IMG/VR virus record: IMGVR_UViG_3300014306_000018
Span: 1 to 20,321 of that record
Direction: 5' to 3' (one strand)
DNA length: 20,321 nt
Origin: a virus
In this document: one piece after another, positions 1-20,321 of the stretch
Position numbering within the stretch: position 1 is the stretch's first letter
Layout of the letters: the number at the start of each line of letters is the position of its first letter
Made by a program: the position numbers and the translations under genes
Notes under the pieces: model-generated
Databases searched by the model: none
What the model was told of the DNA's origin: nothing
Seen by the model: only the letters and a program-made list of their open reading frames with translations

Positions 1-58
1 AGCAGGGGGCCATATGCGATCGTGTTCGCGCCGCCCTCTCGAGGACAGCGCCGCACTC

Positions 59-313
59 CTAGATGTCAGTCTCGTCTATAGAGAGAGACTCGATAACCCA
101 CGGGTAGGGGGTGGCACCCGGCAGTGCGGAAGCAACGAGGTCAGCCATGCGTAGTCGGTCGTTGCTCCCGACGAGGTCACGCACCAGGGTGCGGACGGGC
201 TGACGTGTGGTGACCGTGTTGTGTGGTGCGACGAGTTCGTCGTCACGCTCACGACGATAGACAGACGCCGCGATTCGGCTGCGGTTGGCAGCACGCTGAG
301 AACGCCAAGTCAT
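59..313 (-). CDS. Hypothetical protein, 84 aa
   Basis: Function not recognised. The start is the ATG at 313-311, chosen because GGAGGA lies 7-8 nt upstream on the minus strand; the same frame stays open much further upstream, but that part looks like shadow coding. The protein has a basic N-terminal third rich in Arg (RSQRAANRSRIAASVYRRER) and an acidic end (SLSIDETDI). No signal peptide, membrane segment or cysteine cluster is visible. It lies downstream of the other minus-strand gene (477-809), probably on the same leftward transcript. The good ribosome binding site and ordinary amino-acid mix support it being real. Confidence 0.6.
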   Translation of the reverse strand: MTWRSQRAANRSRIAASVYRRERDDELVAPHNTVTTRQPVRTLVRDLVGSNDRLRMADLVASALPGATPYPWVIESLSIDETDI

Positions 314-476
314 GTGATTGTCCTCCAGCCCAACGAACGGCCAACGAGCAGGGCGGGCTAGCTCCCTACGAGGCCAACGAGGCGATCGCGAAGGCAACGA
401 GTGCCCTGGCGATCGCCACGCGAGGATCCGCAAGAAGAATGCGAGGCCGGCACTGCCGGCCCCGCACCCTGGGGCG

Positions 477-809
477 TTACTTCGCGGCTGCCGCGTCCAG
501 TGCGCGAGCAAGCGCACCGGTCTGGCCGGGACCGCGATGCGAGCGGAAGTTGCGCACCATGCACGCGTTCTCCGCCACGATGGCATCGGCGTTGCTCTTG
601 CGCACCGCCGCGAGCCATTCCTTCGGCCATCCGTTGACCTGGCGCAACACCGCGATGGCGGCATCGCGAGACTCTGCAAGGACCATGCCCTGTGCCGTGG
701 CCTTCTCGAGAGTGATGGGCGAGAACTCGCGCCCGCATGCGCAGACGAGAGGATGCTTCGCCGTGGTCGTCGCAACGCTTGCGACCAGAGACTGCCCGAA
801 TGTCGACAT
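477..809 (-). CDS. Hypothetical protein, 110 aa
   Basis: Function not recognised. The ATG at 809-807 is preceded by GGGAGC at about 8 nt. A longer version starting at GTG 851-849, about 10 nt from a GGGGAGG, is possible and would add 14 residues (MRARAFAGAYGSDI). The protein has one Cys pair (residues CACGREF near position 23), a central helical-looking stretch (LAESRDAAIAVLRQVNGW) and an Ala-rich end. A single CxC pair is too little to call a zinc site. A candidate minus-strand promoter lies upstream at 881-909. It is probably co-transcribed with the gene at 59-313. Confidence 0.65.
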   Translation of the reverse strand: MSTFGQSLVASVATTTAKHPLVCACGREFSPITLEKATAQGMVLAESRDAAIAVLRQVNGWPKEWLAAVRKSNADAIVAENACMVRNFRSHRGPGQTGALARALDAAAAK

Positions 810-880
810 GATGTCGCTCCCATAGGCTCCCGCGAAGGCTCGTGCGCGCACTGTGCACACACCTCCCCTTCGGTAATAGG

Positions 881-909
881 AACATACCCTAGTCGATCAT
901 GGGTCCCAA
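881..909 (-). promoter_or_regulatory. Candidate leftward promoter for the two minus-strand genes
   Basis: On the minus strand a TTGGGA (909-904) is followed after exactly 17 nt by TATGTT (886-881). Each hexamer matches 4 of 6 consensus bases of a sigma-70/sigma-A promoter. Transcription would start near 874 and run into the gene at 809-477. Identified by eye only. Confidence 0.35.
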
Positions 910-988
910 CCCCAGGATGCTTATGGACTATCGAGTGTCGTAGCAGAAAATCCCCCGCACAGGCCACGGGAGCCTCGCACCTACGTAA

Positions 989-1010
989 CACACATCGTGT
1001 ACCATGTGTG
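989..1010 (+). promoter_or_regulatory. Inverted repeat upstream of the early plus-strand genes, possible operator/promoter
   Basis: CACACAT (989-995) and ATGTGTG (1004-1010) form a perfect 7-bp dyad with an 8-nt centre. The centre and right arm contain TACCAT (1000-1005), a possible -10 element about 35 nt before the Shine-Dalgarno of the gene at 1046. No convincing -35 is seen. A repressor-controlled promoter for the rightward operon is plausible but unproven. Confidence 0.3.
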
Positions 1011-1045
1011 CAACACCCGATGGGTGGGCTAACGGTGGAGGACCG

Positions 1046-1351
1046 ATGACTCAAGACGGCGTGGTCGAGATCCTTGGCGAGATCAGGGACATCCTGAGAC
1101 AGATGGAAGTCAGGCTCCAGGACATCGAGGCATCTGCGGGGGCACAGGAAGTGAGCCTCGCCTCGCTCGTGAATACCAATCGTCTCGGCATCATGTTCAG
1201 TGGGTTCGCACTGGGTAACCGTCTCGCGGACCTGAAGCATGGGACTCCGGGGCTGAAGGAACAGGAGGAGTTCTGCCAGAAGGCATTCACGCTCGCGGCG
1301 ACTGCGCTCGAGCGCGATTCGGGGGACAACGATGGGGAGATGATCGTTTGA
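1046..1351 (+). CDS. Hypothetical coiled-coil-like protein, 101 aa
   Basis: First gene of a rightward run. The ATG at 1046 follows GGTGGAGGA with good spacing. The N-terminal 35 residues (EILGEIRDILRQMEVRLQDI) show a heptad-like hydrophobic pattern suggesting a short coiled coil. The rest is helical-looking with an acidic end (RDSGDNDGE). No family recognised. Its stop overlaps the TTG start of the next gene (TTGA), indicating translational coupling. Confidence 0.75.
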   Translation: MTQDGVVEILGEIRDILRQMEVRLQDIEASAGAQEVSLASLVNTNRLGIMFSGFALGNRLADLKHGTPGLKEQEEFCQKAFTLAATALERDSGDNDGEMIV

Positions 1352-1575
1352 GTACAAGGTTGGTGACCGAGACGGCCAGGTTCTACTTGGGAGAGTTGGC
1401 CGGTCGGGCGACTCTCGAGGAAGAGGCACTCACGAGCATCCTGTATGACATCGAGCAGGCCACGATGAAGTGGACGTGGCAGAACATCCGCGACACCATC
1501 CGTGCGCTGCGCGATTCTGGCGAACGGACGGACGCAGACATCATCGCCCTTCTTCTTGGAGAGAACGATGGCTGA
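1348..1575 (+). CDS. Hypothetical protein, 75 aa
   Basis: The start is TTG at 1348, overlapping the previous stop as TTGA, with GGGGAG 7 nt upstream. The product is small, acidic and helix-rich (LAGRATLEEEALTSILYDIE) and ends in LLLGENDG. No family recognised. It overlaps the next gene by 8 nt. An in-frame GTG a few codons in would be an alternative start, but the Shine-Dalgarno spacing favours TTG. Confidence 0.7.
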   Translation: MSTRLVTETARFYLGELAGRATLEEEALTSILYDIEQATMKWTWQNIRDTIRALRDSGERTDADIIALLLGENDG

Positions 1576-1927
1576 GATGTTCGACAAGTGGGAGAAGGAA
1601 TCGATGCTCTGCTCATGCAGCGTCGAGTCTCGATTCGAACTCGCGGCCCTGCTCGAAGAGGCACTCGTCGAACTCGATTGCGGGCAGGAGGATTTCCTGT
1701 CGAAGGCGATCATGTACCTGTGGCACGAGTACAACGTCAGCACCTCGTTCGCGTGCGACCAGTGGTTCGGCGTCAGCAGCATCGAGATGCTCGAGGACAA
1801 GCGGGGTCAGCCCGACATGTCCAGCAACATGTTCATCCAGTGTGACGAGGCAGAGATCGGGCTTGCCTGGACCGTCCTGTACTGGACCAAGCATGGGACC
1901 AAGCAGAACCAGGTGCTGGTGCATTGA
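1568..1927 (+). CDS. Hypothetical protein, 119 aa
   Basis: Starts at ATG 1568 with GGAGAG about 4-5 nt upstream, overlapping the preceding gene by 8 nt. The product is acidic and has five Cys residues, including a CSC near residue 15, and several Trp. No motif allows a family call. The spacing of the Cys residues does not match a standard zinc ribbon. Its stop overlaps the TTG start of a small membrane peptide. Confidence 0.75.
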   Translation: MAEMFDKWEKESMLCSCSVESRFELAALLEEALVELDCGQEDFLSKAIMYLWHEYNVSTSFACDQWFGVSSIEMLEDKRGQPDMSSNMFIQCDEAEIGLAWTVLYWTKHGTKQNQVLVH

Positions 1928-2022
1928 GGCGGCTCTGGGCGCTGGTCGCAGTGTTGGCCCTGGCGTGGGCCGGGATGTTCCTCATCGGCTGGCTCTTCAT
2001 GGGAGACGTATGGCAGATCTAG
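1924..2022 (+). CDS. Small single-pass membrane peptide, 32 aa
   Basis: TTG at 1924 overlaps the previous stop (TTGA). The peptide begins with two Arg and then has one strongly hydrophobic segment (RRLWALVAVLALAWAGMFLI continuing to GWLF), ending GDVWQI. A positively charged N-terminus and one membrane helix are clear. Weak AGG-type Shine-Dalgarno sequence upstream; coupling to the preceding gene would help. It could be a small membrane regulator or accessory peptide. A holin role cannot be claimed: no endolysin is next to it. The next gene starts inside it (13-nt overlap). Confidence 0.6.
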   Translation: MRRLWALVAVLALAWAGMFLIGWLFMGDVWQI

Positions 2023-2237
2023 GTGGCAGTTGGACGACCAACTCGACGTTCGAGCTGGGGTACAACCAGTTCATCCCGTTCCGTGGTCGCGTGACGCGCA
2101 AGAGCAAGCGTGGGTCGAAGAAGTGTGTCGCCATCCGTGCTGGTACGTGGATCGGGCAGATCGCGTACTCCTACATCGCCTTCGACGGAGAGGAGATCCC
2201 GGCATCGGACGTGGCCGATGTATCCTTCTCCCAGTGA
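2010..2237 (+). CDS. Hypothetical protein, 75 aa
   Basis: ATG at 2010 with GGGAG about 4 nt upstream, overlapping the membrane-peptide gene by 13 nt. The centre is basic (GRVTRKSKRGSKK) and the rest is beta-looking with many aromatic residues (IGQIAYSYIAFDGEEI). This could be a small barrel-type nucleic-acid-binding protein, but no family was recognised and the function is inference only. The stop TGA overlaps the Shine-Dalgarno sequence of the following reading frame. Confidence 0.7.
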   Translation: MADLGGSWTTNSTFELGYNQFIPFRGRVTRKSKRGSKKCVAIRAGTWIGQIAYSYIAFDGEEIPASDVADVSFSQ

Positions 2238-2243
2238 AAGGAG

Positions 2244-2474
2244 GTGCGTGATGGGCGTTCATTACGTCCCTTTTGCGGGTGGATCTACGTAGACGGGGTC
2301 AAGCACAAGTGTGTCGCCCTCAAGTTCGTCGAGCATGAGCATGGCAAGCAGCAGGACGACGACATGTACTTCGTCACCTGTCATGGCGCATGCGTAGAGT
2401 GCGATACGGTCGTATCGCTGCACTGGCCAAGCCCTGAAGACATCGAGGACTGCCTGGTTGAGCATCATCAGTGA
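2244..2474 (+). CDS. Hypothetical Cys-containing protein, probably made by -1 frameshifting from ATG 2251
   Basis: The long open frame has no good start. GTG 2244 lies inside the AAAGGAGG Shine-Dalgarno (2237-2244), and the next in-frame start is far inside. That Shine-Dalgarno is instead perfectly placed (6 nt) for ATG 2251 in another frame, which would stop after 13 residues (MGVHYVPFAGGST). In that frame a CCCTTTT slippery heptamer at 2268-2274 allows a -1 shift into the long frame, giving a coherent 74-residue protein starting MGVHYVPFCGWIYVDG. The product has several Cys residues (CHGACVEC) that might bind metal. A sequencing indel in the T run would give the same picture. It overlaps the sulfotransferase gene by 17 nt. 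Confidence 0.6.
   Translation: MRDGRSLRPFCGWIYVDGVKHKCVALKFVEHEHGKQQDDDMYFVTCHGACVECDTVVSLHWPSPEDIEDCLVEHHQ
2268..2274 (+). promoter_or_regulatory. Candidate -1 ribosomal frameshift site (CCCTTTT)
   Basis: The heptamer reads C CCT TTT in the frame of ATG 2251, the X XXY YYZ form of a -1 slippery site. After the shift the codons read CCC TTT TGC and continue to the stop at 2472-2474. The zero-frame stop is at 2290-2292. A perfect 10-bp palindrome (TCTACGTAGA, 2284-2293) lies just downstream, but no strong stimulatory stem-loop or pseudoknot is obvious. Confidence 0.45.
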
Positions 2475-3084
2475 CTCGAAGAAGTTCGCCTTCATCCACA
2501 TCCCGAAGAACGCCGGACATTCGGTCACATGGTGGCTACAGCCAAGGCTCGATGAGGGAGACATGGCCAGGCTCGAGTGGGAGACGCCAGACCCGATGGT
2601 CGGCTGGGGGCTGGAAAAGCACTCGCCGGCCATCGACTACATGGCGTGGATGGAAGCGACCGGTCGGGACTGGGACTCCTACAAGACCTTCGTCATCACG
2701 AGGCATCCAGAAGAGCGCGCCGTCGCCATCTACTGGGAGACGTGGCGCAACCGGCACAACCGAGATGATTGGTATTGGAGCCGAGCCGGTCGACGGTGGT
2801 GGATCGAGTTCGACAAGGCGGATGGGCCAGACGAGTTCATCGCCGCAGGGTTGCTTGATCCAGACAATCCGCTGAACATCCTCAAGACGCAGGAGTGGTT
2901 CAGCGTCGGCGTGTCGACCTATGTGCCCATCAGCGGCTTCGCTGACTTCCTCCCAGAGTGGCTTGGCGTCGAGGGCAGGCCGCACATCGCCCACGCCGGG
3001 AACTACCCGCAGGCCGAACTGTCCGAACGCTCGCGGGAGTACGTCGCCATGGCGTATGCCCCGGACTACGACTTCCCCTTCTAA
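2458..3084 (+). CDS. Sulfotransferase-family protein, 208 aa
   Basis: Likely transfers sulfate from PAPS to an acceptor. Near the N-terminus, FIHIPKNAGHS (residues 12-22) matches the 5'-phosphosulfate-binding loop of carbohydrate-type sulfotransferases (HIPKxAGxS). At residues 76-93, KTFVITRHPEERAVAIYW matches the 3'-phosphate-binding element (xxRxPxxRxxSxY), with Ala in place of the usual Ser. At 208 residues it is short for the family. No signal peptide or membrane anchor is seen, so it should act in the cytoplasm. The start is TTG 2458 with GAGGA 8 nt upstream, overlapping the preceding gene by 17 nt. It ends the rightward run. Acceptor unknown; a glycan made by the sugar genes at 13-17 kb is a speculative candidate. 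Confidence 0.75.
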   Translation: MSIISDSKKFAFIHIPKNAGHSVTWWLQPRLDEGDMARLEWETPDPMVGWGLEKHSPAIDYMAWMEATGRDWDSYKTFVITRHPEERAVAIYWETWRNRHNRDDWYWSRAGRRWWIEFDKADGPDEFIAAGLLDPDNPLNILKTQEWFSVGVSTYVPISGFADFLPEWLGVEGRPHIAHAGNYPQAELSERSREYVAMAYAPDYDFPF

Positions 3085-3091
3085 GACAGCA

Positions 3092-3130
3092 CCGCCGCCC
3101 CTGCCTGTTGTGTATCGCAGGGACGGCGGC
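3092..3130 (+). terminator. GC-rich hairpin after the sulfotransferase gene
   Basis: GCCGCC plus CCTGC pairs with GCAGG plus CGGCGGC, with a 2-3 nt bulge and an 11-12 nt loop, starting 8 nt after the stop codon. No T-run follows, so it may be a weak or factor-assisted terminator or an mRNA-end stabiliser. Confidence 0.4.
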
Positions 3131-3140
3131 TAGTCGCGGC

Positions 3141-3162
3141 TGTGCCATCGCGCTATGGCACA
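3141..3162. repeat. Perfect 8-bp inverted repeat between convergent transcripts
   Basis: TGTGCCAT (3141-3148) and ATGGCACA (3155-3162) form a hairpin with a 6-nt loop. It lies between the end of the rightward genes and the 3' end of the leftward tRNA array, where a bidirectional transcription stop would be useful. There is no T-run on either side, so the terminator role is inference. Confidence 0.4.
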
Positions 3163-3188
3163 TATGGTGTACACGTCGAACACGAACG

Positions 3189-3239
3189 TGTCAACTGTAT
3201 GAGACATTCGGACTCCAGACCCCGGATGTCAACTATATG
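3189..3239. repeat. Two near-identical 13-bp direct repeats, TGTCAACT(G/A)TATG
   Basis: The copies are at 3189-3201 and 3227-3239 and differ at one base. On the minus strand each contains TTGACA. The same TGTCAAC core occurs at 5677-5683, at the other end of the tRNA array. They could be binding sites for a regulator; as -35 boxes they would point leftward, away from the array. Confidence 0.35.
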
Positions 3240-3247
3240 TTACGTGT

Positions 3248-3321
3248 TGGCAAGCCCACTAGGATTCGAACCTAGATCTTCCGGGTTGGAGCCGGAAATC
3301 CTACCGTTGAACGACGGACTC
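3248..3321 (-). tRNA. tRNA-Trp(CCA)
   Basis: Cloverleaf read on the minus strand: acceptor GAGTCCG with TGGGCTT (all pairs, three G-U), discriminator G, encoded CCA. Anticodon stem TCCGG/CCGGA, loop CTCCAAC, anticodon CCA. T-loop TTCGAAT. Last gene of the array transcript. Confidence 0.9.
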
Positions 3322-3323
3322 AC

Positions 3324-3398
3324 TGGTACCCTCGAGAGGATTCGAACCTCCACCCGAACGCTTAGGGGGCGCTTGCTCGTCCATTGAGCTTCGAGGGT
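3324..3398 (-). tRNA. tRNA-Arg(CCT)
   Basis: Acceptor ACCCTCG/CGAGGGT, D-stem GCTC/GAGC, anticodon stem AGCGC/GCGTT, loop CCCCTAA, anticodon CCT reading AGG, encoded CCA. Odd point: position 33 is C rather than the nearly universal U. Confidence 0.85.
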
Positions 3399-3399
3399 A

Positions 3400-3485
3400 T
3401 GGCGGAGCCTGCACGGACTCGAACCTGCACGGGTGTTACCCCTTCACTGTTTTCAAGACAGCTAACCGCACCTATGGGAGGCTCC
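3400..3485 (-). tRNA. tRNA-Ser(TGA)
   Basis: Acceptor GGAGCCT/AGGCTCC, discriminator G, CCA. Anticodon loop CTTGAAA with TGA. A long variable arm (AAGGGGTAACACCC) marks it as class II, as expected for Ser. Confidence 0.9.
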
Positions 3486-3489
3486 GTAT

Positions 3490-3565
3490 TGGCACCCCTA
3501 CGGGGATTCGAACCCCGGTCGCCAGGCTGAGAACCTGGCATCCTAGACCACTAGACGATAGGGAC
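3490..3565 (-). tRNA. tRNA-Glu(CTC)
   Basis: Anticodon stem CCAGG/CCTGG, loop TTCTCAG, anticodon CTC; T-loop TTCGAAT; acceptor GTCCCTA/TAGGGGT, discriminator G, CCA. D-arm is typical of tRNA-Glu. Confidence 0.92.
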
Positions 3566-3567
3566 AC

Positions 3568-3641
3568 TGGCGGTGCTGAAGGGGATCGAACCCTCTCCAA
3601 CTGTTAGACAGACAGACGTGCGGCCACTACACCACAGCACC
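3568..3641 (-). tRNA. tRNA-Asp(GTC)
   Basis: Acceptor starts GGTGCTG and the 3' end is CAGCACCG-CCA. Anticodon loop CTGTCTA, anticodon GTC. The outermost anticodon-stem pair (27-43) is a T-T mismatch. T-loop TTCGATC. Confidence 0.88.
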
Positions 3642-3642
3642 G

Positions 3643-3730
3643 TGGCGGAAGGACAAGGGATCGAACCTTGGCAGGCTTTCACCTGACTGCCGGTTAGCAA
3701 CCGGGTGCCTTACCTCTCGGCCAGCCTTCC
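3643..3730 (-). tRNA. tRNA-Ser(GCT)
   Basis: Anticodon loop TTGCTAA, anticodon GCT. Long variable arm with a GCAGGC-type stem confirms class II. Acceptor GGAAGGC/TCCTTCC (last pair mismatched), discriminator G, CCA. Confidence 0.9.
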
Positions 3731-3737
3731 GCGTATG

Positions 3738-3814
3738 TGGTAGCCCTCCCCGGATTCGAACCGGGATCCTTCCCGTCTTGAGCGGGACGCCTCTGCCAGT
3801 TGGGCTAGAGGGCT
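3738..3814 (-). tRNA. tRNA-Leu(CAA) on a class I body
   Basis: Anticodon stem TCCCG/CGGGA, loop CTCAAGA, anticodon CAA reading TTG. Acceptor AGCCCTC/GAGGGCT, discriminator A, CCA. The variable loop is only AGGAT (5 nt), although bacterial tRNA-Leu normally has a long variable arm. The assignment rests on the anticodon; see findings. Confidence 0.82.
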
Positions 3815-3815
3815 T

Positions 3816-3890
3816 TGGTGCCGCCAGTCCGATTTGCACGGACACTGACCGGGCTTCAACCGGGCGTGCTACTGCTGACACTACAGCGGC
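3816..3890 (-). tRNA. tRNA-Phe(GAA)
   Basis: Acceptor GCCGCTG/TGGCGGC, discriminator A, CCA. Anticodon loop TTGAAGC, anticodon GAA. The T-loop is TGCAAAT, so position 55 is G instead of the usual T (pseudouridine). Confidence 0.88.
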
Positions 3891-3892
3891 GT

Positions 3893-3969
3893 TGGTGGGG
3901 CAAGTGAGATTCGAACTCACACTGGGCGGATTCTGACTCCGCTTCCTCTACCAGTTGGGATACAGCCCC
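3893..3969 (-). tRNA. tRNA-Leu(CAG) on a class I body
   Basis: Anticodon stem GCGGA/TCCGC, loop GTCAGAA, anticodon CAG reading CTG. Acceptor GGGGCTG/TTGCCCC with one T-T mismatch, discriminator A, CCA. Short 5-nt variable loop, unusual for Leu. Confidence 0.82.
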
Positions 3970-3970
3970 T

Positions 3971-4046
3971 TGGGGTAATCGCTGGGACTCGAACCCAGTT
4001 ACCGGGAGTCACAATCCCGTGCCGCAACCCGTTTGGCTTCGACCAC
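3971..4046 (-). tRNA. tRNA-His(GTG)
   Basis: Acceptor GTGGTCG/CGATTAC, with the His hallmarks discriminator C73 and a G at position -1 (4047). Anticodon loop TTGTGAC, anticodon GTG. Encoded CCA. Confidence 0.92.
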
Positions 4047-4048
4047 CA

Positions 4049-4119
4049 TGGAGCCCCTGCTAGGAGTCGAACCTAGACCATCTGCTTACAAGGCAGACGC
4101 TCTTCCCAAGAACGAGGGC
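4049..4119 (-). tRNA. tRNA-Thr(TGT) with shortened D-arm
   Basis: Acceptor GCCCTCG/CAGGGGC, discriminator T, CCA. Anticodon stem TCTGC/GCAGA, loop CTTGTAA, anticodon TGT. Only 15 nt separate the acceptor and anticodon stems (TTCTTGGGAAGAGCG), forming a TCTT/AAGA stem with a GGG triloop. Same design as tRNA-Thr(CGT) at 4277. Confidence 0.82.
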
Positions 4120-4120
4120 T

Positions 4121-4197
4121 TGGCACCGCGTGCCGGATTCGAACCGGCGTCGTCGGGATTGAAAGTCCCGCATCCTGGACCACTAGACGAACGCGAC
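4121..4197 (-). tRNA. tRNA-Glu(TTC)
   Basis: Anticodon stem CGGGA/TCCCG, loop CTTTCAA, anticodon TTC. Acceptor GTCGCGT/ACGCGGT, discriminator G, CCA. D-arm like that of the other Glu tRNA. Confidence 0.92.
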
Positions 4198-4198
4198 T

Positions 4199-4275
4199 TG
4201 GTACTCCTGGGAGGACTCGAACCCCCGGCGCGCTGGGTGTAAACCAGCCGTTCTAGCCGCTGAAACTACAGGAGT
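4199..4275 (-). tRNA. tRNA-Val(TAC)
   Basis: Acceptor ACTCCTG/CAGGAGT, discriminator A, CCA. Anticodon stem GCTGG/CCAGC, loop TTTACAC, anticodon TAC. D-arm GTTTCAGCGGCTAGAAC is normal. Confidence 0.92.
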
Positions 4276-4276
4276 A

Positions 4277-4347
4277 TGGAGCTCCAGCAGGGAGTCGAAC
4301 CCTGAGATGCTGATTACGAAACAGCAGCCCGACCATCGGACAAGAGC
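4277..4347 (-). tRNA. tRNA-Thr(CGT) with shortened D-arm
   Basis: Acceptor GCTCTTG/CTGGAGC, discriminator T, CCA. Loop TTCGTAA, anticodon CGT; the innermost anticodon-stem pair is T-T. Only 15 nt lie between the acceptor and anticodon stems, forming CCGA/TCGG with a TGG triloop. Confidence 0.8.
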
Positions 4348-4348
4348 T

Positions 4349-4422
4349 TGGCTGGCACGCCTGGATTCGAACCAGGCCCGGATGGTTAACAGCCAACCGT
4401 GCTACCGCTACACCACACGCCA
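4349..4422 (-). tRNA. tRNA-Asn(GTT)
   Basis: Acceptor TGGCGTG/CGTGCCA, discriminator G, CCA. Anticodon loop CTGTTAA, anticodon GTT. One T-T mismatch in the anticodon stem (GTTGG/CCATC). T-loop TTCGAAT. Confidence 0.88.
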
Positions 4423-4429
4423 GTGCATT

Positions 4430-4514
4430 TGGTAGGTCCGGAGGGAGTCGAACCCTCAATCCGCATGGGCAACAGCCTCTCAGACTGCCGTGTATACCAT
4501 TCCACCACGGACCT
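4430..4514 (-). tRNA. tRNA-Leu(GAG)
   Basis: Acceptor AGGTCCG/CGGACCT, discriminator A, CCA. Anticodon loop CTGAGAG, anticodon GAG reading CTC. Long variable arm (TGCCCATGCGGAT), the normal class II form for Leu, in contrast with the two other Leu genes here. Confidence 0.9.
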
Positions 4515-4515
4515 A

Positions 4516-4591
4516 TGGTTGCAGCCGGGGGAGTCGAACCCCAAGAGGAGGGGTATGAACCCTCCGTGATCTCCGGACCATAACGACTGCG
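4516..4591 (-). tRNA. tRNA-Met(CAT), initiator-like
   Basis: Anticodon loop TTCATAC, anticodon CAT. Acceptor CGCAGTC/GGCTGCA pairs at six positions and leaves a C1-A72 mismatch, a hallmark of bacterial initiator tRNA. The anticodon stem GAGGG/CCCTC has the three consecutive G-C pairs also typical of initiators. Discriminator A, CCA. The D-arm fits the standard pattern poorly, so an elongator or Ile2 role is not fully excluded. Confidence 0.85.
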
Positions 4592-4592
4592 A

Positions 4593-4666
4593 TGGAGCCT
4601 CACCAGGGAGTCGAACCCTGCCTGCCTCAATACCAATGAGACGTGCTGCCGCAACACTTGAAAGGC
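4593..4666 (-). tRNA. tRNA-Thr(GGT)
   Basis: Acceptor GCCTTTC/GTGAGGC (one T-T mismatch), discriminator T, CCA. Anticodon stem TCTCA/TGAGG, loop TTGGTAT, anticodon GGT. The D-arm is of nearly normal length, unlike the other two Thr genes. Confidence 0.88.
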
Positions 4667-4668
4667 GT

Positions 4669-4744
4669 TGGTACTGCGACTGGGAATCGAACCCAGACCT
4701 CCACCTTGGCAAGGTGGCATCCTGGCCGTTGAGACGACCGCAGT
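4669..4744 (-). tRNA. tRNA-Gly(GCC)
   Basis: Acceptor ACTGCGG/TCGCAGT, discriminator A, CCA. Anticodon stem CCACC/GGTGG, loop TTGCCAA, anticodon GCC. Confidence 0.92.
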
Positions 4745-4745
4745 A

Positions 4746-4820
4746 TGGAGAGTCCGGTGGGACTTGAACCCACAACTGAGAGGGTAAGAACCTCCCGGTT
4801 TACCGTTAGCCTACGGACCC
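4746..4820 (-). tRNA. tRNA-Lys(CTT)
   Basis: Acceptor GGGTCCG/CGGACTC, discriminator T, CCA. Anticodon loop TTCTTAC, anticodon CTT reading AAG. T-loop TTCAAGT. Confidence 0.9.
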
Positions 4821-4821
4821 T

Positions 4822-4897
4822 TGGTAGGGAGAGTGAGAGTCGAACTCACGACTACGTGCTTCCAAGGCACGTCGGTTGGCCGCTACCGTACCTCCCT
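4822..4897 (-). tRNA. tRNA-Pro(TGG)
   Basis: Acceptor AGGGAGG/TCTCCCT, discriminator A, CCA. Anticodon stem CGTGC/GCACG, loop CTTGGAA, anticodon TGG. Confidence 0.92.
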
Positions 4898-4898
4898 A

Positions 4899-4974
4899 TG
4901 GCACCCACTGAGGGAATCGAACCCCCGTTCTCTTGGTTCGAAGCCAAGCGCCTTCTCCACTAGACCAAGTGGGT
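4899..4974 (-). tRNA. tRNA-Arg(TCG)
   Basis: Acceptor ACCCACT/AGTGGGT, fully paired, discriminator G, CCA. Anticodon stem CTTGG/CCAAG, loop CTTCGAA, anticodon TCG reading CGA. Confidence 0.92.
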
Positions 4975-4977
4975 GTG

Positions 4978-5051
4978 TGGAAGCCTCGGTGGGACTCGCA
5001 CCCACTTCAGCCGGGTTGCAGCCGGCACCTTCGACTCTTCAGATCGAGGCT
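4978..5051 (-). tRNA. tRNA-Cys(GCA)
   Basis: Acceptor AGCCTCG/CGAGGCT, discriminator T (a Cys identity base), CCA. Anticodon stem GCCGG/CCGGC, loop CTGCAAC, anticodon GCA. T-loop TGCGAGT has G at position 55, as in the Phe gene. Confidence 0.88.
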
Positions 5052-5052
5052 A

Positions 5053-5128
5053 TGGTGGACCCCCAGGGACTCGAACCCTGACCTTCCTGCTTGCAAGGCA
5101 AGTGTGCTTCCGTTACAACCAGAGGCCC
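5053..5128 (-). tRNA. tRNA-Ala(TGC)
   Basis: Anticodon loop CTTGCAA, anticodon TGC. Acceptor GGGCCTC/GGGGTCC, discriminator A, CCA. The base pair 3-70 is G-T (G3-U70), the universal Ala identity element. Confidence 0.93.
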
Positions 5129-5133
5129 AAGAT

Positions 5134-5157
5134 GTAACTCCACCAGTGGCGAGTTAC
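5134..5157. repeat. 7-bp hairpin in the only long spacer of the tRNA array
   Basis: GTAACTC (5134-5140) and GAGTTAC (5151-5157) form a perfect dyad with a 10-nt loop. It lies in the 34-nt spacer between tRNA-Gly(TCC) and tRNA-Ala(TGC), while other spacers are 1-7 nt. It may be a processing or attenuation element, or the scar of a lost gene. Confidence 0.45.
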
Positions 5158-5162
5158 GTATT

Positions 5163-5239
5163 TGGTACTCCGTGAGGGACTCGAACCCTCAACTTCTGCT
5201 TGGAAGGCAGACGTGTTAGCCGTTGGACACCAACGGAGT
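5163..5239 (-). tRNA. tRNA-Gly(TCC)
   Basis: Acceptor ACTCCGT/ACGGAGT, discriminator A, CCA. Anticodon stem TCTGC/GCAGA, loop CTTCCAA, anticodon TCC. Confidence 0.92.
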
Positions 5240-5240
5240 T

Positions 5241-5314
5241 TGGCACACCCCCAAGGATTCGAACCTCGATCTGATGGTTCAGAGCCACCTGTCCTGCCCT
5301 TGAACGAGGGGTGT
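5241..5314 (-). tRNA. tRNA-Gln(CTG)
   Basis: Acceptor ACACCCC/GGGGTGT, discriminator G, CCA. Anticodon stem GGTGG/CCATC, loop CTCTGAA, anticodon CTG reading CAG. Confidence 0.92.
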
Positions 5315-5315
5315 G

Positions 5316-5390
5316 TGGCACCTACGGAAGGAATCGAACCTTCATCTGCGGCTTCGCAGTCCGTCACTCTCTCCATTGAGCTACGTAGGT
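5316..5390 (-). tRNA. tRNA-Arg(GCG), weak anticodon stem
   Basis: Acceptor ACCTACG/CGTAGGT, discriminator G, CCA. D-stem GCTC/GAGT. Loop CTGCGAA, anticodon GCG reading CGC/CGT. The anticodon stem ACGGA/GCCGC has only three central pairs, with A-C and A-G mismatches at the ends. Bacteria normally read this box with ACG (inosine), so a GCG anticodon is odd. It may be a decaying gene. Confidence 0.75.
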
Positions 5391-5391
5391 A

Positions 5392-5476
5392 TGGTGGGTG
5401 CAGAGGGATTTGAACCCCCACAGCCGTTAGACCACTGGTTTACAGCCAGCTCCCCTGACCCATGAGGTCTACACCC
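5392..5476 (-). tRNA. tRNA-Tyr(GTA)
   Basis: Acceptor GGGTGTA/TGCACCC, discriminator A, CCA. Anticodon loop CTGTAAA, anticodon GTA. Long variable arm (TGGTCTAACGGCTG), as expected for bacterial Tyr. Confidence 0.92.
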
Positions 5477-5479
5477 ATC

Positions 5480-5556
5480 TGGTAGCCCACCTGAGAGTCG
5501 AACTCAGCGATACCACGTTATCAGCGTGGCCCCGTCAACCGGCTGGGTCGCGGGCT
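5480..5556 (-). tRNA. tRNA-Ile(GAT)
   Basis: Acceptor AGCCCGC/GTGGGCT, discriminator A, CCA. Anticodon stem CCACG/CGTGG, loop CTGATAA, anticodon GAT. First gene of the leftward tRNA transcript, about 100 nt from the candidate promoter at 5664-5672. Confidence 0.92.
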
Positions 5557-5579
5557 ATGTTTCTCAGCCCCGAATTGTA

Positions 5580-5615
5580 GGAGCCGGTCCCAAAGGAGTC
5601 AATGGAACCGGCTCC
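5580..5615. promoter_or_regulatory. Strong hairpin in the tRNA array leader region
   Basis: GGAGCCGGT (5580-5588) and ACCGGCTCC (5607-5615) form a perfect 9-bp stem. On the plus strand the loop carries AAAGGAG followed by an ATG at 5602 that opens a 21-codon frame (MEPAPAEEEEMNPVRELLVT, stop 5665-5667). On the minus strand the hairpin lies in the leader of the tRNA transcript. Either role (leader-peptide control, or a 5' processing element) is possible; neither is proven. Confidence 0.4.
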
Positions 5616-5652
5616 CGCAGAGGAGGAGGAGATGAACCCCGTAAGGGAACTT

Positions 5653-5681
5653 CTCGTGACACGATAGTAACACGAGTGTCA
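5653..5681. promoter_or_regulatory. Overlapping dyads, candidate operator between divergent promoters
   Basis: CTCGTG (5653-5658) pairs with CACGAG (5671-5676), and TGACAC (5657-5662) pairs with GTGTCA (5676-5681). Both dyads cover the candidate -10 of the leftward promoter and the -35 of the rightward one. A further small dyad, GTGTC/GACAC, lies around the TTG start of the next gene (5712-5725). Confidence 0.35.
5664..5672 (-). promoter_or_regulatory. Candidate extended -10 promoter for the tRNA array
   Basis: The minus strand reads TGTTACTAT, an extended -10 form (TGn followed by TAnnnT). Transcription would start near 5657, about 100 nt before tRNA-Ile. The TTGACA at 5682-5677 is only 7 nt away, too close to be its -35, so it may be an operator part. 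Confidence 0.35.
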
Positions 5682-5696
5682 ACCCTTGTGTATCAT
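5667..5696 (+). promoter_or_regulatory. Candidate rightward promoter before the gene at 5719
   Basis: GTAACA (5667-5672, 4 of 6 to TTGACA) and TATCAT (5691-5696, 5 of 6 to TATAAT) are separated by 18 nt. The transcript would begin near 5703, just before the AAAGGAGG ribosome binding site. Judged by eye only. Confidence 0.35.
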
Positions 5697-5718
5697 GGGG
5701 AGAGAAAGGAGGTGTCGG

Positions 5719-5991
5719 TTGACACTTCGAGAACAAGACCCGGTCGTCGTCATCACGAAGGGTGACGAAGACGAGTCGGTATCGCTCGCGGGATCTCGCC
5801 AGGTCATCGGTATCGCTCGCGGGATGATGCCGCGAATCGGTGACAAGGTCGCATTCAAGAGCAAGCTGTGGGCAGTCACTGACATCGTGTGGCATACGAC
5901 CGCGATGATGAACTACGAGCCGATCGCCACGGTCGCACTCGGACTGGTCATGGGCGAAGAGAAGGAAGAGGGTCCTGATGGCGCTGCGTGA
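5719..5991 (+). CDS. Hypothetical protein, 90 aa
   Basis: Start taken as TTG 5719 because AAAGGAGG ends about 6 nt upstream; an ATG at 5695 and TTG at 5686 in the same frame have no ribosome binding site and would lie upstream of or within the promoter. The product looks beta-rich (GDKVAFKSKLWAVTDIVWH), suggesting a small barrel, with an acidic tail (GEEKEEGPDGAA). No family recognised. First gene of the second rightward run, overlapping the next gene by 14 nt. Confidence 0.7.
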   Translation: MTLREQDPVVVITKGDEDESVSLAGSRQVIGIARGMMPRIGDKVAFKSKLWAVTDIVWHTTAMMNYEPIATVALGLVMGEEKEEGPDGAA

Positions 5992-6208
5992 TCGACTCAG
6001 CGCATACATGCGAGATGGCAAGACGGTCCACTCCCTCCAGGCGACACTCCAGGGTGGTGAGGTCCGACTCCACGAGCCGAACGGGAGAGACTCCATGTAT
6101 CGTCTCGAGGAACTGAACTCTGTCGGTGATGTGATGCGGACGTTCTACATCCACAAGGACGAGATCCAGGCCATCGTTCGCGACAAGGCCCCGAAGTCGA
6201 AGAAGTGA
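5978..6208 (+). CDS. Hypothetical protein, 76 aa
   Basis: ATG 5978 lies inside the end of the previous gene, with GAAGAGGG just upstream. The product is basic at its end (RDKAPKSKK) and has a central beta/helix mix (MYRLEELNSVGDVMRTFYIH). No family recognised. Its stop overlaps the GTG of the following gene (GTGA), so the three genes 5719-6444 are probably translated together. Confidence 0.72.
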   Translation: MALRDRLSAYMRDGKTVHSLQATLQGGEVRLHEPNGRDSMYRLEELNSVGDVMRTFYIHKDEIQAIVRDKAPKSKK

Positions 6209-6444
6209 GCGGCGAGTACACCGAGCTCATCGGCCCTCTGTATGGGAGGGTCGGTGGGCTGCCGGTCATCGTCGTTGGGACGACCGTCATCGACGGCAAG
6301 TCCGAGTGGGTGTATATCGATGACGATGGCGTCGTCCACACATGCCAACTCCAGTCCCTCACCGTCGATCTCCGGTTCCGTGAAGATATGTGGCACGACG
6401 TCAGCCCGACGATCGTCCCACCCGGAGAATCAGACATTGAATAA
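6205..6444 (+). CDS. Hypothetical beta-rich protein, 79 aa
   Basis: GTG 6205 overlaps the previous stop. The sequence is strongly beta-like (GGLPVIVVGTTVIDGKSEWV followed by YIDDDGVVHTCQL), resembling a small SH3-like or OB-like barrel; that is a structural guess, not a family match. It ends in PPGESDIE. Nearest neighbours give no function. Confidence 0.72.
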   Translation: MSGEYTELIGPLYGRVGGLPVIVVGTTVIDGKSEWVYIDDDGVVHTCQLQSLTVDLRFREDMWHDVSPTIVPPGESDIE

Positions 6445-6646
6445 GATGGACATCCTGACCGTGCGTGATTTTCGCGCACGGTTCTCTACTCTTACTGAGC
6501 CGGTACAAGTCATCCGTGCACGTGGCAAGGTAGAGATCCTTGGCACGTGGTATCCAGAAAGCGTGACTGACAGCACACCCGTGCGCTATCCTGACGACGC
6601 GAAGGCATCGCCGCCCGAACGGTCGGGTCATACGAAGCGTAGTTAG
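6437..6646 (+). CDS. Small protein with Phd/YefM-like N-terminus, 69 aa
   Basis: TTG 6437 is preferred because GGAG is 9 nt upstream; ATG 6446, three codons in, is the alternative (66 aa). The N-terminal half (ILTVRDFRARFSTLTEPVQV, then RARGKVEILGTWYP) resembles the DNA-binding half of Phd/YefM-type antitoxins: an xVRDFRxxFxxLxEPVxV helix-strand followed by a strand ending in a Trp/Tyr-Pro. No toxin gene is beside it, and the C-terminus is short and polar. The similarity is weak and by eye. It could be a regulator. Confidence 0.6.
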   Translation: MNKMDILTVRDFRARFSTLTEPVQVIRARGKVEILGTWYPESVTDSTPVRYPDDAKASPPERSGHTKRS

Positions 6647-6658
6647 GCATGCCCTGAC

Positions 6659-7018
6659 ATGCAGTATTCGTACACTTCCAGCGTCCCATTCGAGACGACG
6701 CATCGTGCGTACTACCCAGGTCGATGCAACCTCAAGCATGGTCACAGGTTCGTCCTGAGCGCGACCGTGCGCTTTGACCAGATGGACAAGGGCATCCCGC
6801 GAGGGACGTTCTATATCGACGAGCGGCTGTCGGCTCTTGCCGAAGAGTTCGACCACCGCGACCTCGATGACCAGTTGCCGGTCCAGAGCGAGATGGGGTT
6901 CACCGTCGTCCAGTTGGCAGCGTACTTCTGGGAGCGGCTCGCTGGAGAGTTCAAGAACCTGTACGAGGTATCGGTCGACGATGGGTCAGGCGCATGCGGA
7001 ACAGTGACGACAAGCTAG
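6659..7018 (+). CDS. QueD/6-pyruvoyl-tetrahydropterin synthase-like protein, 119 aa
   Basis: The sequence matches the QueD/PTPS fold. It has a first metal-binding His in FETTHR (residue 15), a Cys and two metal-binding His in CNLKHGHRF (Cys23, His27, His29), a central GTFYIDERLSALAEEFDH with the catalytic-type Asp-His pair (65-66), and a helix followed by a strand (YEVSVDDGSGA). The acidic residue that usually ends the active site is Asp here rather than Glu. QueD converts dihydroneopterin triphosphate to 6-carboxy-tetrahydropterin in 7-deazaguanine synthesis; some phages use that pathway to modify DNA. No QueC, QueE or FolE is in this window. The ribosome binding site is weak. It overlaps the ParB-like gene by 25 nt. 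Confidence 0.8.
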   Translation: MQYSYTSSVPFETTHRAYYPGRCNLKHGHRFVLSATVRFDQMDKGIPRGTFYIDERLSALAEEFDHRDLDDQLPVQSEMGFTVVQLAAYFWERLAGEFKNLYEVSVDDGSGACGTVTTS

Positions 7019-7638
7019 ACGTCTTCATCGTCGCGGTCGGCTCTCTCGAGCCGAACCCGTGGAATCCGAACGAGATGGACGAGGCGACCTTCCAAGCGGA
7101 GGTCGCTTCCATCTCTGAGTTCGGGTTCATCGTCCCTGTCATCGCTCGCTCTGTCGGCAAGGGGCGTTGGCAGATCATCGACGGCTTCCATCGCTGGAAG
7201 GCAGCGAAGAGCCTTGGATTCGAAGAACTTCCCATCGTCCAGATCGACGTCGACGACGATGAGGCGAAGGAACTGACGATCATCCTGAACGAGACGCGGG
7301 GGCGGGCGAACCCAGAGAAGCTCGCCGTTCTTGTCAGGGATCTCGCGACTCGGCGCGACCGTGCACGACTCGACGACATCCTTCCGTTCAACAGGGGTTA
7401 CCTTGACCAGATGCTCTCCGTCAGGAGCGATATCGACTGGTCGGAGCTCGAACAGCGCCGCTCGAATCTCGAGGAGCGCCGGGAGGATACAGAGAAGTGG
7501 GTCGAGAAGACGTACCGCATGCCCGCCGCCGCAGCGCTGGTTATCGACGAGGCTATCGAGAAGGTCAAGGAACTGGAGGACGTCCCACAGGACTGGCGGG
7601 CGCTGGAGATGATCGCAGCGGACTTCCTGGGGACCTAG
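6994..7638 (+). CDS. ParB/Srx-like nuclease-domain protein, 214 aa
   Basis: The N-terminal domain has the ParB N-terminal (ParBc) pattern: SLEPNPWNPN (17-26), VASISEFGFIVPVIA (37-51) and IIDGFHRWKAAKSLG (61-75), where DGFHRW is the conserved nucleotide-binding and catalytic box. The C-terminal half is helical, charged (ERREDTEKWVEKTYRM) and not recognised. Such proteins are common in phages, often just before the terminase genes, and may act on DNA or regulate. Starts at ATG 6994 within the QueD-like gene. The -1 frame after its stop holds a zinc-finger-like sequence. Confidence 0.82.
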   Translation: MRNSDDKLDVFIVAVGSLEPNPWNPNEMDEATFQAEVASISEFGFIVPVIARSVGKGRWQIIDGFHRWKAAKSLGFEELPIVQIDVDDDEAKELTIILNETRGRANPEKLAVLVRDLATRRDRARLDDILPFNRGYLDQMLSVRSDIDWSELEQRRSNLEERREDTEKWVEKTYRMPAAAALVIDEAIEKVKELEDVPQDWRALEMIAADFLGT

Positions 7639-7733
7639 TCATCCTTTGCTTCGACTGCGGGTTCTCGACTGACGATTTCATCGTCTTCAACATGCATCGG
7701 ATGATCTGCGATGAGCGCACCACACAAGTATGA
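7632..7733 (+). other. Zinc-finger-like reading frame without its own start codon
   Basis: In the -1 frame relative to the ParB-like gene, the sequence LCFDCGFSTDDF followed by IVFNMHRMIC has exactly the C-x2-C-x12-H-x3-C spacing of a single classical C2HC zinc finger. It ends at TGA 7731-7733. No ATG, GTG or TTG with a ribosome binding site precedes it; the only starts in frame are inside the ParB-like gene (GTG 7497) or too late. A GGGG run (7629-7632) just before the ParB stop could allow a -1 shift producing a ParB-zinc finger fusion, or an ATC (7641) might serve as a rare start. Confidence 0.4.
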
Positions 7734-8292
7734 CTACGACACCCTGGAGCGTGCGTACGTTCAGGGGTCGATGTCCATCAGGCAACTGTGCAAGGAACAG
7801 GGCATCGCCACGTTCAGCACGGTCGCCGCATATGCGCGCAGGAACAACTGGGACGAGAAGCGCGAGCGATTCCAAGACCGTCTCCGAGAGGCAGAGACGA
7901 AGGCAGTGGTCACCAAGCGGGCAGATGCGCTCGCTGCCTCTCTGGATGATTCCGTCAAGGTCGCCCACAAGGCTGTCTACCGATTCCTGGACTCTCTAGA
8001 GGACAGGTGGATCCAGCATCCGAACGGTGGTGAGCCTATCCTCATCCCGGCACAAGAGATCTCGGCACGAGAGTTCACCGAGATCGTCAAGACGCTTCAG
8101 TTGCTTGCTGGCCAGCCTACCTCGCGTGATGCGCATGTTGGTGTCAACATCACTGGCGAACTTGACGCCGGTCAAGTAAGCATGGAGTTCCTGCGTGACA
8201 TCGCCAACATCGCCCGAGAACGAGGGGCTGGGACAGGAACAGTTGTCTCAAGCCCTCTCCCTCGCATTGAGGGGGCTCGCAAGGTCAACTGA
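7711..8292 (+). CDS. Terminase small subunit-like HTH protein, 193 aa
   Basis: Probable DNA-recognition subunit of the packaging motor. The N-terminal 50 residues hold a helix-turn-helix-like segment (SMSIRQLCKEQGIATFSTVA, then AYARRNNWDEKRERF) of the kind found in phage small terminases. A long helical middle (AVVTKRADALAASLDD onwards) fits the oligomerisation region. It sits directly upstream of the large terminase gene and overlaps it by 98 nt, which supports the role. The start at ATG 7711 has only a weak ribosome binding site. The exact family was not confirmed. Confidence 0.75.
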   Translation: MSAPHKYDYDTLERAYVQGSMSIRQLCKEQGIATFSTVAAYARRNNWDEKRERFQDRLREAETKAVVTKRADALAASLDDSVKVAHKAVYRFLDSLEDRWIQHPNGGEPILIPAQEISAREFTEIVKTLQLLAGQPTSRDAHVGVNITGELDAGQVSMEFLRDIANIARERGAGTGTVVSSPLPRIEGARKVN

Positions 8293-9658
8293 GGGTACTG
8301 AGGGAGTAGAGGCATACGGTGAGTATGTCTTCGGGTATGAAGCCGCTGCCCACCACAAGGACATGCTCTCCTTCATCCTCGAAGCCCTGTTCACTCGCCA
8401 GAACAGCGTCCTTCTAGAGCCACGCGGAGCGGCCAAGACGACCTGGGCCAACACCATCCTCCTGTCGTGGCTGACGAGCATGTACCCCGACCTTCGTATC
8501 GGGCTCATCAGCAATACGGCCACGCAGGCCCTCGACTTCTCTCGAGCCATCCGGTTCACCCTCGAGTCGAACGAACGGCACCGAGAGATCTTCGGAAACT
8601 GTGTCTCCAAGGAAAAGTGGAGGGACATGGAATGGCTGCATCGCGATTCCAAGTGGCACGGTTCCAAGGACGTCACCGTCTTTGCGGCTGGTACTGGTGG
8701 ACCCATCATCAGCAAGCGCTTCGACGTGCTGATCTGCGACGACATCCTGGACGAGGAGAACTCAGCGACCCCGGAGGCGAGGGAGAAGGTCGCGAACTGG
8801 TTCTACCGGACGCTGCTCCCGTGTCTGACACCTGACGGAGTCGTCATCGTCATCGGGACGAGGTGGGCCGAAGAGGATTTGTACGAACAGCTCTTCACGC
8901 CGGTAGAAGACGGCGGCAAGGGCTGGCGCATGAAGCGCGTGAAGGCTCTTGAGGAGGACGAAGAGGGCAACCTGACGTCCTACTGGCCCGAACACTGGCC
9001 GGTGGAGAAGTTGCTCGAGATGCGCATCGGGCTTGGCACGCCGATGTTCATGTGCGCCTATCAGAACGACATCAGCGGCATCATGGCCGGCGATGTCTTC
9101 CAGAAGCGGTTCTTCCAGTACTTCGACTCGATGGACCAAGTGCCAGAGGGGTCGACCATCATCATGGGAGTCGACCTGGCGTCATCCGAGAAGGAACGGG
9201 CCGACTACACGGCCAGGGTCACATCGGCGCGTGCGCCGAACGGTGACTTCTACGTCCTGACGTACTACCGAGATAAGCGAGAACACAGCCACGCTGAGTT
9301 CATCCGTGACGGATACAACGCCTTCGGAGCGTCGTTGGTCGTCTGTGAGAATCAGCAGTTCCAGTCAACGCTCATCCAGGAGGTGATGCGGGATTACCCG
9401 TACATCCCCATCGAAGGCAAGCCAGCAGACCGAGACAAGACGACTCGTGCACGCGCTGTAGCCGCGAAGTACGAGGCTCACAAGGTCTACCGCCACAAGT
9501 CGCTTCAAGACACCGATTTCGAGCGCGAACTCCTGTCATTCCCGAAGGGGCATGACGATCTGGTGGACGCACTCGGATATAGCATGGATCTTGGCGGCGG
9601 CGGGATGATCTTCGGCTCACTCGACAGGAGGGGCAACCGTGGACGACGAAATGGATGA
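8195..9658 (+). CDS. terL: Terminase large subunit, 487 aa
   Basis: ATP-driven DNA packaging motor with nuclease. Walker A-like EPRGAAKTT (75-83), Walker B VLICDDILDEEN (178-189), coupling motif VIGTRW (219-224). The C-terminal RNase H-like nuclease carries acidic residues in GVDLASS (Asp327), VVCENQQ (Glu385) and GHDDLVDAL (Asp454/455/458). The length is normal for the family. The start is GTG 8195, supported by GGAG with a 7-nt spacer, giving a long overlap with the small subunit. It partners the small subunit and the portal (9854). Confidence 0.95.
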   Translation: MTSPTSPENEGLGQEQLSQALSLALRGLARSTEGTEGVEAYGEYVFGYEAAAHHKDMLSFILEALFTRQNSVLLEPRGAAKTTWANTILLSWLTSMYPDLRIGLISNTATQALDFSRAIRFTLESNERHREIFGNCVSKEKWRDMEWLHRDSKWHGSKDVTVFAAGTGGPIISKRFDVLICDDILDEENSATPEAREKVANWFYRTLLPCLTPDGVVIVIGTRWAEEDLYEQLFTPVEDGGKGWRMKRVKALEEDEEGNLTSYWPEHWPVEKLLEMRIGLGTPMFMCAYQNDISGIMAGDVFQKRFFQYFDSMDQVPEGSTIIMGVDLASSEKERADYTARVTSARAPNGDFYVLTYYRDKREHSHAEFIRDGYNAFGASLVVCENQQFQSTLIQEVMRDYPYIPIEGKPADRDKTTRARAVAAKYEAHKVYRHKSLQDTDFERELLSFPKGHDDLVDALGYSMDLGGGGMIFGSLDRRGNRGRRNG

Positions 9659-9857
9659 CTTCACCGTCATGTTCCGCAATGGTCCACGCCAGGTCGCTCC
9701 ACATGTCAAGGCGATGCTCGAAGATGCTGGCGTCATGACCATCCGCTACACCTACGAACAGGCGATCGCGATCGCGAATGAGACGTTCGTCGCTGACCAC
9801 GTCTTCAACGTGCAGAGCGCCCTGCTTCAGGACCACTTCAAGGAATACGATTCATGA
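9639..9857 (+). CDS. Hypothetical protein between terminase and portal, 72 aa
   Basis: GTG 9639 has AGGAGGGG about 5 nt upstream and overlaps the terminase gene by 20 nt. The product is acidic and helical (VKAMLEDAGVMTIRYTYEQA), with no recognised motif. Its stop overlaps the portal start (ATGA), so it is translationally coupled to the portal. The position suggests a packaging or head accessory role, but this is inference. Confidence 0.75.
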   Translation: MDDEMDDFTVMFRNGPRQVAPHVKAMLEDAGVMTIRYTYEQAIAIANETFVADHVFNVQSALLQDHFKEYDS

Positions 9858-11215
9858 GGTATCGAGATCTACTCGACCCTGGGGCGAGCGGCGCTAAGGC
9901 AAGGTCGTCACTCCGGTCTACGCTGCCTGGGTTCACCCGAGCGCGTAAGACCGACCCTAACCGGGTGCCGAACATGGCCGCTGCGTCCATGACGATGACC
10001 CAGAACCAGATCGTCGGCAAGCCGAACGTCGGGATCTTCCGGAACTGGGCAGAACACTCCGAATGGGTCCGTGCGGCACTCAACATCCGACGCGACCAGG
10101 TGGCAGCCGCAGAATGGGTCGTCGAGCCCATGGACTGGGAGAAGCCATGGGACAAGGACTTGGCTGCCCAGATCACCATCCTGCTCAAGGAGCCGAATCC
10201 TATCTTCGAGGAGTGGCGTCCGTTCATCCAGGCCGTGACTGAGGACTTGCTGGTCCTCGATTCTGGTGTCATCGAGAAGGAACGCACCATCGGGGGCGAT
10301 ATCGCCTATCTGCATCCCGTCGATGGCGGGACGATCCGCGTGAACCGCTTCTGGAACGGCCCAGAGGACGACCCACGCTACTACTGGTTCCCAGACCACC
10401 AGATGAGGGCCACATTCCCGAACGAAGACCTCATCTACATGCAGGCGAACCCGATGACGTACCGGGTGGTCGGTTTGGCCCCCCTGGAGACGCTCCGACA
10501 GGTCATCGACGCCGAATTGAGCGGCCAGAACTACAACGCACGCCAAGTGAAGGCTCCAGCGCCTGATGGCATCCTCGATCTTGGCGAACAGGCGCGTTCT
10601 GACATGGTCGACGACTTCAAGCGCTACTGGAACGCAGAAGTGGCCGGTAGGGGCGCGATGGCGTTCATCGGCGGGACCAAGAACGCCAAGTTCATGCCAT
10701 TCCGCTCGAATAACCGCGAGATGCAGTTCCTCGAGTGGCAGATGTACCTCGCACGCAAGATCGCAGCCGTCTTCGGCATGTCATTGCAGGACTTGGGCAT
10801 CCCACTCGATACGAACCGTGCTACGGCCCAGGTCACGTCGGACCAGACCGACGACAGGGGCTTGCGTCCTCTCTTGGGCCTTGTACAGTCGTACATGACC
10901 CGAGAGGTCGTCCATGATCGCTCATTCGGTGGGCGAGACAACAACTTGGCCTTCAAGTTCACCTCTCTCAACCTTCGAGAGTCGATGAATCGGGCGAATG
11001 TCAACCGTAACGCGATGGCTGGCGCACCATGGGTGAAGCTGGATGAATCGCGGCGTGGAGAGGGGCGTGCGCCGGTCGGCGGCACGCTTGGCGACTCATT
11101 CTTGGCTGCGATCGGCGGTACCATCGTCCGATTCCAGACAGAAGAAGACATCCCAACGGCCCGAGAAGTCATCGAGGCCAAGAGCGCACCGGCTGCACCG
11201 CCGGAACCGAAGTAG
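9854..11215 (+). CDS. Portal protein, 453 aa
   Basis: Forms the dodecameric portal through which DNA enters the head. Recognised by length, position after the large terminase and typical segments: an early region ending in NWAEHSEWVRAALNIRRDQV, the clip/stem area with APLETLRQVIDAELSGQNY, and the FGMSLQDLGIP stretch (around residues 313-323) found in HK97-type portals, where the tail end of the stem reads VFGMxxxxLG. The C-terminus is Ala/Pro-rich (KSAPAAPPEPK). ATG 9854 overlaps the previous stop. No separate protease or capsid gene follows immediately, which is unusual. Confidence 0.88.
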   Translation: MRYRDLLDPGASGAKARSSLRSTLPGFTRARKTDPNRVPNMAAASMTMTQNQIVGKPNVGIFRNWAEHSEWVRAALNIRRDQVAAAEWVVEPMDWEKPWDKDLAAQITILLKEPNPIFEEWRPFIQAVTEDLLVLDSGVIEKERTIGGDIAYLHPVDGGTIRVNRFWNGPEDDPRYYWFPDHQMRATFPNEDLIYMQANPMTYRVVGLAPLETLRQVIDAELSGQNYNARQVKAPAPDGILDLGEQARSDMVDDFKRYWNAEVAGRGAMAFIGGTKNAKFMPFRSNNREMQFLEWQMYLARKIAAVFGMSLQDLGIPLDTNRATAQVTSDQTDDRGLRPLLGLVQSYMTREVVHDRSFGGRDNNLAFKFTSLNLRESMNRANVNRNAMAGAPWVKLDESRRGEGRAPVGGTLGDSFLAAIGGTIVRFQTEEDIPTAREVIEAKSAPAAPPEPK

Positions 11216-11222
11216 GAGCGAC

Positions 11223-11711
11223 ATGGTTGCAACACTCACCGTTCGTGTGTACACGAGTACGAACGCGGGCACTGAGTCGAGCTCTGTCACTGGCATCGAC
11301 TTGATCTCGGCTGACAACGACACGAACTCACTCGGCAATCGCCAGACGTACCCCATCACCGTGGGCACTAACTCATACGAGAAGTGGCTCAAGCTCAAGG
11401 TCGATGCTGCGCCAGACAACGCAGTCACCAACTTCCTTGCCTGGATGGACGGAGCCGTGGACTCATCCACGACGCTGTACGTCACAGGAGACTACGTGAC
11501 CGGCACGACGCCGGTCGCCACCACATCCACGATCGCGACTGAAGACTTCACGAACTACACGAGCGGCAACAAGCTGACGTGGGACGCTGGTTCGTATTCA
11601 GCGACGAATGACACGACTGACTATCTCGTCCTCCAGCTTGCGGTAGACTCGGATGCGAATCCGGGCAACTGGACGCAGGAGACTGTCTCCTACTCGTACG
11701 ACGAGACTTAG
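11223..11711 (+). CDS. Structural-type protein, 162 aa
   Basis: ATG 11223 follows GGAG with 5 nt spacing, 7 nt after the portal stop. The product is Thr/Ser/Asn-rich, with almost no Cys and a strong beta pattern (VATLTVRVYTSTNAGTESSS; VTGDYVTGTTPVATTSTIAT), typical of virion decoration, joining or fibre proteins. It is shorter than a usual major capsid protein. No family recognised. A strong intrinsic terminator follows 10 nt after its stop, ending the packaging operon. Confidence 0.72.
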   Translation: MVATLTVRVYTSTNAGTESSSVTGIDLISADNDTNSLGNRQTYPITVGTNSYEKWLKLKVDAAPDNAVTNFLAWMDGAVDSSTTLYVTGDYVTGTTPVATTSTIATEDFTNYTSGNKLTWDAGSYSATNDTTDYLVLQLAVDSDANPGNWTQETVSYSYDET

Positions 11712-11720
11712 TCTGCGTGA

Positions 11721-11757
11721 AGAGGCCCCAAGCGTCCGGGGCCTCTTTACCTTTGTC
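11721..11757 (+). terminator. Intrinsic terminator after the packaging operon
   Basis: AGAGGCCCC (11721-11729) and GGGGCCTCT (11738-11746) form a perfect 9-bp stem with an 8-nt loop, followed by a T-rich stretch (TTACCTTT). It lies 9 nt after the stop of the structural gene. Confidence 0.85.
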
Positions 11758-11772
11758 CCGAAAGGGGGAGTA

Positions 11773-12030
11773 GTGGGCAAGCTTGCTGACGCGATCGCCT
11801 CATCTGTCGTCAAGAAGGGTCCCGTCTGTGATACGGGGAATCTCATCGACGTCATGGACCAGGAGGACGCAGCGGACCTTATCGCTGCACTCAAGGACAA
11901 GGGGATCGCAGCGACCATCATCCAGGCCAAGCTCGACGAGTTCGGCTATCAGGTAGGAGTGACGTCTCTCCGAAGGCATAGGAACCGTCTTCTTGGCAAG
12001 GGGGATGCCTGCTCATGCGACGTCGCCTGA
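11773..12030 (+). CDS. HTH-like DNA-binding protein, 85 aa
   Basis: Start GTG 11773, with a GGGGGAG close upstream. The C-terminal half (IQAKLDEFGYQVGVTSLRRH, then RNRLLG) looks like a helix-turn-helix in which the second helix TSLRRHRNR would contact DNA. It has one Cys near the start (GPVCDTGN) and a CSCDVA end. Similar small HTH proteins occur next to terminase/portal genes in actinophages. The DNA-binding role is inference from pattern. It overlaps the metallophosphoesterase by 16 nt. Confidence 0.7.
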   Translation: MGKLADAIASSVVKKGPVCDTGNLIDVMDQEDAADLIAALKDKGIAATIIQAKLDEFGYQVGVTSLRRHRNRLLGKGDACSCDVA

Positions 12031-12953
12031 AGGATGCCATCAATGAGGCACAGGCTGAGAGGGAGGGCCGTGACCCTCTCGTTCTAGAGCTCGAGCGGAC
12101 AGCGCAGGAACTCTGGAACTCCGGGGTCGACTTCAGGGTCCAGAACGGACAGGTCTACCTTGGTGAGCGTGCCGCAGAACACGAGGCGACGATCGACCTC
12201 GGTACCACTAACAGGATGAAGTTGGGCATCGTCTCTGACACCCACTTCGGCTCTCGGTTCGAGCAGTTGTCTGCCCTCAAGGACTTCTACCGCATCGCGG
12301 AGGAAGAAGGGGTAGACGCATTCATCCACGCTGGTGACTTGGTGCAAGGAACGCCGAAGATGCACAGGGGGATGGAGCATGAGGTCCATCTGCACTCTGC
12401 TGACGGCCAGATCAACTACACCATCGACGTATACCCAGAGAGCGACATCCCGACGTACTTCATCACCGGGAATCACGACGACTCGTTCATCAACGAGTCT
12501 GGGACGAACCCGGTACGAGCAGTCACGAACGCTCGACCGGAGTTCCACTACGTGGGCCAGGATGCCTCGTATCTCAACATCGATGGGCTGCGCATCTACG
12601 TCGTCCACCCATCTGGTGGACTGAGTTACGCCAAGTCCTACCGACCGCAGAAGATCACCGAAGCCATCCCCATCGACAAGCGCACCCACATCGTCATCAT
12701 CGGCCACTACCATACGTATGGCGTGTTCAAGGTGCAGGAGACGATCGCCGTGATGGAGCCCTGCTTCCAGGGCAGTTACCCATGGCTCATCCGCAAGGGC
12801 CTGTATCCGACCATCGGTGGCCATATCATGGACATCGAATACGACGACGACAGGATCACGAGGATCTCACACACGCTTGTCGACTATCCAGAGAAGGAAG
12901 ACGACTTTGACACGCTCGCCAGTTCGCGCTGGCAGCGACCTGGGGCTGTGTAG
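12015..12953 (+). CDS. Calcineurin-like metallophosphoesterase, 312 aa
   Basis: All five signature blocks are visible: GIVSDTHFG (Asp75, His77), HAGDLVQG (Asp108), TGNHDD (Asn153, His154), VVHPSGG (His198) and IGHYHT (His231, His233). These bind two metals and hydrolyse phosphate mono- or diesters, possibly DNA or nucleotides. An N-terminal 65-residue helical extension (LKDAINEAQAEREGRDPLVL) precedes the catalytic domain. The start is ATG 12015, overlapping the HTH gene, so the two are coupled. Substrate unknown. A terminator follows at 13044. Confidence 0.9.
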   Translation: MRRRLKDAINEAQAEREGRDPLVLELERTAQELWNSGVDFRVQNGQVYLGERAAEHEATIDLGTTNRMKLGIVSDTHFGSRFEQLSALKDFYRIAEEEGVDAFIHAGDLVQGTPKMHRGMEHEVHLHSADGQINYTIDVYPESDIPTYFITGNHDDSFINESGTNPVRAVTNARPEFHYVGQDASYLNIDGLRIYVVHPSGGLSYAKSYRPQKITEAIPIDKRTHIVIIGHYHTYGVFKVQETIAVMEPCFQGSYPWLIRKGLYPTIGGHIMDIEYDDDRITRISHTLVDYPEKEDDFDTLASSRWQRPGAV

Positions 12954-13043
12954 ACGACCGCTAAGTGTTCATTCTCAGACCGAGATTGAACGCTTACGGA
13001 TACACGGAGTGCGACTCTCCGTCAGCTCCACCAGCATTCACCC

Positions 13044-13083
13044 AGCCCCGGAGGAAGCGCCCACCCCTCCGGGGCTTTCCTGT
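13044..13083 (+). terminator. Intrinsic terminator after the metallophosphoesterase gene
   Basis: AGCCCCGGAGG (13044-13054) and CCTCCGGGGCT (13066-13076) form a perfect 11-bp stem with an 11-nt loop, followed by TTTCCTGT. It lies 91 nt after the stop codon; the stretch between (12954-13043) shows only a small ACGGAG/CTCCGT hairpin and no supportable gene. Confidence 0.85.
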
Positions 13084-13087
13084 ACTA
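13082..13087 (+). promoter_or_regulatory. Candidate -10 element for a leaderless transcript
   Basis: TACTAT fits the TAnnnT pattern and ends 7 nt before the ATG at 13095, so transcription would begin at or next to the start codon. There is no Shine-Dalgarno sequence before that ATG. No clear -35 was found. Confidence 0.35.
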
Positions 13088-13094
13088 TCCGGCC

Positions 13095-13763
13095 ATGTCA
13101 CTCATCGTTGTCACGCCATCGCGTGGTCGACCACAGAAGGCTCTAGAGTCGTACGAGAAGTTCTTGGAGTACAAGAGCCTCGAGGACACGAAGATGGTGT
13201 TCGTCGTAGACAAGGACGACGATACGTTCGACGAGTACGTCAAGACCATGGTCCCGATCGTCTCGTATGACCACTCAGGCGGTGGGATGGGGCCACCCAT
13301 GAACGCAGCCGCAGCCGACCTGGCTCCGATGTATGAAATCGTGGGGTTTCTCGGTGATGACCACCGATTTCGCACACGATATTTTGACGAGCAGATCGAG
13401 ACGGCACTCGCGGGTGGTGGGTTCGCCTATGGCAACGACCTCGCACGCAAGGACATCCCGACACAGGTCTTCATCACCAGCGACATCATCCAGGCCCTCG
13501 GCTACTTCTGCCTTCCGGGTGCATACCACCTGTACCTTGACAACACGTGGGCTGACCTTGGGAATGGCGCTGAGTGCCTCTACTACCTCCCCGACACCAT
13601 CATCGAGCATGCCCACGCGTTCTATGGCAAGGCGCAGATGGACGAGGGATACGAGCGCGTCAATCACCCGAGCATGTACCAGCATGACGCGCAGATCTAC
13701 CGCAAGTGGGTAGAGTCAGGTCAACGGGAACGAGACATCGAAACAGTGAGGAAGTGCCTCTAA
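13095..13763 (+). CDS. Glycosyltransferase-like protein (GT-A fold), 222 aa
   Basis: The N-terminus SLIVVTPSRGRPQKALES is the first strand and loop of a family 2-type glycosyltransferase. VGFLGDDHRFRTRYFDEQI (83-101) supplies a DxD-like acidic pair for a metal and nucleotide sugar. FAYGNDL and LPGAYHLYLDNTWADLG resemble later catalytic segments. No membrane segment, so a soluble cytoplasmic enzyme. First gene of the sugar cluster; no ribosome binding site, possibly leaderless. Its TAA overlaps the ATG of the methyltransferase (TAATG). Donor and acceptor unknown. Confidence 0.8.
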   Translation: MSLIVVTPSRGRPQKALESYEKFLEYKSLEDTKMVFVVDKDDDTFDEYVKTMVPIVSYDHSGGGMGPPMNAAAADLAPMYEIVGFLGDDHRFRTRYFDEQIETALAGGGFAYGNDLARKDIPTQVFITSDIIQALGYFCLPGAYHLYLDNTWADLGNGAECLYYLPDTIIEHAHAFYGKAQMDEGYERVNHPSMYQHDAQIYRKWVESGQRERDIETVRKCL

Positions 13764-14368
13764 TGGCGAAGATGACGGTAAGGCAGACCTTCGACGAGAT
13801 CTACCGAGAGAATAGGTGGAACGGGACAGACTCAAGGTCGAACGGCCCAGGCGGGACCGTATACGCGAGGAGGTTCGTCGCCCCAGCCATCGCTGACCTC
13901 GTCAGCAACCTTGGCGTCACGTCCGTGCTTGATGTCGGGTGTGGAGAGACATACTGGCAGCCGGAACTCCCCGGTTACATCGGGATCGACGTCAGCAGTG
14001 TCGCCATCGAGGCAGCGAAGGAGCGTCATCCAGACTGGGACATCCGCCTCTGGTCCCCGAATGATGAGCTGCCGGTCGCGGAGTTCGTCATCCTGCGGCA
14101 CGTCCTCCAGCACATGACTCCGAGTTCCGGAAAGACCCTCGTCGAGCGAATCAAGGACATGGGGGCTGCATATCTCGCGGCCACGACATACGACAACGGC
14201 GACAACGGGGCCGGGTTCGAGCGTCCGATCGTCGAGGGTGGTGGCTATTGGCCAGACCTTCGAGTCGAGCCATTCGGGCTGGGAGAGCCGTCCGTTTCCA
14301 TCGAGGACGCAGCCAACCCCAGGCCGAAGCAGATGGGTGGTCGACTGGGCGTGTGGACCTTGCTGTGA
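13763..14368 (+). CDS. Class I SAM-dependent methyltransferase, 201 aa
   Basis: Motif I VLDVGCGETYW (55-65) and the following GIDVSSVAIEAAK (74-86) form the S-adenosylmethionine site; FVILRHVLQHM (108-118) is the usual motif IV region. GAGFERPIVEGGGYWPDLRV near the end may be part of the acceptor site. Nothing points to DNA methylation (no DPPY/NPPY motif). Lying between a glycosyltransferase and a sugar epimerase, it may methylate a sugar or its carrier; this is inference from context. The ATG 13763 overlaps the upstream stop and has GAGGAAG 8 nt before it. Confidence 0.85.
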   Translation: MAKMTVRQTFDEIYRENRWNGTDSRSNGPGGTVYARRFVAPAIADLVSNLGVTSVLDVGCGETYWQPELPGYIGIDVSSVAIEAAKERHPDWDIRLWSPNDELPVAEFVILRHVLQHMTPSSGKTLVERIKDMGAAYLAATTYDNGDNGAGFERPIVEGGGYWPDLRVEPFGLGEPSVSIEDAANPRPKQMGGRLGVWTLL

Positions 14369-15279
14369 ACGTCCTTATCACCGGAGCCGCTGGGTTCCTC
14401 GGAAGGCACTTCACGAAGTTCCACATGGACAAGGGAGACAAGGTTCTAGCGGTCGATAACATGTCGAGTCCGTACGCCGTCTACGAGACGTGGGTCACGG
14501 AACTCGATGTCCGTGACCTCGTAGAGGAATACACCGCAGACGCGTTCGACCGCATCTACCACTTCGCGGCCCTCGTCGGTGGGCGAGAGAAGATCGAGAT
14601 GGACCCGCTCTTCAATGCGGACTCGCTCGAGCTCGACTCCATCTTCTTCAGGTGGTGCGCCGCAGACCCTCCGATGGGTCCGGTCGTCTATCCGTCGTCA
14701 TCGGCTGTCTACGGCGTCCGACACCAGGGCGTTGACGGTGAATCACTCGACGAGCATCTCTTTCACCCGTCTCAACTTCGCTGGGACTCCCCAGACGAGG
14801 TCTATGGGTTCGCGAAGATGGCGGGCGAGTTCTTGGCCATGAAGGCAGCGGGATACGGGGTGCACACACTGTGTATCCGTCCGTTCAGCGGCTACGGCGA
14901 AGACCAGAGCATGGAATACCCGTTCCCATCGATCGCACGACGCGTCAAGCGACGTGAGGACCCGTTGCTCATCTGGGGGCATGGCGAACAGGTCCGTGAC
15001 TTCGTCCATGTCGACGATATCGTCGGGGCGACCGATGCGAGGCTCAATGGGACGCTTCGCGGGTATGACTCGATGAATATCGGCACTGGTATCGGCACGA
15101 ACTTCCTCGACCTTGCGTCACAGATGGCATTCATCGCCGGATACGCCCCGAACATCGAAACGATGCCAGACAAGCCGATCGGCGTCCTTCACCGTGTCGC
15201 TGACGTGACCAACATGTTCGACTACTACATCCCACAGGTCACACTCGAGATGGGCATCAGGAGGGCCCTGGGTGAGTGA
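14365..15279 (+). CDS. NAD-dependent sugar epimerase/dehydratase (extended SDR), 304 aa
   Basis: Acts on nucleotide sugars. GAAGFLG (7-13) is the GxxGxxG dinucleotide-binding loop, AVDN (29-32) contacts the cofactor ribose, YPSSSAVYG (109-117) carries the catalytic Ser, and YGFAK (147-151) is the YxxxK pair. RPFSGYGEDQ is the usual substrate-binding segment. The length is normal for the family (around 310). GTG 14365 overlaps the methyltransferase stop. It probably makes the donor sugar for the neighbouring glycosyltransferases; the precise sugar cannot be told. Confidence 0.92.
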   Translation: MNVLITGAAGFLGRHFTKFHMDKGDKVLAVDNMSSPYAVYETWVTELDVRDLVEEYTADAFDRIYHFAALVGGREKIEMDPLFNADSLELDSIFFRWCAADPPMGPVVYPSSSAVYGVRHQGVDGESLDEHLFHPSQLRWDSPDEVYGFAKMAGEFLAMKAAGYGVHTLCIRPFSGYGEDQSMEYPFPSIARRVKRREDPLLIWGHGEQVRDFVHVDDIVGATDARLNGTLRGYDSMNIGTGIGTNFLDLASQMAFIAGYAPNIETMPDKPIGVLHRVADVTNMFDYYIPQVTLEMGIRRALGE

Positions 15280-16060
15280 AACGAGCGGCTTTTCGCTCCC
15301 TCTAGAGGACGCGATCGAACTCTCAGGGCTTCCGTACCCACCATATGAGCCGCATCGCGATATCACGTTCGCCATCGTCGTCTGGAATGATGCGGGCCGG
15401 CTGGATGCTCTCTTGCGTCATGTAAGGCCACACTTCGAGACGCTGGCCGTCGTCGTCCAGGAATCGCCGGATGACACGCTCCAAGTCGCCCGAAACTTGG
15501 CCGATATCGTCATGATCGACAACTGGCGTGGATATGGCGACAAGTCCTTCGGGCCGATCCTCCTTCCGCAGATCTCTACGCGATGGACCTTCAAGTGTGA
15601 TGCGGACGAGTGGCCCGACCAAGAGTTGCTCGATTCGCTCCATCTTGCGAGGTGGGATGCCCAGCGGAGGGGCATCAAGGGAGTGTGGGTGCGCTTCAGG
15701 TCGTGGATCGAGGACAACGAGTACGAAGAGCAGCACTCTCATCTTCGCCTCTTCGAAACAGAGGTCGGATGGCCAAGCACACTGCACTCGCGCCCACCGG
15801 TCGACAACGGCATCATCTGGACATCTGGCCACATCCACCACAGGCGTTCTCTTGACGAGATGATCCTCGACTACCTGAGTTACTACCGGGTGGGCAAGGG
15901 AAATGTCGGATGGGACGCCCACAACAAGTTGATGATGCGCTCCGCAACGAGTGGCGTTGCGAAGAGCAAGGGATGGTCGTACGTGAAGTCGTACGCATGG
16001 TGGCCAGATGTCTTGGCTATCGCGTACGATGGCGTGGACCCGGAGAACATGACCGGCTAG
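15272..16060 (+). CDS. Glycosyltransferase family 2-like protein, 262 aa
   Basis: After a 30-residue extension, ITFAIVVWNDAGRLDALLRH (31-50) gives the first strand and helix of a GT-A domain. FKCDADEWPDQELL (107-120) holds the DxD metal site (Asp110, Asp112). The WPSTLHSRPP segment is found in many GT2 enzymes that act on glycans. No membrane segment. GTG 15272 has AGGAGG about 7 nt upstream and overlaps the epimerase by 8 nt. The donor is likely the sugar made by that epimerase (inference). Confidence 0.85.
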   Translation: MSETSGFSLPLEDAIELSGLPYPPYEPHRDITFAIVVWNDAGRLDALLRHVRPHFETLAVVVQESPDDTLQVARNLADIVMIDNWRGYGDKSFGPILLPQISTRWTFKCDADEWPDQELLDSLHLARWDAQRRGIKGVWVRFRSWIEDNEYEEQHSHLRLFETEVGWPSTLHSRPPVDNGIIWTSGHIHHRRSLDEMILDYLSYYRVGKGNVGWDAHNKLMMRSATSGVAKSKGWSYVKSYAWWPDVLAIAYDGVDPENMTG

Positions 16061-16068
16061 GATAACTG

Positions 16069-16085
16069 CTGGCCATAGTGGCCAG
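16069..16085 (+). promoter_or_regulatory. Hairpin directly before the Shine-Dalgarno of the small structural gene
   Basis: CTGGCC (16069-16074) and GGCCAG (16080-16085) form a perfect 6-bp stem with a 5-nt loop, ending where the AGAAGGAG ribosome binding site begins. It may stabilise the mRNA 5' end or tune expression of the next gene; no T-run, so not a typical terminator. Confidence 0.4.
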
Positions 16086-16096
16086 AAGGAGAACCA

Positions 16097-16396
16097 ATGG
16101 CAACCGTTACCATCCGGTACGAGGATGACACCTCGAACCCAGTGGCGACCCTCACTGCCGTTCACATCAACGCCAACTCTGTCGACGGTGTGGATGAGAC
16201 GACGAATGCAGAGGTTCGCTACTACCTGAGTGCAGAGTGCACTGGCCAGGACACCGCAAAGTCACCGCAGTTCAGCGGCGACTTCGAGTGGGACGGATGG
16301 GTCTTTCCCGCAGCGGGAAGCTGGACCCTCCATCTTCGCCAGGTATCTGATGACTCGTCAGTAGCCGACCTCGCAGTGACCGTGGACGCCGCTTAG
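16097..16396 (+). CDS. Small structural-type protein, 99 aa
   Basis: ATG 16097 with AGAAGGAG 5-6 nt upstream, a strong site fitting high expression. The product is beta-rich and acidic (ATVTIRYEDDTSNPVATLTA; SWTLHLRQVSDDSSVADLAV), reading like an Ig-like or decoration-type domain. Its start resembles the 11223 protein (both begin with a MVAT/MATVT beta strand), but overall similarity was not established. It lies within the sugar cluster, which suggests it may be a substrate of the neighbouring enzymes or co-expressed with the virion genes. Confidence 0.7.
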   Translation: MATVTIRYEDDTSNPVATLTAVHINANSVDGVDETTNAEVRYYLSAECTGQDTAKSPQFSGDFEWDGWVFPAAGSWTLHLRQVSDDSSVADLAVTVDAA

Positions 16397-16422
16397 GGAT
16401 CACTCCCGGCTACAGGAGAAGA

Positions 16423-17220
16423 ATGGGCGAACTCAACGTCCTCTCTCGGTCAGAACGACCGATCGGAACCATCGCTACCCTGTATCAGGGGATGGTCGCA
16501 GGCGAGACACTTGTTTCCTATATGCGGATGGACACCACGTTCGCCCGTGGGCGCGACCCCGACGTCTTGTACGTCAAGGGGTCGCAAGTCCCTGCCCAGC
16601 GTAATGCCGCAGTCCACCGGATGCGTGGCGACTGGCTCATCTTCATCGACTCCGATATGGAGTTCGAGCCCGACTCCGTCAAGCGCTTGGTAATCTCCTA
16701 CGAGGTACTGAGGGCTAAGGTCGAAGGACCGGTCATCTTGGGTGGGTTGTGCGTTCGAAGGTATCCACCGTACCAGCCGACGATGTTCAGGGCGGTGGAC
16801 ATGAACGACGGCCCATTTCGCGTGATCGAGGAGTGGGGTGATGTTGACTACGTCGAGTGTGACGCGACGGGAATGGCGTTCGTCCTCATCGAGCGAGCTG
16901 CATTCGAGGCCATCATGGGTGGCCCGATGCCAGAACTCGAAGAGCGGACGCAGCTCCATCCTTGGCCCTACTTCGAGTGGATCGGTCAGATGGGCGAAGA
17001 CCTTCGCTTCTGCCTCAAGGCCAGGGCCGCAGGAGTACGGGTCTTCGTCGACCCCTCCATCAGTATCGGTCACGTGAGCCAAGTGGTCGTCGACGTCAAT
17101 GACTTCTGGCGACACATGGCGACCAGGGATGAGAAGTCGTTCTCTGACAACAAGACCGTGAACGACCACTTCGGCCTTCCAACGCTGACACGAGAGAAGG
17201 CTGTTGAACTCCTCGGTTGA
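16423..17220 (+). CDS. Glycosyltransferase family 2 protein, 265 aa
   Basis: QVPAQRNAAVHRMRGDWLIF (55-74) followed by IDSDMEFEPDSV (75-86) is a textbook GT2 core with the DxD motif (Asp76, Asp78). CDATGMAFVLIER and MGEDLRFCLKARAAG supply the acceptor-side and catalytic acidic residues (ED), and IGHVS is the typical end of the domain. No membrane segment. The start at ATG 16423 has ACAGGAGA upstream. It follows the small structural gene and overlaps the next gene by 17 nt. Confidence 0.92.
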   Translation: MGELNVLSRSERPIGTIATLYQGMVAGETLVSYMRMDTTFARGRDPDVLYVKGSQVPAQRNAAVHRMRGDWLIFIDSDMEFEPDSVKRLVISYEVLRAKVEGPVILGGLCVRRYPPYQPTMFRAVDMNDGPFRVIEEWGDVDYVECDATGMAFVLIERAAFEAIMGGPMPELEERTQLHPWPYFEWIGQMGEDLRFCLKARAAGVRVFVDPSISIGHVSQVVVDVNDFWRHMATRDEKSFSDNKTVNDHFGLPTLTREKAVELLG

Positions 17221-17710
17221 TATCCGCGATATCAAGTGGTCTGGTGACGCCCCTGTCTTCTTGGTCCATCGACGCTGGAGGAGGTGGCGTCGAAAGGAGA
17301 CGTTCTTCAAGGAGGACGGCAAGCCATACAAGAAGTGGGTCGTCTACAAGAAGCTCCGCACCAACATCATCGACCTCAACGAGCGAGGATGGATCGACAG
17401 GCGTGGGTATCTGCTGAAGTTCAGCGGTGTCCTCATGCTCTGCGCCAAGGAGCGCATCAACACGACCGGTATCCGGCTCCCCTTGGCATCCGTATCTATC
17501 GGCCCTGGCGAGGTAGCGTTCTGCTATCGTCACGTCGTCAGCCTTGTCTATATCTCGAACGACGGTCCACAACAGCAAGTCCCGACATACGTTCTGGGCA
17601 AGGAAGGACCGCGAGGTAGGTATGGCGTGGCTGTCTTTCCTAATGGTATGGTTGTCCCGCTTTCCGACGTGGATCGGATTGGTGACGTCATCAACAAGGG
17701 TTACCTCTAG
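17204..17710 (+). CDS. Hypothetical protein, 168 aa
   Basis: Start TTG 17204, with GAGAAGG just upstream, overlapping the glycosyltransferase gene by 17 nt. The product is basic near its N-terminus (HRRWRRWRRKETFFK, residues 22-36) and beta-rich afterwards (VAFCYRHVVSLVYISNDG; YGVAVFPNGMVVPLSDVDRI). No family recognised. The position between glycosyltransferase and structural genes suggests a head or tail accessory role, but this is weak. Confidence 0.7.
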   Translation: MNSSVDIRDIKWSGDAPVFLVHRRWRRWRRKETFFKEDGKPYKKWVVYKKLRTNIIDLNERGWIDRRGYLLKFSGVLMLCAKERINTTGIRLPLASVSIGPGEVAFCYRHVVSLVYISNDGPQQQVPTYVLGKEGPRGRYGVAVFPNGMVVPLSDVDRIGDVINKGYL

Positions 17711-17750
17711 GAGAGGGCCTGGTTCTACAGCCTCCTAGGAGCTCAACCCG

Positions 17751-19634
17751 ATGGCTATTGCCGACGATTTCGAGATCCAGGCCGATAAGGACATCCGGTA
17801 CACGGGCTCGACTGCCAACTACACGGTTCTCGAGTTTCACCAGTGGCTCCAGGATGCTGCCGATGACGCGGCTGGAACTCCGGACGACTACATGGACATC
17901 ACGAAGGCCACGCCTTCTGACAAGTCGTTCGACACCATCATCAACCTCATCAACGGGTACAACATCGACGACACCACTGCGCAGCATCTGTACAACGGCT
18001 CGATCATCCAGTACGGCGGTGACGAGATCTACGATGGCTTTGCGGTCGTTGCCCCTGCTGGTGTGTACGTGTACGCACTCCAGGATGGCGCAGTCGTGAC
18101 CCCGAACTTCTGGACGACCGGACTCAACGCCGATGCTGGCGCTGGCCTCTCGCACCAGTTCATGCTCAAGGTGCGCACTGGTGGTCAGGACATCGATGGT
18201 CGACGCCTCATCTTCATGACCCGTGAGTTCAACTACACGTACCTCGAGTACACCGTGAACGGCTCTGCCCGTGGTGTGAACGTGGTGCCGTTCACCGGTT
18301 GGACCGACGACCTCTTCAACCAGACCGCTTCTGGCTCGATGACCTCGAGCCCGTACAGCGATGTCGCCCTTGACAACGTCGGCTACACGCCGCTGGACGT
18401 CAATGCCGACCTCGCCAACGAGTACTACTACGCCGAGTGGGACCTCAACGGAGCGTCCGTGCAGAACGGATACGAGCGCTGGAAGTACCTCACCCGACGT
18501 GGCGAGACGAACACTCTCTATGGCCTTCCTGGCGAAGTCTTCCGTGGCATCACCCATGAGATCACCGTAGACAACGGCAACGGTGGCACTTGGGTCGAGC
18601 CAGAGGAAGTGACGTGGGCCACTGGAACGGGCCAGTTGCTGGCGGTGAACAACACCACCGCTGCATCGGCCACGATGATGTGGATCCAACTCCTGACCGG
18701 TGTCGCTCCGACCGATGGCCAGACCATCAGCGGCGCGACTGCCACGAATGAGGTCAACGTGACGGTCGATACCGTCGCCGTGTCTGCTCCGTTCTGCGGA
18801 ACCTCGACCGGCGCGAACATCATCGGTGCATATGGCTTCGGCATCCAGCCGACAGACATCGCTACATCCGATACCTTGACCGCCCTCGATGGCTTCCCGT
18901 ACAGCCCACCGAACTATGTGACCTTCACCGTTGGTGGCTTGGCGACAGGCGAGGACTATGTCTTCGTGGCACCGCTTGGATACCGCTTCCAGTACGACAA
19001 CGAGGGCGGCACTCCACCGTTCGTCGTTGGAGAGACTCTGACGTTCAGCACGCCAGCAACGGCTGTGGTGGCCCAGGTCATCGACTGGGGCGCATACGGT
19101 GAACTCACGACCGGCCCGATCCTGACTGGAACGCTCCCGTTGAACAACGACACGTTCACTGGTGGCACCAGCAACGCGACCGGCGACGTGAACGGTACGG
19201 TGGTACCGGACGCGAACCTCCGACAGTTGATCCTCAATACATCGCTCTCAGCGACCAACGAGACTGCTGTGGTGGTCACCACGTCCATCCCGACAGATAC
19301 CCCGTCAAGCGGGACCATCCGCGTTCAGCGTGATAACGGTGTCTACTCGAGGATCCCGTACTCGTCATGGTCGAGCAGCACGTTCACCATCGGGTCAACG
19401 GACTTCTCGTCGAACAACGCGACTGCGCCGAGCAACGTGTTCATCTCCTACATCGACACGATCTGCGGGTCTGATGAGGAATCGTTCGTTGGCATCTATG
19501 CAGCCAACAGGAGCTTGTTCATCAGGGTTCGCGACGGAGGTGGGTCACCGATCAAGACCTTCGAGTCGACCGGTACTCTCACGAATGCCGGTGGTACAGC
19601 GACCGCCGTTCGAACTTCGGACGCCGCTTCGTAA
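17751..19634 (+). CDS. Large structural-type protein, 627 aa
   Basis: ATG 17751 with AGGAG about 9 nt upstream. The product is rich in Thr, Ser, Gly and Asn, has only two Cys and is beta-dominated throughout, as in tail-fibre, baseplate or decoration proteins. The first 250 residues (starting AIADDFEIQADKDIRYTGST) look like one domain; the rest contains repetitive beta segments (TGVAPTDGQTISGATATNEV; TGTLPLNNDTFTGGTSNAT). It could be a receptor-binding or capsid-surface protein; no enzyme motif seen. The many Ser/Thr residues and the upstream glycosyltransferases make it a candidate glycosylation target (inference). Confidence 0.75.
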   Translation: MAIADDFEIQADKDIRYTGSTANYTVLEFHQWLQDAADDAAGTPDDYMDITKATPSDKSFDTIINLINGYNIDDTTAQHLYNGSIIQYGGDEIYDGFAVVAPAGVYVYALQDGAVVTPNFWTTGLNADAGAGLSHQFMLKVRTGGQDIDGRRLIFMTREFNYTYLEYTVNGSARGVNVVPFTGWTDDLFNQTASGSMTSSPYSDVALDNVGYTPLDVNADLANEYYYAEWDLNGASVQNGYERWKYLTRRGETNTLYGLPGEVFRGITHEITVDNGNGGTWVEPEEVTWATGTGQLLAVNNTTAASATMMWIQLLTGVAPTDGQTISGATATNEVNVTVDTVAVSAPFCGTSTGANIIGAYGFGIQPTDIATSDTLTALDGFPYSPPNYVTFTVGGLATGEDYVFVAPLGYRFQYDNEGGTPPFVVGETLTFSTPATAVVAQVIDWGAYGELTTGPILTGTLPLNNDTFTGGTSNATGDVNGTVVPDANLRQLILNTSLSATNETAVVVTTSIPTDTPSSGTIRVQRDNGVYSRIPYSSWSSSTFTIGSTDFSSNNATAPSNVFISYIDTICGSDEESFVGIYAANRSLFIRVRDGGGSPIKTFESTGTLTNAGGTATAVRTSDAAS

Positions 19635-19639
19635 CGGGT

Positions 19640-19658
19640 GGGGGGGCGCAAGCCCCCC
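19640..19658 (+). promoter_or_regulatory. GC hairpin with GNRA tetraloop between two structural genes
   Basis: GGGGGGC (19641-19647) and GCCCCCC (19652-19658) pair around a GCAA tetraloop, 6 nt after the stop of the large structural gene and just before the next ribosome binding site. No T-run follows. It may stabilise mRNA ends or attenuate transcription. Confidence 0.5.
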
Positions 19659-19680
19659 TCCTCCACCCTGGAGGTGCTAA

Positions 19681-20321
19681 ATGGCAACCCCTACACTGAC
19701 CCTGATCAACAACGGTGGTCTGACTGACGGCGTACTCAGTAACGCCGACACCAACACGGGGTGGACCGACCTCACCACCCCTGACCCGGACATCAAGGTC
19801 CAGGGAACGAACTCGGCCAGCGGTATCGGTCGTGCCAACAACGAAGACGAGTACTACGACAGCACGACCGCTCCAGTGACTGCTGCTGGCAAGGTGTGGC
19901 GTTGGTGGACTCAGAACGTCAACGTTCCGTATATGGGCACGCTCGCCGGGGCAGACCCGTACGAGATCCTGTTCTACGACGGAACGACGACGACCCGAAG
20001 GGCATATCTCGGCTCTGACACCTATGAGGGTGGATGGGTCTATGTCTTCCAGGACATGGACCTCGTGACTACCGGAAACGGGTGGACCAACAACATCACG
20101 CTGGCGAACGTCCGACGCTGGGGTCATACGACCGGCCACACGGTTAACGCCAAGAACGCCATCAACGTCTGGGGCGACGTGATGCGGTACATGGATGGGT
20201 ACTACATCACTGGTGGCTCGTCCGGTGACAAGGTACTGCTCTCGAACGTATTCGCCGTCGACATGAGCAACACCTATGCCTATGGCATCGTCCAGCGAAG
20301 CCGTGGCGTGTACTTCGGTAC
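19681..20321 (+). CDS. Structural-type protein, partial (213 codons, runs off the window)
   Basis: ATG 19681 with GGAGG 6 nt upstream; the frame stays open to the window end. The sequence starts MATPTLTLINNGGLTDGVLS and is Thr/Asn/Gly-rich with many Trp and Tyr (KVWRWWTQNVNVPYMGTLAG; GWVYVFQDMDL), beta-dominated as in virion surface or fibre proteins. The pattern ITGGSSGDKVLLSNVF resembles beta-helix or lectin-like repeats in fibres, but this is only an impression. It follows the 17751 gene with a hairpin in the spacer. Confidence 0.72.
   Translation, partial: MATPTLTLINNGGLTDGVLSNADTNTGWTDLTTPDPDIKVQGTNSASGIGRANNEDEYYDSTTAPVTAAGKVWRWWTQNVNVPYMGTLAGADPYEILFYDGTTTTRRAYLGSDTYEGGWVYVFQDMDLVTTGNGWTNNITLANVRRWGHTTGHTVNAKNAINVWGDVMRYMDGYYITGGSSGDKVLLSNVFAVDMSNTYAYGIVQRSRGVYFG

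Follow-up and report, generated by a model that had tools for sequence, protein, structure and literature searches.

A dense array of 29 tRNA genes lies on the minus strand of this phage, from position 5556 to 3248, and the codon choice of the phage fits it, most strongly in the late genes. The array probably supplies late phage translation with tRNAs, possibly at a time when those of the host become limiting. This reading draws on the structure of the 29 genes, whose anticodons and CCA ends are intact, on a split in codon usage that follows the array, on the depletion of unread codons in late genes and on strain differences that leave the anticodons unchanged.

Organization of the array

By cloverleaf parse, the 29 genes occupy 2,309 bp (12.6 tRNA/kb), tRNA sequence accounts for 96% of the span, and CCA is encoded at the 3' end of every gene. 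The parse recovered the number, strand, CCA ends and order proposed for this 2.3-kb region by a first-pass annotation. The short spacing described there also held, with measured spacers of 1–4 nt rather than mostly 1–3 nt, except that two spacers measure 7 nt and one measures 34 nt. ARAGORN called 26 of the 29 genes with the same anticodons and isotypes, missing Cys, Thr(CGT) and Ser(TGA), and returned no tRNA from 30 shuffled windows. A single-record search with Rfam RF00005 also found 26 genes; it gained Cys (34.3 bits) and Thr(CGT) (24.4 bits, under its cut-off) over ARAGORN and missed Ile, Met and Ser(TGA). Array units are defined by at least 20 tRNAs at a density of at least 2 tRNA/kb (PMC5966550), and the locus exceeds both values, the first already with the ARAGORN genes alone.

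In transcript order, and with each gene supported by ARAGORN, Rfam and the parse unless stated otherwise, the array begins with tRNA-Ile(GAT) (5480–5556; ARAGORN and parse), followed by tRNA-Tyr(GTA) with a 14-nt long variable arm (5392–5476), tRNA-Arg(GCG) (5316–5390), tRNA-Gln(CTG) with G73 (5241–5314) and tRNA-Gly(TCC) (5163–5239). The 34-nt spacer (5129–5162) holds a hairpin, GTAACTC...GAGTTAC (fold z -3.0), which may be what is left of the acceptor stem of a deleted tRNA. Beyond it lie tRNA-Ala(TGC) with the G3-U70 identity pair (5053–5128), tRNA-Cys(GCA) with U73 (4978–5051; Rfam and parse), tRNA-Arg(TCG) (4899–4974), tRNA-Pro(TGG) (4822–4897), tRNA-Lys(CTT), for which AAG is the sole codon read (4746–4820), tRNA-Gly(GCC) (4669–4744), tRNA-Thr(GGT) (4593–4666) and tRNA-Met(CAT), of the initiator type (4516–4591; ARAGORN, parse and MFE fold).

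The second half comprises tRNA-Leu(GAG) with a long variable arm (4430–4514), tRNA-Asn(GTT) (4349–4422), tRNA-Thr(CGT) with a short D-arm (4277–4347; sub-threshold Rfam hit and parse), tRNA-Val(TAC) (4199–4275), tRNA-Glu(TTC) (4121–4197), tRNA-Thr(TGT), again with a short D-arm (4049–4119), tRNA-His(GTG) with G-1:C73 (3971–4047), tRNA-Leu(CAG) (3893–3969), tRNA-Phe(GAA) (3816–3890), tRNA-Leu(CAA) (3738–3814), tRNA-Ser(GCT) (3643–3730), tRNA-Asp(GTC) with an unusual U37 (3568–3641), tRNA-Glu(CTC) (3490–3565), tRNA-Ser(TGA) (3400–3485), tRNA-Arg(CCT) with an unusual C33 (3324–3398) and finally tRNA-Trp(CCA) (3248–3321). The Ser(TGA) gene is doubtful: it was read manually only and has a perfect acceptor stem and CCA, a T-stem with a bulged A and an MFE fold that is not a cloverleaf. 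Leu(CAG) and Leu(CAA) both have a short variable loop of 5 nt. This feature was rejected as a sign of recoding, similar tRNA-Leu genes being found in Microbacterium and Felixounavirus-like phages.

The window, that is, the whole stretch of 20,321 nucleotides analysed, belongs to an uncultured phage whose genome is at least 73 kb long. A contig of 73,094 bp (59% GC) is 99.9% identical to it, and the array is present both there and in a contig of 23,571 bp. An intron-bearing Leu gene called by ARAGORN in the 73-kb contig was treated as spurious. Matches to a terminase large subunit (PHROG 38, E 7e-83) and a portal protein (PHROG 2662, E 2e-37) place the phage among the tailed phages (Caudoviricetes). 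Five array positions vary between strains; no anticodon is altered and, on manual reading, no pair is broken. A near-identity search of annotated phages gave no match, and a host search through genome contigs gave a single match of 30% in an archaeal MAG, which was uninformative. The 208-aa gene adjoining the array (2458–3081) has no relatives outside this phage. TTGACAC repeats flanking the array were considered as a phage-wide operator and rejected, as they are not enriched.

The methionine gene and reliance on host tRNAs

As claimed by the first-pass annotation, anticodons for all 20 standard amino acids occur among the 29 genes, two of which are weak or manual calls. Nevertheless, the single Met gene carries the features of an initiator-type tRNA. 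Its acceptor end carries a C1xA72 mismatch, and in the MFE fold, a cloverleaf, C1 and A72 are unpaired. The anticodon stem GAGGG/CCCTC gives three G:C pairs at 29-31:39-41, and a purine 11:pyrimidine 24 pair is present as G11:C24, numbered on a shortened D-arm. The gene starts one base before the ARAGORN start. These three features (1-72 mismatch, three G:C pairs and the 11:24 pair) are those of bacterial initiators, 98.6% of which have the 1-72 mismatch, while the position is paired in 99.5% of elongators (PMC5143459). An initiator tRNA upstream of the terminase is kept in three phages.

Because the sole Met gene bears initiator marks, the array lacks an elongator tRNA-Met, and its 20 amino acids are 19 elongator isotypes plus one initiator. 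In addition, six A-ending codons (AAA, AUA, CAA, UUA, CUA and AGA) have no matching tRNA in the array. Late genes retain 298 internal AUG and 50 CAA codons. Translation autonomy, understood as an elongator for each amino acid and a tRNA for each sense codon, is therefore not provided: host tRNAs are still required for internal AUG and for several A-ending codons. The proposal of decoding independent of host tRNAs is not supported, and a count of 20 isotypes by anticodon is not equivalent to independence from the host when the sole Met gene is an initiator. The codon test described below does support a more modest version, in which late translation relies on the array.

Codon usage and explanations for the array

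The reason for the presence of tRNA genes in phages is the subject of a decades-old debate. A ready-made comparison exists in this phage family, since phages of the same genome size have 0, 3, 4, 8 or 29 tRNA genes, which makes ideas of tRNA supply testable. Codon counts, from genes of at least 100 aa called by a simple script, were compared after GC3 correction with those of 29 relatives having 0–8 tRNAs. The six A-ending codons for which the array has no UNN tRNA were all depleted, and the eight for which it has one were all enriched. Among 3,003 splits evaluated with the first 13 relatives, this one ranked as the most extreme; with all 29, the split statistic was -1.49 against a mean of 0.00 (sd 0.31; z about -4.8). 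The unread codons occurred at 6.0 per 1000 in late genes and 18.0 per 1000 in early genes (OR 3.0, p 2.4e-10), whereas the same odds ratio in six relatives was 0.98–1.49. AAA made up 2% of Lys codons compared with 12% in G014, a relative that has no tRNA genes but equals this phage in size and resembles it in GC3; CAA still made up 13% of Gln codons. Extension of the same idea to C-ending codons failed and counts against the supply reading: the boxes that lack a G34 tRNA (Ala, Val, Pro and Ser) showed no NNC deficit. Low AAA and AUA by themselves were rejected as a sign of adaptation because the relatives share the low values; only the contrast with readable codons stands out. Codon choice is matched to the tRNA set only in the 29-tRNA phage, mainly in late genes, and the array does look used.

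The array is probably transcribed on the early-gene strand, in the form of one long precursor or a few of them. A sigma-70-like site on the minus strand, TTGACT-17-TACAAT (5574–5602), lies just upstream of tRNA-Ile and is a candidate array promoter; it overlaps a strong hairpin, and two promoter-like sites were found where 1.1 are expected by chance. The precursors would probably be cut by host RNase P and, after short 3' trimming, yield tRNAs with encoded CCA. Host synthetases would presumably charge them, and the identity elements of the Ala, His and Cys tRNAs agree with this. The charged tRNAs would then feed the decoding of late phage genes, and limiting or damaged host tRNAs late in infection may be the reason for the avoidance of unread codons. 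A stronger version, in which late synthesis moves onto the phage tRNA pool with its own initiator first and late genes are recoded to avoid most unreadable codons because host tRNAs become unavailable, is put forward tentatively.

Evasion of a defence in which the host cleaves its own tRNAs and the altered loops of the array resist cleavage is a serious candidate, with somewhat less than an even chance of being correct. It competes with the supply reading but could equally be the cause behind it, and the confidence placed in the two overlaps. Mycobacteriophage C1 arrays have altered anticodon loops predicted to resist host nucleases (PMC10264068), and two further reports describe retron and Septu defences countered by phage tRNAs (PMC11555353, PMC13096335). 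Unusual loops occur here in Met (TTCATAC), Arg(CCT) and Asp, and late genes have nearly abandoned AAA, which needs tRNA-Lys(UUU), the PrrC target cited in PMC10264068. Nevertheless, codon frequency in C1 phages is unlinked to tRNA presence, unlike in this phage, and neither a tRNA ligase nor a repair gene turned up in the early proteins that were scanned.

Compensation of codon use alone, with tRNAs brought for host-rare codons while host tRNAs stay intact, is possible but rather doubtful. Codon use does follow the array, and AGG, read by Arg(CCT), reaches 12.1 per 1000 (relatives 2.8–13.7). This explanation nevertheless accounts neither for a near-complete set that includes tRNAs for common codons nor for the depletion of codons readable by host tRNAs.

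The six unread codons are the usual rare codons of GC-rich genomes, and an unusual host could therefore yield part of the pattern. That the host avoids these codons and the array is passively retained is nevertheless unlikely: the relatives are also sparing with the six codons, but in this phage their depletion goes together with enrichment of the eight A-ending codons that the array reads, and the relatives show neither the split nor a strong late-gene gradient. A decaying or passenger array of recombination-gathered genes with little function, to which the irregular Ser(TGA), the two short-D-arm Thr genes and the possible remnant in the 34-nt hairpin might point, is very improbable given near-perfect stems, anticodons and CCA in 27–28 genes, stems spared by strain differences and codon use that matches the array.

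Comparison with known arrays

The array is of a known kind and is an unusually dense example of it. Full isotype sets had been expected to be known but rare, and this agrees with the survey of Morgado and Vicente, in which 228 genomes of 72–617 kb carried 15–37 clustered tRNAs and eight had all 20 isotypes (PMC6409571). Cyanophages S-CRM01 and S-CBWM1 have the full set as well (PMC9964418); their relative S-CREM1 is 178 kb with 39.7% GC, compared with 73 kb and 59% GC for the contig of this phage.

The surveyed clusters have a reported density of about 2–10 tRNA/kb, lower than the 12.6 tRNA/kb found here. The array units of mycobacteriophage clusters C, M and V (e.g. Rizal, with 36 tRNAs) are likewise large, near-complete and carried by tailed phages. 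These arrays have 21–29 tRNAs (PMC5966550), mostly in 4.4–7.3 kb at about 4–6 tRNA/kb, and the C1 members lack the strong codon–tRNA match of this phage (PMC10264068). Shigella phage Sf14 is similar in having 26 tRNAs and late genes with differing codon usage (PMC12482277), but covers 19 amino acids and has two tRNA-Met genes, neither of the initiator type. Microbacterium phage Magritte (OR553905) likewise has more than 25 tRNAs, among them Lys(CTT), Gln(CTG) and a short tRNA-Leu of 84% identity. Its tRNAs are spread over about 8 kb with genes between them, unlike the packed array described here.

Anatomy and setting of the array

A position-by-position parse of the minus strand placed 29 tRNA genes at 5556-3248, reproducing the gene order of the first-pass annotation and its claim that CCA is encoded in every gene (29/29); each has an acceptor region of 7 bp. 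The array spans 2,309 bp, 96% of it tRNA, with spacers of 1-4 nt apart from two of 7 nt and one of 34 nt. ARAGORN called 26 of the 29 genes. The Rfam tRNA model placed 23 above the gathering score in a full-library search and found 26 in a single-record search, which brought in Thr(GGT) and Cys, plus Thr(CGT) below threshold. Shuffled windows, used as a control for tRNA calling, gave no tRNA genes. Ser(TGA) is the weak member: its acceptor stem is perfect, the T-stem is bulged, the predicted fold is not a cloverleaf, and neither ARAGORN nor Rfam supported it. The 34-nt spacer (5129-5162) folds as a stable hairpin (z -3.0) resembling a tRNA acceptor stem minus its middle, and may be a deleted tRNA.

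The variable loop of Leu(CAA) (3738-3814) and of Leu(CAG) (3893-3969) is 5 nt, where bacterial tRNA-Leu usually has a long arm; similar short-loop tRNA-Leu genes are present in other phages. Position 33 of Arg(CCT) (3324-3398) is C rather than U, and position 37 of Asp(GTC) (3568-3641) is U rather than a purine. Loop changes in the array tRNAs might confer resistance to nucleases.

The 20,321-bp virus record also codes for terminase, portal protein and a ParB-like protein, and at 13095-16060 its structural genes are interspersed with glycosyltransferase, methyltransferase and nucleotide-sugar epimerase genes. The same array was found in a 23,571-bp contig and in a 73,094-bp contig (L053) that is 99.87% identical across the entire window. 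In the latter, the late operon has the array at its edge, encoded on the other strand and oriented like the early genes, one of which (9839-10855 of L053) has an amidoligase domain (PF12224).

Judging from this anatomy, the array would be transcribed from a sigma-70-like site just upstream of tRNA-Ile (5602-5574), a statistically weak match that overlaps a hairpin, and the transcript would be cut by RNase P and then trimmed briefly. Strong hairpins of unrelated sequence lie directly upstream of tRNA genes in the window (5579-5618) and in a related phage contig, L012 (about 377-415). Similar TTGACAC...CGTGTT elements occur just beyond both array ends (about 5682 and 3194, minus strand), and a comparable one is found ahead of L012's only tRNA-Met.

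Decoding capacity and codon use

By standard wobble rules, six codons (AAA, AUA, CAA, UUA, CUA and AGA) go unread by the array, and AUG has no elongator. Because the 73-kb contig still uses these six codons (0.9%) and AUG (2.2%), the array cannot replace host tRNAs, and the proposal that it permits decoding without them is not supported.

The A-ending codon share of each amino-acid box was regressed on GC3 over relatives, and the residuals of the array phage were examined. All six unread codons fell under expectation and all eight readable A-ending codons over it; with 13 relatives, this split was the single most extreme among 3,003 possible. With 29 relatives, the summary statistic was -1.49, against a mean of 0.00 (sd 0.31). 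The next lowest relative, L045, had the second strongest skew (-0.70); no tRNA was seen in the 17 kb of it analysed.

With gene classes set by strand, not by expression, unread codons numbered 6.0 per 1000 in late genes against 18.0 in early genes (odds ratio 3.0, p 2.4e-10), compared with odds ratios of 0.98-1.49 in six relatives. Readable A-ending codons were equal between the classes, and AAA made up 2 of 425 Lys codons in late genes. The analogous prediction for C-ending codons failed, so the codon-array fit is limited to A-ending codons. This pattern of codon use points to a role for the array in late translation. Host tRNAs may be cleaved, out-competed or simply ill-matched to what the phage demands.

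An initiator-type Met gene

Read from 4591, the Met gene places C1 opposite A72 and has a GAGGG/CCCTC anticodon stem and a G11:C24 pair in the D-stem. Minimum-energy folding gives a cloverleaf that leaves C1 and A72 unpaired. Among bacterial genes in one survey, positions 1 and 72 were mismatched in 98.6% of initiators (C1-A72 in 77.5% of these) and paired in 99.5% of elongators; at 11:24, initiators are marked by A:U, rarely G:C, and elongators by C:G (PMC5143459). The gene thus appears to be of initiator type and, although its D-arm is short and irregular, probably acts as one. When the window is compared with the 73-kb strain, three of the four differences in the array lie in a four-base stretch of this D-arm (4569-4572); in our reading the stem is kept in that strain, with one G-U becoming G-C. 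No elongator Met gene was found anywhere in the 73-kb contig.

Two relatives carry a Met gene of this kind upstream of terminase. In L012 (terminase identity 77%) it is mismatched at 1-72 and is the only tRNA on that fragment; in the 72-kb G015 (69%) it has C1xA72. Having an initiator but no elongator is consistent either with a need to safeguard initiation or with descent from a lone ancestral tRNA.

Comparison with relatives and known arrays

Among relatives of comparable size, tRNA counts are zero in G014 (73 kb) and G016 (69 kb), three in G018, four in G017 and eight in G015. The array of 29 is thus probably an expansion specific to this lineage, close to a site at which relatives retain a few tRNAs, an initiator among them.

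Phage tRNA arrays and full isotype sets are already known (PMC6409571, PMC5966550, PMC9964418), as the first-pass annotation had said of the latter, and we assign the array to this class. It is denser, at 12.6 tRNA genes per kb against a reported 2-10, sits in a genome of modest size, and has an initiator as its sole Met gene. Codon matching to the array, present here, is absent in mycobacteriophage C1 (PMC10264068).

Follow-up and report, generated by a model that had tools for sequence, protein, structure and literature searches.

Leucine tRNAs are charged in ways that set them apart from the other tRNAs with a long variable arm. The sections of PMC9976931 on Escherichia coli tRNA-Leu give A73, the A15-U48 pair, G18G19 and A20a as its essential elements, the long arm and the anticodon not being crucial for charging; variants lacking both the arm and the anticodon arm were still active, and neither the sequence nor the folding of the arm correlated with charging. 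The same sections contrast tRNA-Leu, for which the arm is of low importance, with tRNA-Ser, whose main identity element is the size of the arm, and describe human mitochondrial tRNA-Leu(UUR), which LeuRS charges without a long arm via A73 and A14. Within the literature searched, one short-loop bacterial Leu gene is already in print: a single sentence of PMC6582537, offering no identity analysis, mentions a cluster-encoded short-loop tRNA-Leu(TAG) in the mycobacteria Mmuc and Mpho, and passing remarks in PMC2265525 and PMC2474678 concede short arms to some Leu, Ser and Tyr tRNAs. We found no paper on phage-wide or mycobacterial arm-less tRNA-Leu in the open PMC literature, which holds few subscription journals.

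Here, we analyzed two tRNA-Leu genes with short variable loops, located in a 20,321-base virus record (the whole stretch of DNA analyzed, hereafter the window), and examined their counterparts in phages and in cellular genomes. Arm-less tRNA-Leu is a widespread, little-noticed type in many phages and in mycobacteria. Within the literature searched, three aspects appear to have gone unremarked: how common the type is among phages, the role it has in Mycobacterium, and how it contrasts with tRNA-Ser and tRNA-Tyr.

Two short-loop tRNA-Leu genes in a viral tRNA array

The window contains a terminase and a portal gene. A megablast of the whole window against phage records gave zero matches, and the terminase matched 529 records, every homologue being below 60% identity. 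Genes for a calcineurin-like phosphoesterase, a nucleotide-sugar epimerase and a glycosyltransferase lie at 12015-17220 of this phage fragment. The tRNA array (Table 1) totals 29 tRNAs once Ser(UGA), Thr(CGU) and Cys(GCA) are counted. Its tRNA-Phe gene, at 3816-3890, is structurally odd, being devoid of the usual G18G19 and having TGCAA in the T loop.

Table 1. Features of the window discussed in this work
Feature	Position	Strand	Description	Basis
tRNA-Leu(CAA)	3738-3814	minus	arm-less (class I); reads UUG	ARAGORN, Rfam RF00005, numbering
tRNA-Leu(CAG)	3893-3969	minus	arm-less (class I); reads CUG	ARAGORN, Rfam RF00005, numbering
tRNA-Leu(GAG)	4430-4514	minus	ordinary class II; internal comparison	ARAGORN, numbering
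tRNA array	3248-5556	minus	includes the three Leu genes	26 ARAGORN genes, 3 read by eye
Ser(UGA)	3400-3487	minus	in a gap of the array	read by eye; missed by ARAGORN
Thr(CGU)	4277-4347	minus		read by eye; missed by ARAGORN; Infernal 24.4 bits
Cys(GCA)	4978-5051	minus		read by eye; missed by ARAGORN; Infernal 34.3 bits

A sequence-only reading of the window had reported 5-nt variable loops in Leu(CAA) and Leu(CAG) and a long arm in the third Leu gene. The short loops are confirmed by ARAGORN, Rfam RF00005 (55.4 bits for Leu(CAA) and 45.9 for Leu(CAG), with a cut-off of 29) and tRNA numbering, and the long arm by numbering. The variable region as numbered is 5 nt long in both Leu(CAA) (AGGAT) and Leu(CAG) (CCAGT), below the 10 nt from which a variable arm counts as class II, and 14 nt long in Leu(GAG). 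All stems of Leu(CAA) are paired (acceptor 7/7, anticodon 5/5, T 5/5), as are those of Leu(CAG) (6/7, 5/5 and 5/5) apart from a single T.T mismatch in the acceptor stem, and both genes encode CCA.

An allo-tRNA cloverleaf, in which the acceptor and T stems have 8 and 4 bp (8/4) or 9 and 3 bp (9/3), was excluded, since both genes have a 7-bp acceptor stem and a 5-bp T stem. The names 8/4 and 9/3 follow the usage in PMC7609411.

Leucine determinants in the tRNA core

A14, the A15:U48 trans-Levitt pair, G18G19, A20a and A73 are all present in Leu(CAA) and in Leu(CAG). Both short genes hence display the features of bacterial tRNA-Leu, namely A73, A15-U48, G18G19, A20a and a Leu anticodon, a set that is E. 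coli's and may not hold for the host of this phage. Among the 26 numbered tRNAs of the window, the combination of A14, A15:U48, A20a and A73 (hereafter the four determinants) occurs only in the three Leu genes, Leu(GAG) having the same four as the short ones. The 13.22 pair is C13.A22 in Leu(CAA) and Leu(CAG) and G13.A22 in Leu(GAG).

Distribution among phages

Two viral scans unrelated to leucine, with at least 120 loci analyzed in the first and 118 of the 120 in the second, and neither being a random draw, provided 603 distinct numbered tRNAs from the first and 70 more from the second (five of them Leu, two of these short) among the matches listed. When the two are pooled, the variable loop is short in 23/51 Leu, 0/39 Ser and 0/22 Tyr tRNAs among the matches listed, one of the 39 listed Ser having a 9-nt variable region; the corresponding Fisher P of 4e-10 for Leu versus Ser plus Tyr is a guide only, related phages not being independent. 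Short tRNA-Ser and tRNA-Tyr are therefore absent from both unselected samples. The four determinants are united in 20 of the 23 short Leu tRNAs and in three of the 511 other class I tRNAs of these listed matches. Loss of the arm in Leu and its retention in Ser agree with the low and high importance, respectively, attributed to it in the sections of PMC9976931 cited above.

Viral contigs were also scanned for the D-arm of the window genes with the anticodon left unconstrained (at least 120 loci, not a random draw), which returned at least 127 matches. A Leu triplet occupies the anticodon place in 118 of the matches listed. Among the 127 listed, the leucine anticodons are TAG (41), CAA (33), TAA (29), CAG (9), GAG (4) and AAG (2), and the non-Leu triplets GTG (3) and others (6). 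ARAGORN called a tRNA at 118 of these 127, of which 115 were Leu and three His; the nine listed matches without a call consist of three with a Leu triplet and six without. The D-arm loci listed contain 157 distinct short Leu genes, 140 of them with all four determinants, and both window genes have the CCCAAYTGGYAGAGG-type D-arm with C13.A22. The core is conserved in these phages and associated with leucine anticodons.

The three tRNA-His genes (at loci L037, L054 and L113) are alike and combine a D-arm of the arm-less Leu type with what reads by eye as C73, as though the discriminator of a body of this type had changed; judging from these sequences, an anticodon shift between Leu and His is possible. 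Among the matches listed of this D-arm-selected sample, two of 50 Ser and one of 25 Tyr entries are short. With structure scores of only 13, both Ser entries are probably errors of numbering or isotype calling; the Tyr entry, a tRNA-Tyr(GTA) with a 6-nt variable loop and a structure score of 27 (L079), is an exception to the retention of the arm in phage tRNA-Tyr.

Leucine tRNAs usually have the reverse of what the window shows at position 37, where G37 stands beside CAA and A37 beside CAG. In the short viral Leu genes among the D-arm matches listed, A37 accompanies CAG in 9/10 and TAG in 24/48, and G37 accompanies CAA in 2/48. This odd position could lower decoding quality in the window genes, and may alter their modification and nuclease sensitivity.

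When 180 distinct class I Leu genes from viruses are compared, pairing holds in 2956 of 3060 stem cells, and nearly every stem position is filled by several pair types, up to six. We hence rejected chance or pseudogenes as an explanation; chance is further excluded by the recurrence of the same form in many unrelated phages and in mycobacterial genomes.

Among named phages, we examined the tRNA neighborhoods of 14, which were chosen because they matched: they hold 25 class I and six class II Leu genes, 23 Ser and seven Tyr genes, with not a single class I member in the latter two isotypes. The hosts of these phages are E. coli, Klebsiella, Cronobacter, Erwinia, Pectobacterium, Pseudomonas syringae, Enterococcus, Prochlorococcus, Streptomyces, Microbacterium and Mycobacterium, and one of the 14 is a crAss-like phage. 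Arm-less Leu genes occur in wV8 (TAG, CAA, TAA), BeanWater (CAG, GAG, CAA), Prophecy (CAA, AAG, TAA), Pumpernickel (CAG, CAA, GAG), and also in CR8, PE09, POP15 and others. As numbered, one or two determinants are missing from Pumpernickel CAG, BeanWater CAA and CR8 TAG; for P-RSM6 and CCS1, the ARAGORN prediction seems to add a 5' base, so that position 14 is misread. Streptomyces phage JimJam has two Leu(TAG) genes, one class II and one arm-less (5001-5082 and 5391-5465 of locus L003), with an HNH endonuclease gene between them. In Shigella phage Sf14, Leu TAG, CAA and TAA have loops of 5, 6 and 7 nt, respectively, and all four determinants; the isotype scores given for them in PMC12482277 place Leu first by tRNAscan-SE (67.4, 49.1 and 60.2, respectively), the word "variable" being absent from the main text of that paper.

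Isotype profiles of the tRNA bodies

Profiles were computed as position-weight models, and the first Leu profile was derived solely from phage genes of class II, 49 in number. With this class II Leu profile in the comparison, Leu(CAA) scored best as Ile (-4.3) and Leu(CAG) as Tyr (-1.0), followed by Leu (-7.4), none of the models fitting either gene well. The class II Leu profile put Leu first for 74/180 viral class I Leu genes versus 1/201 non-Leu controls, and for 16/23 class I genes from the unselected scans, 5/14 from named phages and 2/4 from hosts. A class I Leu profile built on the 180 genes called both window genes Leu, at +16.7 for Leu(CAA) and +14.9 for Leu(CAG), scores that are partly circular when unmasked because the training genes were partly D-arm-selected; it called Leu for 159/180 of its own genes in leave-one-out mode and for 0/201 controls.

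With the D-arm masked, the class I Leu profile still called 126/180, and the window genes came out as Ile (4.7) over Leu (2.4) for Leu(CAA), and as Lys (1.0), class II Leu (0.6) and class I Leu (-0.2) for Leu(CAG). On the question raised from sequence, whether body and anticodon disagree, the bodies score as Leu by the class I profile, and weakly as Ile or Lys once the D-arm is masked. As masking removes the leucine advantage, it is mainly the tRNA core that carries the leucine signal of both genes, which is what recognition of the core and A73 by LeuRS would predict. Outside the core, the bodies would be compatible too with an ancient change of anticodon in a different class I tRNA.

Occurrence in cellular genomes

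Bacterial and archaeal genomes were scanned with a pattern that favors 6-nt variable loops and shows existence rather than frequency. Of its 100 matches, 74 have anticodon TAA, and many stand alone, with no second tRNA in the surrounding 8 kb of an actinobacterial genome. In Mycobacterium sp. ENV421, where all 49 Infernal tRNA places were considered, the CAA gene and both TAA genes are class I, whereas the readers found to be class II are Leu GAG, TAG and CAG; none of the 49 places holds a class II gene for UUR. In Knoellia sinensis, the roughly 30 of 45 places that were read include a class I Leu(TAA) and four other Leu genes that are class II.

Extending the search to 60 genomes from the same genus as ENV421, we found the class I Leu(UAA/CAA) pattern in 59, that is in nearly all Mycobacterium sampled, with at least two matches per genome in 48 of the 59. 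A class II Leu pattern gave 135 matches in the same 60 genomes, two of them with a UUR anticodon; it usually finds two of the expected CUN genes per genome and hence misses some, so an unseen class II UUR gene is possible. The arm-less form is most likely what Mycobacterium itself uses to read UUR. Its presence in ENV421 and in 59/60 Mycobacterium genomes led us to reject a phage-only form. The earlier suggestion of a phage-specific Leu form is supported as to leucine and not as to phage specificity, Mycobacterium and some other Actinobacteria having such tRNAs of their own.

The exact pattern misses other D-loop lengths, and all counts, the 59/60 of Mycobacterium included, are lower bounds. 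At the level of phyla, each named after its seed record, these are at least 34/396 genomes in Actinomycetota and at least 5/146 in Cyanobacteriota (seed included), against 1/398 in Pseudomonadota and 1/398 in the phylum of Butyrivibrio, the single genome in each case being the seed picked for its match (a Granulosicoccaceae in Pseudomonadota). GTDB splits the old Firmicutes, so the Butyrivibrio phylum is maybe only a part of them and allows no firm statement on the hosts of Enterococcus phages. With an E threshold of 0.001, the Leu(TAG) gene of phage wV8 had no match among 5,426 genomes of E. coli; it matched in 270 phage records, some over partial length. Phages of enteric bacteria and Pseudomonas seem to carry a form that is absent or rare in their hosts. 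Five cyanobacterial loci (L131, L133, L147, L152 and L175) harbor 24-33 ARAGORN tRNAs in at most 8 kb, arm-less Leu included.

Origin of the arm-less phage tRNA-Leu

A single origin, whereby the class I Leu(UUR) of Actinobacteria would be the ancestor of the arm-less phage Leu tRNAs, which would then have spread between phages by transfer, concerns ancestry and is compatible with their being genuine leucine tRNAs. It would explain why C13.A22 and the same D-arm are shared by Mycobacterium and most phage genes among the D-arm matches listed, and why the class I pattern reaches at least 34/396 genomes in Actinomycetota while being confined to the seed in Pseudomonadota and the Butyrivibrio phylum (398 genomes each). 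However, the 13.22 pair of short Leu genes varies among the unselected matches listed (GA 9, CA 6, AA 5, TC 2, TA 1), and when the phage genes are pooled, the 11 of the GA type resemble class II Leu more closely (mean 0.597) than they do the CA type (0.553). Together, the varied 13.22 pair and the proximity of the GA type to class II suggest that phage Leu tRNAs lost the arm more than once, and we consider the single origin rather doubtful.

Charging, decoding and alternative explanations

We consider Leu(CAA) and Leu(CAG) to be genuine leucine tRNAs without the long arm, charged by the host LeuRS via the core and decoding UUG and CUG, with a probability of about 0.85. Carriage of leucine is most likely because the other charging features are kept and because the type is common to many phages and mycobacteria. 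The host LeuRS would recognize both tRNAs through A73 and the core (A14, the A15:U48 Levitt pair, G18G19 and A20a), requiring neither the arm nor the anticodon; once charged with leucine, they would decode UUG and CUG, codons in use by the phage (40 TTG and 55 CTG among the 3648 codons of 11 reading frames), and enlarge the leucine tRNA pool during infection.

One competing explanation develops the sequence-only reading, which saw in the two genes possible class I tRNAs recoded from another isotype that could be mischarged. Bodies of, for instance, Ile or Lys tRNAs would then still be charged by their former synthetase, and a residue other than leucine would enter at UUG and CUG. The ordinary class I length of the variable regions fits this view, as do the weak resemblances to Ile (CAA) and Lys (CAG) outside the D-arm; an ancestry in another isotype is where that proposal keeps some ground. 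As to present function, it conflicts with the core determinants, their combination being so rare (3/511) in the other class I phage tRNAs listed, and with the 115 Leu among the 118 ARAGORN calls at the D-arm matches listed. It also conflicts with codon use in an alignment of the terminase, a limited test in that it sets one protein against eight distant homologues: Leu stands opposite CTG in 30/95 aligned residues, opposite TTG in 17/32 and opposite the other Leu codons of the phage in 46/176, being the commonest residue for all of them alike, and this alignment of one protein and eight distant homologues shows no sign of reassignment of CUG or UUG. Finally, the same form provides UUR readers in Mycobacterium, where miscoding of UUR would be hardly tolerable. 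On the strength of the codon alignment, the core determinants and the mycobacterial precedent, we rejected mischarging with another amino acid, and we hold an anticodon shift with wrong insertion to be highly improbable. Both genes probably encode true leucine tRNAs that are not mischarged and not peculiar to phages.

Poorly charged tRNAs or decoys, such as bait for host tRNA nucleases or toxins, could also be envisioned from the odd position 37 of both genes and the T.T mismatch in the acceptor stem of Leu(CAG), in line with the evasion of tRNA-targeting defense proposed for phage tRNAs in a passage of PMC10264068. Against this stand the well-paired stems of the 180 viral class I Leu genes (2956/3060 cells) and the conservation of the entire charging core, which a decoy would not need, making this explanation very improbable. 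A more speculative extension of the genuine-leucine-tRNA reading, which we think improbable, is that phages repeatedly, and almost solely in Leu, drop the arm since LeuRS tolerates its loss, under selection for hiding the leucine supply from toxins or nucleases that grip the arm. If true, phage translation would continue while the class II tRNAs of the host are disabled.

The textbook rule that bacterial tRNA-Leu is class II fails for 23/51 phage Leu tRNAs of the unselected matches listed and for the UUR readers of Mycobacterium. For genome annotation, this means that arm-less Leu genes can pass for tRNAs of the wrong isotype. They also offer ready-made short leucine tRNAs for tests of arm-directed toxins. 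Like SerRS, TyrRS needs the long arm. The arm-less form provides a natural experiment on synthetase identity, in which the arm is lost where LeuRS is reportedly indifferent to it and kept where SerRS needs it, following the account in sections of PMC9976931.

Comparison with known systems

The arm-less Leu genes of named phages have the same structure as those of the window, and all four determinants in most cases; the Leu(CAG) of Microbacterium phage Magritte is 0.841 identical to the body of the window CAA gene. Among cellular counterparts, the class I Leu(UAA/CAA) of Mycobacterium resembles the window genes in its short loop and, where numbered, in C13.A22, A14, A15:U48, A20a and A73, and some other Actinobacteria have a class I Leu(UAA) of the same type. 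The Leu(CAA) of Mycobacterium sp. ENV421 is 0.762 identical to the window CAG gene over the 63 positions compared; the class I Leu of ENV421 serves UUR only, whereas that of the window phage serves UUG and CUG. The Leu(TAG) of Mmuc and Mpho, as briefly described in PMC6582537, shares with the window genes a Leu anticodon, a short loop and its location in a tRNA gene cluster, and differs by its TAG anticodon. Canonical bacterial class II tRNA-Leu has A73, A15:U48, A20a, G18G19 and a Leu anticodon in common with the window genes, but differs from them by the long arm and, commonly, by G13.A22 (13 of 25 numbered genes, and 7/7 host genes). Human mitochondrial tRNA-Leu(UUR) combines an organellar synthetase with an organellar tRNA, and its likeness to the window genes does not imply common descent.
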